Shown in pieces: positions 1-64,000 of a stretch of 64,000 bases of DNA (position 1 is its first letter; each line of letters begins with the position of its first letter). The position numbers were made by a program, and so were the translations under genes. Origin of the DNA: Bacteroidota bacterium (GTDB lineage Bacteria > Bacteroidota > Bacteroidia > B-17B0 > Aurantibacillaceae); the NCBI GenBank assembly GCA_020403265.1, contig JADBXZ010000014.1:124001-188000 (forward strand), read 5' to 3'. Under the pieces are notes generated by a model, which did no database searches, had not been told where the DNA came from, and saw nothing but the letters and a program-made list of their open reading frames with translations.

Positions 1-217
1 AAATTAGATGCCAAATGCAATAAATGCATTGATTACAGGCGAATTTAACACCTAAAAGGGTTTAAAAAAAGATAATCCCAACCTTATAGATACCTAAAAA
101 TTATACAAGTATCGTTAAATACAGTTCAACGTTGATTTTCTACAATTCAAATACTATTAACTTCTTAAAGCAAACTCAGCAGGTTAGTTTTACAAAAAAT
201 TTAACCAATTATATATC

Positions 218-2593
218 ATGAGAGTATTTATTTTTATTGTCAGTTTTTTTCAACTGATTTTGTTATCAGCACAAAACGTTACCCAAACCATTAGAGGTCA
301 AATTACGGATGAGGCCTCTAAATCAAGCTTGCCTGGCGCAACTATTATGCTTTTAAACGACAGTTTACCATTAGGTGCCATTACTGACCTAAATGGTGAA
401 TTCACATTATCAAAAGTTCCATTAGGTCGTCAAACTATAAAGGTAACATACATGGGATATGAACAACAAATCATTCCGAACATAATTGTTACAGCCGGTA
501 AGGAAGTAATTATTAATGTAACGTTAGTAGAAAAAGTTAATAATATAGATGAGGTAGAAGTTGTTTACGACAGAAGCAAGGATAAAACAGTTACGAATAA
601 TGATATGACCACTGTCAGTGCCAGATCATTTAACATTGAAGATACTAAAAAATATGCGGGCGCACTGGGCGACCCAAGCCGTATGGCCGCTAATTTTGCC
701 GGTGTAGTAGCAGGGAATGATAGCAGAAATGATATAGTTGTAAGAGGTAATTCTCCGAACGGTATGTTATGGCAATTAGAAGGGCTAAACATATATAATC
801 CGAATCATTTTGGCTCGTTTAATAGTACCGGAGGTCCGGTTAGTATGCTAAATAACAATACCTTGGATAAATCAGATTTTCTTACTTCGGCCTTTCCTGC
901 TCAATACGGCAATGCTACTGCAGGTGTGTTTGATTTGAGACTAAGGGATGGAAATAATCAAAAACACGAGTTTCTGGCGCAAATGGGCTTCAATGGCATT
1001 GAAGTTGGTGCTGAAGGTCCATTTTCTAAAAAATCAAAAGCATCTTATTTAATCAATTATCGCTACTCTACATTAGGGTTATTTCAAGCTATGGGCATCA
1101 ACTTTGGAACAGGCAATGCCACTCCAAATTATCAGGATATTAATTTTAAAATTAGCATACCTACAAAAAAGAACAATGGGAAATTCATGCTGTTTGGAAT
1201 TGGTGGCAATAGTACAATTGATTTATTGGGCACTCAGGTTGATACTAATTCTGTTGACTTTTATGGTGACCCAAAACAAAATGCATATCCAAGATTTAAA
1301 ATGGGCACAATTGGTGCAAGCTATCAACAAAACATAGGCGCAAAAACATTTTTAAAATTTACATTAGGCGCCACAGCTCAACAACAAAATTACACCACTG
1401 ATTCTATTGTATATAATGGTGTTAATGATTTGCTTATACCTTCATCTGAAGCAAAATTTTTTAATGCAAAATATAGTGGAATTTTCAATTTAACGCATAA
1501 GTTTAATTCAAGAAATACTTTAACCATTGGTGGCAATACTGACTATATAATGTTCGATTATTTTAATAAAATTATTTATGGCGGCGTTACAGACTATGTT
1601 TATGTTGACTCGAAAAATAATACAATGCTCTCTCAAGTTTATTCTCAATTTAAGCATCGATTTAACACTAAACTTAGTGCAAACCTTGGCGTTCATTTCC
1701 AACACTTATCACTTAATAATACAATGGCTGTAGAACCAAGAGCAGGATTAAAATGGAGTTTAAACTCCAAATCATCCATTAATGCCGGATATGGCATACA
1801 TAACCAAACACAAACAATATACAATTATTTTTTGCAAACAAAAACTGACCAAGGCATTACCTATTCAAATAAAAACATGGGATTTACACAAAGTCAGCAT
1901 TTTGTAATTGGATATGAAAACAATCTTACTGAAAATACCAGAGTAAAATTAGAATCATATTATCAATTACTCAACAATATTCCTGTTAACTCCTTCTCAT
2001 CATCATTCTCTGCAATAAACGACGGTACAAGTTTTGTACCATCGCAAGCATTAAATTTAGTAAATAACGGAACAGGAACGAATTATGGACTTGAATTAAC
2101 CTTAGAACGTTTTTTCAATAAAGGATTCTACTATTTAATAACAGGTTCTTTATTTGACAGCAAATACAAAGGAAGTGACGGCATTGAACGTAATACTGGA
2201 TTTAATACAAAATATGCAGCTAACTTACTAGTTGGCAAGGAATTTAAATTAGGTAAAAAAGGAAATGTATTAGCCTTTAACTTTAAAGCCACAAGCGTTG
2301 GTGGAAAATACTTAACCCCATTAGATTTGGAAAAATCAAAATTAGCAGGAATGGCCGTTTATGATGAAAGTAAAGCATTTTCGGAGCGTCAACCTGATTA
2401 TTTTAGAATGGATGCTAAAATTGCTTATAGAAAAGAATTAAAGAAATCCACGCTCGAATTTGCAATTGATTTTCAAAACGTAACTAATCATAAAAATGTG
2501 TTTTTACAAGGTTATAATGCACGAAACAATACAATTTCAACGGAATATCAACAAGGTTTCTTTCCGGTACCAATGTTTAAATTTACTTTTTAA
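218..2593 (+). CDS. TonB-dependent outer-membrane receptor with carboxypeptidase-regulatory-like domain
   Basis: The 791-residue protein starts with a signal peptide (about residues 1-19, ending LLSAQ). A CarboxypepD_reg-like beta-sandwich follows at about 25-108 (IRGQITDEA, then VTYMGYEQQ), then a plug region at about 140-240 and a long beta-barrel ending in an aromatic residue (FKFTF), as outer-membrane proteins do. The family imports large substrates with TonB energy. The substrate cannot be told: no SusD-like gene lies beside it. The stop is 13 nt before the LytS-type kinase, so the three genes probably form one operon. Confidence 0.88.
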   Translation: MRVFIFIVSFFQLILLSAQNVTQTIRGQITDEASKSSLPGATIMLLNDSLPLGAITDLNGEFTLSKVPLGRQTIKVTYMGYEQQIIPNIIVTAGKEVIINVTLVEKVNNIDEVEVVYDRSKDKTVTNNDMTTVSARSFNIEDTKKYAGALGDPSRMAANFAGVVAGNDSRNDIVVRGNSPNGMLWQLEGLNIYNPNHFGSFNSTGGPVSMLNNNTLDKSDFLTSAFPAQYGNATAGVFDLRLRDGNNQKHEFLAQMGFNGIEVGAEGPFSKKSKASYLINYRYSTLGLFQAMGINFGTGNATPNYQDINFKISIPTKKNNGKFMLFGIGGNSTIDLLGTQVDTNSVDFYGDPKQNAYPRFKMGTIGASYQQNIGAKTFLKFTLGATAQQQNYTTDSIVYNGVNDLLIPSSEAKFFNAKYSGIFNLTHKFNSRNTLTIGGNTDYIMFDYFNKIIYGGVTDYVYVDSKNNTMLSQVYSQFKHRFNTKLSANLGVHFQHLSLNNTMAVEPRAGLKWSLNSKSSINAGYGIHNQTQTIYNYFLQTKTDQGITYSNKNMGFTQSQHFVIGYENNLTENTRVKLESYYQLLNNIPVNSFSSSFSAINDGTSFVPSQALNLVNNGTGTNYGLELTLERFFNKGFYYLITGSLFDSKYKGSDGIERNTGFNTKYAANLLVGKEFKLGKKGNVLAFNFKATSVGGKYLTPLDLEKSKLAGMAVYDESKAFSERQPDYFRMDAKIAYRKELKKSTLEFAIDFQNVTNHKNVFLQGYNARNNTISTEYQQGFFPVPMFKFTF

Positions 2594-2606
2594 CTTAGCA
2601 TCATAA

Positions 2607-3641
2607 TTGAGTAGATTTTTAAAATATATTTTCACTAAAAGAATTACCTATATGGTAATTCTTAGTTTTATCATTTCAGTTTTAATTGATAAAATATCAC
2701 CGGTTGATGAAAGTTACAGAACAAGGTATACCCCCTTACTTGTTTACTTATTGTGCTTAGCAATAACAGTAATGATTTGGGAATTAAATCAATTTATTAA
2801 TTGTAAAGTTGAAAAGCACCTTAGCTGGCAAAAAGAACCTTTAAAACGTTTAATCATTCAGTTCAGTTTGGGAGTAACTTGTGGAATCATCATTATTAAA
2901 TATTCAGTATTTTATTTCGATAAGTATTTATGCCCGTTGCCAAGCGAAATTAGCGAACGATTAAATATCACTGCCGTTATAGTTGGTGCGCTATTTACTG
3001 TTATCTTGATTGCCATCAACATTGGTTTCGAACTGTTCAAAAACTGGAAAACATCTTTAGTTGAAGCAGAGAAATATAAAAAAGAAAGTATTGAAGCTCA
3101 GTTACAAAATTTAAAAAGTCAAGTTAATCCTCATTTTTTGTTTAACAATTTAAGTGTACTATCTTCACTTGTCTACAAAAATCAGGATAAGGCGGTTGAC
3201 TTTATTAACCAATTCTCTAAAGTTTATCGTTACATATTAGAAAATCAAACAAAAGAGCTAATAGAATTAGAGAGTGAACTGAAATTTATTGAATCTTATT
3301 GCTATTTGCTAAAAATAAGGTTCGAAGCTGGCTTCAATTATCAAATTTTAGTAGACAACAAATTGTATGGAAAATTAGTCCCTCCAATGGTGCTGCAATT
3401 ACTTATTGAAAATACAATTAAACACAATCAAACTTCAATAGATAAACCACTTGTTGTTGAAGTTATAGCTAATGAACATGTCATTTCAGTTAAAAACAAT
3501 TTACAATTACGAACAGTAAAGGAAGAAAGTTCTAAAACCGGCTTAACGAATATTATATCCAGGTATAAATTTTTTACTAAAAATGAAGTTGAAATCATTC
3601 AAAATTCTGAATTTTTTGAAGTTAAAATTCCGTTATTATAG
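2607..3641 (+). CDS. LytS/YehU-type sensor histidine kinase
   Basis: This is a 344-residue membrane kinase. Four hydrophobic segments occupy about residues 13-145, followed by a coiled linker. The His_kinase (PF06580) motif NPHFLFN places the phospho-accepting histidine near residue 176. A GHKL ATP-binding domain follows, with an N-box (LLIENTIKHN) and a glycine box near the C-terminus (TGLTNIISRY). The track start is TTG; the first ATG is residue 16 and would cut into the first membrane segment, so TTG is preferred. It sits between the receptor and a LytTR regulator with gaps of 13 and 9 nt, and probably phosphorylates that regulator. Confidence 0.88.
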   Translation: MSRFLKYIFTKRITYMVILSFIISVLIDKISPVDESYRTRYTPLLVYLLCLAITVMIWELNQFINCKVEKHLSWQKEPLKRLIIQFSLGVTCGIIIIKYSVFYFDKYLCPLPSEISERLNITAVIVGALFTVILIAINIGFELFKNWKTSLVEAEKYKKESIEAQLQNLKSQVNPHFLFNNLSVLSSLVYKNQDKAVDFINQFSKVYRYILENQTKELIELESELKFIESYCYLLKIRFEAGFNYQILVDNKLYGKLVPPMVLQLLIENTIKHNQTSIDKPLVVEVIANEHVISVKNNLQLRTVKEESSKTGLTNIISRYKFFTKNEVEIIQNSEFFEVKIPLL

Positions 3642-3650
3642 TCTAATAAA

Positions 3651-4409
3651 ATGAAAGTACTGATCATAGAAGATGAACCGCTTAGCGCAGAGCACTTGGA
3701 AAATTTGATAAACAAGTGTGATCCGTCTATCCGCATTATCGGGAAAATAGATTCAGTTAAAAACGCGCTTTCCCTCCTTAAAAGAGTACCAGAAATTGAT
3801 TTACTTTTTTTAGACATTCATTTATCTGATGGTTTAAGTTTTGATATTTTTGAAGAAATAGATTTAGATACACCAATTATATTTACAACTGCTTTTAATG
3901 AATATGCCGTTAAAGCCTTTAAACTAAATAGTATTGATTACTTACTAAAGCCAATTGATAAAGCAGAACTACAAAAGGCTTTAGTTAAATACAACAAAAC
4001 AACGAAATCAAATTCGCTGGTTAAATTCAATAAAGATCTGGAAGTAATTTTAAATTCGCTTAATAAGCCATATAAGTCACGTTTTATGGTAAAAATGGGT
4101 GAAACATTAAATACCATTAAAATTGAAGATGTTGCCTTTTTTAATGTCGAAGATGGAACAGTAATGCTAAACACCAAGTCTGGTAAACGCTACACACTTG
4201 ATTACACGTTAGACGATTTGGAATTAACAATTGACATGAAACATTTCTTTCGAATAAATAGAAAGGTATTGTTAAATATTGACGCCATTAAAAAAGTGAG
4301 TAGCTATTTTAACAGCCGTTATAAGCTTACAGTTGATGGCTTAAATGATGACACGAATGTTGTAAGCAGAGAGCGCGTTAATGAATTTAAAGCATGGCTA
4401 GGTAACTGA
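3651..4409 (+). CDS. LytTR-family response regulator
   Basis: The 252-residue protein has an N-terminal receiver with acidic residues near 8-9 (EDE), the phospho-acceptor Asp55 in LFLDIHL, a TT pair and a conserved Lys in LLKPI. The C-terminal LytTR DNA-binding domain runs from about 145 to 250 (FFRINRKVLLNIDAI). It follows the kinase by 9 nt and is its likely partner. Targets cannot be read from the sequence; the upstream receptor gene itself is an obvious candidate. Confidence 0.9.
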   Translation: MKVLIIEDEPLSAEHLENLINKCDPSIRIIGKIDSVKNALSLLKRVPEIDLLFLDIHLSDGLSFDIFEEIDLDTPIIFTTAFNEYAVKAFKLNSIDYLLKPIDKAELQKALVKYNKTTKSNSLVKFNKDLEVILNSLNKPYKSRFMVKMGETLNTIKIEDVAFFNVEDGTVMLNTKSGKRYTLDYTLDDLELTIDMKHFFRINRKVLLNIDAIKKVSSYFNSRYKLTVDGLNDDTNVVSRERVNEFKAWLGN

Positions 4410-4424
4410 ATAGTACAACGAAAA

Positions 4425-5150
4425 TTAATCAATACTTTCATTTGGTAATTCCTTTTTATCTACCTTTTTCTTTCTAATAAGTTCAAATGTAAAGCCAATT
4501 AAAAAACTTTCTCTACCTGTTTCATCATTAATCTTGTAATCAAATTGATGAACAAATCCTATTTGAACTCCCATGGCTTGTGTAGGCTTATAATTGAATA
4601 CGAATTGCATACGATTTCGTTCAAAATAAGCAGCTTGGTTTGTAAAAAACAACTCATTATTGGCTGTAATTGCAAACAATTTTCTATTACCCCTATATTT
4701 ACAAAACGGGTAAGATATTCCTATTCGCATACGATAACGATTTCGAAATCCGCTACTCGTCCATCTCAGCTCATAGCGGTACCTGTGTTCTAGTTTGAGA
4801 TTTCCAAAATCCTGAAAAAACAAAAATTGCGGCCATAGCCTAAACTCATCATTATTTTTAGGAACAACAAAATTACCGCCTTCTGCGTAAGTTTGATAAC
4901 TACCGGCACCAAGTGTCGCATGAAAAGACTTGTTAACTAAATAATTTATGGCGGCTTTATATTCATAATAATGAAAGTGGTCGTAAAATTTGAGCGAACG
5001 AAGTTGAGACTCCCCAAAAAAACTAATTTTATTGGTTAATTGATACTTTAGATTTAATATTGACCAAGTTCCAAGTTGAGAGTTTTGTGCAATAACTATC
5101 CTGAATAAACTAAAACCAATGATAAATATCTTAATGTTAACTTTCTTCAA
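4425..5150 (-). CDS. DUF2490 family outer-membrane protein
   Basis: The 241-residue protein has a signal peptide (to about IVIAQ) and the DUF2490 pattern: LGTWSILNLKYQLTNKI near the start, the HRYRYELRW stretch in the middle and alternating beta strands throughout, as in a small outer-membrane barrel. Function in the family is unknown. The start overlaps the end of the MscS-domain gene by 14 nt, so the two are probably translated from one message. Confidence 0.75.
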   Translation of the reverse strand: MKKVNIKIFIIGFSLFRIVIAQNSQLGTWSILNLKYQLTNKISFFGESQLRSLKFYDHFHYYEYKAAINYLVNKSFHATLGAGSYQTYAEGGNFVVPKNNDEFRLWPQFLFFQDFGNLKLEHRYRYELRWTSSGFRNRYRMRIGISYPFCKYRGNRKLFAITANNELFFTNQAAYFERNRMQFVFNYKPTQAMGVQIGFVHQFDYKINDETGRESFLIGFTFELIRKKKVDKKELPNESID

Positions 5151-5649
5151 AAACTGAAAAACTTGATTTTAATAATAATGCATTTGGAATTGAACAAACA
5201 GATTGATCCATTTCCTTTTCTATAAAAATAAAAAAATAAGTCATCTCCTTTACTTTTCCTATTATTTCAATTCCTTCAGAGTTAACACAGATTTTATCTC
5301 CAATTTTTACCGGATGTTGAAAAAATAAAATCAAATAGGCAGTAATGTTGGATAAGATAGACATTTCGGCAAATAAGGCAACTCCAAATACCGTTAGTAA
5401 TGTACTAGCAAATACTAAAACATTATCCTGCTTAACGCTCCAAATAGAGACAATAAAGGTGAACAATACCACAAAAACAAGTAAGTTAATTATTTTGTGA
5501 ATTTCCTTTTTCTCATGACGCTTTATTACTGAGTTTAGGATGGTTATCTTTACAAGGTATTTTAAAATGAATTTTAACGTCATAAAAACTACTAATACAA
5601 TACCTGTTTCTATTAGTTGAATTTTATGGGCAGAAAAAAGATTTAACAT
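5137..5649 (-). CDS. Small mechanosensitive-channel (MscS) domain membrane protein
   Basis: The track ORF begins at a TTG at 5667. I prefer the ATG at 5649, which gives about 170 residues starting MLNLFSAHKIQ. Three hydrophobic segments are followed by the MscS pore-helix-like stretch (VFGVALFAEMSILSN) and the start of the beta domain (HPVKIGDKICV). The usual MscS is about 280 residues. This one stops soon after the beta domain and lacks the C-terminal alpha/beta vestibule, so channel activity is uncertain. It overlaps the DUF2490 gene. Confidence 0.7.
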   Translation of the reverse strand: MLNLFSAHKIQLIETGIVLVVFMTLKFILKYLVKITILNSVIKRHEKKEIHKIINLLVFVVLFTFIVSIWSVKQDNVLVFASTLLTVFGVALFAEMSILSNITAYLILFFQHPVKIGDKICVNSEGIEIIGKVKEMTYFFIFIEKEMDQSVCSIPNALLLKSSFSVFEES

Positions 5650-5713
5650 AGATTCTAAATTAATCAAATCCTAAAGAATATTAAGTTGTATGGAAAAAAA
5701 TAATAAAAAGGGG

Positions 5714-6886
5714 CTATTCTTTAATTAATAATTTATGTGTTAACTCATAATTATAAAAACATTTGCCTAACTCTGCAAAGAAAGGAAGTGCGACTGAGTT
5801 ATATTCATATTTTCCGTCATTTATAACCTCATCTGCATTTGTGTATATACTTGCAGTTAGCATAAATTCGATTTTATTTTTATCATCCTTTATTCGAGCA
5901 CAATCCACCATAAAACCATAACTCTGCCCAACTATGTTTGTAATTTTGACATTGTAATTTTTAATTTTTTTAGTATCACCATAAATCAAATACTTTTTAT
6001 AACTGTCATAAAACTTCTTTGGATTATATAAAGGCAATTTACTCTCTGAAGGAAGCATGGTTAAATAGTCGAGTAAAAACTGACGCTGTTCCTTACTTAA
6101 TTTAAAACGCTTCAGTTGGTCATAAATTAATTCTTGTAACATAGCATGTATTTCGTTTAACGGCATGTGATTCATGAAGGTGAATTCTTTCGGTTGATTT
6201 ATTAGTTTATTTTTACTGTTGTAATAAGCTTTGCCAACGCTTACTTGCCCTAAAGGATGGCTAAATTGAAGCTTTGCATATTTACACGGTTGTGTATAAA
6301 TTAAATCACCATTTGTACTGTAAAATTTTACAGGATTTGTAATTCCGTTATCTAAACCTGAACAAGATCCATCATATCTATTAACAATTCTTGTATCCGG
6401 ATAACCGTATTGTTTTAATTTTTGATGAACTTCATCAACTCCAACAAATTCATAAACTCTGCTATAGGCTTCATTATCGCTTACCAAAAACATTTTTTTT
6501 ATGTAATGTTCAACACTTGGTTTCTTAGATTTGGATGTTGTGTCAATTAAATAAGTTCTATGACATTTTATGCAACTGTCTGTCATCATTGTTGCGTTTA
6601 TTGGTAAGTGTAATTCATTTAGTTTTTCTACGGCCAAAATACTTATAGGTAACTTTACTAAACTGGCGCAATAAATGTATTCCGGGTTCTGAGAAAAAAT
6701 ATAGGATTTATCGGATGGGACTCCATTTTTAACAGGCGTATAAATTATTTGAATTCTGTATTTTTTTGAATTACTGCAAAGTTCTTTTAACAAAGTACTT
6801 TTCGAAATAATCGAATCAAAATTAAATTGCCCGCTAACAAAGTTAAATACACAGATCAGTAATCCTATTGTGTATTTAATCTTCAT
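5714..6886 (-). CDS. Exported serine hydrolase of the class A beta-lactamase-like fold
   Basis: The 390-residue protein has a signal peptide (to FVSGQ). The SxxK active site is at about Ser75-Lys78 (CASLVKLP) and the SDN triad at about 136-138 (LVSDNEAY). The usual third motif KTG is not visible where expected; the region reads IVGQSYGFMVDC instead. The fold assignment (Beta-lactamase2, PF13354) is sound, but beta-lactam hydrolysis is not shown, and a peptidase or esterase role is equally possible. The start overlaps the upstream lipoprotein gene by 4 nt (ATGA), implying translational coupling. Confidence 0.8.
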   Translation of the reverse strand: MKIKYTIGLLICVFNFVSGQFNFDSIISKSTLLKELCSNSKKYRIQIIYTPVKNGVPSDKSYIFSQNPEYIYCASLVKLPISILAVEKLNELHLPINATMMTDSCIKCHRTYLIDTTSKSKKPSVEHYIKKMFLVSDNEAYSRVYEFVGVDEVHQKLKQYGYPDTRIVNRYDGSCSGLDNGITNPVKFYSTNGDLIYTQPCKYAKLQFSHPLGQVSVGKAYYNSKNKLINQPKEFTFMNHMPLNEIHAMLQELIYDQLKRFKLSKEQRQFLLDYLTMLPSESKLPLYNPKKFYDSYKKYLIYGDTKKIKNYNVKITNIVGQSYGFMVDCARIKDDKNKIEFMLTASIYTNADEVINDGKYEYNSVALPFFAELGKCFYNYELTHKLLIKE

Positions 6887-8094
6887 TTATTCTTTTTTGT
6901 AGCAATTAATAGGTTACTATTATTGTCTTTAAAATTATAACCTATTCCAAAACCAATTTTTTCAGAGCCTTGCTGATGCCAAACAGAATCTAGGTCTTTT
7001 TGATAGTTTTTAGAAAACAAAGAAATAGGTTTAACATAATCACCAAAAAATTTGAAGTCCCATTTCGATTTATCAAAATACCTAAAAGCAATTCCGCTAT
7101 CATCTTGAATAACAGTTTTAGCACCATTTAAGATGATGTTTCTGATAATTGAAAAGTTGGCACTATGCAATAAATAAGAAGCGCCCTTCAAATAAGTATT
7201 GAAATTAGATTGCTGATTTAAATACGCTACAAATCCTTTGTTTTTTGATAAACCATCGTTAGCGGCATTTAAAGAAAAGTAAGTTACCTTTTTTAATTGA
7301 TTTTGAGGTGTCACAAATTCTATGCTCACACCTTTGGTTCTTAAGTTTGCTTTCTTTAGCTCAATGAAATTTGATTTTTCAATAAGTATTCCTGCACTAT
7401 CTACCGAAACAGGTTTTGCTGATACTATTGAATTGCCAGTGCGATTTAAAAAAAGTAACAATAGATGTAAAGTCCCGTCCACTTCTTCGTTTTTTAAATC
7501 CTTACTCATACTCTCGGTTCTAAAAAAACTAAATTTCAAAATGGCATTTAATGAAGAATTAATTTTATTGAAATAATTAGCAATTGAATCCTCCGGATTG
7601 TTGGTAAATTTTGGCAAGGTACCAACCGGTTCTAAACCAATCATAATATAATGTTCCACATCCGGGAAAAAAGTATGCGCATATAATATATCAGGACCCG
7701 AAAAAGGATAAAATAAAGTTTTTGTAGGTTGTACATTCCTGCTTAGAACATTAGATTGAAAAGCCTTTAATTTTTGAATACGTGTGGTGTCGTATTTTTT
7801 CCAGCGTGTATTAAATGAATTCGAAAAATTTAAATAATCTTTGTTTTTTATTAAATAATCATACACTTTAGTTTCATTATTTAAGGAACCTCCTATTATT
7901 TGTGCAATAGCATTTAAAGTATCGTTAACCTGATAATTGGCCTCAATAATTGTACTATCAATCTTCTCAGGTTTAACAATTAACGAATCAACAACCGTGG
8001 CAGTTGAATCAACCTTTTTAGTATTTTCTTTTGGAGAAGAATCACAGGCACATGCAAAAATCAATGCACAATAACCAATTAATCGTAAACGCAT
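6883..8094 (-). CDS. Hypothetical lipoprotein
   Basis: The 403-residue protein starts with a lipoprotein-type signal (MRLRLIGYCALIFACACDSS), with acylation probable at Cys15 or Cys17. A Thr/Ser/Lys-rich linker and a globular domain with the stretch TLFYPFSGPDILYAH follow. I do not recognise a characterised family and see no catalytic motif. It is translationally coupled to the downstream serine hydrolase (4-nt overlap), so a shared envelope role is plausible. Confidence 0.7.
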   Translation of the reverse strand: MRLRLIGYCALIFACACDSSPKENTKKVDSTATVVDSLIVKPEKIDSTIIEANYQVNDTLNAIAQIIGGSLNNETKVYDYLIKNKDYLNFSNSFNTRWKKYDTTRIQKLKAFQSNVLSRNVQPTKTLFYPFSGPDILYAHTFFPDVEHYIMIGLEPVGTLPKFTNNPEDSIANYFNKINSSLNAILKFSFFRTESMSKDLKNEEVDGTLHLLLLFLNRTGNSIVSAKPVSVDSAGILIEKSNFIELKKANLRTKGVSIEFVTPQNQLKKVTYFSLNAANDGLSKNKGFVAYLNQQSNFNTYLKGASYLLHSANFSIIRNIILNGAKTVIQDDSGIAFRYFDKSKWDFKFFGDYVKPISLFSKNYQKDLDSVWHQQGSEKIGFGIGYNFKDNNSNLLIATKKNK

Positions 8095-8162
8095 TTAATT
8101 ATTTCAATTGTTTGAAGGCACGAAATTAGGTTATTTTTGTTAGCTGACCAAGTTAGCAATAT

Positions 8163-9338
8163 CTAGCTCAGCTTTTGATAGGTTTGCCACCAGCGATCAG
8201 GTATCTCGTTATTTACAGCCATTTCATAATCTTTATAACTGCAAGGAATAACCGTGTGTCTTTCAAATTTTAAACCCTTTTGCGGAGGATATGGTATTTC
8301 CATCCACCAGCGATCGGTTTTTTTGCTTTTATAAAAGTTTATCTCGTATTTATCGTCTTGCAAAATAACATGGAATTTAACGTAATCAGTATTATACTTA
8401 CTAGGAATATCATTTTTACGATTATAATACCCTTCCATAAAACACCAAATCATTTGTGCTGCCAAATGTGATGTTTTGCCACTAATATCAAAAGTTGGGT
8501 TAATTTCATAAATCCCAATACTGCTCAATTTATCACTCATTCCTGCATAACGCATCATTTGGCAGGCATCTTCAGCATAAAATCCATTAGGTGAAGCATT
8601 AGGATTAGCGGGCGCATCACTATTCTTAATTGCCGTTATATCAAAGGTTATGGCATCAGCCTGTCTGATAATTGGTTCAACTTCTTCAATTTTCTCTCTG
8701 AATTGCCCTAAACGGTAACTATCAAAATAAAGCCTTGCCATCATATCAACGCTTTTGGGATCTACTAAATAGGTTTGGTAACCTAGATTACTATAATTAA
8801 ATAAATAGTTTGGTTGATGAAGTATAATCTTACCTAAGTAGCTATTATTATTAATTTCATCATCAGGATTTCCAAGATCGAATACACTGTCTACAGCCAC
8901 CATATTGATAGTTTGTTCCAGATTTTTGTAACCTAAAAACTGAGCGTATGTAATATCCTGAGAGCCACCAATAATTACCGGCACAATATTTCGTTTAATT
9001 AAAACTTCAACACACTCTCTTAAGGCAAAATAGGTGTCGTTAACTGTTTTACCAGGCATAATATTTCCAAGGTCTGCAACTTTAGGCTCGAAACTTCCTG
9101 CATATAGTTTGTATAAAAAAGTTCTCACTTCATCCGGCGCTAAATTACTTCCGGTATTATTTATGGAATTTCTGTCTTCACATACACCAATAATCGCAAT
9201 ATTTATATCATCAAGCTCCGGAAATTCTCCTTCTGTATGCTTTACAATTAAGCTTCCTAATTGATTTTCATTGAATTGAGGCTCATTAAACAACTGATTT
9301 ATTTCTATCGCTTTAAAATAATAATGTATATCGCTCAT
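8163..9338 (-). CDS. Arginase/formimidoylglutamase-fold protein with altered metal-ligand motifs
   Basis: The 391-residue protein aligns by motif order to the ureohydrolase family. The usual GGDHS is GGSQD (about 124-128), the usual DxHxD is DSVFD (about 150-154), and the usual SxDxDxxDP is TFDITAIKNSDAP. Several manganese-binding residues of true arginases and agmatinases are therefore replaced. Bacteroidota genomes commonly annotate such proteins as formimidoylglutamase. The sequence supports the fold, but classical binuclear Mn hydrolysis is doubtful. It stands alone between the lipoprotein and a small lipoprotein gene. Confidence 0.75.
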   Translation of the reverse strand: MSDIHYYFKAIEINQLFNEPQFNENQLGSLIVKHTEGEFPELDDINIAIIGVCEDRNSINNTGSNLAPDEVRTFLYKLYAGSFEPKVADLGNIMPGKTVNDTYFALRECVEVLIKRNIVPVIIGGSQDITYAQFLGYKNLEQTINMVAVDSVFDLGNPDDEINNNSYLGKIILHQPNYLFNYSNLGYQTYLVDPKSVDMMARLYFDSYRLGQFREKIEEVEPIIRQADAITFDITAIKNSDAPANPNASPNGFYAEDACQMMRYAGMSDKLSSIGIYEINPTFDISGKTSHLAAQMIWCFMEGYYNRKNDIPSKYNTDYVKFHVILQDDKYEINFYKSKKTDRWWMEIPYPPQKGLKFERHTVIPCSYKDYEMAVNNEIPDRWWQTYQKLS

Positions 9339-9429
9339 ATTTTCTAAAAATAAGCGAAAGGGTTAAAAGCAATCTGTACTTCTAATAAATTAATGAAACC
9401 TAAGTTGTTGAAAACAACAATGAAAGAAA

Positions 9430-9795
9430 TTACTTCAATTGACAATCATATGTTGCAGTACCGCTATTTATTACAATAACTGATAGCTGAAAGGATGCTG
9501 AAGGTACTGAAGTAGTTGTTTTTTCTAAAAATGGTTCAGAATAACTGATACAATCTTTTTTTGCAGCACGTTTAGTGGTTTTAATATATTTTCGTTCGTA
9601 GGTTCTATAATCGCTTAATGGTGTGCTAAAAGTAGTATCAGCTAAATCCTGAGCAAAACCCGGAAAAATAACAAGGCTTGCCTTACCTGTTGTTAAACTT
9701 GTTCCTGTTCTTGTTTCTGAACATTCACAGGTTCTATCTTTTTTACAGGCATATCCTATTGAAAGTACTAATCCTAATAAAACAAACTTTTTCAT
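9430..9795 (-). CDS. Small hypothetical lipoprotein
   Basis: The 121-residue protein starts MKKFVLLGLVLSIGYACKKDRTCEC. The Cys in GYAC is a plausible lipidation site, with a short Cys-rich stretch behind it. The rest is Ser/Thr-rich with no recognised motif. It begins 8 nt after the E2 gene stop on the same strand, so co-transcription is possible, but no link to E2 function can be argued from the sequence. Confidence 0.6.
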   Translation of the reverse strand: MKKFVLLGLVLSIGYACKKDRTCECSETRTGTSLTTGKASLVIFPGFAQDLADTTFSTPLSDYRTYERKYIKTTKRAAKKDCISYSEPFLEKTTTSVPSASFQLSVIVINSGTATYDCQLK

Positions 9796-9803
9796 ATTAA
9801 TTT

Positions 9804-11162
9804 TTAAACTGTTCTACTTGTATCAAATTGTTCCAAATAGTCGGCCACTTTACGTAAAAAACTGCCACCTAAACTGCCATCAACCACACGGTGATCGTAA
9901 CTCAAACTTAAAAACATAAATTGTCTAATACCAATCATGTCTCCTTGCGGAGTCTCAATTACGGCAGGCTTTTTCTTAATTGATCCAACAGCTAAAATAG
10001 CAACTTGTGGTTGATTAATGATTGGTGTACCCATTACATTTCCGAAATTTCCAACATTAGTTAGCGTAAATGTACCACCTTGAATTTCATCCGGCGCTAA
10101 CTTGTTAGCGCGCGCTCTATTGGCTAAATCATTAACTGCCTTGGTGATTCCTAATAAATTTTTTTGATCGGCATTTTTAATAACCGGAACAATTAAATTA
10201 CCACTAGGTAAAGCAGCAGCCATTCCTATATTTATGTTCTTACGTTTAATTACTTTTGTACCTGTTTGATCAACGCTCACATTAATTAATGGGAAATCTT
10301 TAATTGCTTTTGCAACTGCTTCAATAAAAAGTGGGGTAAATGTTAACTTCTCCCCTTCCCTCTTTTCAAATTCCTTTTTAGCCTTATCTCTCCACATAAC
10401 TAAATTAGTTACATCCGCTTCAACAAATGAGGTCACATGCGGACTTACATGCTTACTCATCACCATATGGTCAGCAATAAGTTTGCGCATTCTGTCCATT
10501 TCCACAATTTCATCTCCTGCACCAACGCTTACAGCTGGTCGTTGAACAATAACTGTATTATCACCTAAATTAACAGGCGCACTTGAGCTTGTTTTAGTTT
10601 CTGTGCTTGTTGTTTGACTTTGTTGACTTACTTCTGCAACAACAGTGCCTGACGATTTTCCTCTATTAGGCAGATAAGCTAAAATATCTGCTTTCGTTAC
10701 TCTTCCGTCTTGTCCGGTTCCTTTTATTGAATCAAGTTCAGCTAAACTTATACCTTCTTCCTTAGCAATGCTTTTTACCAATGGTGAATAAAACTTATCT
10801 GAATCAGCAAAATTAGTTAATGCCTGCGTTACTGCGGGTGCAGATTCTACCTTATTTACAACGGTTTCAGTCTTTGATACTGGCGTTTCAACCTTTGGTG
10901 TTGAAGAAACAGAAGCTGCGGCATCACTGCTGATTGTTGCTATAACGGTTCCAACTTGCACAACATCTCCTTCTTTGAATAAACGTTTAACCAAGGTGCC
11001 CTCAAATGGCGAAGGTATTTCACTGTCAACTTTGTCAGTAGCTATTTCCAGCACCGTTTCGTCCAGTTTAATTTTATCTCCCTCATTTTTTGTCCATTTT
11101 ATAATTGTAGCTTCTGCCACACTTTCGCCCATTTTAGGCATTATTAAATCAAAAGTTGCCAT
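9804..11162 (-). CDS. 2-oxoacid dehydrogenase E2 (dihydrolipoamide acyltransferase)
   Basis: The 452-residue protein has a lipoyl domain at 1-78 with the lipoyl lysine at about Lys44 (EIATDKVDSEIPSP). A Pro/Ala/Thr-rich linker and a peripheral-subunit-binding domain follow at about 127-167 (YSPLVKSIAKEEGI). The catalytic acyltransferase domain has the DHRVVDG motif (His about 424). It transfers acyl groups to CoA in a pyruvate, 2-oxoglutarate or branched-chain complex. The sequence alone does not settle which, and no E1 or E3 gene is nearby. The linker is long with a single lipoyl domain. Confidence 0.9.
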   Translation of the reverse strand: MATFDLIMPKMGESVAEATIIKWTKNEGDKIKLDETVLEIATDKVDSEIPSPFEGTLVKRLFKEGDVVQVGTVIATISSDAAASVSSTPKVETPVSKTETVVNKVESAPAVTQALTNFADSDKFYSPLVKSIAKEEGISLAELDSIKGTGQDGRVTKADILAYLPNRGKSSGTVVAEVSQQSQTTSTETKTSSSAPVNLGDNTVIVQRPAVSVGAGDEIVEMDRMRKLIADHMVMSKHVSPHVTSFVEADVTNLVMWRDKAKKEFEKREGEKLTFTPLFIEAVAKAIKDFPLINVSVDQTGTKVIKRKNINIGMAAALPSGNLIVPVIKNADQKNLLGITKAVNDLANRARANKLAPDEIQGGTFTLTNVGNFGNVMGTPIINQPQVAILAVGSIKKKPAVIETPQGDMIGIRQFMFLSLSYDHRVVDGSLGGSFLRKVADYLEQFDTSRTV

Positions 11163-11299
11163 TACTTATAAGTTGTAAAAAGCAAAAATAACACTTTTAG
11201 TGCATTCTGCATAATTACCGGAACGTTATTTTTACAAGGCAAATAATGCCCTTGTGAACAATAAAATTGCTTTGAAAAAACTGCAAAAACAGGGCTGGA

Positions 11300-12400
11300 C
11301 TATATTATAATTGGCTTCCTGTCTATAAAGCCTCCACCAACAAGGTCGTTTCCTTCGTAAATAACAGCACTTTGCCCGGGTGCAACGCCTACCACTGGTG
11401 AATGAAAAATCACGTCCAATTTAGAATCAATTGTATTTATAGTGGCTAAAGCGCCGGCATCCTTGTATCTTATTTTTGTGAGCCCAACAAAATCGTCCGG
11501 TAAATGCTCATATTTAATAAGATTAAAATCTCTTACAAGTAAGTGATTTTCCTCCAAATCTTCTTTATCTCCTAGTACAACAGTATTCTTTTCAGGAATG
11601 ATTTCTTTGACAAAAACGGGCACCCCAAGCGCAATATCTAATCCTTTTCTTTGACCAACGGTAAAATAGGGATAGCCTTTGTGCTTGCCTACCTCTTTGC
11701 CTTTATAAATAAAAGATCCTCCGGCAACTTCTTTTTCAAGATGTGGAAGCCGGTGATTTAAAAAAGCTCTGTAATCATTATCGGGCACAAAACAAATATC
11801 GTAGCTCTCACTTTTGTTGGCCAAATCATAAAAACCTGCATCTTTAGCCATTTGTTTTATTTCTGCCTTTTTGTATTGCCCTAATGGAAACATGGTACGC
11901 TTAAGGCAATCCTGGTTTAATCCCCACAAAACATAAGTTTGATCCTTAGTTTCATCTAAGCCTTTAAAAACAACTTTTCGATTATTTTCAGTGCGTAACT
12001 GCGCATAATGGCCAGTTGCAATAAACTCGCAATCCAACATATCCGCTCTTTTAAGCAGTGCATCCCATTTGATATGCGTATTACATAAAACACAAGGATT
12101 AGGCGTTCTGCCGGCTAGGTATTCTTCAACGAAATTATTGATGATGAATTCACCAAATTCTCCCCTTATATCTAAAATATAATGAGGAAATCCAAAATTA
12201 ACCGCCATTGACCTGGCGTCATTAATACTATCTAAACTACAGCAACCGGTTTCTCGTTTACTTGAGCCACTGCTTTCGTAGTCCCAAGTTTTCATGGTAA
12301 TGCCAATCACTTCATAACCCTGCTCATGTAACATCATGGCGGTAACACTACTATCAATTCCGCCACTCATGGCCACTAAAACCTTACCGTTTTTGCTCAT
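11300..12400 (-). CDS. mnmA: tRNA-specific 2-thiouridylase MnmA
   Basis: The 366-residue protein has the PP-loop SGGIDSS at about 12-18. The two catalytic cysteines are at about Cys103 (NPCVLCN) and Cys203 (SYDICFVPD). The tRNA-binding ATGHYAQ stretch and the C-terminal beta-barrel are present. It uses ATP and a persulfide donor to thiolate uridine 34 of Lys/Glu/Gln tRNAs. Length and motifs match the family throughout. A TAACTTTG element just upstream on the - strand is a candidate promoter. Confidence 0.97.
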   Translation of the reverse strand: MSKNGKVLVAMSGGIDSSVTAMMLHEQGYEVIGITMKTWDYESSGSSKRETGCCSLDSINDARSMAVNFGFPHYILDIRGEFGEFIINNFVEEYLAGRTPNPCVLCNTHIKWDALLKRADMLDCEFIATGHYAQLRTENNRKVVFKGLDETKDQTYVLWGLNQDCLKRTMFPLGQYKKAEIKQMAKDAGFYDLANKSESYDICFVPDNDYRAFLNHRLPHLEKEVAGGSFIYKGKEVGKHKGYPYFTVGQRKGLDIALGVPVFVKEIIPEKNTVVLGDKEDLEENHLLVRDFNLIKYEHLPDDFVGLTKIRYKDAGALATINTIDSKLDVIFHSPVVGVAPGQSAVIYEGNDLVGGGFIDRKPIII

Positions 12401-12408
12401 TTATTTTA

Positions 12409-12416
12409 CAAAGTTA
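12409..12416 (-). promoter_or_regulatory. Candidate Bacteroidota -7 promoter element for mnmA
   Basis: Read on the - strand the sequence is TAACTTTG, an exact match to TAnnTTTG. It lies a few nt upstream of the mnmA ATG, implying a very short leader. No well-spaced TTG was found (the nearest CAA on the + strand is 27 nt away), so support is partial. Confidence 0.35.
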
Positions 12417-12478
12417 GGCTTAAAGTTTTTATTTAGAAAGGTTCAAAACAGTTTTTTTTAATTGACCCCAATAAAAAA

Positions 12479-12516
12479 GCCGTTAACAGAAAATCTCCCA
12501 AAAATCTGTTAACGGC
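12479..12516 (-). terminator. Rho-independent terminator downstream of alanine dehydrogenase
   Basis: GCCGTTAACAGA and TCTGTTAACGGC form a perfect 12-bp stem with a 14-nt loop. On the - strand it is followed by a run of six T. It faces the alanine dehydrogenase gene, whose stop is 247 nt upstream. The + strand side has only a weak T-run, so - strand use is likelier. Confidence 0.7.
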
Positions 12517-12763
12517 TAAATTTGTTATAACTAAACAAAAACCCTTATAAAGAACGTACTGTAAAGTTAAGTTAAACTAAGACCTTTTTTTTATTGAATT
12601 GTATAAGTGGTTACCTTTTTCAAACAAGTGGTAATTTAATGTGTAAAATAAAGCTAAAGGAATTTAAAAATTAAAAACACAATAGCAGCGCTCTTATAAA
12701 ATCTTTTTAACTTGCTTTAAATATTGATTATAATAGCTTTATAAAATTGAGCTAAAGCATAAA

Positions 12764-13981
12764 TTACAAGGCAGCCATTAATAAATTAATGTCTTTAAAC
12801 GGCAAATTAAATGCTTCGCCGAGGTATTGATTGGTTAAAATTCCATTGTAGATGTATACTCCATTGCGCAATCCTGCATCTTTTCTGACTACGCTATCAA
12901 ACCCACCTTCATCGCCCATATTTAAAATAATTTGAGAGAAGATGTTACTAAAGGCATAACTTGCTGTGCGCGCCACACGACTTGGAATATTTGGAACACA
13001 ATAATGTATAACGCCATGCTTTCTAAAAACAGGTTTGGTATGATTAGTTACCTGACTTGTTTCAAAAACACCACCTTGATCAATACTTACATCAACAATT
13101 ACACTTCCGGTTTTCATTTCGCTCACCATTGTATCTGTTACAATACAAGGTGTGCGGCCTTTGGTGGCTCTTAATGCGCCAATGGCTACATCAGCGGTTT
13201 TTAAATGTTTTTCTAAAACTTTTGGAACAATAACAGAGGTAAATACTCTTGAGCCCAATTGATTTTGCAAACGGCGCAAACGAGAAGTTGAATTATCAAA
13301 AACTTTAACAGTTGCTCCCAATCCAATCGCTGCTCTTGCCGCAAACTCACCAACAGTACCCGCGCCAATGATTACTACTTCAGTAGGTGAAATGCCGCTG
13401 ATACCGCCTAAAATTGCACCAACACCATTGTTTACATTGCTTAGCAACTCAGCAGCAATTAAAATACTTGCTCCTCCTGCAATTTCACCCATTGCCCTAA
13501 TAACAGGGAAAATACCGGCATCATCAATAATTAAATCGTAGGCAATGCAATTTAATTTCTTGGTAATTAATTTCTTTAAAAAATCTTGTGGTTGAACAGT
13601 AAGTTGTAAAGCACTAAACAAGGTTTGTTTAGGCTGCATTAATTCTATTTCGTCCAAAGTAGGTGGCGCTATCTTAAAAATAACCTCTGCTTTATAAACA
13701 TCTGTTGGAGAATAAACAATTTCTGCGCCAGCCTCACTATAATCATTATCATCAAAATTAGCTGCTTTTCCGGCACCTGCTTCTATAATAATTTTATGAC
13801 CATTGTTAACCAAAAGTGCAACTGCATCAGGAACTAAGGCTACTCTATTCTCCTGATAAGCGATTTCTTTAGGAATACCTATAAAAAGTTTTCCCTTTTT
13901 ACGCGCTACTTCCAACATTTCCTCCTGAGGTGCAAAAGCTCCTTTAGTTAGCGAAAACAGTACATCTTTAGTCATTACCAT
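12764..13981 (-). CDS. ald: Alanine dehydrogenase
   Basis: The 405-residue protein has the AlaDh/PNT N-terminal domain (GIPKEIAYQENRVALVPDAV), including the conserved KE and ENRVAL stretches. The NAD-binding Rossmann motif is GAGTVGEFAARAA near residue 205, and the C-terminal part has VPNIPSRVARTAS. It interconverts alanine and pyruvate plus ammonia with NAD. There is an N-terminal extension of about 30 residues before the domain. Transhydrogenase alpha subunit is the alternative, but the length and the absence of a beta-subunit gene favour alanine dehydrogenase. Confidence 0.88.
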   Translation of the reverse strand: MVMTKDVLFSLTKGAFAPQEEMLEVARKKGKLFIGIPKEIAYQENRVALVPDAVALLVNNGHKIIIEAGAGKAANFDDNDYSEAGAEIVYSPTDVYKAEVIFKIAPPTLDEIELMQPKQTLFSALQLTVQPQDFLKKLITKKLNCIAYDLIIDDAGIFPVIRAMGEIAGGASILIAAELLSNVNNGVGAILGGISGISPTEVVIIGAGTVGEFAARAAIGLGATVKVFDNSTSRLRRLQNQLGSRVFTSVIVPKVLEKHLKTADVAIGALRATKGRTPCIVTDTMVSEMKTGSVIVDVSIDQGGVFETSQVTNHTKPVFRKHGVIHYCVPNIPSRVARTASYAFSNIFSQIILNMGDEGGFDSVVRKDAGLRNGVYIYNGILTNQYLGEAFNLPFKDINLLMAAL

Positions 13982-13991
13982 AGTTTACATT

Positions 13992-14717
13992 TTAATATTT
14001 TGGGCCTTTATATCTTGGTGTGTTACAGTCGTCAATCGCTCTTCGCTTTGGTCGCCAAATGATACCAAATCTTGTTTCAAAAGTTCTGTTTCTTATTCTT
14101 ACGTTATTTTTCACCTTTAGGTTGTATAGATCTGGATTATAATGTTCTTCAACAATCCCATAAAAGTTTCTAAACAAGGGAAACTCGTAACCAACGCCAA
14201 TGTTTCCGCTGTACCAAATTCTAGGTAATTCACTGGCATAACCATTAAAAACTGAAACACTTTGATTTAGTTTATATTCCAACCTAATACCGGGCATTAA
14301 ATAGATATTTTCTCTCAAACCAAAAGGACCAAAGAACTTTAAGTAGTTATTCCACTGAATATAGGTGTATTTATTAGCACTGAACGAATTTGATCTTGTT
14401 CCCATGTATTGGTCAATAATTTCTTTCTCATTTGCGCCTTTCTTGGTATATGATAATTCAGTTTGCCACCTTACACCATCGTTCCTTAAAAATTCAGCAA
14501 AAATTCCGGCTCCCCAACTAAAATATTCTCGAGAAATATGATTTTGAGGATAATAATATTCTGGCACAAACAACGTATCTACTTTTTTTGTAGCATCGCC
14601 ATTTTTATATTTATGACACGATTGAGTTAAAGCACCATAAACACCAATGCCTCTAAAAAACTGAGCCTTGCTAAAACCTGATATTAAGCAAAATATAACT
14701 AAACTTTTTTTAATCAT
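13992..14717 (-). CDS. Outer-membrane beta-barrel protein, hypothetical
   Basis: The track ORF starts at 14738 inside fabD. The internal ATG at 14717 gives a clean signal peptide (MIKKSLVIFCLISGFSKAQ) and begins 1 nt after the fabD stop codon, so I use it (241 residues). The mature part alternates polar and aromatic residues, as in small outer-membrane barrels, and ends in a basic tail. No specific family was recognised. Confidence 0.65.
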   Translation of the reverse strand: MIKKSLVIFCLISGFSKAQFFRGIGVYGALTQSCHKYKNGDATKKVDTLFVPEYYYPQNHISREYFSWGAGIFAEFLRNDGVRWQTELSYTKKGANEKEIIDQYMGTRSNSFSANKYTYIQWNNYLKFFGPFGLRENIYLMPGIRLEYKLNQSVSVFNGYASELPRIWYSGNIGVGYEFPLFRNFYGIVEEHYNPDLYNLKVKNNVRIRNRTFETRFGIIWRPKRRAIDDCNTPRYKGPKY

Positions 14718-14718
14718 T

Positions 14719-15603
14719 TTAAACTCCTGCAACTTCAACAGTTGGACTTATTTTTTTTACTAAACCTTGTAAAACTTTACCAGGGCCAACTTCCGTAAAA
14801 TGTCCGGCACCATCAGCAGTCATTTGGATTACACTTTGTGTCCATTTTACCGGTGCGGTTAATTGTGCAATTAAATTTATTTTAATTAAAGATGGATCTG
14901 AAACAGGTTTAGCAGTTACATTTTGATAAACAGGACAAATTGGTTGATTAAACTGTGTTGCGTTAATAGCCTGTTCTAATTCTATTTTTGCCGGCTCCAT
15001 GAGTGGTGAGTGAAAAGCACCACCTACCGGCAACAGCAAGGCTCGTTTGGCACCTGCAGCTTTTAGTTTTTCACATGCAATATTTACACCGGCATTAGAA
15101 CCGGAAATAACTAATTGACCGGGGCAATTGTAATTAGCTGCTACAACAACATCTCCATTATTTGTTATTTCTTGACAAATATCTTCAACTACTTTATCAT
15201 CTAAACTAAGTACAGCAGCCATTGTGCTTGGATTTAATTCGCAAGCTTTTTGCATGGCCAAGGCTCGTTGATAAACCAATTTTAATGCAGCTTCAAAACT
15301 AAGCGTTTTATTGGCAACTAATGCAGAGAATTCTCCAAGTGAATGACCTGCAACCATATCCGGATTGAAATCTGCAATTGTTGAGGCTAATACAACAGAA
15401 TGAAGAAAAATAGCAGGCTGCGTAATTTTTGTTTGCTTCAATTCTTCTTCACTACCATTAAACATGGTATCTGTAATTCTAAATCCTAGAATGTTGTTAG
15501 CTTGTTCAAAAAGTTCTTTTGCGTGGGTATTTGATTCATAAAGTTCTTTGCCCATTCCACTAAATTGTGAACCTTGTCCAGGAAAAACGTATGCTTTTTT
15601 CAT
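14719..15603 (-). CDS. fabD: Malonyl-CoA:acyl-carrier-protein transacylase
   Basis: The 294-residue protein has the N-terminal FPGQGSQ motif, the nucleophile elbow GHSLGEF (Ser about 88) and the catalytic histidine in GGAFHSPLM (about 197). It loads malonyl units onto ACP for fatty acid synthesis. Length and motifs match the family throughout. The usual fab neighbours are absent. A small barrel protein follows immediately. Confidence 0.96.
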   Translation of the reverse strand: MKKAYVFPGQGSQFSGMGKELYESNTHAKELFEQANNILGFRITDTMFNGSEEELKQTKITQPAIFLHSVVLASTIADFNPDMVAGHSLGEFSALVANKTLSFEAALKLVYQRALAMQKACELNPSTMAAVLSLDDKVVEDICQEITNNGDVVVAANYNCPGQLVISGSNAGVNIACEKLKAAGAKRALLLPVGGAFHSPLMEPAKIELEQAINATQFNQPICPVYQNVTAKPVSDPSLIKINLIAQLTAPVKWTQSVIQMTADGAGHFTEVGPGKVLQGLVKKISPTVEVAGV

Positions 15604-15752
15604 TAATTATATTTTAACTACACTTTTTTATATTATTAATAGAAAATATTTTAATGATATTTTATCATTAAAATTTCAAATTTAAATTTACCTACTTTTT
15701 AATTTTGTATAATGAAGTAACAGGTAAACTAATTAACTACTTATTGTTAACA

Positions 15753-16109
15753 CTAATCCAACTTGTCTCTAATTTCAAGTAATTTAGCCTTAATATCTTG
15801 TAATTTGGCTATTACTTCAGCTTGGTTAGTTGATTTTTGAAAAGTTTCAGTTTCTGATTTTGTTTTAAGTGCATCTTTTGCACCTTGTATGGTGTATCCT
15901 TTAATTTTAATTAACTCAACTAAAATTCTAATGTTTTCAATGTCTTTAATCGTAAAAATACGGTTACCTTTTTTATTTTTGCTTGGACTTAAAGTATTGA
16001 ACTCTTTTTCCCAATAACGCAACGTACTTGCGTTAATGTCAAACATTTCACTTATTTCACTTATAGTGTAATAAAGCTTTTGAGTTTCTTCTTTTTCAAA
16101 TAATGACAT
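15753..16109 (-). CDS. MerR-family transcriptional regulator
   Basis: The track start is a TTG at 16118. The ATG at 16109 (MSLFEKEETQKLYY) is preferred and gives 118 residues. A MerR winged helix spans about 13-80 (YYTISEISEMFDINASTLRYWEKEF), followed by a C-terminal helix that could form the dimer coiled coil. No Cys cluster for metal binding is present. Effector and targets are unknown. Confidence 0.85.
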   Translation of the reverse strand: MSLFEKEETQKLYYTISEISEMFDINASTLRYWEKEFNTLSPSKNKKGNRIFTIKDIENIRILVELIKIKGYTIQGAKDALKTKSETETFQKSTNQAEVIAKLQDIKAKLLEIRDKLD

Positions 16110-16174
16110 ACCAATCAACTATCCTAAATTATTTATTAATTGTAAGCTCAGTTAAACTAGTTGTTAACATTTAA

Positions 16175-17086
16175 TTAAAAATAAACTGGATAGAATCGAA
16201 CGCCCTTTTGATTTAATTGAATAGTGGGCATCGGAACTTTAATAGAATTTAACGCTAAAAAAAGCGTTTTCAATCCTTTACGTTTTGTTTTGATTTTAGT
16301 TAAATCTAAATCTAAACTTAAATAAAACCTTCGTTCACGATTGAATTTAAGCACATCACCTACTTCGTTTTGCACAACAAATTGATTATAGTGTCCGCCC
16401 AACATCCCGTAAGCGCTGTAACCAATAGAAAGATTTAAAACATTTAATATGGTTTTTTTGGGCTTCTTTTTTGAAAAATTAAGTGGATTAAAACTAAACC
16501 AGTAAGTTTGGCCATTGTAATCTTTTAATATCTCTAATCCTAATCCATTGCCTAACAAATCTGGATTATACTCTGCTAAACCACTTCTTGAGAATGAAAA
16601 CTTTAACCAGCATTTTTGTTCATTAAACAGTATTTTTTGGCCAATAGCCCAATAAGTTCCCGCAACATTTCCAATACAATCTCCCCAGCTAAATCCCCAT
16701 CCATCACTATAGCCATCAAACACTTCAATGCAAGTCATGTAAGCTAATCCTATATTTCCGCCAATTAAAATCGACTTCTTCCTCGAGAATCCCGCCCATT
16801 CAAAACTTTCAATCATATAATTGCTTAATATATAATTAGTGTAAACATGTCCGGCCTTGTCCATTTGCAACCACTCCTTATTATCATTAAAAAAATGAAA
16901 TTTACCTGTGGAATGATTTTTATACCAAGCCTGATTTAAATAAAATAAGGAGCCAGTTGTTGCAAGAGAACTTCCAATTATTAATCCGATTTTTCTTTTT
17001 TTAATCTGGCTTACACTAATCGAGTCAGTTTGAGATTGACCAATTAAAACAACAGCTAAGAATATAAGAGTAAGGCATTTTCTCAC
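16175..17086 (-). CDS. DUF2279 family envelope protein
   Basis: The track ORF begins at a GTG at 17092. A second GTG two codons in (17086) gives a better signal peptide (RKCLTLIFLAVVLIGQSQ) and is used here. The DUF2279 core (MDKAGHVYTNYILSNYM, then CIEVFDGYSDGWGFSWGD) resembles YfiM-like envelope proteins. Its biochemical role is unknown. It follows the subtilase gene but is separated from it by a terminator, so it is probably transcribed independently. Confidence 0.75.
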   Translation of the reverse strand: MRKCLTLIFLAVVLIGQSQTDSISVSQIKKRKIGLIIGSSLATTGSLFYLNQAWYKNHSTGKFHFFNDNKEWLQMDKAGHVYTNYILSNYMIESFEWAGFSRKKSILIGGNIGLAYMTCIEVFDGYSDGWGFSWGDCIGNVAGTYWAIGQKILFNEQKCWLKFSFSRSGLAEYNPDLLGNGLGLEILKDYNGQTYWFSFNPLNFSKKKPKKTILNVLNLSIGYSAYGMLGGHYNQFVVQNEVGDVLKFNRERRFYLSLDLDLTKIKTKRKGLKTLFLALNSIKVPMPTIQLNQKGVRFYPVYF

Positions 17087-17108
17087 TATCACAAATATAC
17101 TAAAAACA

Positions 17109-17140
17109 AAAAGGGCGAATTTTATTAAATCCGCCCTTTT
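17109..17140 (-). terminator. Terminator downstream of the S8 peptidase gene
   Basis: AAAAGGGCG pairs with CGCCCTTTT across a 14-nt loop. On the - strand the stem is followed by a T-rich tract. It lies 17 nt past the subtilase stop codon and upstream of the DUF2279 gene. Confidence 0.75.
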
Positions 17141-17157
17141 ATTAATTAACTTAATTA

Positions 17158-20100
17158 TTATTCTAAAATTAATTTTTTATAAATTGAATTCCCTTCTTGT
17201 GAAATTTGTATCGTGTAAACACCTTTAGCATATTCAGAGAAATTAAGCGTTGCTTTTGAGTCTGCTTGCTGATTCAAAATTAACTGACCAAGTTGATTAT
17301 GAACAACCAGGTTAAATGCACCTTGCAATTCAACAACCACAATTCCGTTACTTGGGTTTGGATAAATGGATAGATTTTCAGAAATGTTCAGATTACTAAT
17401 ACCTGAAGCAAAACTCACACAAGTGGTTGCTGAATTTGCACAACCATTCGCATCTGTAATATTAACAGTATAACATTGTGGTGCTAAACTAGTGGCAGTT
17501 GCCGCAGTGCCACCCGAAGGTAACCAATTGTATGTGTATGGTGAAGTACCTCCAGAGACAGAAACAGTTGCTGAACCATTTGTACAAACACCGCAACTCG
17601 CAGGGCTATTATTAATACTATTTGTTAAAGCCGAAGGTTGTGTAATGCTACCTGCAAAATTAACCTTGCATCCTTTGCTATCTGTTACTACACATGAATA
17701 TGATCCAACACCTAAACCATTTACGTTAGCGGTTGTTTGACCACCAGGTGTCCAAGAGTATGTATAAGGTGCCGTACCTGAAGCAGGATTAACCAATAAC
17801 ATACCATTTGTTAAACCATTACAACTAATATTTGTTGCACTGCCACTTGCTGTTGGATTGGAATTAACAGCAACTGAGAACGCATTGGTACCATTGCAAC
17901 CTGCGTTTGTTCCACTTACGGTGTAATTTGTAGCAACTGTTGGGTTTACAACTATACTTGCAGCATTTGAACCAGTGTTCCATGTATAAGTTGCCGCACC
18001 GCTTGCTGTGATGGTTAATGAATTACCAATACATAATTGAGGTATGGCAGGTGTTAAGTTGATTGAAATTGATGATCCTATATTAACAGATAAGGTTTTG
18101 GTATTGGTGCAAGAACCGTTGAATCCGATTACTGTATAATTTGTATTAGAAGCAGGTGTAACAGTTATTGGGTTAGCAGTTGAGCCAGTATTCCATGAAT
18201 AAGTTGTAGCGCCAGTAGCATTTAATGTTGCAGTGCCGCCAGCACATATAGTTTGGTTAGCTACAACTACGGTTGGCGTAGTGGTAACATTTAAATTGTA
18301 GGTAGTAAATGTTGAGCAACCACCGGTAGTTCCGGTAACAGAATATATTGTTGTTGAAAGTGGACTAACACTAATTGAATTCGTTGTAGACCCTGTGTTC
18401 CAACTATAAGAAGTTGCACCACTAGCTGTGATGTTAGCAGAGCTTCCGGAACAAATACTGGAGGTTCCTGTTACGGTTAATGGAGGGCCACTTGTAACAT
18501 TAATTGTTTTGGTGCTTACTGAAACATTTGTTCCATTAATAGCTGTTAAAGTAATTGTTTGAATGCCGGTTGTTGAAAATGAAAAGGTAGGGTTTGTAGC
18601 TGTTGAAGTACCACCACCACCACTTGTTGACCAACTGTAGGATACAGCGCCTGAACTGGTATTGGTCATTGTAACAGCAGCTCCGGAACACGCAGAAGCC
18701 GGATTGTTAAACGAAGCACTGTTAGCTCTTAAGTTAATATTATCAAGAAACAAAGCTTGACCATAGTGACCTCTATTAACAAAGGCTATCATTACATTTG
18801 CTTGACCAGCTGCCAGAGAAGTAATATTCACCGAATCTGTTCTCCATTGCGCCGTGGTAGGCGTAAATTGGCTGGCCGTTAAGGTACCCGGCACTGTTGA
18901 TAAAGTACTTCCCCCACGTGAGTATATAGTTGTCCACGACGTACCGCAATTGGTTGATAATTTAACTTCCAATGTATCCGAATACTGATTATCATACTGC
19001 CTGTAAGCAACATCAAATCTTAAAGTGGCTTGAGTAACTGAAGAGAAAACATATTTAGGTGTTCTTATTTCATCTCTTGCTGGAGCAACATCTTCATTAT
19101 AATTATCAAACCAAGCGCAGGCTGTACTTGTGCCAAAAGCACCTAAGCCCGTTCGGCGCTTCCAGAAATATCCATCGTTATCAATGTTAACCGGAGTCCA
19201 ATTAGAAGGTACAAAAGTCGTTGCTTGAAAGCCTTCTGTTAAAGGAAGTAATTGAGGCCCTGCAACTGTTATGTAGGAAACTTTTGTATTCACATTACCA
19301 CCATTAGGGTTAGTGGCCTGTAAGGCAACTGAAAAGGTACCTGGGGTTGCCCACGACACTGAAGGATTAGAGGAAGTAGAAGTTGCAGGTGTTCCTGCTT
19401 GAAAAGTCCAACTCCAAGCAGTTGGTAAATATAAAGAACTATCTACAAAACTGATAGGTGTACTAGGACAAGTTAACCTTACAGGGGCATAGAAATGTGA
19501 TACTACCGGTTGCGCGCTAAAACCGGCTGCGCATAACATGGCTTGATAAGCCTCAATTCTTCCTGCTCCCAATTGCCCTGCCAAAGTACCTGAATTTACC
19601 GGGTAAATATTTACAGCAGTTGAATTAATACAATTTAAAACATCAGTAGCAGTCATTTGTGGGGAACGAGATAACATCAATGCAGCTAATCCGGCAACAC
19701 ATGGTGTTGCCATGGAGGTACCTGAAGAATAACCGTAAGTATTAGCCGGGTAAGTGCTTCTGATGTTTTCTCCAGGAGCGCAAATGTCAACCCAAGTTCC
19801 ATAATTACTGAATCCAGATTTTACATTTAATGTTCCCCACGGCGCAGATGGTCCTGTTCCAACAGAAGCAACGGAATAAACATTATTATAGGCTGCAGGA
19901 TAATGTAATGCGTTGGTATTAGAATTACCAGCAGCAGCAATTACAATGCATCCTCTACCCCAGGCATAATTGATTACAGCTTGTTCAGCAGCGCTTCCAG
20001 TACCAGGACCTCCCCAAGAACATGAAATTACTCTTGCCTTTACTTTAGCTGCATAAACTATACCTTGATAGCCTGCCACTATACCAGTAGTACTGCCGCC

Positions 20101-20868
20101 ATTAGTTTGACATTTAACTGGGATTAAACTTACATTCCAACTAATAGCCGCCGGCCCTGTACTATTATTAGTTCTCCCAGCAGCAGTTCCGGAGCAGTGC
20201 GTACCATGATTCATAGAATTATTAGAAGGAATCGTGTTATTATCACCATCAGCTGCGTCCCATCCATTCACATCATCTATGTAGCCATTCATGTCATTAT
20301 CGATGCCATCGCCTGCTATTTCACCTGGATTCGTCCATACATTAGGAGACAAATCCGGATGTGAACGATCAACTGCATTATCAATTACGGCTACCGTAAT
20401 ATTTAAACTACCTGTTGAAACATTCCAAGCATTTTGAGCATTAATTTGATTTAAATATGGCATGGTTCCACCTGTAAAATGTGGGTCGTTAGGAGCTAAA
20501 TCCACCGTATTAAGATTAACAGGTTCAGCATACTCTACACCTTTAATGCGAGATAAATCAGCAATTAACTCATCAATTTGATTAATTTGACTAAACTGAA
20601 CCTGCAACACATATGGTAAAACAGCGTCATCGTCTGCCTGATAAAATGGTTTGAAGACTTTAGTAGCACCATATTTAAAAAGTGTTTGACTCAAACTTCC
20701 AAGTTTACTGATTACGATATTGGATGGATTATCCTTTTGAACAGCCTTTAAAATACCCGGCTGCACTTTTAAATAAATTTGACCATCAACTTTATGTTTG
20801 TATACAGTTTGCGAAAGCAAACTTGAAGTTAAAACTGCAAAACCAATTGCGAATAAAGATTTTTTCAT
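17158..20868 (-). CDS. Secreted subtilisin-like (S8) peptidase with Ig/PKD repeats and type IX secretion tail
   Basis: The 1236-residue exoenzyme has a signal peptide at 1-20 and an N-terminal propeptide to about 130. The S8 catalytic domain follows, with Asp163 (VIDNAVD), His221 (HGTH), Asn315 (AAGNS) and Ser385 (GTSMATP). Then come a PKD-like domain (about 455-540), a jelly-roll/cleaved-adhesin-like region (about 545-700), a series of Ig-like repeats rich in NTGST motifs and two SprB-like repeats. The C-terminal type A sorting domain starts near SIYPNPSNGIVVVEL. It should be secreted by the type IX system and anchored to the cell surface or released. Confidence 0.93.
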   Translation of the reverse strand: MKKSLFAIGFAVLTSSLLSQTVYKHKVDGQIYLKVQPGILKAVQKDNPSNIVISKLGSLSQTLFKYGATKVFKPFYQADDDAVLPYVLQVQFSQINQIDELIADLSRIKGVEYAEPVNLNTVDLAPNDPHFTGGTMPYLNQINAQNAWNVSTGSLNITVAVIDNAVDRSHPDLSPNVWTNPGEIAGDGIDNDMNGYIDDVNGWDAADGDNNTIPSNNSMNHGTHCSGTAAGRTNNSTGPAAISWNVSLIPVKCQTNGGSTTGIVAGYQGIVYAAKVKARVISCSWGGPGTGSAAEQAVINYAWGRGCIVIAAAGNSNTNALHYPAAYNNVYSVASVGTGPSAPWGTLNVKSGFSNYGTWVDICAPGENIRSTYPANTYGYSSGTSMATPCVAGLAALMLSRSPQMTATDVLNCINSTAVNIYPVNSGTLAGQLGAGRIEAYQAMLCAAGFSAQPVVSHFYAPVRLTCPSTPISFVDSSLYLPTAWSWTFQAGTPATSTSSNPSVSWATPGTFSVALQATNPNGGNVNTKVSYITVAGPQLLPLTEGFQATTFVPSNWTPVNIDNDGYFWKRRTGLGAFGTSTACAWFDNYNEDVAPARDEIRTPKYVFSSVTQATLRFDVAYRQYDNQYSDTLEVKLSTNCGTSWTTIYSRGGSTLSTVPGTLTASQFTPTTAQWRTDSVNITSLAAGQANVMIAFVNRGHYGQALFLDNINLRANSASFNNPASACSGAAVTMTNTSSGAVSYSWSTSGGGGTSTATNPTFSFSTTGIQTITLTAINGTNVSVSTKTINVTSGPPLTVTGTSSICSGSSANITASGATSYSWNTGSTTNSISVSPLSTTIYSVTGTTGGCSTFTTYNLNVTTTPTVVVANQTICAGGTATLNATGATTYSWNTGSTANPITVTPASNTNYTVIGFNGSCTNTKTLSVNIGSSISINLTPAIPQLCIGNSLTITASGAATYTWNTGSNAASIVVNPTVATNYTVSGTNAGCNGTNAFSVAVNSNPTASGSATNISCNGLTNGMLLVNPASGTAPYTYSWTPGGQTTANVNGLGVGSYSCVVTDSKGCKVNFAGSITQPSALTNSINNSPASCGVCTNGSATVSVSGGTSPYTYNWLPSGGTAATATSLAPQCYTVNITDANGCANSATTCVSFASGISNLNISENLSIYPNPSNGIVVVELQGAFNLVVHNQLGQLILNQQADSKATLNFSEYAKGVYTIQISQEGNSIYKKLILE

Positions 20869-20979
20869 TTGAAATGACTTAAATTGACAATAATAAAATT
20901 AAACTATCAAAATGTTAAAACCAATATTTTTACTAATTATTTATTAGATTTAGACAAAAATATTTTCAACGGCAAAAAG

Positions 20980-21903
20980 ATGAGATTAGCGGTTATAGAT
21001 TGTGGCACCAACACCTTTAATCTTTTGGTTGTTGAAGTTAATGGTAACGAATTTAAAAAAATCATTAAAACGCGTATACCTGTCAAGCTAGGAGAAAATA
21101 CCATAAACGTCGGATACATAAACGAAGCTGCTTATCAAAGGGGACAAAATGCATTAGCAGAATTTAAAACCATATGTAATGAACTAAAGGTCTATCAAAT
21201 CCATGCATTTGCAACTTCTGCCATTAGAGATGCCAATAATGGAGCTAAATTTACAAACGATGCCTTAATAAAATTCAACATTACCATTCAAACCATTGAT
21301 GGGAATAAAGAAGCAGAATTGATTTATTATGGTAACAGATTAGCTGCACCGCTTAGTGAAAAGGTAAGTTTAATTATGGATATTGGCGGTGGAAGTAACG
21401 AATACATTTTATGTACGAGGGATCAAATTTTATGGAAACAAAGTTTTAAATTAGGCGCAGCCAGATTGATTGATAAATTTAAACCGGAAAATCCTTTGAA
21501 GAGAGAAACTGAGTTGGCCATGCTTAATTATCTTAATCTTGAGCTATCTGATCTTTTTAAAGCCTGTGCTAAATATCAACCAACAGAGTTAGTTGGTTCT
21601 TCAGGTGCATTCGACTCAATCATTGAAATGATTCACGGAGAATTAAACGGCGAACCGTTTACCGAAAATCAATTATGCTATGATGTAACCCTTGATAATT
21701 TTAAAAAGATCTACGATAGAGTTCTTGGTTCAACAATAGAAGAACGTAAAAATATTAAAGGACTAATTGAAATGCGCGTGGATATGATTGTTATCTCTTG
21801 TATCTTAATTCAGTATACATTAAGTAGCTTAAACATAAATAAATTAAGGGTATCTACCTATTCTCTAAAAGAAGGTGCCCTCTATCAACTTATCAACTCC
21901 TGA
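20980..21903 (+). CDS. Ppx/GppA family exopolyphosphatase
   Basis: The track ORF starts at a TTG at 20884, but the family start is MRLAVIDCGTNTFNLL. The ATG at 20980 is therefore used (307 residues). Phosphate-binding glycine motifs DCGTNT and DIGGGSNEY and the SAIRDANN stretch are intact. These enzymes split polyphosphate or convert pppGpp to ppGpp. The protein is the short, single-module form common in Bacteroidota. It ends 5 nt before the response regulator gene, so the two are probably co-transcribed. Confidence 0.9.
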   Translation: MRLAVIDCGTNTFNLLVVEVNGNEFKKIIKTRIPVKLGENTINVGYINEAAYQRGQNALAEFKTICNELKVYQIHAFATSAIRDANNGAKFTNDALIKFNITIQTIDGNKEAELIYYGNRLAAPLSEKVSLIMDIGGGSNEYILCTRDQILWKQSFKLGAARLIDKFKPENPLKRETELAMLNYLNLELSDLFKACAKYQPTELVGSSGAFDSIIEMIHGELNGEPFTENQLCYDVTLDNFKKIYDRVLGSTIEERKNIKGLIEMRVDMIVISCILIQYTLSSLNINKLRVSTYSLKEGALYQLINS

Positions 21904-21908
21904 AAAAC

Positions 21909-23060
21909 ATGGCAAAAATTTTAATTATTGATGATGAAAAAGCCATTCGTAGAACAATTACGGATATATTAGAATTTGAAAAACATCTAATTGATGAAGC
22001 CGAAGATGGCCTTGTTGGATTTGAAAAAGCAACTAAAAATGTATACGATGTTATTTTATGTGACATTAAAATGCCCAAAATGGATGGTGAAGAACTCTTA
22101 AATAAACTTTTAGAACAAAACATCAGCAGCTCCATTATTATGATGAGTGGGCATGGAACTATTGATACAGCAGTTAGTGCAGTAAAAAAAGGTGCTTACG
22201 ACTATCTGCCAAAACCAATTGACTTAAATCGTTTATTGGTGAGTATTAAAAACGCTTTAGACAAAACTGAATTGGTAACGGAAACCAAAACGTTGAAGAA
22301 AAAAATTAACAAAAGCGTTGAAATAATTGGTGAATCTGATGCAATTTTAAAGGTAAAAGAAATTATTGAGAAAGTAGCGCCAACAGAAGCACGCGTGCTA
22401 ATTACAGGAAGTAATGGCAGTGGTAAGGAGTTGGTTGCAAAATTACTTCATGAAAAAAGTAGCAGAGCAAATAATACTTTGGTAGAAGTAAATTGTGCTG
22501 CCATCCCATCTGAGTTGATAGAAAGCGAATTGTTCGGTCACGAAAAAGGTTCGTTTACGAGTGCAGTAGCACAACGAAAGGGTAAGTTTGAATTAGCCGA
22601 AGGAGGTACTATTTTTTTAGATGAGATAGGCGACATGAGTTTAAGCGCACAAGCCAAAGTTTTAAGAGCCTTACAAGAAAACAAAATAACTCGAGTTGGA
22701 GGTGATAAAGAGATTAAGGTGAATGTTAGAGTAATTGCTGCAACCAACAAAAATTTACAAAAAGAAATTGAATTGGGTAATTTTAGAGAAGACTTATTTC
22801 ATCGATTATCGGTTATTCCTATTCATGTGCCCTCGCTTGACGAACGTAAAGACGATATCCCTTTATTAACAGAATATTTTAATCAAATCATTTCGCAGGA
22901 AATGGGCTCAGCAAAAAAAGAAATAGAAAAAGATGCTGTTGCTGAATTACAAAATAAAAACTGGCCAGGTAATATCCGTCAGTTTAGAAATGTAATTGAA
23001 AGACTGATTATTTTGAGTGGAAAAGCAATTACTGCCAATGATGTGAAGCAATTTGCTTAA
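21909..23060 (+). CDS. NtrC-like sigma-54 activator response regulator lacking a DNA-binding domain
   Basis: The 383-residue protein has a receiver with Asp52 (LCDIKMPKMDG) and an AAA+ sigma-54 activation domain. Walker A is GSNGSGKE, the sigma-54 contact loop reads GSFTSA in place of GAFTGA, and Walker B is FLDEIGDM. The protein ends about 20 residues after WPGNIRQFRNVIERL. It therefore lacks the Fis-type helix-turn-helix that normally makes NtrC relatives about 450-480 residues long. It may act from solution or through a partner. The end overlaps the convergent carbonic anhydrase gene by 4 nt. Confidence 0.88.
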   Translation: MAKILIIDDEKAIRRTITDILEFEKHLIDEAEDGLVGFEKATKNVYDVILCDIKMPKMDGEELLNKLLEQNISSSIIMMSGHGTIDTAVSAVKKGAYDYLPKPIDLNRLLVSIKNALDKTELVTETKTLKKKINKSVEIIGESDAILKVKEIIEKVAPTEARVLITGSNGSGKELVAKLLHEKSSRANNTLVEVNCAAIPSELIESELFGHEKGSFTSAVAQRKGKFELAEGGTIFLDEIGDMSLSAQAKVLRALQENKITRVGGDKEIKVNVRVIAATNKNLQKEIELGNFREDLFHRLSVIPIHVPSLDERKDDIPLLTEYFNQIISQEMGSAKKEIEKDAVAELQNKNWPGNIRQFRNVIERLIILSGKAITANDVKQFA

Positions 23061-23713
23061 TCTTCAAATTCGTAGCGATAAATCTCCGGCAAGTCCTCCT
23101 TGTTATCGTGGATAGTATTTAACTCGGTTATTAGGCCATTGTTCATTCCATACACCCAACCATGTATAACTAAACCCCTACCTTGATGCCAAGCTTTTTG
23201 AACAATTTTGGTCTCAGCTAAATTTTTAACCTGCTGCATCACATTCAATTCAGTTAATCTGTCTGAACGCTTATCAATGTCCATTATTTGCTCCAGCTCA
23301 TTTTGATTTCTATGGTACACATCTTTAATATTTCGTAACCATTTATCTACAAGTCCAAAAGTTTTATTCGTCATAGCAGCTCTAACACCACCACATCCAT
23401 AATGACCACAAACAATAATGTGTTTTACCTCTAATACATTTACTGCATATTCCAGCACACTCATTAAATTAAAATCCGTATGAACAACTAAATTGGCGAT
23501 GTTGCGATGCACGAATATTTCACCGCTTTCTGTGTTGGTTACTTCGTTAGCAGGCACCCTACTATCACTACAGCCAATCCAAAGATAATCAGGCTTCTGC
23601 CCAAGAGATAATTTTTTGAAATATTCAGGATCGTTAAACGTTCTTGAGTCTGAAAATAGTTTATTTCCGCGAATTAATTTGTTGTAGGATTCGTCAATAA
23701 TTGATTTAGACAT
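23057..23713 (-). CDS. Beta-class carbonic anhydrase
   Basis: The 218-residue protein has the zinc-binding set Cys48 with Asp50/Arg52 (CSDSRVPANEV) and the His-Cys pair in GHYGCGGVRAA (about 103-106). It interconverts CO2 and bicarbonate in the cytoplasm. It lies 73 nt downstream of a SulP transporter on the same strand. This pairing is known for bicarbonate uptake systems and suggests joint function. Confidence 0.95.
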   Translation of the reverse strand: MSKSIIDESYNKLIRGNKLFSDSRTFNDPEYFKKLSLGQKPDYLWIGCSDSRVPANEVTNTESGEIFVHRNIANLVVHTDFNLMSVLEYAVNVLEVKHIIVCGHYGCGGVRAAMTNKTFGLVDKWLRNIKDVYHRNQNELEQIMDIDKRSDRLTELNVMQQVKNLAETKIVQKAWHQGRGLVIHGWVYGMNNGLITELNTIHDNKEDLPEIYRYEFED

Positions 23714-23786
23714 GTGATTAAATGTGTTTTAAAAAAGAATTAGAGTTAATTGGTAGCTAATTTATATATTAATTCTTTTCTATCTA

Positions 23787-25397
23787 TTATTTTTTCTTTT
23801 GTTTCAAACTAGAATAGATGTGATTTGAAAAAGCCACATGATTATCAGTACCAATAATGGTACACTCTCCTCCAGATTTTATATAAATTTCGCTAAAGTT
23901 CTTTAAATTTTGCATTACGGTTGAGTCAATTAATTTTGCCTTCCCAATATCAATTATTACATTATTTTTAATTTCAATTGCAGACATTTCTTTTTTGATT
24001 TTTATGAAATTTAAAAAGTGAGCAGACTCTTCAATTGTAATTGTATATAAGTTATTTACTCTTGTAATTTGTACATAAGATTTAAATAAACTCTTAAAGG
24101 TTAGTCCGTTTATAAAAAGAATTAATATCTTAGAAATTGTCCCTATCAAAATTCCAACCAACAAATCAAATGTTAGAGTAAATATTATTGTAACAACAAA
24201 AGCCAATAATTGCTCTTTCCCTATTTTTAATACCAGCATTAATTGTGAAGGATTAGCTAATCGAACACCAACACTGATCAAAATTGCGGCTAATGCCGGC
24301 TTAGGAATTAAAGAACTGAATTTTACAGCGTAAACTAAAAACATTAACATAATTACACCATGAAAGAAATTAGACCAACGCGTTTTTGCCCCATAACTAA
24401 TGTTTGCTGTACTTCTTGCAACTTCCGAGATTATAGGCAATCCACCAACAAACCCACTTGCGATGTTACCAACACCAATTGCAATTAAATCCCGATTAGG
24501 TTGAGATTTATCTTTTTTATTAACCATTAAATCAATTGCATTTACAGTTAACATTGATTCTAAGCTTCCAATTATAGCAAAAATAAGTGTATGTTTAATA
24601 AACAAAATACCCTGTTTAAAGCCATCAAAATTTACATTTATAGTTAACACATCAAACAATCCTTGATTAAAATTAATGTAATAAAGCGGTAATCCTTTTT
24701 CATCTTTAAGATCGTTCAATCCTATTAGAAAAGAAAAAGGGATAATTACCAATAGCATCATAACAGGGCCTGGAACTCGTTTTAATTTTTGAGGAATTAT
24801 CAACGGCCAGGTAAACAAAATAACGAGCGCAACTAAACCAACAAGAAAAGCCTTGAAATTCATATTTTGAATGGCTTTAGGTAATTCTAAAAAAAGTTCA
24901 ATCGGTTCGATGATAGGTTTGTTATGATCATCTAACGGATTAAATCCTAAAACACTGTGTAATTGTTTACTTAAAATTATTAAACCAATAGCTGCAAGCA
25001 TGCCTTTAACAACAGAAAATGGAAAAATTTCCGTTAATGATCCAAATCGGATTAAGCCAAAAATTACCTGAAGAAACCCGGAAGCAATGATAACACCGAG
25101 CGTTAATTTCCAACCAATCTGCCCGCCACCAAAATCAGCAACCGAAGATGCCACCAATACAATTAAACCAGCAGCAGGTCCCTTAATACTAAGTGGAGAA
25201 CCAGAGAAAAAAGCAACTATACATCCTCCAATCGCAGCGGTGATTAATCCATATATAGGTTGAAAATCACTTGCCTGTGCGATACCAATACTTAATGGCA
25301 GGGCCAGCAGAAATACCAAAAATCCAGCAATAAAATCAGAAATAAAATTTTTTCTAAAATCTCTCAGCTCATTTTTTAACTCGTTTATCAATTTCAT
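23787..25397 (-). CDS. SulP family anion transporter (possible bicarbonate transporter)
   Basis: The track ORF starts at 25487, but its first 30 residues do not resemble the family. The ATG at 25397 (MKLINELKNELRDF) gives 536 residues and is used. Ten or more membrane segments are followed by a C-terminal STAS domain (IDIGKAKLIDSTVMQNL). SulP proteins carry sulfate, bicarbonate or other anions. The carbonic anhydrase next door points to bicarbonate, but the substrate is an inference. Confidence 0.88.
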   Translation of the reverse strand: MKLINELKNELRDFRKNFISDFIAGFLVFLLALPLSIGIAQASDFQPIYGLITAAIGGCIVAFFSGSPLSIKGPAAGLIVLVASSVADFGGGQIGWKLTLGVIIASGFLQVIFGLIRFGSLTEIFPFSVVKGMLAAIGLIILSKQLHSVLGFNPLDDHNKPIIEPIELFLELPKAIQNMNFKAFLVGLVALVILFTWPLIIPQKLKRVPGPVMMLLVIIPFSFLIGLNDLKDEKGLPLYYINFNQGLFDVLTINVNFDGFKQGILFIKHTLIFAIIGSLESMLTVNAIDLMVNKKDKSQPNRDLIAIGVGNIASGFVGGLPIISEVARSTANISYGAKTRWSNFFHGVIMLMFLVYAVKFSSLIPKPALAAILISVGVRLANPSQLMLVLKIGKEQLLAFVVTIIFTLTFDLLVGILIGTISKILILFINGLTFKSLFKSYVQITRVNNLYTITIEESAHFLNFIKIKKEMSAIEIKNNVIIDIGKAKLIDSTVMQNLKNFSEIYIKSGGECTIIGTDNHVAFSNHIYSSLKQKKK

Positions 25398-25490
25398 TTT
25401 ACCTCTAAGAACATTATTTGAATCGTCAAATACGATCAAAAACTTCGGATGAAAATAGTAAAATAAAGCGTACAAAAAGAGGTACAATAA

Positions 25491-26399
25491 TTAAAAATTA
25501 TAATTACTGCTATTATTAATTAACCAAACCATTAATTTTCTATCATCGCCTGAAGAAACCAATGTTTTTCCATCTGATTCCCAATAAATTTTATTGACAG
25601 AAAATTGATGACCAGTAAAATTTTCATATGCAATGGTTTTAGGAGCTCCTATATTGTTTGAGTCCCAAATTTTAATAGTTTTATCTCTGCTTGCAGTAGC
25701 CATTAAATTTTGAGTTTTAGAAAACTCAATAGCATAAATAGCATAATTATGTGCTGGAATGGATTTTACCGGTTCTAAATTGAGTGTCCAGATGTTTAAA
25801 TGCGCATCCCAGCCACCACTTAACACCAAATCACTGTTGGGATGAAACTTAGCCACATTACAGGATTTTTCATGTGCAATGATTGAGTTAATAAGCAATT
25901 TCTTATCAAGATCTATTAACTTTATGTTAGAATCGCCACATGCCAATAATGCCAAATTGCCTTTTATATCTACACTTCTAAGTTTTTCATCTGAAAATTT
26001 AACAAGTCGTTCTATAACTAAAGTATCTAAATTAGTAAATCCTAAAAACCCATCAGAACTTGCACTAAGTAAATAACCATTGTAATGCTTTAGGTCAAAA
26101 ATTGCAGAGTTGTGAAGATGTATTAATTTTATCTCTTTTTGTAAATTTAAATCAACAACATGAATTTTGCCACCGGAGGTCCCGATCATCAGTTGATTTA
26201 AAACCTCATAGTAAAACAAACTATATATTGTTTCGTTTGACCTTATTAACAATTTTGACTTATCTTGATTATTGATATCCCATAATATAACATGCTTATC
26301 AACTCCACCAGAAAAAACATAGCCATCACGTAAAGGAATCATCGCATAAATGGCTGCTTTATGACCTGTTAATTCAATTTTCTTTGTGATTTCCAGCAT
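25491..26399 (-). CDS. WD40 repeat protein
   Basis: The 302-residue protein is made of about six or seven WD40 blades, with endings such as HVILWDI, HLNIWTL, KTIKIWDS and KLMVWLI. There is no signal peptide, so it is probably a cytoplasmic scaffold. It precedes the SulP and carbonic anhydrase genes on the same strand with a gap of about 90 nt. No enzymatic motif was seen, and the partner is unknown. Confidence 0.85.
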   Translation of the reverse strand: MLEITKKIELTGHKAAIYAMIPLRDGYVFSGGVDKHVILWDINNQDKSKLLIRSNETIYSLFYYEVLNQLMIGTSGGKIHVVDLNLQKEIKLIHLHNSAIFDLKHYNGYLLSASSDGFLGFTNLDTLVIERLVKFSDEKLRSVDIKGNLALLACGDSNIKLIDLDKKLLINSIIAHEKSCNVAKFHPNSDLVLSGGWDAHLNIWTLNLEPVKSIPAHNYAIYAIEFSKTQNLMATASRDKTIKIWDSNNIGAPKTIAYENFTGHQFSVNKIYWESDGKTLVSSGDDRKLMVWLINNSSNYNF

Positions 26400-26471
26400 T
26401 TTTTTAATAAACTGAAATTAAAAACAATTCAATACTCAAAATAAATACTTAAAATACACTCATCAAAAATT

Positions 26472-26879
26472 TTACTTTTCTTTGATAAAAAAGTAATCCT
26501 GTTTTGTTTTATCATTAGTTAGAATAAGTGAATCGGAATTGAATTTATAACTCATGGTATTAAAATTATCCATAACAGCATATTCAGTATTTGAGATTTT
26601 ATCATCACAAATAGATTTTGTACCAAACAAAGATTTAAAAGTGATTTGATTGCCAGTAATACTGTATTTTGCACTCAATTGATTACAAACTTTTAAGTAA
26701 ACTTTCATTGAATCAAAACGCATGCTAAAATCATAGGTAATTAAGTTAAAACTAGTTGAAGCAGCCGTATTTGTATATCTTATTAACTTCCATTTTGTGT
26801 TTTTAAGCGCATTAATTTGCGCATTATTAAAGTTAATAAAGCCGACAAAAAATATGATTGTAATTATTGGTTTCATCAT
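26472..26879 (-). CDS. META/HslJ-like domain secreted protein
   Basis: The 135-residue protein has a signal peptide (to NNAQ) and a META-like pattern: NTKWKLIRY near the start, then VCNQLSAKYSITGNQITF and a second Cys (KSICDD). This echoes the Cys/Asn layout of HslJ. Function in the family is poorly known (heat and novobiocin resistance in E. coli HslJ). It stands alone. Confidence 0.6.
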   Translation of the reverse strand: MMKPIITIIFFVGFINFNNAQINALKNTKWKLIRYTNTAASTSFNLITYDFSMRFDSMKVYLKVCNQLSAKYSITGNQITFKSLFGTKSICDDKISNTEYAVMDNFNTMSYKFNSDSLILTNDKTKQDYFFIKEK

Positions 26880-26976
26880 TTAAATGTACAAATAAAACTG
26901 ATAATGGTTACAAAATAAACGAAAGATAAAACTTTGCAAACCATTGCAGATAGTATAATTCCGTAATTAAATAAAA

Positions 26977-27828
26977 TTATTCGCATCCATTTTCAGGTGT
27001 GCAAACTTTTCCCGACACTTTTGCATCCTTTAATTGAGTTTCGGCCTTTTCCCAGCTTGTAAAGGCTTTTTGCAATATATCTTTAAATACGTCACTACCT
27101 TGTGCACCCGAAACAGCATACTGCCGATTGAATACAAAAAAAGGAACACCTGTAACACCAATTCGTTTCGCATCCTCAATATCTGATTTCACTTCATCTG
27201 CAAAACTATCGCTAATTAATAGTTGATTTAAATCAACTTCAGATATGCCAATTTCTTTACCTAAAGCAATTAATAAATTAACATCGCACATATCTTTACC
27301 CTCTGAGAAATATGCTTTAAATAAACGTTCTTCAGCTTTGTCACCTAAACCAAAGGTCTTGGCGAGCTGTATCAAACGATGTGCATCAAAAGAATTAGCT
27401 ACAACTGCAATATCAAAATTATAATTGAGACCAACTCCTTTGGCCATATCAGATACGTTACGATGGAGTGAAATTGATTGCTCCAATGAAATACCTTTTC
27501 GCTTTGCCAAATATTCATAGGTAGATAATTTACTGGAAGGTTTGGGCAAAGAGGGGTCCAATAAAAAACTTCTCCATACAACTTCTATTTTCCCAGAGGA
27601 AGAAAATTCTTTTAAAGCCTCTTCAAACTGTCTTTTACCAATGTAACAAAATGGACACATAATATCAGACCAAATTTCTACCCTCATTTTCTCGTTTGTC
27701 ATATAATTACTTTTTGTTAATTTAAGTGAATCTTTCTTATAATTACTTTGAGCGATTGAACTAATAAACAAACTGCTAAAAATTAAGACAATTATTTTCC
27801 TACTACTATAACCCAGTAAATTAAACAT
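26977..27828 (-). CDS. DsbA/FrnE-family oxidoreductase with N-terminal signal peptide
   Basis: The track start is a TTG at 27858. The ATG at 27828 begins MFNLLGYSSRKIIVLIF, an apparent signal peptide ending SSIAQ, so this start is used (283 residues). The thioredoxin-fold DsbA domain starts at RVEIWSDIMCPFCYIGKRQF with a CPFC redox motif, and has VTGVPFFVFN with the cis-proline. FrnE-like relatives are usually cytoplasmic, so the leader is notable. An internal start at MTNEKMRVEIW would remove it. Confidence 0.85.
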   Translation of the reverse strand: MFNLLGYSSRKIIVLIFSSLFISSIAQSNYKKDSLKLTKSNYMTNEKMRVEIWSDIMCPFCYIGKRQFEEALKEFSSSGKIEVVWRSFLLDPSLPKPSSKLSTYEYLAKRKGISLEQSISLHRNVSDMAKGVGLNYNFDIAVVANSFDAHRLIQLAKTFGLGDKAEERLFKAYFSEGKDMCDVNLLIALGKEIGISEVDLNQLLISDSFADEVKSDIEDAKRIGVTGVPFFVFNRQYAVSGAQGSDVFKDILQKAFTSWEKAETQLKDAKVSGKVCTPENGCE

Positions 27829-27931
27829 GTCATTAAAATTTATTTGAAAAATAGACAATCCACATTTTAAAATTAGGTATAATTATTTAAAAAAATAAAT
27901 CATAGTTAAGTTAATAGTATTTAGGCTAAAA

Positions 27932-28621
27932 CTACTTCACAAAACTAACCATCATATTTTTAAGGTTCTCTCGATAAGAATCTGAAACCGGCAAATCGGT
28001 GTTTAAAATTTTTACAGATGAATTTGAATAACTTTGAATGTGATTTAAATTCACCAGATACGAACGATGAATTTTACAAAAGGTGGAGCTTGACAAATGC
28101 TCTTCAAAATATTTTAAACTCTTAGTAATTAATAAACTATCACTTTTGAACTGCAATAATGTATAATTATCATTTGCTCTCAAAAAACACAAATTACTCA
28201 AACAAATTTTAATCCAAGCACCTTTGTCTTTTACAAATAAAAAATCGTTTTTTGTTTCGTTTGCATGCTTTTCAAGAGCTAAATCAATCGCAATTTCAAC
28301 ATCAAAATTTTTAAATGGCTTTGAAATGAATCCCAATGGTTTTGAATCTAAAACTCTTTTTCTTGTTTTATCGTCAGTATTTGAAGAAATGTACAAAAAA
28401 GGTATTTGATGATGATGATTTATATAGTTCGCGAGATCAACACCGTCTTCAATTCCGGGCACTTTAATATCCAAAAGCAGTAAATCTATCTGCTCAGTCA
28501 ATTTGCGCTTAACCTCTTCTACTGTTGATACACTAAATGATAATTCAAATCCCTTGTCTTTAACAAGCTCACCAAGGTGCTCAGCAATCATTATTTCGTC
28601 TTCTAAAATTCCTATTTTCAT
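27932..28621 (-). CDS. LytTR-family response regulator
   Basis: The 229-residue protein has a receiver with Asp51 (LLLLDIKVPG) and Lys in FISKPFKNF. A LytTR domain fills the C-terminal half (TFCKIHRSYLVNLNHI). The start overlaps the upstream histidine kinase by 4 nt (ATGA), marking the two as a coupled pair. The LytTR recognition sequence cannot be inferred here. Confidence 0.9.
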   Translation of the reverse strand: MKIGILEDEIMIAEHLGELVKDKGFELSFSVSTVEEVKRKLTEQIDLLLLDIKVPGIEDGVDLANYINHHHQIPFLYISSNTDDKTRKRVLDSKPLGFISKPFKNFDVEIAIDLALEKHANETKNDFLFVKDKGAWIKICLSNLCFLRANDNYTLLQFKSDSLLITKSLKYFEEHLSSSTFCKIHRSYLVNLNHIQSYSNSSVKILNTDLPVSDSYRENLKNMMVSFVK

Positions 28622-30387
28622 TTTTCAAATTCAAATTTATAAGTTAAACCCGAGCTACTATCAAATTGAATATTTGCACCTAGCTGTTTAGATAATGATT
28701 TAATTAGTTTAAAGCCTAAAGATTTGTTACTTAAGGAATCTAAATTGAAATTAGAACCCTTACCATTATCCGAGATAACGAGTTTTAGTTTTTGATTGCC
28801 GGCTTTCAGTAAAATATTAATTTTTGGCTCCGGTTGATTTGAAAAGGCATGCTTAATTGCATTTGTAATAATTTCGTTAACCAACAAGCCGATTAAAATT
28901 GTTTTATCTACATGTATTTTAATTGGTTCTAATTCCAAATTAACTTTTAGTTTTCCTCCGGAATAAGATCTACAAATATCTTCAGCTAAAGCTTTTATAT
29001 AAAAATCTAAATCTACATTTTGAACATTATCTTGTTTAAACAGTTTGTCATGAAGATTTGCAATTGCAATGATTCGATTTTGGTTTTCTTGTAACAAAGA
29101 ATACAGTTCTTTGTTATCGAGACTTCGCATTTGTAACTCAATAATACTTGACAATAATTGTAAATTATTTTTAACGCGATGATGTACCTCATGAATTAAA
29201 AACTGTTTTTCATTTACTAATTTTTCGAGTTTACCATTTTTGCCTCTTAACAAAATAACAAAAACCAAAATGATAAGCGTAACTAGTATTGCAAAAAACA
29301 AAATAAGAAACAAATTTCTTTTTTCATTTTCCTGAAGCTTAATCGTAATTGCCTGTGCTTTTATTTCAGTGTCTTTTTTCTCTCCTTGATATTGTTCTTG
29401 TATTTTTGTTATTTTTAAATTAACCTCTTCTGAATTTAAACTGTCGTTAATTTGCTTATGAAGTTTATAGAACTCGAAAGCCTTATGATAATTACCACTT
29501 ATTGCGTGACTTTCAGATAAAGCAGCGTAACAAAAATCTAAAAGATAATCAGATTGAAGTTTTCTAGCTAAATTAAGTGCTTTTTCATTTTCTCTTAGTG
29601 CGAGGTTAATTTGTTTATTGGCTGTATAAGCTTCAGCAATATTTAATCGTGTCCTACAAGCACCGTCTAAATCATCAAAACGTTGGTAAATCGTTAACGC
29701 TTCATTAAAATTAGTGAAACAACTTGTAAATTTTTCTAATGATAACTCGCTCCTACCAATATTTAACAATAAGTCAGCTAACCTAATAGAATCTTTTACT
29801 TTCACAAACTCTGGTTTTGCAATAGAATAATAATACAAAGCACTATCATGCTGCTTTTGCTCCTCCTTCAGATAGCCATAATTTGCATAAGTACGAGCCA
29901 GTTGCAAACGATCGTTTCTCAACTTTCCATTTTTTATAGCAATTAAAAAATATAATTCGGCAGCTTTATACTTTTTAGCCTCCAAAAAAGCTGTACCCAA
30001 ATTATTTGCCATAAAAGCAGCTCTGGTAGCAAATCCATTCTTTTCTGCTAATTTTAATCCTGCAATAAATGTTCTGATAGATAATTCAAAATCACCTTTT
30101 GCTTTGTAGGCGTATCCAAGTAATGCATAAAATTGTAAACGTAAGTCAATACTGCCAAGTTGCTCACTTCTATCAATTGCTGCCCTCGACAAGCAAATAG
30201 CCAATTTACAATTCTCTTGAATTATGTTTTGAATTTTAGTAGTGTAACTTTTTAATTGAATTGTGTCTTTAGTTTCGAACTTGAAATTTTTAAAAATAGA
30301 GTCACAATCAGCAATTTGAGAAAAACTATTGCAAGCAAAAAACAAACAGAATAGAAAGGTAATTAAACTTATTTTCAAGCAACTCAA
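28618..30387 (-). CDS. TPR-containing sensor histidine kinase (HisKA_2 type)
   Basis: The 589-residue protein has a signal-like N-terminus (CLFFACNSFSQ) and tetratricopeptide repeats at about 60-340. One membrane helix (FLILFFAILVTLIILVFVILL) is followed by a HisKA_2 dimerisation domain with EVHHRVKNN (His402/403). The GHKL ATPase has NEIITNAIKHAF and DNGKGSN. The TPR part is probably periplasmic. The start codon is TTG; a second TTG at 30378 (MKISLITFLF) is an alternative. It lies 105 nt after the efflux outer-membrane gene. Confidence 0.88.
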   Translation of the reverse strand: MSCLKISLITFLFCLFFACNSFSQIADCDSIFKNFKFETKDTIQLKSYTTKIQNIIQENCKLAICLSRAAIDRSEQLGSIDLRLQFYALLGYAYKAKGDFELSIRTFIAGLKLAEKNGFATRAAFMANNLGTAFLEAKKYKAAELYFLIAIKNGKLRNDRLQLARTYANYGYLKEEQKQHDSALYYYSIAKPEFVKVKDSIRLADLLLNIGRSELSLEKFTSCFTNFNEALTIYQRFDDLDGACRTRLNIAEAYTANKQINLALRENEKALNLARKLQSDYLLDFCYAALSESHAISGNYHKAFEFYKLHKQINDSLNSEEVNLKITKIQEQYQGEKKDTEIKAQAITIKLQENEKRNLFLILFFAILVTLIILVFVILLRGKNGKLEKLVNEKQFLIHEVHHRVKNNLQLLSSIIELQMRSLDNKELYSLLQENQNRIIAIANLHDKLFKQDNVQNVDLDFYIKALAEDICRSYSGGKLKVNLELEPIKIHVDKTILIGLLVNEIITNAIKHAFSNQPEPKINILLKAGNQKLKLVISDNGKGSNFNLDSLSNKSLGFKLIKSLSKQLGANIQFDSSSGLTYKFEFEK

Positions 30388-30492
30388 AAATAATAATACT
30401 TTCTAGATTTACAAATTTCAACCTTATTAGTACAATTTTTAGTTTAGAAAATCCGTAAACATAATCACATAGATTTTACTTAGGAAATAAAA

Positions 30493-31929
30493 TCACTTCC
30501 ATCCACCGCCTAAAGATTTATAAAGTTGTACAATTGCAATGGTTTGTCTTTTATAAATTCCAATTAAATCAATTTGTGATTCCAATGCATTTTTTTGAAC
30601 TGTAATAACTTCAAGATAGTTGCATCTTCCTGCCTTAAAAAGTTCTTGCGAGCTAAGAATCGATTTTTTTAACACATCTACTTCTTCATTTTTTAAATTA
30701 AATGCTTCTCTTGTTTTGTTCAAATTATTCATGGAAACAAACACTTCTTTAAAAGCATTCACAACTGTTTTTTCGTAGTTTATATAAGCTGACTTTTGCT
30801 GTGCTTTTGTTAATAGCAAATCTGATTTAAGTTTTCTTCTATTTAACAATGGAGCAGCCAATCCTCCAATAGTGTTGTAAGCTAGAGATGCAGGAACGTC
30901 CAATAACAACAAAGCATTAAACGATTGTAAGCCAACAAATGCATTAATGTTGAAGGACGGATAAAAGGCCTTTTTCGCAAAAGCCAGGTTAGCATTATTA
31001 GCCAAAACTTCATACTCTGCTTGTTTGATATCCGGCCTATTATCTAATAACGCAGAAGGTACTCCAGTTTTTATCTCTAAATTTAATTGCGTATTGTAAA
31101 AGCTTGTATCTACGGGGACTTTATTTGGATACTGTCCGCATAAATAATTCAATTTAGCTTCGCATTCCAGCATTTGTTGTTCTACTTCTACTAGTATGGT
31201 TTTGGAATTTAATAATTGTGCTTTCATCAATTCAACTGCCAGTTGATTGGCTCTTCCAACATCTTTTTGTGTCAGCATTAACTCATAAGCATTCTCTTGT
31301 AATTTTATATTTTCCTTTAACACATTTACTTCTTTATCTAGAGCCAACAACTCAAAATATAGTGCAGCTATATCGGCTATTAAATTCGTAACAATTAAAT
31401 CCTTGCCATATTGAGATGCGATGAATTTAGATGCGGCCGATTCCTTTAAATTCTTCAACTTACCCCATAAATCTATTTCCCATGTTGATTGAAAACCTAC
31501 GTAGTAATCGGGCAAAGGATTAGGTATTACCTGATCAGATTTAATATTATCAGACAAATTTGTATCAAAATTACCTACACCATCCATAGTGTAATCACCA
31601 AACTTTCTTCTGCCTAAATTTACATTGGCATTAACATCGGGCAACCTTATACCTTTATTTAAAAGCACACCAGATCTTGACATTTCTATTTTTTGAAGAG
31701 CGTCTTTTAAATCAAAATTATTTTTTAGTGCCGTATCAATTAATTTTGATAAAGTCGGATTAAAAATAATTTCTTTCCATTTTGCCAACTCTTTGGTTAC
31801 AGTGTCGGATTGATTAATATATGACTTAGGTAAAGGTTTTTCTGTAACAACTTTAGTCTTTTTATTTACTTTACAACTAAATAACGATATCAACAGAATT
31901 AACTGAAAGAAATAGTTTAAAATTTTCAT
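30493..31929 (-). CDS. RND efflux outer-membrane factor (TolC/NodT family lipoprotein)
   Basis: The ATG at 31929 is preferred to the GTG at 31938 and gives 478 residues. A lipobox LFSC places acylation near Cys19. Two OEP repeats with long coiled helices follow (for example GVPSALLDNRPDIKQAEYEVL). It forms the outer-membrane channel of a tripartite pump. It sits 2 nt or so after the inner-membrane transporter stop in the same operon. Confidence 0.93.
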   Translation of the reverse strand: MKILNYFFQLILLISLFSCKVNKKTKVVTEKPLPKSYINQSDTVTKELAKWKEIIFNPTLSKLIDTALKNNFDLKDALQKIEMSRSGVLLNKGIRLPDVNANVNLGRRKFGDYTMDGVGNFDTNLSDNIKSDQVIPNPLPDYYVGFQSTWEIDLWGKLKNLKESAASKFIASQYGKDLIVTNLIADIAALYFELLALDKEVNVLKENIKLQENAYELMLTQKDVGRANQLAVELMKAQLLNSKTILVEVEQQMLECEAKLNYLCGQYPNKVPVDTSFYNTQLNLEIKTGVPSALLDNRPDIKQAEYEVLANNANLAFAKKAFYPSFNINAFVGLQSFNALLLLDVPASLAYNTIGGLAAPLLNRRKLKSDLLLTKAQQKSAYINYEKTVVNAFKEVFVSMNNLNKTREAFNLKNEEVDVLKKSILSSQELFKAGRCNYLEVITVQKNALESQIDLIGIYKRQTIAIVQLYKSLGGGWK

Positions 31930-31940
31930 ACTTTTCACTT

Positions 31941-34900
31941 CTACTTTGCTTTGCTTTTAGGTTTAAACAATACATATAAACCCGGAATGATAATGACTCC
32001 AAAAACAGTACCAATTAACATCCCTCCGGCAGAGGCTGTTCCGATAGTTCGGTTGCCGATTGCTCCGGCACCGTTAGCCAGCATCAAAGGAATTAATCCG
32101 GCAATGAAAGCAAATGAGGTCATTAAAATAGGTCTTAATCTTGCAGTTGAACCTTCTATTGCGGCATTATACGCAGACATTCCTTGCTTTTGTTTTAAAA
32201 CAGCGTATTCAATAATTAATATAGCATTTTTACCAAGCAAACCAATTAGCATTACCATGGCTACTTGTGCGTATATATTATTTTCTAAACCAAATAACCA
32301 AAGGAAAAACAAAGTTCCAAAAATTCCAACCGGCAAAGAAAGTAGCACCGGTAATGGTAAAATAAAACTTTCGTACTGTGCACATAAGAGTAAGTATACA
32401 AATACAACACATATTAAAAAAATAAATATGATTTGATTGCCGGATGCTATTTCCTCCTTCGTCATCCCAGACCATTCGTATGAAAAACCTTTTGGTAACT
32501 CTTTTAGAGCAACTTCCTTTATGGCATTGATGGCATCACCACTACTATAGCCCTTTTCAGGCTCACCATTGAGCATTGCTGCGGTGTACATATTAAATCT
32601 CGTTAATTGTTCAGGCCCATAAATTCGCTCAATTCTGCAAAATAAAGAGTAAGGCACCATTTCTCCGGATGTATTTTTAACCCTTAAAGCCAATACATCT
32701 TCTGGTAAAGCTCTGTATTTTGGGTCGGCCTGTATCATCACTTTATACATTTGACCAAATCGAATAAAATTGGTAGTATAATAACTCCCCAATAAATTTT
32801 GCAAGTTGCTCATTGCATTATCTACTGTGATACCCTTTTTAGCGGCAACGTCTTGATCTACATTGATGAGATATTGAGGAAATGTTGGATTAAAACTGGT
32901 GAATACATTCTTAATTTCTTTTCTACTCTCCAACGCCTTTATAAATTTTTGAGTCACCTCAAATGTTTGCTGCAAATTTCCTGAACCCGTTTTATCTAAT
33001 ACTCGTAACTCAAAGCCGCTGGCATTTCCAAAACCCGGAACAGCAGGTGGTGGAAAGAATTGAATTTCGGCACCTTTTATATTTTTTGTTTTATCTTCTA
33101 ATAATGCAATGATTTCGTTAGCTGTTTTCTTTCGATCCTTCCAGTTTTTTAAACTTATGGTGCTCATCCCAAAAGATGCACCAACGCCATCAGTCATAAT
33201 ACTAAATCCGGCCAAGGTTGAATTTCCTTCTATCTCAGGAATTGTTTTCACTACTTTATCAATTTCGTTCATTACAGCCTCAGTTCTTTCTAAAGTTGCT
33301 CCAACTGGCGTTGTTACATTTACATAAATTGTTCCCTGATCCTCTGTCGGAATAAATCCGGTAGGCAAAAATTTAGAAACACCCCAGGTAGCAAAACAGA
33401 AAATTAAAAGGGATCCAAAAACTAAAACACGTTTATTAATGAAACCTGAAAGAATGAATTGATACTTTTTTTCAACTTTATTATAGCCGTTATTAAACTT
33501 GATAAAAAATTTGGACAATAAATTAGTTTTTGTATCATGAGATGTGTGTTTAAGCATTAAGGCGCATAATGCAGGAGTTAAAGTAAGCGCATTAATACCT
33601 GAAATAACTATGGAAATAGCCATCGTCACCGAAAATTGTCTGTAAAATACGCCTACAGGGCCATCTAAAAACGCTACCGGAATAAACACAGCTGACATTA
33701 CAAGCGTAATGGCAACGATAGCACCACCAATTTCATCCATGGATTCTATCGTTGCAGTTTTGGCATCGATATGTTTCTCCTGCATTTTGGCGTGAACTGC
33801 CTCCACCACAACAATCGCATTATCGACGACAATAACAATTGCTAACACCAATGCAAATAACGTTAATAGATTGATAGAAAAACCAAATGCCGACATTAAT
33901 GCGAAAGTTCCTACTAAAGCCACAGGAACTGCTAAAATGGGAATTAAGGTTGACCTCCAATCTTGTAAAAAAAGAAAAACAACAATAGCCACAAGAATAA
34001 ACGCTTCAATTAATGTTTTTATAACTTCGTGCATAGAGGCATCTAGAAACTTAGAAACATCATAACTAAAGGTATAATCCATTCCAGGTGGAAAAGTAGT
34101 TTCTTTTAGGGATTGCATTTTTGCCTTTATATTTTTTATAACGTCACTGGCATTTGATCCCGGACGTTGTTTAAGCACAATTGCAGCCGATGGCTTACCA
34201 TTTTCTTTTGATAAAACATCGTAATCCAAAGACCCAAACTCAACATCTGCTACGTCACGTAACTTAAGCATTTCACCGGTTTCGGTTACTTTAATTACTA
34301 AATTTTCATATTGTTCTTTTTGGGTTAATTTACCGGTGTATCGTAAAACATATTGAAGTGATTGAGGATTTCTGCCTGAACTTTCTCCTATTTTGCCAGG
34401 AGCAGCTTCAATGTTTTGCGACTTTAATGCAGCAATAACATCTTCAGAAGAAATTTTGTAAACATCAAGTTTAGATGGCTTTAACCAGATCCGCATGGCA
34501 TATTCACGAGATCCCAAAATATCTGCATAACCTACACCATCTATCCTTTTAAGTTCTGCTAAAACATTAATATCAGCAAAATTATAAATAAATTTTTCGT
34601 CTAATGTTGTATCCGTACTAACCAAGTTAAGATACAACAACATGCTGTTTACCTCTTTTTCTGTTAATACACCTGCCTTAATAACTTCCTCCGGCAACTC
34701 ATTTAATACAGTTGCTACTCTATTTTGAACGTTAACGGCTGCGAGATCCGGATCAGTTCCAACTTTAAAGTAAATTTGAATAATACTTGTACCATCGTTA
34801 CCCGACACAGAATTCATATAAGCCATTCCCGGTACACCGTTTATAGCACGCTCTAATGGTGTAACAACAGCCTTGGCACAAACTTCCGCATTAGCGCCGG

Positions 34901-35048
34901 TATATTTGGTTGTTACAGAAACCGCAGGAGGGGCAATATCCGGATATTGTGTAACAGGTAATTGCAACATGGCAATTACGCCAAGTATTGTTATGAATAA
35001 TGAGATGACGAGAGATAAAATAGGTCTCTCAATAAACTTTTTAAACAT
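31941..35048 (-). CDS. RND efflux inner-membrane transporter (AcrB/HAE1 type)
   Basis: The 1035-residue protein has the two-fold RND layout: twelve membrane helices and two large periplasmic loops. The N-terminal FIERPILSLVISL stretch and the proton-relay region LALVLAIVIVVDNAIVVVEAV carry the paired aspartate/asparagine pattern. The multidrug-type HAE1 motif set fits better than the heavy-metal CzcA set. It overlaps the adaptor gene by 8 nt and is followed at once by the outer-membrane factor, giving a complete tripartite operon. Confidence 0.95.
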   Translation of the reverse strand: MFKKFIERPILSLVISLFITILGVIAMLQLPVTQYPDIAPPAVSVTTKYTGANAEVCAKAVVTPLERAINGVPGMAYMNSVSGNDGTSIIQIYFKVGTDPDLAAVNVQNRVATVLNELPEEVIKAGVLTEKEVNSMLLYLNLVSTDTTLDEKFIYNFADINVLAELKRIDGVGYADILGSREYAMRIWLKPSKLDVYKISSEDVIAALKSQNIEAAPGKIGESSGRNPQSLQYVLRYTGKLTQKEQYENLVIKVTETGEMLKLRDVADVEFGSLDYDVLSKENGKPSAAIVLKQRPGSNASDVIKNIKAKMQSLKETTFPPGMDYTFSYDVSKFLDASMHEVIKTLIEAFILVAIVVFLFLQDWRSTLIPILAVPVALVGTFALMSAFGFSINLLTLFALVLAIVIVVDNAIVVVEAVHAKMQEKHIDAKTATIESMDEIGGAIVAITLVMSAVFIPVAFLDGPVGVFYRQFSVTMAISIVISGINALTLTPALCALMLKHTSHDTKTNLLSKFFIKFNNGYNKVEKKYQFILSGFINKRVLVFGSLLIFCFATWGVSKFLPTGFIPTEDQGTIYVNVTTPVGATLERTEAVMNEIDKVVKTIPEIEGNSTLAGFSIMTDGVGASFGMSTISLKNWKDRKKTANEIIALLEDKTKNIKGAEIQFFPPPAVPGFGNASGFELRVLDKTGSGNLQQTFEVTQKFIKALESRKEIKNVFTSFNPTFPQYLINVDQDVAAKKGITVDNAMSNLQNLLGSYYTTNFIRFGQMYKVMIQADPKYRALPEDVLALRVKNTSGEMVPYSLFCRIERIYGPEQLTRFNMYTAAMLNGEPEKGYSSGDAINAIKEVALKELPKGFSYEWSGMTKEEIASGNQIIFIFLICVVFVYLLLCAQYESFILPLPVLLSLPVGIFGTLFFLWLFGLENNIYAQVAMVMLIGLLGKNAILIIEYAVLKQKQGMSAYNAAIEGSTARLRPILMTSFAFIAGLIPLMLANGAGAIGNRTIGTASAGGMLIGTVFGVIIIPGLYVLFKPKSKAK

Positions 35049-36177
35049 AACTATTTTTTAATTCTAAATCTTTCTTTAAATTATTTTTACCAGTAATTTG
35101 TGGTTGGATAACCATGTTCTCTTTAATGTTTTGAACACCATCAAGAACGATGGTTTCTCCAACACTTAATCCGTTTTTTAAAATAAAAAAATGTGGTAAG
35201 CGTGCTTGGCATTCAATTTTACGCATAACAGCCTTATTTTCTTTATTCACAACATAAACATACATTCTATCTTGTATTTCGAAGGTAGATTTTTGCGGTA
35301 CCAAGCAAACGTTGTCATATCGCTTATTTAACCTCACCTTTCCACTGGCACCATGTTTAATGAGTTTTTGAGGGTTAGGAAATTTTGCTCTGAATGCAAT
35401 ATTACCGGTATTTCCATCAATTGCACCTTCCATTGTTTCGATTACACCTTTGTATTCATGGGTAGAACCATCCGCTAGAATTAAACTTACGATTTTAGAA
35501 TTAGCGCTATCATTCTTTAAATTGCGTGCATATGTTAAATACTCCTTCTCCGACAAATCAAAATAGGCATAAACCGATTCGTTGTCAGCAATGGAAGTCA
35601 ATAAAGTTCCTTCACTAATTAAACTCCCGATTTTATGAGGAATTCTGTTAATTGTTCCATTAAAAGGCGCTCTTATTTCAGAATTTGACAACTTAATTTC
35701 CACATAAGATTGATGAGCTTGCGCCTCCTCCATCTTGGCTTTTTGAGCTTCCAACTTACTCTTCGCAAGTGACAACTCTGTTGACGATACTATTTTTTTA
35801 TCTGATAATTGTGTTACGTTTTTATATTCTAACTCAGCTGCATTTACTTCTGCAATAGCGCTTCGGTAAAGTGCCTTTGCTTTTGCCAACTCTTCAACAT
35901 ATTCCTTATTGTTGATGCTGAATAGCAGCTGACCTTTTGTAACTGTTGCGCCTTCGTCAACATGTATTTTATCTAAATATCCGTTAACTCTTGCCCTAAT
36001 TTCAACATTTTGGATGGCATGAATTTCCGACACATAATCAACTGTTGTGAATGTGTCTAATTGAGTGATGGTCGTCGTAGGAAATTTCTCAGTATCTTGT
36101 TCAACTGTATCTTTGTTTTTACAAGATTGTGTTATGGTTAAAAATAATAGAGTTGGAACTAATAAATACGTTTTCAT
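35041..36177 (-). CDS. RND efflux periplasmic adaptor lipoprotein
   Basis: The 378-residue membrane fusion protein has a lipobox ITQSC (Cys19). The barrel-sandwich half-motif VRARVNGYLDKIHVDEGATVTKG-like stretch is followed by a coiled hairpin (about 95-150), a second lipoyl half (IRAPFNGTINRI) and beta-barrel domains. It links the transporter to the outer-membrane factor. It is the first large gene of the efflux operon. Confidence 0.94.
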   Translation of the reverse strand: MKTYLLVPTLLFLTITQSCKNKDTVEQDTEKFPTTTITQLDTFTTVDYVSEIHAIQNVEIRARVNGYLDKIHVDEGATVTKGQLLFSINNKEYVEELAKAKALYRSAIAEVNAAELEYKNVTQLSDKKIVSSTELSLAKSKLEAQKAKMEEAQAHQSYVEIKLSNSEIRAPFNGTINRIPHKIGSLISEGTLLTSIADNESVYAYFDLSEKEYLTYARNLKNDSANSKIVSLILADGSTHEYKGVIETMEGAIDGNTGNIAFRAKFPNPQKLIKHGASGKVRLNKRYDNVCLVPQKSTFEIQDRMYVYVVNKENKAVMRKIECQARLPHFFILKNGLSVGETIVLDGVQNIKENMVIQPQITGKNNLKKDLELKNSYV

Positions 36178-36234
36178 TTGTAAAATTTAGATAAATAATA
36201 ATATAGAAATTGAACAGCTAAAGCTGTTAAAAGT

Positions 36235-36534
36235 TTATACCTCAGGAGGAGGAATAGGAACTCTTTGATGAAAGGAGCTCAGTAAGAAAGGAATTGAATT
36301 ATTTATAAAAATAGACTTACAAAATTTATTTAAGCGGAAAGTATTATTTTGAACAACAAATTCTATTAATTCGGTTTCATCTAATTCGTTTTCTGAAGAC
36401 CCTGTTTCTGCCTTTGCTGAAGACATTAACAGAAAAGTACTTTCTTCTTTAATTGAATTATAAAAATGATAAATAGTTTGAAAACTAATTAAATAGACTA
36501 CAAGCAGAATAATTATATTATTTTTATATTTCAA
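36235..36534 (-). CDS. Small membrane-anchored hypothetical protein ahead of the efflux operon
   Basis: The track ORF begins at a TTG at 36549, but that triplet lies inside a TATCTTTG promoter-like element. The next TTG, at 36534, gives MKYKNNIIILLVVYLISFQ, a good membrane anchor (99 residues). The rest is acidic, then ends QRVPIPPPEV. Small proteins with Pro-rich ends occur before efflux operons in this phylum, but no named family was identified. It ends about 57 nt before the adaptor gene. Confidence 0.45.
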   Translation of the reverse strand: MKYKNNIIILLVVYLISFQTIYHFYNSIKEESTFLLMSSAKAETGSSENELDETELIEFVVQNNTFRLNKFCKSIFINNSIPFLLSSFHQRVPIPPPEV

Positions 36535-36546
36535 AATCGTATGCGT

Positions 36547-36554
36547 CAAAGATA
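36547..36554 (-). promoter_or_regulatory. Candidate -7 element ahead of the efflux operon
   Basis: Read on the - strand this is TATCTTTG, matching TAnnTTTG, just upstream of the small ORF and the efflux operon. A spaced TTG box is not visible, so the assignment is tentative. Confidence 0.3.
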
Positions 36555-36661
36555 GAGGTTTAGAATAAGTAAAGCATAATTTGATTTATTTTTTAGATTT
36601 TTTTGGCAAGTCGTAAAGGATAAATCAAATTAACCTTAGTAGATATTGAAAATACCAATAA

Positions 36662-37576
36662 CTAGTAGAAGATTGACTTAAACAATATCGGCAGAAAAAT
36701 TGTCAACAAAGGTAACACACCAATGAAAGTATAAATGATAGCAAAGATCAGAAAACGAGATTTATAATTAGAGATGAAATCAGATTTAACTTCTAGTAAA
36801 TGATGCGCTAAATTACTTTGCTGTGATCTCACATTGTTAATATATTGATGATTATAGTTTTGTGTTCCGCAATAACAACAAATCTCTATCAATTGATTCT
36901 TAATTTCAATAGTGGCACCACAATTATTGCAGTTTTCATTATTAAGTTTAACGTAACTATTGTTTTCTGTTAATTCGGCAATCTCTTCATTGACCTCGAA
37001 AGGTAAAGTGTAGCAAGCGTAACAATTAATAATTAAAGAAAAATAAAAATATCCGATAAAATCATTTAATTCTTTAGCATTTTCGAATCCTGATAGATTA
37101 AAGTAAAGTTGCTTGGTAACATCTATTTTAATGAAAAAAAGTGTAATAATGAATATAATAAACAAGACAATTGGATGCCATCTAAAAAATAGTTTGTATC
37201 GGCTCAAAATATTCACAAACTTAATTTTAAACACATAGTTATTTATTATGCCTATGTATGACTTCAATTTCAATCTATATTCTAAAATTGCTTTATGATT
37301 AGCACTCAGAGAAAAACTTGTTTTACAATTGACACAATTTGATTGATTTGAATTTAACTCCAAAATACTTCCACAATTTTTACATTCAAGAGGTTCAATT
37401 GTTTCATTTTTATATTCAATTGTAAAGTTTATTAAATCCGCATGAATTTTTTTATTTTGCCTACTGATTCTACTCTTAAAAAGAATTAAATAGCAATAGA
37501 AGCCGTATAAAAGCAAAAACAAAAAAGTCAAAGTGCCATTAAATAACAAATAATAAAAACAGATTTCGGCTATCAT
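36662..37576 (-). CDS. Membrane protein with two zinc-ribbon motifs
   Basis: This is a 304-residue protein with no recognised family. A first membrane segment lies at about 6-32. A zinc ribbon CKNCG...CVNCKT follows at about 60-85, then two hydrophobic segments in the middle. A second ribbon CNNCG...CCYCGTQ lies at about 210-238, and two C-terminal hydrophobic segments follow. The paired CxxC ribbons suggest metal-stabilised cytoplasmic domains flanking a membrane domain. No catalytic motif was seen. Confidence 0.7.
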   Translation of the reverse strand: MIAEICFYYLLFNGTLTFLFLLLYGFYCYLILFKSRISRQNKKIHADLINFTIEYKNETIEPLECKNCGSILELNSNQSNCVNCKTSFSLSANHKAILEYRLKLKSYIGIINNYVFKIKFVNILSRYKLFFRWHPIVLFIIFIITLFFIKIDVTKQLYFNLSGFENAKELNDFIGYFYFSLIINCYACYTLPFEVNEEIAELTENNSYVKLNNENCNNCGATIEIKNQLIEICCYCGTQNYNHQYINNVRSQQSNLAHHLLEVKSDFISNYKSRFLIFAIIYTFIGVLPLLTIFLPILFKSIFY

Positions 37577-37704
37577 CTTAGTTCAAAATACAAATTTAGT
37601 CTATAATTAATTCACACCCATCTATGTAACATAAAAGCCATTCCAATTCACCCAAAAAATAGTAGCGTTCACCCAAAACAGTTTTTTACGGTTCACCAAT
37701 AAAG

Positions 37705-37712
37705 TAATTTTG
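37705..37712 (+). promoter_or_regulatory. Candidate -7 promoter element
   Basis: TAATTTTG matches TAnnTTTG 15 nt before the ATG of the 37728 gene. No clear TTG box at the right spacing, so support is partial. Confidence 0.3.
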
Positions 37713-37727
37713 TTTAAAATTTAAAAA

Positions 37728-39023
37728 ATGAAAAAAATTGCAATTTTAATATTAACTGGTATTTTGTACAAAACCACATTCGCACAAGTTGGGATACCAT
37801 ATCCCAATATAACACAATTCGACGCGTTCAAAAACAAAGAATTGGCATCATCACTCAAATACGCAGAAGAGCTCAAAGGAATTAAAATTAACTTTAATGA
37901 ATATAAGTTTACCGGTAAATCAGAAATTATTGGATTTAGAAGAGAAGAAACAAAAAACATAACTACTTTATGGCCAAACGATGGATGTTACGTTAGATAT
38001 TATTACGAGAGTTCAAAAATTCTTAATGGTATAAACTCAAAAATAGAAATAGTTGCAGAATTTAAAAGATCGTATTGCAAAGGAGAGAACTGCTACCTTG
38101 AAAATGAATGGAAGCCCTTTGTAGTTAATGTAATACCTTTTTATGAAGATGCTGGTCTAAATAAAAAAGAAGCCATGGATCTTGCATTAACCTGCATAAA
38201 ATCAAAGTTAGCGAAAGATACTTTGCTGGCAGATTATATTAAATTTGATAGTATAGTTGTGCCTGATGTTTGGGAAACTACAAAAGGAAATGTTTATAAA
38301 TACTCAAAAATTCACAGCCCTAACCATGTTGAATTCAGAGTAATGGTCTATGGCTCCAAAGCACATTTCCCAGCTGATAGAAGTTATAATGGCAAAGTGC
38401 TTGAAAACATTTATGATAATTACACTTACGTTTTAAAGAATTTAAATGGAAAATGGGAAGTTACTGGGAGCCTTGATCGTTTGAACATAGATAGAACAGG
38501 AAGTAATTATGGATTCTTTAGAGAACTACCAACCAAAAGATTTACACCTTACGCATTAACTTCATACGAGAGTATTAAAGGAACAACCAAAGAAGAGAGT
38601 TTAAGTACTGATAACACATTAAACAAGCTAAAAACAAGCAGTGAAAACTTTTTAAACTTTATTGTTACAAATACCGAAAGTTTATCAAAAGAAAAGCTGT
38701 CGACTTTTTTCGAATGGCAAGATAAAAGCAATGTTGAAAATATAAATAACGTTATTGAAAATTTAATTGAAAAGACCAAGGGTAACAATAATGGTAAAAT
38801 AAAATTCATAAAAATGGAAGCGCTTAATTTTAATGAATTTGAACCAAAAAGAAACGATTCAGGTAGTATTTATGAAACAGGAAGTTACACAGGTGAAATG
38901 CTGGTTAAAAATTATAATTTAGAAGGAAAAAAATTTAAAGAAACAGGCGAAGAAAAAATTAATATCAGCTTATCTTTAATAAAACTTGATAAGGAGTGGA
39001 AAATTATTTCCGTTAGTTATTAA
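37728..39023 (+). CDS. Hypothetical secreted protein
   Basis: The 431-residue protein has a signal peptide (MKKIAILILTGILYKTTFAQ). The mature part is mixed alpha/beta with a Cys pair (CKGENC) near residue 120 and a C-terminal segment ending IKLDKEWKIISVSY. No named family was recognised. It stands alone on the + strand between - strand genes. Confidence 0.7.
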   Translation: MKKIAILILTGILYKTTFAQVGIPYPNITQFDAFKNKELASSLKYAEELKGIKINFNEYKFTGKSEIIGFRREETKNITTLWPNDGCYVRYYYESSKILNGINSKIEIVAEFKRSYCKGENCYLENEWKPFVVNVIPFYEDAGLNKKEAMDLALTCIKSKLAKDTLLADYIKFDSIVVPDVWETTKGNVYKYSKIHSPNHVEFRVMVYGSKAHFPADRSYNGKVLENIYDNYTYVLKNLNGKWEVTGSLDRLNIDRTGSNYGFFRELPTKRFTPYALTSYESIKGTTKEESLSTDNTLNKLKTSSENFLNFIVTNTESLSKEKLSTFFEWQDKSNVENINNVIENLIEKTKGNNNGKIKFIKMEALNFNEFEPKRNDSGSIYETGSYTGEMLVKNYNLEGKKFKETGEEKINISLSLIKLDKEWKIISVSY

Positions 39024-39144
39024 TAGATTTAGTTTTAATGTAATTCAATTTAATAAACGAAATATAAGAGCAAATATTACAGGCGAATTTTCAGCAAAAT
39101 TAGAATTATGGAACATAATGAACAAGATCAAATTTCGCTATAAG

Positions 39145-39669
39145 CTACTTAGTCGTTTTAACACCCATGGTTTGTCCCATTTTCTCATAAACAATGTCGT
39201 TAGGTTCCCATAATTCGATTTTGTTTTTTTCTAAATCAAGGATATGTACAAATTTCCCATAGTCATATCGCTCAACAGAATCTAATACAGTCACTCCTTC
39301 TTTCTTTAATTCGATGATTAAATTTTCCAGATCCTCTACTCTATAGTTTATCATAAAATCTTTAGTAGATGGCGAAAAGTAATTCGTTTTTTCATCAAAC
39401 AGGCTCCATTGTGTAAACCCCTTTTTAGTGCTATCAGCACCCTGAAACCACTCAAATACACTTCCATAATCATTAATGCTTAACCCCAAATGCTTTTGAT
39501 ACCAGGACCTGAGTTTTTTAGGATCCTTGCACTTAAAAAAAACACCACCAATTCCGGTTACACGTTTTTTTGCTGTTCTATTCATTTGGTTCGACACAAT
39601 CGACTGCAAGGTTATTCCAAAACAAAAACTTCCCAGCATTGCAAATAAAAATAAGTATGATTTTTTCAT
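39145..39669 (-). CDS. VOC/glyoxalase-fold protein with N-terminal signal or membrane anchor
   Basis: The 174-residue protein begins with a hydrophobic leader (MKKSYLFLFAMLGSFCFGI). A single vicinal-oxygen-chelate domain follows at about 38-165 (GIGGVFFKCKDPKKLRSWYQ, then DLEKNKIELWEP with the C-terminal metal-ligand Glu). VOC proteins are mostly cytoplasmic, so the leader is unusual. The enzyme type (glyoxalase, dioxygenase or antibiotic-binding) cannot be told. Confidence 0.78.
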   Translation of the reverse strand: MKKSYLFLFAMLGSFCFGITLQSIVSNQMNRTAKKRVTGIGGVFFKCKDPKKLRSWYQKHLGLSINDYGSVFEWFQGADSTKKGFTQWSLFDEKTNYFSPSTKDFMINYRVEDLENLIIELKKEGVTVLDSVERYDYGKFVHILDLEKNKIELWEPNDIVYEKMGQTMGVKTTK

Positions 39670-39817
39670 GAGTTTAATCTTAAAAACTAAAATAGGAATA
39701 AATTACCATAAACAAGTTCTCGAACTTGCTAATTAACCCACAACTTGAATTATTTTTCAGTTGTGTAACCAAGTTTTGTATCTTTAGGCATTAAATTGTT
39801 TAATTAATTTGTAAAAG

Positions 39818-40183
39818 TTGAAAACACTAGTTAAATCGACACTTTTAATCGCTTTTGTTGGCTCACTAAAGGCACAAAGTGCATTTGTTTACATTAACGA
39901 AAAAGTTAATGGAATCGACATTCCAATAGAACGAGTAGAATGTGAAATTACTATTAATGATTCTATTGTAAAGAAAAAAACATCCCAAAACGATGGTTCA
40001 ATTGGCAGATTTTCTCTGGAAAAAGGCAAACATCGCATAAAAGCAAGTTCAGAGGAATTTCAAGATAGCCCGGTTATTGAATTTATTGTTAATGAATCTA
40101 AAACCACAACTTTGAGTATTGTTTTAATTCGCTTAACCCCAACTCAATTAGAAGAGAAAAAGAAAAAATTGAAAAAGGATTAA
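39818..40183 (+). CDS. Small secreted hypothetical protein
   Basis: The 121-residue product has a TTG start and a signal peptide (KTLVKSTLLIAFVGSLKAQ). The mature part resembles a single beta-sandwich of the carboxypeptidase-regulatory type (GRFSLEKGKHRIKASSEEF) and ends with a Lys-rich tail. Function is unknown. Confidence 0.6.
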   Translation: MKTLVKSTLLIAFVGSLKAQSAFVYINEKVNGIDIPIERVECEITINDSIVKKKTSQNDGSIGRFSLEKGKHRIKASSEEFQDSPVIEFIVNESKTTTLSIVLIRLTPTQLEEKKKKLKKD

Positions 40184-40345
40184 GTTGTAATAGTTCAATC
40201 CAATTTGGCCCACTTTGATTTCAAAAATCCTTTCTATTAATTTTCATCTATACTTAAAAATATTATTAGCTATTATCCAAAAAATTGCTAAGCCATTAAC
40301 CTATTTGTTAATTTTTGTTTCTATTGTTCAATTAATGCTAATTTG

Positions 40346-40377
40346 TTTGTCTAACCGTTTAAATTTTACTAAAATTG
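40346..40377 (+). promoter_or_regulatory. Candidate promoter for the LolA-like gene
   Basis: TTTG, a 20-nt spacer and TAAAATTG (one mismatch to TAnnTTTG) lie about 30 nt before the ATG at 40408. The spacing fits the Bacteroidota pattern. Confidence 0.4.
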
Positions 40378-40407
40378 CATCACTAACTTATAACTTAAAC
40401 TTAAAAA

Positions 40408-41112
40408 ATGAAGAAAATTGCAGGTTTAGCTCTTTTGGCTTTGATATCATTTAATGGTGCGGCTCAAACAGCCGATGAAATCGTAAAAAAACACATTGAG
40501 GCCATTGGTGGTGCTGCCAATTGGGCAAAAATTAAAAGTTTGAAACTTCAAACGAAAATGAAGGCTCAGGGTGCAGAAGTGCTTGTTGACATTACTCAGG
40601 TAGATAAAAAAGCCATGCGCACTGATATTGCAGTTATGGGCATGAAGGGTTATTACATCGTCACAAACACCGAAGGCTGGAGTTTTATGCCTTTTCAAGG
40701 ACAAACTAAACCGGAGGCTATGACGGCAGACGATGTTAAAAAAGTTCAGGATGAACTTTCTTTGCAAGAAGATTTTTTAACTTATAAAGAATTAGGAAAA
40801 AAAATAGAATACCTTGGTAAAGACGATATAGACGGCACTGAATGTTTTAAAATAAAAATGACTAATAAAGATGGAATTGAAAAAACATATTTCTTAGATG
40901 CATCTAATTATTACACGATTAAGGTAGTTGAGAAATATAAATCAGATGGAAAAGAGCTTGAAGGCTCCACTAGTTTTGGAAATTACAAAAAATTAGATGA
41001 AGGAATTGTTTATCCAATGAGCATTTCCGGAGGTCAAATGGGTGAGTCTGAAGTTATCAGTGTAACCATTAATCCTAAAATTGAAGACTCTATATTTAAA
41101 ATACAAAACTAA
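40408..41112 (+). CDS. LolA-like outer-membrane lipoprotein-sorting-type protein
   Basis: The 234-residue protein has a signal peptide (to NGAAQ). The mature domain is typical of LolA/LolB-fold periplasmic proteins of this phylum (DEIVKKHIEAIGGAANWAKIKSL, later YFLDASNYYTIKV). These bind lipids or lipoproteins. A true LolA role is not established; many paralogues exist in Bacteroidota. A terminator follows about 20 nt after the stop. Confidence 0.7.
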   Translation: MKKIAGLALLALISFNGAAQTADEIVKKHIEAIGGAANWAKIKSLKLQTKMKAQGAEVLVDITQVDKKAMRTDIAVMGMKGYYIVTNTEGWSFMPFQGQTKPEAMTADDVKKVQDELSLQEDFLTYKELGKKIEYLGKDDIDGTECFKIKMTNKDGIEKTYFLDASNYYTIKVVEKYKSDGKELEGSTSFGNYKKLDEGIVYPMSISGGQMGESEVISVTINPKIEDSIFKIQN

Positions 41113-41132
41113 ATTTATCAAAACAATTATTA

Positions 41133-41157
41133 AAGCCTCATTATAAAGATGAGGCTT
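41133..41157 (+). terminator. Terminator after the LolA-like gene
   Basis: AAGCCTCAT pairs with ATGAGGCTT over a 7-nt loop and is followed within 3 nt by a run of six T. It ends only a few nt before the ATG of the next gene at 41173. Confidence 0.8.
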
Positions 41158-41172
41158 CATTTTTTATTAACG

Positions 41173-44100
41173 ATGAAAAAAAAATTATTACCATTTATTA
41201 TAACTGTAACAGCCTTTACAGTTAATGCTCAAACAACTGTTAATTCCGGTATGTTTAGTTCACTGGAAGCCCGTTGCCTTGGCCCCGGAACAATGAGTGG
41301 ACGTATTACAGCGCTTGAAGGTGTTAACAATGATAATGGCAAAACACTTTATATGGGAACTGCCGGAGGTGGTGTGTGGAAATCTACTAATGCCGGAGCA
41401 TCCTACAAATCCATCTTTGATAAGTATTGTCAATCCATTGGTGCTTTAGCCGTCAATCAAAAAAATCCAAGCACCATTTATGTTGGAAGCGGCGAAAGCA
41501 ATATGCGTAACTCGGTTTCAATTGGTAACGGCATGTACAAAAGTACCGATGCGGGTGATAACTGGAAAAAAATTGGCTTGGATAGTGTAGAACATATTTC
41601 AAAGGTTGTTTTAAATCCCGAAAATCCAGACATTGTTTATGTTGCGGCACCCGGAGCACTCTGGAGTAACAGCAAACACCGTGGTTTATACAAATCTGTT
41701 AACGGTGGCGAAACATGGGAAAAATTATTTTACATTGATGATAAAACAGGTTGTGCAGATTTACTAATGGATCCAACTAACCCTAATATACTATATGCAT
41801 CAATGTGGCAATTCCGACGCACGCCTTACAGCTTTAATTCAGGGGGCAACACCAGCGGGCTTTATAAAAGTACCGATGGAGGTAAAACCTGGAAAGAAAT
41901 TACCAAAGGCCTACCGCCAAAACCATTTGGACGCATAGCCATGGCTTTAGCACCAAGCGATCCAAAACAAATGATTGCAATTGTAGAAAGTAATAAAACC
42001 GGCTTGTATATTTCTTCTGATGCCGGTGAAACCTGGAAAAGTCAAAGCGCTACAATGAATACCGTTGCACGCCCGTTTTATTTCAGTACCATTGTGATTG
42101 ACCCTAAGGATCCTAAACGCGTTTATCGTCCTGCCTTTCAATTTGCTTATAGCAGTGATGGTGGATACTCTTTTACCGAAGCTAGTTCTGATGGTGGTTG
42201 GGTGCATAGTGATATGCATGCGTTATGGATTAATCCAAGCAACACCAACATTATGTATTTGGGAACTGATGGCGGAACTTATATGAGTGTTGATAGAGGT
42301 GTAACCTGGCAATTTAATCATGGGTTACCTGTTGGTCAATTCTACCATGTAGCACACGATTTAAAAGAACCGTACAACGTTTATGGTGGTTTACAGGATA
42401 ACGGAAGCTGGGTTGCACCTAGTGCAGCGCCGGGTGGTATCGGAAACGGTAACTGGTCTCGTTTATATGGCGGTGATGGGTTTTGGACAGTTCCTGACAT
42501 TGATGGTAAAACGGCCTATGCCGAATATCAAGGTGGCAACATGGCTCGCATTAATTTAACCACAGCTAAATCAGAAAACATTCAACCGCAAAAAACCAGT
42601 AAGGAGGAAAAATTACGCTGGAATTGGAATACCCCAATTGTTACCGGTAGTAAAAATCCTAAAAACTTATATGTAGGTGCGCAGTACTTATACAAATCAA
42701 CAGACCAAGGTCGTAACTGGCAGCGCATTTCAGGAGATTTAACCACAAACGATAAAAAGAAACAGGAGCAGGAAGAAAGTGGCGGATTAAGCGCAGATAA
42801 TACTTCCGCCGAAAATCATTGTACCATTTTCACCATTGCAGAATCGCCATTGGATGAACAACTCGTTTGGGTTGGAACCGATGATGGAAACTTACAGGTT
42901 ACGGTTGATGGCGGTAAAACCTGGGTAAATACTTCTCCTCAGTTAGGTAAAGCTTTGGGTGTTAACCAAGCATGGATCAGCAGTATTTTTCCATCACATT
43001 TTGATAAAAACACAGTTTATGTCACCGCTGAAAATCACATGTATGGTGACTTTAATACGTATTTAGCCAAAACAACAGACGGCGGTAAAACATGGACGCG
43101 TCTTAACAGTAAAGAGTTCAGAAGCTTTGCACATAAAGTGGTGGAAGACCATGAAAATAAAAACCTGTTATTTTTAGGAACAGAAATGGGTTTGTTTGCA
43201 ACTTTAGATGGCGGCAGCAACTGGTTCTTGGTTAAAAATAACATTCCTGAATACGCTTTAGTACGTGATTTAAAAATACATCCTAAAACGCATGATTTAA
43301 TTGTTGCAACGCACGGCAGAGGTATTTATATTTTAGATAACATCAGTGTGTTAAGCAAGTTAACCCCGGAACTGTTAGAGAAAGATGTTCATGTTTTCCA
43401 AACACCGGATATTATATTAAACAATGGCAAATTAGGTTGGGGTGGCCCCGAAGTATCAGGTGGTTGGGTTAGCGGCAATCCAAGTGAAATACCAACTATT
43501 GATTATTATTTAAAACAACGTTTAAGCTCCGGAAAAATAACGGTTGATATTTATGACGATAAAGGCAATTTAATCCAAAGTATTCCCGGCTCTATTAAAA
43601 AAGGTATTAACAAAGTATTTTGGAATTTAAGAGGTATACCACCCAAAGTTGCATCGGGAAGCACAAAAATGGACATGGCCGGCTTTACGGCGCCAATGGT
43701 ATTACCGGGCGTATACACGGTTAAAATAAAGGTGAAAGACCAGGAATATACGAGCACTCTAAACTGCGTACACGATAAAAATAATGTCGATTTAACCGAA
43801 ACCGATAGACGCTTAGTTTATGAAAAAGCCATGCAGTTGCAAACCTTATACAAGAATGTAAATGCACGAATTGATAGTATAAATTTATATCAAACCAGTT
43901 TAAAAGCCGATTCGGTTTGGTTTAATAAAAACAAGACAGCAAAACTGTTTTACGATGATTTACAAAAGGTAAAAGCCGAATTAATGGCTACTAAAAAAAC
44001 CTCCATTTTTGCGGATGAAGAACGGTTGCGCGAAAAAATATCCGGCTTGTATGGCACATTTTGCGGAATGGAATCAAAACCAAACAGCACGCAGTTAGAA

Positions 44101-44211
44101 GCCATTGAAGTTTTAGAGACTGATTTTAAAACACATAACGAAACATATAAAAAAACGGTGACTAAGTATTTACCTAAAACACCCGAATTGAAATTGAAAA
44201 AGGATATTTGA
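41173..44211 (+). CDS. Sortilin/VPS10-like BNR-repeat exoprotein
   Basis: The track start at 41149 lies inside the terminator hairpin. The ATG at 41173 gives a proper signal peptide (MKKKLLPFIITVTAFTVNAQ) and 1012 residues. About ten Asp-box (BNR) motifs of the form YKSTDGGKTWKE are spread over residues 50-690, forming a seven- to ten-bladed propeller. A C-terminal domain with beta-rich and then helical parts follows. Such proteins are often annotated as glycosyl hydrolases, but no catalytic residues are assignable. No type IX sorting tail was seen. Confidence 0.85.
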   Translation: MKKKLLPFIITVTAFTVNAQTTVNSGMFSSLEARCLGPGTMSGRITALEGVNNDNGKTLYMGTAGGGVWKSTNAGASYKSIFDKYCQSIGALAVNQKNPSTIYVGSGESNMRNSVSIGNGMYKSTDAGDNWKKIGLDSVEHISKVVLNPENPDIVYVAAPGALWSNSKHRGLYKSVNGGETWEKLFYIDDKTGCADLLMDPTNPNILYASMWQFRRTPYSFNSGGNTSGLYKSTDGGKTWKEITKGLPPKPFGRIAMALAPSDPKQMIAIVESNKTGLYISSDAGETWKSQSATMNTVARPFYFSTIVIDPKDPKRVYRPAFQFAYSSDGGYSFTEASSDGGWVHSDMHALWINPSNTNIMYLGTDGGTYMSVDRGVTWQFNHGLPVGQFYHVAHDLKEPYNVYGGLQDNGSWVAPSAAPGGIGNGNWSRLYGGDGFWTVPDIDGKTAYAEYQGGNMARINLTTAKSENIQPQKTSKEEKLRWNWNTPIVTGSKNPKNLYVGAQYLYKSTDQGRNWQRISGDLTTNDKKKQEQEESGGLSADNTSAENHCTIFTIAESPLDEQLVWVGTDDGNLQVTVDGGKTWVNTSPQLGKALGVNQAWISSIFPSHFDKNTVYVTAENHMYGDFNTYLAKTTDGGKTWTRLNSKEFRSFAHKVVEDHENKNLLFLGTEMGLFATLDGGSNWFLVKNNIPEYALVRDLKIHPKTHDLIVATHGRGIYILDNISVLSKLTPELLEKDVHVFQTPDIILNNGKLGWGGPEVSGGWVSGNPSEIPTIDYYLKQRLSSGKITVDIYDDKGNLIQSIPGSIKKGINKVFWNLRGIPPKVASGSTKMDMAGFTAPMVLPGVYTVKIKVKDQEYTSTLNCVHDKNNVDLTETDRRLVYEKAMQLQTLYKNVNARIDSINLYQTSLKADSVWFNKNKTAKLFYDDLQKVKAELMATKKTSIFADEERLREKISGLYGTFCGMESKPNSTQLEAIEVLETDFKTHNETYKKTVTKYLPKTPELKLKKDI

Positions 44212-44252
44212 TTTTTTAGTAATTAATTTAATGTTTTCAGAACGTAATATAT

Positions 44253-44597
44253 ATGAAAAACATATTATTTATCATTCTATTCGCTTCTGTCATAAATGGC
44301 ATCGCTCAAAATAACGACAAAGCATATAACCCAATTACGGTTAAACGAACCAAGCTTGTTAATGCTCATACTTTAAGTGACATAATCAATAAAGAAACTG
44401 ATAGTTTAGTTGCATCAATTGAGCTAAGTTGTATCATCAAAAATGAACTTTACACAAAAAAAAGTGGTGTGGATTTGGAATATTTAGCTAAAAATATTTT
44501 TCCAAATATAGAAAAGAAATCAAGAATTTTTATTGATGTTTTTAGAAAAGGAAAACCCAACGATCCTATAACCTATGCGCTAGTGCTTGAAGACTAA
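44253..44597 (+). CDS. Small secreted hypothetical protein
   Basis: The 114-residue protein has a signal peptide (MKNILFIILFASVINGIAQ). The rest has no recognised motif or repeats. It is the last + strand gene before the repeat-delimited defence region. Confidence 0.6.
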   Translation: MKNILFIILFASVINGIAQNNDKAYNPITVKRTKLVNAHTLSDIINKETDSLVASIELSCIIKNELYTKKSGVDLEYLAKNIFPNIEKKSRIFIDVFRKGKPNDPITYALVLED

Positions 44598-44694
44598 TTA
44601 AAGCTGATTGTAATTCTTTTTGTTTTTAACTGCACTTCACTGGGCTTTTATTGGAGTGCCATTAACTGCAATGACTGGGATTTTAGATCATCTC

Positions 44695-44804
44695 CTATTT
44701 TTTGATTTTTACGCAGGATTACAAATCCAACGAAACCTGAACTTACAGTATTTGCGAAGCTTTACATTCGCCGGGGCTAAGCAGCGAAGCGGGGATGCCC
44801 GCCG
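44695..44804 (+). repeat. Dispersed repeat copy A
   Basis: About 110 nt. It starts CTATTTTTTGATTTTTACGC, contains GGATTACAAATCC (a small hairpin) and ends in a GC-richer part (CAGCGAAGCGGGG). The inner 71 nt (44722-44792) differ from copy B at only 6 positions by eye. It abuts the DUF2442 stop codon directly. Confidence 0.85.
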
Positions 44805-45035
44805 TTAAAGAGCTGTTTTTATTAAAGCTTCAACAGATAAGTCTTCGTCTATTAGTGGCCAAAGAATGCCATAACCAGAAGGAGAAACCTTAAAAAATTG
44901 TCTTTGAAAATCATTGGCAGCTTTTAATTTTGAGGAAATTCTGTCGAGAGCAACTTTAATAAGTTTTCCGTCAATTATTAAACTCATTGAATCCTTGTCG
45001 AAGGAAATATCTTTTATAATATGAGTTGTAATCAT
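44805..45035 (-). CDS. DUF2442 protein
   Basis: The 76-residue protein matches DUF2442 by the pattern FDKDSMSLIIDGKLIKVAL and YGILWPLIDEDLSVEAL. The family often lies beside RelE/ParE or DUF4160 toxins and may bind DNA, but its role is not settled. It starts 8 nt after the RelE stop, forming a three-gene unit with the toxin and antitoxin. Confidence 0.8.
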   Translation of the reverse strand: MITTHIIKDISFDKDSMSLIIDGKLIKVALDRISSKLKAANDFQRQFFKVSPSGYGILWPLIDEDLSVEALIKTAL

Positions 45036-45043
45036 TAAGTCAG

Positions 45044-45325
45044 TTATTTTATTTTCATCGCTGCATTGTGAATTCTAAGTATTGTAACATTTCCATTACT
45101 TAATCGGTAAAAAATGCGATAATTACCTTCAATCAATTCTCGAATTTCCTTAATATTCTTTTCCGGGACCACCCGTCCCGATTCTGGAAAGTCAATTAAT
45201 TGGTCAACTCGTTTGATAAGTTTTGTAATAAATCTAGCTGCATAGAAGTTGGAGTCAAGTGAAATATAATCGTTGATTGCTTTTAGGTCTTTTACTGATT
45301 TTTTAGTCCAGTTTATTTTTGCCAT
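45044..45325 (-). CDS. RelE/ParE-superfamily toxin
   Basis: The 93-residue protein has the RelE/ParE fold pattern: WTKKSVKDLKAINDYI, FPESGRVVPE, then IREL and NYRIFYRLSNGNVTILRIHNAA. It is closer to ParE-type (gyrase poison) than to the ribosome-dependent RelE by its helical start, but this is inference. Its start overlaps the antitoxin gene by 13 nt. Confidence 0.88.
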   Translation of the reverse strand: MAKINWTKKSVKDLKAINDYISLDSNFYAARFITKLIKRVDQLIDFPESGRVVPEKNIKEIRELIEGNYRIFYRLSNGNVTILRIHNAAMKIK

Positions 45326-45492
45326 TTTGTTGCCATCTTTTTCACTTTATCATGACTAATAGTTTTACCAGCCTTAGCTTCAGCCATTCCTTCGTCTATT
45401 TTTTCAATCACGATTAAGCGTTCAAGAAATTCATCAAGACTGAACTTATTTGGAAGCTCATTTAATGTGTTAAGAACAATTGATTTTTGCAT
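45313..45492 (-). CDS. Antitoxin of the RelE/ParE pair (missing from ORF track)
   Basis: A 59-residue ORF read directly from the - strand begins MQKSIVLNTLNELPNKFSLDE and ends MATKWQK. Its stop lies within the toxin start (13-nt overlap), the usual arrangement for toxin-antitoxin pairs. The N-terminal part resembles short antitoxins that bind RelE/ParE toxins through a helical tail. Only its length kept it out of the track. Confidence 0.78.
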   Translation of the reverse strand: MQKSIVLNTLNELPNKFSLDEFLERLIVIEKIDEGMAEAKAGKTISHDKVKKMATKWQK

Positions 45493-45843
45493 GATATAAA
45501 TTTACAAAAAACTATGAATTTATCAAAACAGATTTTTGTGCAGACCACAAACTTAGTATTAAGGACTTTAAATTGAATTATACCTGAATTTTAAGAGAGG
45601 AATACAAATTCTTCAGAGCACCGGCCTCTTTATATTTTAAATCCCGCTATTTTACAATTTTTTAGTGAGCATGCAAATCCAACGAAACGTGAACTTACAG
45701 TATTTATAAAGCTTTACATTCGCCGGGGCTATGCAGCGCAGCGGCAAATACAGCGTAGCGGGGGAGTTGAGTGCTACGTTAGATTTTTAATTTGATACTA
45801 TTTTATCAAATTTTAAACTTATTTGATTTAGGGATTTACAAAA
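45493..45843. other. Intergenic region with repeat copy B
   Basis: The gap of about 350 nt between the first toxin-antitoxin unit and the broken toxin holds repeat copy B (45647-45765) and AT-rich flanks. No other gene was seen. Confidence 0.7.
45647..45765 (+). repeat. Dispersed repeat copy B
   Basis: About 119 nt, starting CTATTTTACAATTTTTTAG. Its core matches copy A closely (about 65 of 71 positions), including TTTACATTCGCCGGGGCTA. The end has two tandem CAGCGyAGCGG motifs. It lies 78 nt past the stop of the broken RelE gene. Confidence 0.85.
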
Positions 45844-46140
45844 CTATGCCCTATCTTTTAGTTTCCCTTTTGGATTTCTGCTTGTGTGAAAAAAAGAATG
45901 AACGATAATATTATCATCAATAATTTCATAAACCAGATAATAAGGAAACCGCTTGTAAACTGCTTCACGATAGTGTTTGTATTTTCTTTGAAAGAGGTAT
46001 GGATTTGCTCTAAGCTTTTCAATTAAGTTATCTGTTTCCTTTTCAAATTTATCCCCTAATCCTTGTTGCTATTTCTCATAATAGTTAAAAGCAGAATTAT
46101 ATTCTTCCGCTGCTAGTATGGTTATTTCAAGCTTATATGC
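45844..46140 (-). pseudogene. Broken RelE/ParE-family toxin
   Basis: The reading frame encodes a RelE/ParE toxin (YKLEITILAAEEYNSA, later FPYYLVYEIIDDN and HTSRNPKGK). It has an in-frame TAG as codon 24 (46069-46071), between NYYEK and QQGLGDKF. No start codon precedes it: the triplet before the first sense codon is TAG. Removing the nonsense codon restores a normal product of about 98 residues. The intact antitoxin gene is immediately upstream. Confidence 0.82.
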
Positions 46141-46150
46141 CTAAATAAGG

Positions 46151-46381
46151 CTATATTGTGCGGGTACGTTTTTTTAACTCGTTCCAAGAAGTTGTTTTGA
46201 GTTTACCTTGTCTATACAAAGCAGAACGTCTTTCGATTTCAGATTTTTGTTCTGATGTCATTAAACTTTTACCATCGCTATCTTCGTATATTTTAAGCAT
46301 TCCATAAACAGCTTCAATTACGTTGTCCTCAGCATGATTAATATATTCGATGACTTTTTTTCTTAATGCCTTAGATGTCAT
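46151..46381 (-). CDS. Antitoxin-like protein of the broken RelE pair
   Basis: The 76-residue protein begins MTSKALRKKVIEYINHAED and has the helical, basic-tailed layout (SALYRQGKLKTTSWNELKKR) of antitoxins paired with RelE/ParE toxins. It ends 10 nt before the inactive toxin frame. It could persist as an orphan antitoxin. Confidence 0.72.
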   Translation of the reverse strand: MTSKALRKKVIEYINHAEDNVIEAVYGMLKIYEDSDGKSLMTSEQKSEIERRSALYRQGKLKTTSWNELKKRTRTI

Positions 46382-46523
46382 GTATAAATCTTTGCTTTAA
46401 GTTAGTCCTTTTTATTGAAATTTAAAAATGTGTTTTTCGACTTGGTAAAATATATTTGCATCTAAACCTCAAATGGCAGCTACCCTCAGCCTAATGGATT
46501 ATTCGCAGTGCAACGGATACAAG

Positions 46524-46625
46524 ATTTTACGCAGAATTAAAAATCCTGCGGAGTTGATTACAAATCTCAGTACTTTAAGTTTTTGCACAGCTTTACATTC
46601 GCTGCGGCGAATTAGTGCAGCGGGA
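46524..46625 (+). repeat. Dispersed repeat copy C
   Basis: About 102 nt, starting ATTTTACGCAGAATTAAAAATCCTGCGG. It shares TGATTACAAATCTCAGTACT and TTTTTGC..AGCTTTACA with copy E (39 of 43 positions) and TTTACATTCGC with A and B. It ends 27 nt from the DUF4268 stop. Confidence 0.82.
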
Positions 46626-46652
46626 CTATACTGAAATGTAATAAGCAGCATG

Positions 46653-47591
46653 CTATAGCTTTACTACTTTCGGTTTGAAGTAGCCCATATAACGTTCCAA
46701 ATTATCTTTAAACCATTGAAACTGATTATTCCACTCGTTTCTATCAGTAAAATCTCCAATAGCTTTTAACATAACTGCACTCATTTTTCGCCCGTCCATT
46801 TTATCCCAAACCAAATCCTTATTTACTTCTGCAAATGAACTTTCATAGCCAACGGAATATAGTTTATCATAATTCTCCTTTGCTTGATCACCCATTATAT
46901 TTAACCAAATATTTATTGAATTATCCCGAGAATTGACAGAAGCCGACAAATGAAAATTGCTTCGACCAATTGCAATATTTGTCCAATGTTGAGGCAAAGG
47001 ATTTTGCATTTTAACAAAACTTTTTTTAGTTTCCATGAAATCTTTCAGTCCCTGCCAATATTCTTGTTGAAGTAGTTTGGTATCTGTAGTTGGTTGTGAA
47101 GTTGTAGAACGTTTAACTTGCTTGGTCCAATCATTAGGTTTGGAAACGATATTAAACATTGGTGCGGGTGAAGAGTCTCCAATTTTATATAGTTCTATTT
47201 CAATTCCGAAAAACGTGAATGTATCGTCAGTTATTCTGTTTAACCAGTCTAAAGCTGCCCTGTGTTCTTCTGTAAATTTTTGGGCAATCCAAATAATGGT
47301 TACAGCATCAAGTCCGGCAGCATAAGTCATTAGTTGACCCAAATGAGTATGATCAGTTTTCTCAAGCTGATTTTCAATTAAAACGAAATGATCGTTAATT
47401 GTATCCTTACATAAAATATCAGCGCTAAAAGGCCCCACGCTTTCTTCTTGACTTTGAACTTCGAGTTCAATACCTATCGTTTCACTCAATAACTGAATAT
47501 TCTCATCTTGGGCAAGCCATGGCGTAAAATCGGTCGCTTCTTTTTTCCAATAAGCTCTTAAATCAATTTTCTCTAATCTGCCTAGCTTCAT
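46653..47591 (-). CDS. DUF4268 protein with nuclease-like N-terminus
   Basis: The 312-residue protein has an N-terminal segment with SADILCKD and, 10-15 residues later, VLIENQLEKTDHTHLGQ, an Asp...Glu-x-Gln arrangement like a PD-(D/E)xK nuclease core. The C-terminal DUF4268 domain follows (about 190-300). It lies 24 nt downstream of the MmeI-like gene on the same strand. A partner role in restriction is plausible but not proven. Confidence 0.75.
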   Translation of the reverse strand: MKLGRLEKIDLRAYWKKEATDFTPWLAQDENIQLLSETIGIELEVQSQEESVGPFSADILCKDTINDHFVLIENQLEKTDHTHLGQLMTYAAGLDAVTIIWIAQKFTEEHRAALDWLNRITDDTFTFFGIEIELYKIGDSSPAPMFNIVSKPNDWTKQVKRSTTSQPTTDTKLLQQEYWQGLKDFMETKKSFVKMQNPLPQHWTNIAIGRSNFHLSASVNSRDNSINIWLNIMGDQAKENYDKLYSVGYESSFAEVNKDLVWDKMDGRKMSAVMLKAIGDFTDRNEWNNQFQWFKDNLERYMGYFKPKVVKL

Positions 47592-47615
47592 AATTTATTT
47601 TGGTATTTAAATTAT

Positions 47616-50498
47616 TTATTTTTTACTTTTCTTCACCTTCTCCTTAGTAAACAAATCCGCCGTATACTTTTCGTATAACTCAAATAAAAATTCCATTCTA
47701 TTAGCTTCACTAGTGAATGGCTTCGGACGATATGCTAAATCAACGGCTTTATCTAACTCAATATGCGCTTTTACTAACGATGGTGGCATTTTTTCTGTAT
47801 CGTATAATACTGCTAACGAACTATCAGAAAATTGAGTTCTAATATCCAATACTTTTTGTATAGCTTTTTTAATTTGCTCAGCTTGTTTTACCGAAATGTT
47901 TTCCGGCCAAGGAAAATTATTATATACTATTTCATTTGAATATCTGTACCTGTTTTCTAATCTTCCACAAACCGAACTGACCCATGCCATGTGCATGGAC
48001 GATTGTAAAACGCCTAAATGATATAAACTTGAGTCGGCAATAATACTACCGGTGTTATTCGCAATAAAACTTTTATCGAAAAATCCCATTGGTATTACTT
48101 TTCTATTTTCTGAAGATGTTAGCGGAATAAAAATATAATCAGATTTTGGTTGACGAATTTCACCAAATTGATAGGGAAATAATGCTAATTTTTTTGTTGC
48201 CTCTCTAGTACTTTTTTCTCTCAAATCTTTTACTGCTTTAATTCTATTTGAGAGCTCTTTACTTTTGACCAAATCGGAAGGATTGAAATCCTCTAGCCAC
48301 AAACACCACTTAATACCACCATTTAAAAATTCCTGACCACTTACTAATTTTCTACAATATTTTTCAAAAACCTTGTCTTTTATGCAAAGTTCTTCTTTTA
48401 AATAGCTTTCAATAATCAAAAATCCACCATCATTGGGCATACTTCCAAAAGAAATTTCGGGGACATTACAAATTGGCGTTCTTCTTTTTTCAATAAAAAT
48501 ATCTTTTGCATCAACTAAATAAGGATTAATGTTTTTAGCTTTTACTTCGAGCGCTTCACCTTTAATATCTTCATATTCAAAAATACTTTTATTAGTTGTG
48601 TCAAAGTTAGCGAAGCCGATTATCACACAATAAACAGCAGCATTTCCTTTTGCTTCATTACTCCATTTAAATGTGCGATGCGCAAAATGAATTTTAATTC
48701 CGTATTTCTTGAGCATTTGCCCCCACAAGATACTTGTTTGTTCGCCTTGCACAATGGAGTTGGTACTAACAAATGCTACTTTCGTTTTTGTGTTTTGTAT
48801 GTATTTGGCGGCTTTGATATACCAAGCCGTAACATAATCTAAAACTCCTGCGCCTTGTATGTTATCAAATTCTTTTACAACATCATCACGCTGAGATTGA
48901 GACATGATTTTTGCGCCGATAAATGGCGGATTTCCAATGATGTAGTTGTACTTTGGTTCGCTTTCTTTTCTTAGTATTTTTAACCCTTGATATGAAACAT
49001 CAGGGGAATGTATTTCAAGTTTATATTTTTTTTCTGGTTCATTAATTACATGTGAAATTTCAATTTTATCAGCATATAATTTTTTAACAAATGCGTCTTC
49101 GGTTTCAAACGTATGCCAATTTATTTTTAGAGCATCTCCATGAACAATCATAGCCGCTTTTTTTAATGGCAGGCGTGCAAAGTACTGTCCAAACTCATTG
49201 CTAATTGCCATGTTCATTTGATGGTCTATTAACCACATGGCCACTTCAGCAATACGGGCAGGAAATTCTTCATACTCGATACCGTACATTTGGTCAACGT
49301 TGAGTTGAATCAATGCACTTACATCAATAATTGTTTGGCCAGATTTATTTAAGGCACGAATTATTTCTAATTCTAATAAGCGTAATTCGCGATAAGTAAT
49401 AACTAAGAAATTGCCGCAACCGCAAGCAGGGTCAAGGAATTTTAGAGTGCCAAGTCGTTTATGAAATTCTGCTAATTTATTTTTGTTACCTTTTATGTTC
49501 TCAAATTCTGCCCATAGCTCATCTAAGAATAAAGGCTTTATTAATTTTAGAATGTTCTTTTCACTTGTATAATGCGCCCCCAAGTTTCTTCTTTCTTTAG
49601 GATTCATTACACTTTGGAACATAGAACCAAATATGGCAGGCGAAATTTTGCTCCAATCGATATAACAACACTCTAATAATGCCTGGCGCATTTTGCTATC
49701 AAAACTTGCAGTTGGCAAAGTTTCTTCAAACAGTTTACCATTTACATAAGGAAATTCGGCAAGTTGTTCATCCAAATTTTTGAAGCGTTTATCATTAGGT
49801 GTATTAAGCACCTGAAATAATTCTTGCAATTTACCTGCAAGATCGCTACCGTCTTCCGAAGTTCGTTGCTCAATAAAATCCTGAAATTGCTGTTTATTAA
49901 AGATGGTCGTATCTTCTGCAAATAAGCAGAACAGAATACGAACCAGATATACTTCTAATGGATGACCTTCATAGCCGATTTCTTCTAGTCTATCATGAAG
50001 TTTACCCATCAATTCAGCCGCCTTGATGTTGGCAGGGTCTTGTTCCTTATAAACTTTCTTTTGATAACCTGAGATAAAACCGAATAAGTGAACGTTTTTT
50101 ACTAAGTCAGATAAATGAAATTCATTTGTTGTTTTCTCTTCGGTATCGTATAAGCGGAAAACATCAAAGTCGCAAACTAAAATGTACTTAGGTAATTCGT
50201 GAGATTTAAGCCCATGTGCGTAATCTTTGGCTTGTTCAAAGGCTTTATCTAAGTTCTTGCCCTTGCTTTTCATTTCAATCAAAATGGTTCCCTTCCAAAG
50301 CAAATCAATATAGCCATCGGCTTCATTAAGTTTTTTAACCTTATGCTCAAAGGTTCCAATTTTTTTTCGAGGCACGCCAAATACGTCAAAGAAAGCATCT
50401 AAGAAAGGTTTTGCGTCCGCTTCTTCATTATGTGTGGCAGCCCATTCCTTTGAGAACTTAACTGCACGCTCTTTTATTTCGTTCCAACTTAATGCCAT
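47616..50498 (-). CDS. MmeI-like type IIL single-chain restriction-modification enzyme
   Basis: The 960-residue protein has an N-terminal domain matching the MmeI family (MALSWNEIKERAVKF, then FEHKVKKL). Its PD-(D/E)xK site is DLLWKGTILIEMKSKGK, with the Glu-x-Lys near residue 78. The adenine methyltransferase has SAM motif I FLDPACGCGNF and the catalytic NPPF (IIGNPPFIGA). A target-recognition region and tail follow. Such enzymes cut DNA and methylate one strand with the same polypeptide. All key residues are present, so it appears active. Recognition sequence cannot be read here. Confidence 0.92.
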   Translation of the reverse strand: MALSWNEIKERAVKFSKEWAATHNEEADAKPFLDAFFDVFGVPRKKIGTFEHKVKKLNEADGYIDLLWKGTILIEMKSKGKNLDKAFEQAKDYAHGLKSHELPKYILVCDFDVFRLYDTEEKTTNEFHLSDLVKNVHLFGFISGYQKKVYKEQDPANIKAAELMGKLHDRLEEIGYEGHPLEVYLVRILFCLFAEDTTIFNKQQFQDFIEQRTSEDGSDLAGKLQELFQVLNTPNDKRFKNLDEQLAEFPYVNGKLFEETLPTASFDSKMRQALLECCYIDWSKISPAIFGSMFQSVMNPKERRNLGAHYTSEKNILKLIKPLFLDELWAEFENIKGNKNKLAEFHKRLGTLKFLDPACGCGNFLVITYRELRLLELEIIRALNKSGQTIIDVSALIQLNVDQMYGIEYEEFPARIAEVAMWLIDHQMNMAISNEFGQYFARLPLKKAAMIVHGDALKINWHTFETEDAFVKKLYADKIEISHVINEPEKKYKLEIHSPDVSYQGLKILRKESEPKYNYIIGNPPFIGAKIMSQSQRDDVVKEFDNIQGAGVLDYVTAWYIKAAKYIQNTKTKVAFVSTNSIVQGEQTSILWGQMLKKYGIKIHFAHRTFKWSNEAKGNAAVYCVIIGFANFDTTNKSIFEYEDIKGEALEVKAKNINPYLVDAKDIFIEKRRTPICNVPEISFGSMPNDGGFLIIESYLKEELCIKDKVFEKYCRKLVSGQEFLNGGIKWCLWLEDFNPSDLVKSKELSNRIKAVKDLREKSTREATKKLALFPYQFGEIRQPKSDYIFIPLTSSENRKVIPMGFFDKSFIANNTGSIIADSSLYHLGVLQSSMHMAWVSSVCGRLENRYRYSNEIVYNNFPWPENISVKQAEQIKKAIQKVLDIRTQFSDSSLAVLYDTEKMPPSLVKAHIELDKAVDLAYRPKPFTSEANRMEFLFELYEKYTADLFTKEKVKKSKK

Positions 50499-50650
50499 AA
50501 ACCTGAATAAAATATAAAATTAAAAAAGTAATAGAATTAAACAGCTATAAATCGTAGTAATTTAGGTTATTTATGCATAAACAGCCATGTTCGCTCTACT
50601 TGATCAGTCATCCAAAGCTTTTAACCGACTTTTTAGTATTTTAAGTTGCA

Positions 50651-50697
50651 CTATTTTTAAATTTTTACGCAGGATTGGAAATCCTATGGAGCTAGTA
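50651..50697 (+). repeat. Dispersed repeat copy D (short)
   Basis: About 47 nt: CTATTTTTAAATTTTTACGC, then AGGATTGGAAATCCTATGGAGC. Only the 5' part of the family is kept. It lies between the divergent MmeI-like and Abi-alpha genes. Confidence 0.7.
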
Positions 50698-50746
50698 CCA
50701 AAATCATAATTTCACTTATGTTTTTCTAATAAGTTTATAAATTTTC

Positions 50747-50759
50747 CTAACTTAGTTAG
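50747..50759. promoter_or_regulatory. Short palindrome upstream of the Abi-alpha gene
   Basis: CTAACTTAGTTAG is palindromic apart from its centre and ends 28 nt before the ATG. It could be an operator, but chance is not excluded in AT-rich DNA. Confidence 0.3.
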
Positions 50760-50787
50760 AATTAATTTTTTTATTAAAATCAATCAA

Positions 50788-51420
50788 ATGGGTGAAATAA
50801 ATATAAAATCAACAACAATTGAAAAATCAATTGAGCTACTTCAGGATCTTTTAAAATGTCTTGTTGGTAAACCAATTAGTGAAATAGGTTCTTTACTTGA
50901 AGATAAAGTAAAGTTATGGAGGCTTAAAAATCAAATTACAACTTTAAATAAAGTTAAGTCCATTTGTGAAAATGAAAATGTTCCTTTTAAACAGGTTAAT
51001 TTAAAAATAGTTTTTCCTTACTTAGAAGGTATTTCTTTAGAAGATAATAATACTATACAAACTTTGTGGGCAAATCTACTTGTTAACTATATGGACGAAA
51101 AAAAGAAATTAGAAGCCACCGTTTATCCAGAAATATTAAGACAACTTTCATCCAAAGATGTTGAAATTTTGGAGAATTATTATAAAGGAGAAATTTTTTA
51201 TGATTATAATAATCTCCCTGTAAGAAAAACCAATGAGGATTTGAAATATTCTATTCACGAATTAGCTAATTTAGAAAGATTAGGCTTAATTAGGCCAGTA
51301 CTTAAAATTTATAATACTAGTGGTAGAGGTACAGGCATATTCTCAAGATTAGAAGTTGAGTATGCCTCAATAAAGGTATCTGTTTTTGGTGATTTATTTT
51401 TTAATGCCTGCCATCGATAA
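50788..51420 (+). CDS. Abi-alpha (DUF4393) family abortive-infection protein
   Basis: The 210-residue protein has the Abi_alpha core: a helical N-terminus, then PYLEGISLEDNNTIQTLWANLLVNYMD and EILRQLSSKDVEIL. A C-terminal winged-helix-like part follows (YSIHELANLERLGLIRP). The family is linked to abortive infection, but the mechanism is not well known. It is the only unit of the region on the + strand. Confidence 0.8.
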   Translation: MGEINIKSTTIEKSIELLQDLLKCLVGKPISEIGSLLEDKVKLWRLKNQITTLNKVKSICENENVPFKQVNLKIVFPYLEGISLEDNNTIQTLWANLLVNYMDEKKKLEATVYPEILRQLSSKDVEILENYYKGEIFYDYNNLPVRKTNEDLKYSIHELANLERLGLIRPVLKIYNTSGRGTGIFSRLEVEYASIKVSVFGDLFFNACHR

Positions 51421-51532
51421 TCTATTTTTTTATCTTTTATTTCTATACTCAAAGTATTAATAGCTTTTATTTAGGTTGAAATAATATATATGTTCCATCA
51501 TTCTCAAAGATTTGAAATCCTTTTACTCTTGG

Positions 51533-51626
51533 GTTTTTCCGAAGGATTACAAATACTGCGGAGCTAGTGATTGCAAATCTCAGTACTTAAAGTTTTTGCG
51601 TAGCTTTACAAAAGCAGCGCAGCGAC
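51533..51626 (+). repeat. Dispersed repeat copy E
   Basis: About 94 nt: GTTTTTCCGAAGGATTACAAAT, CTGCGGAGCTAGTGATTGC, then TTTTTGCGTAGCTTTACA and AGCAGCGCAGCG. It matches copy C in the middle and copies A/B at the end, and lies 22 nt past the stop of the RelA/SpoT-domain gene. Confidence 0.82.
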
Positions 51627-51648
51627 AAATTACAATTCCTAAGAAATT

Positions 51649-52953
51649 TTATGAAATCGTTTTTCGTAACTTAAATCTATATTTTGCAGTTATTAGTTTT
51701 GTTGAAACTTTTATTAATTGTTTCCCTAAAAAATTAGTTGGCATGTGTTTTCGGAATGAGTAGCCTAAATTTTTTTGTTTTTCTTTTCTTTGATCTAAAT
51801 GCTTTTTTATATCATTTACCCATTCTTTTTCCTTTTTCTTTGTTTTACTAATATTTTTCTTTGATTTATTTTTTTGAGCGATAGAGCTAATTTCCATTAC
51901 TTCTGAATGAACATTTCTAATATGATTATAAGAAATACTGTTATACAAATTGAAATAACGGATATAGCTAACATATTTTTTTTCAATTAAAGTTTTTTCA
52001 ATTAAATTTTCAATTATTTCGCAACAATCATCCAAAAAACTATGAAAGGTTAAAATATAATTTGAATACGCAATACTTATTTGTTCGTAGGAAGGAGATG
52101 TTAAATGTGTCAATACAACATTTGCATTATGGCTATTTTTATAAATACTAAAATATTCGTCCTCCGCCTCTTCAAAAGTTTTAAACGCTTTTATTTTTGG
52201 GATTTCTTCTTTTTTTGTTTCTATCAAAAAATAATTATGCTTATACTTTGTTTCAATGTCAAGCCATTGTTTTCGAACTTGTATGTAATTTCTACTGAAG
52301 ACATCACTTAATTTCTCAAAATATTTATATTCTTTTATAGTGTTGACGACTACAGCTTTATCTTCTGTAGTAAGCATATCTTTCTTAGAAAGTAAATAAT
52401 GAAATCTTAGTAATTTTTTATCTTCTTTAAATTCTTTTAGTTTTGCATTAAACAATAAATCTGAAATTTCAACCAAGGTTGCCCAATTATGGTCTAATTT
52501 GTTTCTAATTTGAAGTTCAACAATTATAGAATCATTTTTTATACATAGGAATAAATGCAAAGATCTATAACCCTCTTCTTGAGGTTTACTAATATAATCA
52601 TACTCCTTCTTTATCTCTATTTCAGGTGTGTTTTTTAACACCTCTTTTAGTTTATAAACATCAGCATCAGATTCAACAATACATCTACATCCAGCAATAT
52701 CCCACATCCTATTAAATTTCATATCTTTGTATCTATTCAGTTTACTAATTATAGATTCAAATCTTTTAATTCGGTAGGTCACTATATTCTTTGTTTTATT
52801 TTTATTTATCTTACATAAAATGTTAAAAATCTGAGAAAGTGAAGTTTTATGAGATGTTCTATACCTTTGTAAGGTAGCAAGGGTCTCATCAGATAGGTTT
52901 TCATGTTCCTTTCTAATTCTGTCTCCTAACCTATCAATTTCCCCCTTTGTCAT
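51649..52953 (-). CDS. Stand-alone RelA/SpoT-domain alarmone synthetase-like protein
   Basis: The 434-residue protein has a (p)ppGpp-synthetase domain at about 55-190: YRIKRFESIISKLNR, the magnesium-binding Asp in DIAGCRCIV, the DYISKPQEEGYRSLH substrate loop and the catalytic Glu in VELQIRNKLDHNWA. There is no hydrolase (HD) domain and no TGS/ACT regulatory tail. A helical C-terminal region of about 240 residues follows, ending in a very basic tail. Size and context resemble toxic small alarmone synthetases, but the C-terminal part is not recognised. Confidence 0.82.
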   Translation of the reverse strand: MTKGEIDRLGDRIRKEHENLSDETLATLQRYRTSHKTSLSQIFNILCKINKNKTKNIVTYRIKRFESIISKLNRYKDMKFNRMWDIAGCRCIVESDADVYKLKEVLKNTPEIEIKKEYDYISKPQEEGYRSLHLFLCIKNDSIIVELQIRNKLDHNWATLVEISDLLFNAKLKEFKEDKKLLRFHYLLSKKDMLTTEDKAVVVNTIKEYKYFEKLSDVFSRNYIQVRKQWLDIETKYKHNYFLIETKKEEIPKIKAFKTFEEAEDEYFSIYKNSHNANVVLTHLTSPSYEQISIAYSNYILTFHSFLDDCCEIIENLIEKTLIEKKYVSYIRYFNLYNSISYNHIRNVHSEVMEISSIAQKNKSKKNISKTKKKEKEWVNDIKKHLDQRKEKQKNLGYSFRKHMPTNFLGKQLIKVSTKLITAKYRFKLRKTIS

Positions 52954-52995
52954 TTTATTCTTTTTTATTATTTATTCTAATTTTCTTTAGCCAAA

Positions 52996-53019
52996 AAAAC
53001 CAACATCGCTGTTGGTTTT
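52996..53019 (-). terminator. Terminator downstream of nrdA
   Basis: AAAACCAAC pairs perfectly with GTTGGTTTT over a 6-nt loop. On the - strand it is followed by a T-run. It lies about 70 nt past the nrdA stop and just before the start of the RelA/SpoT-domain gene. Confidence 0.7.
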
Positions 53020-53040
53020 CCTTTTAATTTATTTGGTCAA

Positions 53041-53085
53041 AGCAGGCTTCGACTCCGCTCAGCCTGACGCAGAATCAGCCTGACG
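53041..53085. repeat. Short hairpin repeat with duplicated TCAGCCTGACG
   Basis: CAGGCT and AGCCTG form a 6-bp stem around TCGACTCCGCTC, and TCAGCCTGACG then recurs 5 nt later. The sequence is much richer in G+C than its surroundings and unrelated to repeats A-E. It lies between the nrdA stop and its terminator. Confidence 0.55.
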
Positions 53086-53089
53086 TTAA

Positions 53090-55501
53090 CTAACTCCCAC
53101 AAGCTTCACAGGCATCCGGGTTATCTAAACTACAAGCCAATTGTGCTTGTTGTTCTTCTACACTCAATAAATGTGTTTGGCCGCGTTCTACCAACAAGGC
53201 ATCTTCGTTGCCCAATACCGGTACTTTTAAGGCATCGTGGTCTACCGTAAACTTAATGGCATCTGCTGCTGCTTTGGTACGTAAGTAATACATACCGGTT
53301 TTTAAACCTTTTTTCCAGGCATAAAAATGGGCACTGCTCATTTTAGCAAAGTTGGCATCTTGTATAAACAGGTTTAAACTTTGGCTTTGGTCAATAAAAG
53401 CACCGCGGTCAGCTGCCATGTCAATAATGGTGCGTTGTTTAATTTCCCAAACGGTTTTGTACAATTCTTTAATGTTGGCAGGTATTTCGGCAATGTTTTG
53501 GATAGAGCCGTTAGCCGCAATAATTTTGTTTTTTAACGAGTCATTCCAGATGCCTAATTTTACTAAATCACGCAATAAGTGTTTGTTTACAACCACAAAC
53601 TCGCCACTTAACACACGGCGTGTATAGATGTTGCTGGTGTATGGCTCAAAACACTCGTTATTACCTAAAATTTGAGAGGTGCTGGCTGTTGGCATCGGTG
53701 CTAACAATAAACTGTTTCTTACACCGTATTGTAAAATTTCTTCTTTTAAAATATCCCACTCCCAACGGCTGCTTGGTTTTACACCCCACATATCCTGTTG
53801 GAAAATACCTTTGCTGATTGGTGAGCCTTCGTAACTTTCGTAAGGTCCTTCCACCTTAGCCAAATCTTTACTGGCTGTTAACGCAGCAAAATAAATGGTT
53901 TCAAAAATTTCAGAATTTAAACGCTTAGCTTCTTCACTTTCAAAAGGGTAACGCATTAAAATAAAGGCATCGGCTAAACCTTGCACACCTAAACCAATTG
54001 GGCGATGGCGCATGTTACTGTTACGTGCTTCAGGCACCGGGTAGTAATTGCGGTCAATAATTTTGTTTAAGTTTTTGGTGGCAACGTAAGTAATTTCAAA
54101 TAATTTGTTGTGGTCAAATGTTCCTGTTTTTTCATCCACAAAACGCGGTAAAGCTATACTGGCTAAGTTACAAACAGCCACTTCATCCGGACTGGTGTAC
54201 TCAATAATTTCGGTACATAAGTTACTAGATTTAATGGTACCTAAATTTTGTTGGTTAGATTTACCGTTTGCGGCATCTTTAAACAACATGTATGGGTTAC
54301 CGGTTTCAATTTGTGCTGCAATAATCTCAGCCCACAAATCACGTGCTTTAATTTGTTTACGGAATTTACCTTGCGCTTCGTAAGAAGTATACAATTTTTC
54401 AAAGGCTTCGCTGTGGCAATCGCTTAAGCCCGGACATTCGTTAGGACACATTAAGCTCCAAACGCCTTCTTCCTCCACTCGCTTCATAAATAAATCCGAA
54501 ATCCATAAAGCCGTAAATAAATCACGCGCTCTTAATTCTTCTTTACCATGGTTTTTGCGTAGATCTAAAAATTCAAAAATATCTGCATGCCAAGGCTCTA
54601 AATAAACCGCAATGGATCCTTTACGTTTTCCACCGCCTTGATCAACGTAACGAGCTGTTTCGTTGTATACTTTTAGCATTGGTAAAATACCGTTGCTGGT
54701 TCCGTTGGTTCCTTTAATATATGAACCGGTTGCACGCACATTATGAATGCTGATACCAATTCCGCCGGCACTTTGCGAAATTTTAGCGCATTGTTTTAAG
54801 GTATCGTAAATCCCATCAATGCTGTCATCCTTCACTTGTAATAAAAAGCAAGAACTCATTTGCGGTTTTGGCGTACCGGCATTAAATAATGTTGGCGTTG
54901 CATGTGTAAACCAACGCTCACTCATTAAGTTGTATGTTTTTAAAGCACTGTCAATGTCGTTTTTATGAATCCCAACAGCTACGCGCATAATCATGTGTTG
55001 CGGACGCTCGGCCACTTTACCGTTCATTTTTAACAAGTACGAACGTTCAAGCGTTTTAAATCCAAAATAATCGTAACCAAAGTCTCTGTCGTAAATAATC
55101 GATGAATCTAAAATATGGGCATTGTTCATTACAATTTCGTAAACATCATCTGCAATTAAAGCGGCACGCAAATTTGTTTTCGGGTCAATGTAATTATACA
55201 ACTCCTCTACCGTTTTTGAAAAACTTTTAATGGTATTTTTATGTAGGTTACTAACGGCTATACGCGAAGCCAACGATGCGTAATCAGGATGACGCACGGT
55301 TAGGGATGCAGCGGTTTCAGCAGCTAGATTATCCAATTCAATAGTGGTTACACCATCGTAAACACCATCAATTACTTTTTTTGCAACTTGTATGGGATCT
55401 ACATGTGCAGGATCTAAGCCGTAGCTTAGTTTTTGAACGCGAGCGGTAATTTTGTCAAACTTTACCGATTCTTTTGTGCCATCTCTTTTAATTACGAACA
55501 T
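53090..55501 (-). CDS. nrdA: Class Ia ribonucleoside-diphosphate reductase, alpha subunit
   Basis: The 803-residue protein has an ATP-cone at about 1-90 ([21 protein letters not shown]). The catalytic barrel has the redox Cys in QMSSCFLLQ, the NxCxE radical site NLCTEI and the second redox Cys in VAVCNLAS. The C-terminal thiol shuttle is CEACGS. It reduces ribonucleotides to deoxyribonucleotides with NrdB. It lies downstream of nrdB on the same strand. Confidence 0.96.
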
Positions 55502-55721
55502 ATTGCCAAGGTTTTTTTAGATTATACTTAAGTAGCTTGATTGAGTTTACAAGGTACTATCGTTTTGATGCTTTTAGTGTTATTTTATTTTATTCTATTA
55601 ACAGTTAATTGTTTAATTTACTTTAGCGTTTTGCTTACGTTTGAGGGGTTAAGGTCCCCATACAAGTTGCTAAACTTGTTCAAATAATTGCTACAAACGT
55701 TAAAGGTTTGTTTTTCCCCGA

Positions 55722-56696
55722 CTAAAAGTCTTCGTCTAATTTAAAAACGTTACTTTGTTCGGTTTTGCCCATTACCCCTGCTTTTTGGTATTCGCCAACT
55801 CGTTTTTCAAAGAAGTTGGTTTTACCTTGCAATGAAATCATTTCCATGAAATCAAACGGGTTGGTGGCGTTATAAAATTTACTGCAGCCGAGGGCTAGCA
55901 ATAAACGGTCGGCACAAAACTCAATGTACTGACACATTAAATCTGAATTCATGCCAATTAATTTAACCGGAATGGCGTCTACTACAAATTTCTTTTCAAT
56001 TAAAACGGCATCCGTAATAATTTTGGTAACTTGCTCTTTAGGTAATTGGTTTTTTACGTAATTGGTGTACAATAAACAAGCAAAATCGCAATGCATACCC
56101 TCATCACGGCTGATGAGTTCGTTGCTAAACGATAAGCCCGGCATTAAACCGCGTTTTTTTAACCAAAAAATAGAGCAAAATGAACCGGAAAAGAAAATAC
56201 CTTCTACGGCAGCAAAGGCTATTAAACGTTCGGCAAAACTTCCGTTGCTAATCCAACGTAAAGCCCACTCCGCTTTTTCACCAACACAAGGTACAGTATC
56301 AACTGCATGTAAAAGTTTATCTTTTTCAACCGGATCTTTAATGTAAGTATCAATTAATAACGAATAGGTTTCAGAATGGATGTTTTCCATCATGATTTGA
56401 AATCCGTAAAAACAACGCGCCTCAGGGTACTGCACTTCATTTAAGAAGTTAATGGCTAAATTCTCATTCACAATACCATCACTGGCAGCAAAAAAAGCTA
56501 ACACGTGTTTAATAAAATGACGCTCGTTGTCATTTAATTTATTATTCCAATCGCTAATATCAGCCGCTAAATCTATTTCCTCAGCAGTCCAAAAGCTGGC
56601 TTCTGATTTTTTATAAAATTCCCATATATCTTTATACTTAATAGGGAATAAAACAAATCTATCTTTGTTTTCGGCTAATATTGGTTCGTTGGTCAT
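55722..56696 (-). CDS. nrdB: Class Ia ribonucleoside-diphosphate reductase, beta subunit
   Basis: The 324-residue ferritin-like protein carries the diiron ligands. The radical tyrosine lies in [17 protein letters not shown], a stretch typical of the eukaryote-like class Ia beta subunits rather than the E. coli type. The C-terminal tail (NVFKLDEDF) fits the alpha-subunit docking peptide. It precedes nrdA with a 220-nt gap containing small hairpins but no gene. Confidence 0.96.
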
Positions 56697-57023
56697 AATG
56701 ATATAAAAGTGTTTATGTTTGGTTAGTGTTCGTTTAACGTAAATGCAAATAAATGCAAAAATGATTTCATAAGAACAACAAATGAATTAACACTTAGCTT
56801 AAGTTTTAAACAGACAAAATTGACAGGTATCTGTTGATAAACTTTAATGCCATTGATTTACAAGCGAATAAAAAAAAAGCAAAAAAAAGTGCATAAATGG
56901 TTGCAATTGTAATTTTATTTTTTTAAGTGAATAGAGCTGTTTTTAGTAGTTTTATAAAAATACACAGTATTTGCAACCTTTTCCATTACTTTTCGTTAAA
57001 AATGATTAATCAATAGCTAAACT
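56697..57023. other. Divergent intergenic region between nrdB and the sigma-factor gene
   Basis: This 327-nt, very AT-rich gap should hold promoters for both directions. Only partial matches to the promoter pattern were seen on the nrdB side (TTTATTTG with a CAA box 22 nt away). I see no gene and no clear NrdR-type box. Confidence 0.5.
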
Positions 57024-57611
57024 ATGTTATCAGCTGATACCTTATCGACCATTCAAAAACAAGACAAGGAAGCCATCCGCCATGTTTTTGAAGAGTATTA
57101 TCCAACGGTTTACAATATCTGTTTACGTTATTGCAAAAACGATACCCAAGCCAAAGAAGCTGTTAACCTGAGTTTCGATGCTATTTTCGATGCCATTCAA
57201 TCCACCAAAAATTTAACATCGATACAATTAACTGAATTTATAAAAAGTAAAACCATTCAATGTTGTATTGAGTTGGTTAAAAGTATCCGGAGTGAGTATT
57301 ATGTGGCCAGCACTGTTTATGCCAACTCCCCTTCTGCTAAAAATTATAATTTGTTTGAAGATACTACCATTATTGATTATAACGCCATTAACAGTGATGT
57401 GCTGATAAAAACCATTCAACAATTGGTTCCATCACAACGTTTGATATTTAATTTGCATGTATTGGATGGTTATAATTTGCAGGACTCGTCGTTATTACTT
57501 GAAGCCAATGAACAAACGGCTAAAAGTAATTTAGAAAAAGCACGCTTTAACCTGCAAAAAGGTATTGAGAAAAACTTTAAAGCAATGAAGCAACATGAGC
57601 AGTCATTTTAA
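57024..57611 (+). CDS. ECF-type RNA polymerase sigma factor-like protein
   Basis: The 195-residue protein has a region 2-like start (AIRHVFEEYYPTVYNICLRYCKN) and a region 4-like end (LVPSQRLIFNLHVLDGYNLQDSSLLLEANEQTAKSNLEKAR). The middle is more divergent than in typical ECF factors. It overlaps the next gene by 17 nt. Together the genes look like a sigma/anti-sigma pair. Confidence 0.75.
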   Translation: MLSADTLSTIQKQDKEAIRHVFEEYYPTVYNICLRYCKNDTQAKEAVNLSFDAIFDAIQSTKNLTSIQLTEFIKSKTIQCCIELVKSIRSEYYVASTVYANSPSAKNYNLFEDTTIIDYNAINSDVLIKTIQQLVPSQRLIFNLHVLDGYNLQDSSLLLEANEQTAKSNLEKARFNLQKGIEKNFKAMKQHEQSF

Positions 57612-58416
57612 TTATGAAATAGATGAAAAGTCGTTGCGACAAAAGCTGTTGAATTATAGTTCTCCGTTGGATAATGATGCATGGCAACGTTTCGAAACGC
57701 ATCGCAATCAAAAACCAAAAAGCAGTTCTATCGAGTCAGCATTCAAAAACATTCAATTCGGGATTAATAAAAGTGTTGTGTTACCATTAGTTTTTGGAAC
57801 GGTAATTATTGCTTTTTCATATTTACTTTATAATTTTATTAGCATTAACACCACCAAAAAGAAAGCTGAGCTAGAGATTAAAACCAGCAAAATGGCAAAC
57901 TATGCCTCAAATAAACTTAGCCAGAAAAACATTAAAATAACCGCCGCTCCGGTAAAAAAAGATACTATTTTACAAGACTCTTTACCCATCGCCGCCAATC
58001 CTTCTTTAACAGCTACACCAACCGTTGAATTGGTTGCAAGTACAAAAAGTACAACACCTGAAATCAAAACCGAGACTAAAACTGAGTTAACGTTAGCTAA
58101 CACCAACTCGTCAGGTAAAAAAATAAGTATTCCTTCCGGCGAGAGCATTTACCCCTCACCTAGTATTAAAACGAGTCCAATTGCCACAACAAGCAGTAAA
58201 ATTACTTACTACCAAATCAGTGAAACTGTTTACTTTCTTAAATTGGAATACTCGCAAAACGGCGAACTTAAGCAAGGCTATTTCAGAAAGAGTTCCTTTG
58301 AAAATAAATCAACCCCTTCAACCGCCAAAAAGAAAACCAAAGCTGAAACGTTGGAATCGGCTCCTATGCCCAGCTTAATAGGTAATCAAGAAGAAAAAGA
58401 AATTGAATTAAGATAA
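57595..58416 (+). CDS. Single-pass membrane protein, candidate anti-sigma factor
   Basis: The 273-residue protein has a short cytoplasmic part of about 55 residues, one membrane helix (VVLPLVFGTVIIAFSYLLYNF) and a Ser/Thr/Lys-rich periplasmic region. No zinc-binding anti-sigma motif was seen, so the role is inferred from topology and overlap with the sigma-like gene. Its end overlaps the convergent purN by 9 nt. Confidence 0.6.
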   Translation: MSSHFNYEIDEKSLRQKLLNYSSPLDNDAWQRFETHRNQKPKSSSIESAFKNIQFGINKSVVLPLVFGTVIIAFSYLLYNFISINTTKKKAELEIKTSKMANYASNKLSQKNIKITAAPVKKDTILQDSLPIAANPSLTATPTVELVASTKSTTPEIKTETKTELTLANTNSSGKKISIPSGESIYPSPSIKTSPIATTSSKITYYQISETVYFLKLEYSQNGELKQGYFRKSSFENKSTPSTAKKKTKAETLESAPMPSLIGNQEEKEIELR

Positions 58417-58974
58417 AAAGCTTTCCACCGCTTTAGGCAAGTACTCAAATTCTAGCAACCTTATTTTTTGACTTAAACTTTCAGGTGTATCATTTTCTGT
58501 GACTTGGCATTTTGCTTGTAAAATAATTTTACCTTCATCATAAGCCTCATTAACATAGTGAATGGTAATGCCCGATTCGGTTTCCCCGGATTTAATCACG
58601 GCTTCATGCACATGATGGCCATACATGCCTTTACCACCATATTTTGGTAACAGAGATGGGTGTATATTTATAATGCGATTCGGAAAAGCTTTCACAAAAG
58701 CCTCCGGAATTTTTAATAAAAAGCCTGCCAATACAATCAAATCTATTTTTTCAACTTTCAAAAATTCAATTAATTGATCGGTGTAATCATTTAACGCCGA
58801 TTTACTTACCAATTGCACATTTTTTTTAAATCGTTCGGCACGGGCAATTACGCCGGCTTCACTATTGTTGGTAATTATTAATTTAAACTTGATTCGGGTA
58901 TCATTTGCAAAATATTTAAAGAGATTTTCGGCGTTGGTTCCTTCGCCGCTTGCAAATATTGCTACGTTTATCAT
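58408..58974 (-). CDS. purN: Phosphoribosylglycinamide formyltransferase
   Basis: The 188-residue protein has the GAR-binding loop ASGEGTNAENL, the catalytic NIHPSLLPKYGGKGMYG (Asn and His) and the Asp in NEAYDEG. It transfers a formyl group from 10-formyltetrahydrofolate in purine synthesis. Length and motifs are normal. Confidence 0.96.
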   Translation of the reverse strand: MINVAIFASGEGTNAENLFKYFANDTRIKFKLIITNNSEAGVIARAERFKKNVQLVSKSALNDYTDQLIEFLKVEKIDLIVLAGFLLKIPEAFVKAFPNRIINIHPSLLPKYGGKGMYGHHVHEAVIKSGETESGITIHYVNEAYDEGKIILQAKCQVTENDTPESLSQKIRLLEFEYLPKAVESFLS

Positions 58975-59088
58975 TGGACAAATTTACTCATTAATACCAA
59001 GTTGATTTATAAAAATCAAGTGAAAAGTTAATGAACTCTTAACAACCTACCCAAAAATTGAATAAGTTGTTTAAAAAAGTACATTTTT

Positions 59089-59122
59089 TTGTTGCACCCC
59101 CCCATATTTTGACCTACTTTTG
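59089..59122 (+). promoter_or_regulatory. Promoter of glutamine synthetase III
   Basis: TTG boxes at 59089-59091 and 59092-59094 precede TACTTTTG (59115-59122), an exact TAnnTTTG, with spacings of 23 and 20 nt. Transcription would begin about 6 nt later, leaving a leader of about 45 nt to the ATG at 59172. This rules against the TTG start in the ORF track. Confidence 0.6.
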
Positions 59123-59171
59123 TAAAAAAAATGAGTTTTTTACAATAACCCCCCCTAAAAAATACAAAATT

Positions 59172-61367
59172 ATGAACACAAGACGAATTTTAGCCATGCA
59201 GGATGTTGTTAACCGAACACCCGTGGAATTTAAGAAAAACCAAAATCAACAGGTATCTCAATACTACGGCAGTAAAGTATTTGGAAATGATGCCATGCGC
59301 GAATTTTTAAGTGAAGAAGCCTACAAAAGTATTCAACAGAGCATGAATGAAGGCACAACGGTTGACAGAAAAGTAGCAGATCAAATTGCTGCTTGCATGA
59401 AAGCCTGGGCTCAAAGTCATGGCGTAACACATTATACACACTGGTTTCAACCACTAAGCGGCACCACTGCCGAAAAACATGATGGATTTTTTGAACCAAT
59501 TGAAGGCGGCCGAGCAATTGAACGATTTAGCGGAAACGCCTTAGTTCAGCAAGAACCGGACGCTTCTTCTTTTCCGAATGGTGGTATTCGGAATACGTTT
59601 GAAGCAAGAGGTTATACGGCATGGGACCCAACGTCACCTGCTTTTATTTGGGGCGATACACTTTGCATCCCAACCATTTTTATTTCATATACCGGCGAAA
59701 GTTTAGATTTTAAAACACCTTTACTAAAATCGTTAAGTGCCTTAGATAAAGCCGCAACCGATGTTTGCAACAGTTATTTTGATAAAAATGTTACCAAAGT
59801 TATTGCTACCCTTGGTTGGGAACAAGAGTACTTTTTAATTGATGCAGCTTTATACCACATCCGTTTTGATTTACAACAAACGGGTCGTACCTTATTTGGC
59901 CATGCCCCTGCTAAAGGCCAGCAATTGGAAGACCATTACTGGGGCTCGATTCCGGAGCGTGTAGCTGCGTTTATGCGGGATTTTGAATATGAAGCTCATT
60001 TATTAGGGATACCGGTTCGTACCCGCCATAACGAAGTTGCGCCGGCACAGTTTGAATGTGCTCCTATTTTTGAAGAAGCTAATTTAGCAGTAGACCATAA
60101 CATCTTGTTAATGGACATCATGGAAAAAGTAGCCATTCGTCATAACTTCAGAGTATTGTTGCATGAAAAACCATACGCAGGAGTAAACGGTAGTGGTAAA
60201 CATAACAATTGGAGTTTAGCCACCAATACAGGCAAAAACTTATTATCGCCGGGCAAAACGCCTAAAACCAACTTGCAGTTTTTAACCTTCTTTGTTAACA
60301 CCATTAAAGCCGTTTATGAGCATGCCGATTTAATGCGAGCCTCTATTGCATCTGCCAACAACGATCACCGTTTAGGAGCTAACGAAGCTCCGCCGGCAAT
60401 TATGAGTGTGTTTTTAGGAGAACAATTATCAAACGTGTTAGATGAATTAGAAAAGGCTGTACATGCAGGCAAACTATCGCCTGAAGAAAAAACGGCCCTT
60501 AAATTAAACATCGGTAAAATACCTGATATTTTATTAGATAACACCGATCGTAACCGCACCAGTCCGTTTGCATTTACCGGCAATAAATTTGAATTTAGAG
60601 CGGTTGGTTCATCGGCCAACTGCGGATGGCCTATGACCGTTTTAAACTCAATAATGGCTGAACAATTAATTAAGTTTAAAAAAGATGTTGAAGCTTTAAT
60701 TGCTAAAAAAATTGATAAAGATGATGCGATTTTTCATGTATTGAAAAACTATATTTCTGAAAGTAAAAAAATACGTTTTGAAGGGAATGGATATGGTGAT
60801 GCCTGGAAAGCCGAAGCTAAAAAACGAGGCTTAAACAACATTCCAACAACGCCTGGTGCTTTAGAAGCCATGATTTCTAAAAAGTCATTACAACTATTTG
60901 AGCAGTTAGGCATTTTAAATCACCGCGAACAAGAAGCTCGCTACGAAATTGCTCTGGAAACTTACACTAAAAAAATCCAGATTGAAAGTAGAATCATTGC
61001 TGACATGGTGAATAATCAAATCATTCCTAGTGCGTTAACGTATCAAAAAACATTAACTGACAACGTGGTAGGTTTAAAATCTATTTTAAGTGCAGCCGAA
61101 TTTAAAAAAGCAGCAGATACGCAATTAAGCTTAATTAAAGAAATCAGTGAAAGAGTTGCCATTATCAAAAAGGCAGCTGATGACATGACCGAGGAACGCA
61201 AAAAGGCCAACACCTTAGATAGCGCCAAAAAACAAGCTCATGCCTATTGCGAAAAAGTAAAACCATTTTTTGAACAAATACGTTATAATGTAGATAAATT
61301 GGAGAACATTACTGATGATGCCACTTGGCCTCTGCCAAAATACAGAGAGATGCTTTATTTGAGATGA
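59172..61367 (+). CDS. glnN: Type III glutamine synthetase
   Basis: The 731-residue protein (track start 59058 rejected: it lies upstream of the promoter) matches the long type III family. It has the N-terminal domain (FGNDAMREFLSEEAYKSI), the catalytic GWEQEYFLID, TRHNEVAPAQFE and the ATP-site GVNGSGKHNNWS, and ends in a long helical C-terminal part. It makes glutamine from glutamate and ammonia. No nitrogen-regulation gene is adjacent. Confidence 0.95.
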   Translation: MNTRRILAMQDVVNRTPVEFKKNQNQQVSQYYGSKVFGNDAMREFLSEEAYKSIQQSMNEGTTVDRKVADQIAACMKAWAQSHGVTHYTHWFQPLSGTTAEKHDGFFEPIEGGRAIERFSGNALVQQEPDASSFPNGGIRNTFEARGYTAWDPTSPAFIWGDTLCIPTIFISYTGESLDFKTPLLKSLSALDKAATDVCNSYFDKNVTKVIATLGWEQEYFLIDAALYHIRFDLQQTGRTLFGHAPAKGQQLEDHYWGSIPERVAAFMRDFEYEAHLLGIPVRTRHNEVAPAQFECAPIFEEANLAVDHNILLMDIMEKVAIRHNFRVLLHEKPYAGVNGSGKHNNWSLATNTGKNLLSPGKTPKTNLQFLTFFVNTIKAVYEHADLMRASIASANNDHRLGANEAPPAIMSVFLGEQLSNVLDELEKAVHAGKLSPEEKTALKLNIGKIPDILLDNTDRNRTSPFAFTGNKFEFRAVGSSANCGWPMTVLNSIMAEQLIKFKKDVEALIAKKIDKDDAIFHVLKNYISESKKIRFEGNGYGDAWKAEAKKRGLNNIPTTPGALEAMISKKSLQLFEQLGILNHREQEARYEIALETYTKKIQIESRIIADMVNNQIIPSALTYQKTLTDNVVGLKSILSAAEFKKAADTQLSLIKEISERVAIIKKAADDMTEERKKANTLDSAKKQAHAYCEKVKPFFEQIRYNVDKLENITDDATWPLPKYREMLYLR

Positions 61368-61742
61368 GAAGTTAGATTTTTACTTTTAACAACAAAAATT
61401 AAGCGAGGGGATTTTCTCTCGCTTTTTTGTTTACCAACAATTAAAAATTACTTAAACAGGAGTTGCTTTGGGTTCACTCAAAAACGTAAATATCCCAATT
61501 AACAAATGTTTTGAGGCTTAAATCCCTTTTTAAGTGAAAGCCTTTTTGTACTTTTTAGCGAAAATTCTTGCAGATAAAACCAAGTTTCCCTTCCGTTTTT
61601 GGCTTGATAAAAATTAACAGACACGTCGTTAGCCCTGCTTACCGGATGCAGGTCAGTTCGAAGTATTTTTATACCTCTTCACTGCGCTGCCTCGATTCAG
61701 TTAAATTTTATACATATTGATTGAGTCCACTTACCTGAGCCA
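61368..61742. other. Intergenic region with terminator and a 60-codon open frame
   Basis: This 375-nt gap holds the glutamine synthetase terminator. Beyond it, the - strand frame 61499-61678 stays open for 60 codons (RTDLHPVSRANDVSVNFYQ, then GRETWFYLQEFSLKSTKR) and reads like coding sequence, but has no ATG. It may be a gene remnant. I do not recognise it. Confidence 0.35.
61401..61424 (+). terminator. Terminator of glutamine synthetase III
   Basis: AAGCGAGGGG pairs with TTCTCTCGCTT (two G-T pairs) around a short loop and runs into six T. It lies 34 nt past the stop. Confidence 0.8.
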
Positions 61743-63047
61743 TTACCGCAAAATCAACAAACGATTGGCATCAAGCTTAATAAATATAAATAACAAAATA
61801 GTAAAACTCCATAATGAAGACCCACCATAACTAAAAAAGGGTAAAGGAATACCAATCACCGGCACTAAACCAATCGTCATTCCTATATTGACTGCCAGGT
61901 GAAAAAACAATATGGCTGCTACACCGTAACCATATATTCTACTAAAGTCAGATCGTTGTCTTTCTGCTAAAAAAATCACACGCAAAATTAAAAACAGTTC
62001 TAAAAAGATAACAGTAACACTTCCAACAAAGCCCCACTCCTCTCCTACCGTACAAAAAATAAAGTCAGTATCTTGCTCCGGAACAAAATCATATTTCGTT
62101 TGTGTACCTTGTAAGTAACCTTTACCCAAAAATCCTCCGCTACCAATGGCAATTTTACTTTGATTCACATTATAACCCTTTCCTTTTGGATCTTCCTTCT
62201 TTTGTAATAATATATCAATCCTATCTTTTTGATGAGGTTCGAGATGATTATACACAAAGTCAGTAGTGAAAACAATACCTGCACCTAATAAATAAAATAA
62301 AGCAATGATGATTAAATTTTTTCTTGTGCGCGGCACAAATAAAAACGAGCTAAGAGCAATAATGCCTAAACTGATTAATAGCGTTGGCGTATTTGTTACC
62401 ACCAATGCCACTATAAATAAAATAACGGCCAGCAACCCAAAAATTAAAAAATTAACTGATAGTCCTTCACGATACAAAACAATAATAAATGCCACCATTA
62501 CAATAGCTAAACCGGTTTCATCTTGTAATTTTTTGATGATGAGTAAGGGCAATAAAATAAACAACAGAGCATAAAATGTGTTCTTATAATTTTTAACTAA
62601 ATCTTTAAGCCTTAAACGAAACTGTTGATTAACGATAATTTGACGATTGCTTAAAAATTTAGCCAATGCCAAATTAACGGCAAACTTCATGAATTCGGCC
62701 GGCTGTAATCCAAAACCTCCTACTCCAAACCACGACTTACTGCCTTTAATTTCTCGACCTAAAAACACAACCAAAATATTTGCAACGATTAACACGGCGT
62801 AAAAACCATACGCAAAAACAGTGTAAAAATTGGCATCTATGATCAGAATGCTGGTGGCAATAATAAAAGCTGTTCCTATCCAAATTAATTGTTTACCATA
62901 TTTTTGAGAGGTGTCAAATATGCTCTGATACTCCTCATTATAAACAGCGGCATAAATATTTAACCAGCCTAACAGCACCAATACTAAATAGGTAAATACT
63001 GTTACCAGGTCTACCCCATAAAACATGCTATTATCGTTTCTTCCCAT
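61743..63047 (-). CDS. rodA: Rod-shape-determining protein RodA (SEDS glycosyltransferase)
   Basis: The 434-residue membrane protein is of the FtsW/RodA/SpoVE family. It has about ten membrane segments, the LQPAEFMKFAVNLALAKFL stretch, the conserved EQDTDFIFCTVGEEWGFVG loop and a C-terminal PLPFFSYGGSSLW. It polymerises peptidoglycan strands during elongation. It follows penicillin-binding protein 2 with a 38-nt gap, the usual pairing of enzyme partners. Confidence 0.93.
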   Translation of the reverse strand: MGRNDNSMFYGVDLVTVFTYLVLVLLGWLNIYAAVYNEEYQSIFDTSQKYGKQLIWIGTAFIIATSILIIDANFYTVFAYGFYAVLIVANILVVFLGREIKGSKSWFGVGGFGLQPAEFMKFAVNLALAKFLSNRQIIVNQQFRLRLKDLVKNYKNTFYALLFILLPLLIIKKLQDETGLAIVMVAFIIVLYREGLSVNFLIFGLLAVILFIVALVVTNTPTLLISLGIIALSSFLFVPRTRKNLIIIALFYLLGAGIVFTTDFVYNHLEPHQKDRIDILLQKKEDPKGKGYNVNQSKIAIGSGGFLGKGYLQGTQTKYDFVPEQDTDFIFCTVGEEWGFVGSVTVIFLELFLILRVIFLAERQRSDFSRIYGYGVAAILFFHLAVNIGMTIGLVPVIGIPLPFFSYGGSSLWSFTILLFIFIKLDANRLLILR

Positions 63048-63085
63048 TTTTAAGTACTCTGTTCTTTTCTGAGTTCTATTTTTTA

Positions 63086-64000
63086 TTAATGACCTTCAGG
63101 TATTAAATTTTTGCCATGAATTAAATCAGCTTCTAAGATTCGTTTTTCAACATCAGGTCTTAAAGTTTTACCTCTTAAATATTTCTCTATCATTAATGTA
63201 ACAACCGGAGCAGCCCAGGTGTTACCAAAGCCGGCATTTTCAACAATACAAGCAATGGCAATTTTAGGATTATCGCGAGGAGCAAAAGCTAAAAACACGG
63301 AGTGATCTTTTCCACCCGGATTTTGAGCTGTTCCTGTTTTTCCACAAACCACAATATCTTTAAGTCGGTTAGAAAACGCCGTACCACCGGGTTCAAGAGC
63401 GCCTTGCATCCCGTCAATCACATTTTGATAAGCTTCCTGATTTTGAACACCAACATAATGTTTTGTTTTGAATTTGGAATCAATATATTTTTCATTTCCA
63501 ACACCTTTAATACAATGCGGTGTATAATAATAGCCCCGATTGGCAATAGTAGCCACTACATTTGCCATTTGATAAGGCACAAGTAGTAACTCAGCTTGTC
63601 CAATTCCTAATGAAACCACCGTATTGCTACGCCAACCATTTTCGCCAAAAACTTTGTTATAGTACTTTACAGATGGCACGTTACCCGGTTTGTCGTATGG
63701 TAAATCTGTATTTAACTTAGTTCCGGGGCCAAACGTCATTACCATGTCACGCCAGTGGTTATAACCATCAATAAACTTCGGGTATTTTTTTTGATCTACT
63801 ATTTCACGAAAAACATAACTATAATATGAGTTACAAGAGGTGGCAATACTACCAATTAAATTTTTTCCGCCACCATGCGCATGGCATTTTGGTTTACCTC
63901 CCATTGGTGGATATCCCATTGCGCATGGGAAACTTGTATTGCGATTAATCAAACCGTCATTTTGTGCAATTAAAGCGCCAATTAATTTAAAAATAGACCC
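63086..64000 (-). CDS. mrdA: Penicillin-binding protein 2, C-terminal part (runs off window)
   Basis: The frame stays open to the right edge, so the track start (a TTG at 63952) is artificial. Translation from the edge begins SIFKLIGALIAQ, where SIFK is the SxxK active-site motif. SCN (SxN) and KTGT (CGKTGTAQN) follow. Only the transpeptidase half is in the window. It cross-links peptidoglycan with RodA during elongation. Confidence 0.92.
   Translation of the reverse strand, partial: GSIFKLIGALIAQNDGLINRNTSFPCAMGYPPMGGKPKCHAHGGGKNLIGSIATSCNSYYSYVFREIVDQKKYPKFIDGYNHWRDMVMTFGPGTKLNTDLPYDKPGNVPSVKYYNKVFGENGWRSNTVVSLGIGQAELLLVPYQMANVVATIANRGYYYTPHCIKGVGNEKYIDSKFKTKHYVGVQNQEAYQNVIDGMQGALEPGGTAFSNRLKDIVVCGKTGTAQNPGGKDHSVFLAFAPRDNPKIAIACIVENAGFGNTWAAPVVTLMIEKYLRGKTLRPDVEKRILEADLIHGKNLIPEGH

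Follow-up and report, generated by a model that had tools for sequence, protein, structure and literature searches.

The window analysed here, a 64,000-nucleotide stretch of Bacteroidota DNA (contig JADBXZ010000014.1), contains a gene that a preliminary description had taken for a stand-alone alarmone synthetase-like protein with a possible role in defence. Is it a housekeeping regulator or an anti-phage toxin, and if a toxin, what restrains it? An answer gives a concrete annotation for genes now labelled only 'RelA/SpoT domain-containing protein'. Domains, key residues, predicted fold, distribution and defence neighbourhood were computed directly. The gene (51649..52953, minus strand) is an intact open reading frame with an ATG start and encodes 434 amino acids. 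Pfam placed a RelA_SpoT domain at residues 61-159 (E=2e-23) and detected no hydrolase domain in the protein, in agreement with the preliminary description. The synthetase motifs that it had called intact are all there: DIAGCRCIV supplies D85 and R90, GYRSLH supplies Y129 and H133, and VELQIR supplies E146, Q148 and R150, and these seven residues are invariant across 58 of 58 long relatives. Alignment and residue mapping delimited a toxSYNTH core at residues ~58-175 (52429..52782, minus strand), with R61, R90 and the G-loop Y129. The AlphaFold2 (AF2) model of the full 434-residue protein had a pLDDT of 90.9 and a pTM of 0.87.

Both sequence and structure led to CapRel. CapRel was the best relative in the PDB by sequence (7ztb, 9erv; E=3e-19), and a structure comparison with CapRel and toxSAS enzymes, suggested in the preliminary description as a check, ranked it first by fold (Foldseek against the PDB; E=2.4e-14 over 353 alignment columns, with most of CapRel covered), while FaRel2 matched more weakly (E=2.1e-3). 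The TM score to CapRel was 0.61 by target length; the rmsd of ~10 Å over the whole chain would fit a domain rearrangement. The closest phage protein was the CapRel of phage SJ46, and CapRels of P1-like plasmids aligned across residues 2-308. The PADLOC model PDC-S33 covered residues 2-316 of the window protein (E=9.5e-65). It also matched CapRel-SJ46 from end to end (7e-87) and is therefore in effect a CapRel model. The likening to CapRel in the preliminary description was thus borne out by the best solved relative in both searches and by a model common to both proteins.

A joint alignment put identity to CapRel-SJ46 at only 28%, but residues of known function correspond: R79, R116, Y155, A351, Y352 and Y355 of CapRel-SJ46, reported as ATP-site, G-loop and YXXY residues (PMC9712102), map to R61, R90, Y129, A295, Y296 and Y299, with R61, like R90 and Y129, invariant in the 58 long relatives. 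At the positions of the CapRel interface residues A77 and A341, the window protein has T59 and T285. Compared with CapRel-SJ46 (Salmonella phage SJ46; PDB 7ZTB, 9ERV; PMC9712102, PMC11578894), the window protein has the same single-frame arrangement of toxSYNTH domain, anchor helices, cysteine-free pseudo-zinc-finger domain (pseudo-ZFD) and YXXY motif, the same ATP-site arginines and G-loop tyrosine, and the same PADLOC model. It differs in having GYRSLH in place of GYSGIH and a four-helix C-terminal extension of ~115-130 residues, and in residing on a Bacteroidota chromosome, with extended relatives linked to restriction-modification (R-M) genes, rather than in a prophage. In a phylogenetic tree that included only four short CapRels, the extended proteins formed one group (100/100) on a long branch. 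The low identity, the long branch, the GYRSLH G-loop, the two interface differences and the high rmsd count against a CapRel assignment. On balance, the gene product is very probably an enzyme of phage defence that inhibits itself and is of the known CapRel type, a fused toxin-antitoxin.

What would hold such an enzyme in check? The preliminary description had regarded about 240 C-terminal residues as unrecognised and proposed that they act as a sensor or a built-in neutraliser. Its first statement holds for residues ~306-433, which have no known relative, but not for residues ~176-300, which align with the antitoxin half of CapRel-SJ46, namely the anchor helices, the cysteine-free pseudo-zinc-finger and the YXXY motif. 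Residues ~176-238 (52240..52428, minus strand) correspond by alignment to CapRel alpha7-alpha9 and anchor-1, with helices at 179-189, 196-208 and 211-236 in the AF2 model. The pseudo-ZFD follows at residues ~239-290 (52084..52239, minus strand). It aligns with that of CapRel, has a beta-beta-alpha-beta fold in the model (strands 241-246, 253-257 and 278-283; helix 260-273) and contains no cysteine. Next comes AYSNY (residues 295-299; 52057..52071, minus strand), which maps onto A351, Y352, N354 and Y355 of CapRel as the YXXY neutralisation motif. A295, Y296, N298 and Y299 are invariant in all 58 aligned long relatives; AYxNY occurs in each of the 51 intact relatives counted, where shuffled sequences give an expectation of 0.18 in 51. 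In the AF2 model the YXXY lies within a short helix (297-300), the conformation described for the neutralised state (PMC11782079). Because CapRel-like residues, a pseudo-ZFD fold and a conserved YXXY coincide with the best structure match and the PDC-S33 match, residues ~239-300 are very probably the suspected neutraliser.

We next consider whether the gene belongs to the core genome. A housekeeping distribution in all relatives had been named in the preliminary description as an argument against a role in defence. The extended form was found in 3 of 87 genomes of the window's order. An alignment-based scan of genome contigs gave 54 loci, nearly all in Bacteroidota and one in Balneolota; a scan of the contigs with the single sequence recovered no relatives. 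A separate housekeeping long RSH of 737 amino acids is encoded in the same genome. GC content is 26-27% across the CapRel gene and the adjacent Abi_alpha gene, compared with about 31-43% in the surroundings. In congeners, nrdA, which lies next to the CapRel gene in the window, is followed by a different gene in each case; its 3' side is apparently a variable site, occupied in three congener loci (L150, L154, L158) by an ATPase or PHP-domain-like gene that is possibly defensive. Since the gene after nrdA differs per congener and the two flanking blocks lie apart in the closest available case, no clean empty insertion site could be demonstrated. The patchy distribution, the separate RSH, the low GC content and the variable site downstream of nrdA together indicate that the CapRel gene is a horizontally acquired accessory gene and not a housekeeping one.

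A phage origin was considered and rejected: IMG/VR returned one relative, a short CapRel, and none with the extension, and among phage records every match was either short or partial. The IMG/VR contig (L111), the only viral relative found, encodes a 318-residue CapRel with AYPNY and without the extension. Note that two relatives carry frameshifts, one early and near an A-rich stretch (L057, 4238-4300) and one in the extension (L069, 8990); these may be pseudogenes, phase variation or assembly errors.

A CapRel-type fused toxin-antitoxin that is autoinhibited and released by phage is the best explanation for these results, and we consider it probable. At rest, the pseudo-zinc-finger would fold back onto the synthetase domain, and the AYSNY motif, inserted between R61 and R90, would block the site for ATP, the pyrophosphate donor, and so keep the domain silent. 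During infection, the C-terminal half would be kept off the active site by a trigger, which is probably a protein of the phage or a complex of phage and host proteins, and the released enzyme would most likely pyrophosphorylate tRNA. In this scheme autoinhibition, tRNA as substrate, phage triggering and abortive infection are carried over by analogy from work on CapRel-SJ46, CapRel-Ebc and FaRel2 (PMC9712102, PMC11578894, PMC13423816, PMC11782079, PMC11559606). CapRel-Ebc, likewise a fused CapRel, shows that the trigger can be a phage-host protein complex (PMC13423816); it is a proteobacterial, canonical CapRel and is set beside the window protein by its description in the literature only. FaRel2/ATfaRel2 (PDB 8PU3; PMC11782079, PMC11559606) also has a toxSYNTH enzyme whose ATP site is where a YXXY element neutralises it, but it consists of two separate proteins, has no extension and is only a weak match to the window protein by fold.

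Among toxic synthetases, those that target tRNA are reported to be held in check by YXXY at the donor site, and those that make (pp)pApp at the acceptor site (PMC11782079). The donor-site YXXY of the window protein, carried on a pseudo-ZFD, argues against a (pp)pApp-making toxin or a small alarmone synthetase with a regulatory role and (p)ppGpp as its product, in place of a tRNA-modifying enzyme, a reading that we consider improbable. It draws on the canonical GYRSLH and ELQIR motifs, which are those of (p)ppGpp synthetases where CapRel has GYSGIH, and on RelP and RelQ being the next best matches after CapRel in both sequence and fold searches. These small alarmone synthetases share the catalytic domain fold and motifs with the window protein, but they have a housekeeping role and carry neither pseudo-ZFD nor YXXY. 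An alarmone synthetase also fits poorly with the patchy distribution of the gene and with the housekeeping RSH already in the genome. Because the G-loop is canonical GYRSLH, (p)ppGpp is nevertheless a possible product.

A conventional toxin-antitoxin pair, with the antitoxin encoded by a second gene that has been overlooked, is very improbable, even though some CapRels, in Actinobacteria, are split into two (PMC9712102). The neutraliser domain lies within the same open reading frame, and no conserved small partner gene appeared among 594 neighbouring open reading frames from ~60 neighbourhoods, in line with the preliminary description, which had found no separate antitoxin gene.

CapRel itself has been described before, with members from Bacteroidetes mentioned in PMC9712102. 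The window gene belongs to a Bacteroidota CapRel branch that has an extra helical tail and, in relatives, lies repeatedly inside R-M operons. A search of the open-access literature retrieved no report of the C-terminal extension or of CapRel inside R-M operons, which does not prove that none exists. For the direct sensing of phages by bacteria, CapRel is a leading model, and the studies cited here deal with short proteobacterial and phage-borne forms; the Bacteroidota branch, with its additional fast-evolving domain, illustrates how CapRel may be enlarged on its sensor side.

The extension (residues ~306-433; 51655..52038, minus strand) is basic, not present in CapRel-SJ46, and modelled as four helices (306-323, 327-364, 368-402 and 408-433). 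The YXXY motif is followed by 135 residues in the window protein and by 118-151 in relatives, compared with 18 in CapRel-SJ46. With so many residues past the motif, a module has been added and not lost, and we therefore speak of a variant of CapRel, a short end being typical of the family without defining it. The extension is common to ~50 Bacteroidota relatives and, folded alone, reached a pLDDT of 86.8. Pfam gave only weak, scattered helical matches to it and no family relative, and a Foldseek search of the PDB yielded no related fold (best E=0.35). It is the least conserved and fastest-evolving region, with 26% identity compared with 60% in the catalytic core. In CapRel-SJ46 the least conserved part is the phage-sensing pseudo-ZFD (PMC9712102), whereas the extended proteins have a well-conserved pseudo-ZFD and vary in the extension instead. 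One reading, which we infer from this exchange, is that the sensor has shifted from the pseudo-ZFD to the extension. We tentatively propose that the extension may serve as an additional sensor or docking surface. In most members it is strongly basic, 55 of 58 having a net charge of at least +2, and this would also suit an arm that binds nucleic acid, the ribosome or tRNA and sets substrate choice, not a sensor. This is possible but unlikely, given the very low sequence conservation, three members that are acidic or near-neutral, and the lack of any RNA-binding fold among the Pfam matches and the Foldseek matches to the PDB.

In about nine relatives, neighbour clustering, Pfam and gene orders placed the extended CapRel gene inside a type I R-M locus, on the strand of hsdS and no more than 0-36 nt from it. 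The order hsdM-hsdS-capRel occurs in seven loci (L098, L103, L104, L105, L110, L113 and L117), with hsdR downstream of capRel in L098, L103, L105, L110 and L117; L098 is from Arenibacter latericius and L105 from Flavobacterium segetis. Two others (L070 and L071) have the order hsdR-capRel-hsdS-hsdM, with capRel overlapping hsdS by 4-8 nt, and L075 carries hsdM and hsdS together with an intervening ATPase gene. A type IIG enzyme gene precedes the CapRel gene by ~10 nt in L074 and in L057 (in L057 by reading the sequence). The HsdM proteins beside CapRel fall into types that share only ~26-31% identity. On a tree built without the extension, the type I label requires at least five changes. R-M matches were found in the flanks of 13 of 57 CapRel loci and 0 of 19 nrdA control stretches, counts to be read with the controls coming from one genus, the R-M queries from the CapRel loci themselves, some loci being near-duplicates and the window contributing one of the 13. 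Linkage to R-M as a general trait of CapRel was set aside: four plasmid-borne short CapRels, a small sample, had no R-M gene annotated nearby.

The operon placement suggests, without proving, a link with restriction like that of PrrC. PrrC, which belongs to the type I R-M locus EcoprrI (PMC2610378, PMC12707154), is likewise an effector that stops translation and whose gene lies inside a type I R-M operon, but it is an unrelated enzyme, an anticodon nuclease, and a guarding role for extended CapRels is only a hypothesis. The associated R-M enzyme would silence or monitor the extended CapRel through the C-terminal helices, and a phage that inhibited or evaded restriction would set CapRel off, on the pattern of PrrC and EcoprrI. 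Such a role is compatible with CapRel chemistry; what differs is the trigger. Placement beside hsdS, abutment to type IIG enzymes, the divergent HsdM types, the repeated changes on the tree, the excess over controls and the rapid evolution of the extension all speak for it, and the PrrC precedent makes it worth testing (PMC2610378, PMC12707154). We nonetheless hold it to be a tentative, rather unlikely reading. About three quarters of the relatives, the whole Prevotella-like group included, have no R-M gene nearby; the R-M gene of the window is 1.15 kb away, behind a convergent gene; and the count carries the bias of its single-genus controls and its queries. The same operon slots also hold RhuM, AAA, GmrSD and PD-(D/E)XK genes and may be mere cargo sites, which makes simple insertion at a permissive position a genuine alternative. 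Taken to its full extent, the proposal would make extended CapRels modular restriction guards, in which a fast-evolving helical domain couples a tRNA-poisoning enzyme to a co-travelling R-M system and phage interference frees the toxin. This is doubtful; if true, the PrrC-EcoprrI principle would have been invented a second time by an unrelated system. With extended CapRel genes repeatedly inserted into type I R-M operons, it can be put to the test whether restriction has, besides PrrC, a second family of guards that act by stopping translation.

Around the window's own copy, the neighbours named in the preliminary description, an Abi-alpha protein and a restriction enzyme, were both identified, and they favour a role in defence. 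The Abi_alpha gene (50788..51420, plus strand; PF14337, E=5.5e-21) is convergent with the CapRel gene. Behind it, on the strand of the CapRel gene, lies an MmeI-like type IIG R-M enzyme gene (47616..50498, minus strand) with five MmeI Pfam domains and a PADLOC REase_MTase_IIG match, followed by a DUF4268 gene matching PADLOC PDC-S11 (46653..47591, minus strand; E=2e-126). Three copies of a degenerate direct repeat separate the R-M, Abi_alpha and CapRel cassettes: 46522..46600 (plus strand; 83% identical to the copy at 51534), 50662..50697 (plus strand; 80% over 35 nt) and 51534..51610 (plus strand; 80-83% identical to the others). A strict pattern for the repeat core occurred genome-wide only at the second and third copies. 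The repeats are possible recombination joints.

A terminator-like hairpin with a 10-pair stem, followed by a T-run on the minus strand, lies between nrdA and the CapRel gene (52996..53019); a promoter scan gave nothing above shuffled sequences. Also between these two genes, at 53043-53069, is one copy of a ~26-nt repeat (CTTCGACTCCGCTCAGCCTGACG...), for which the genome contains 29 matches. On the far side, a ParE/RelE-like toxin gene (PF05016; 45044-45492) adjoins the island, with an overlapping upstream open reading frame of 59 amino acids that is antitoxin-like.
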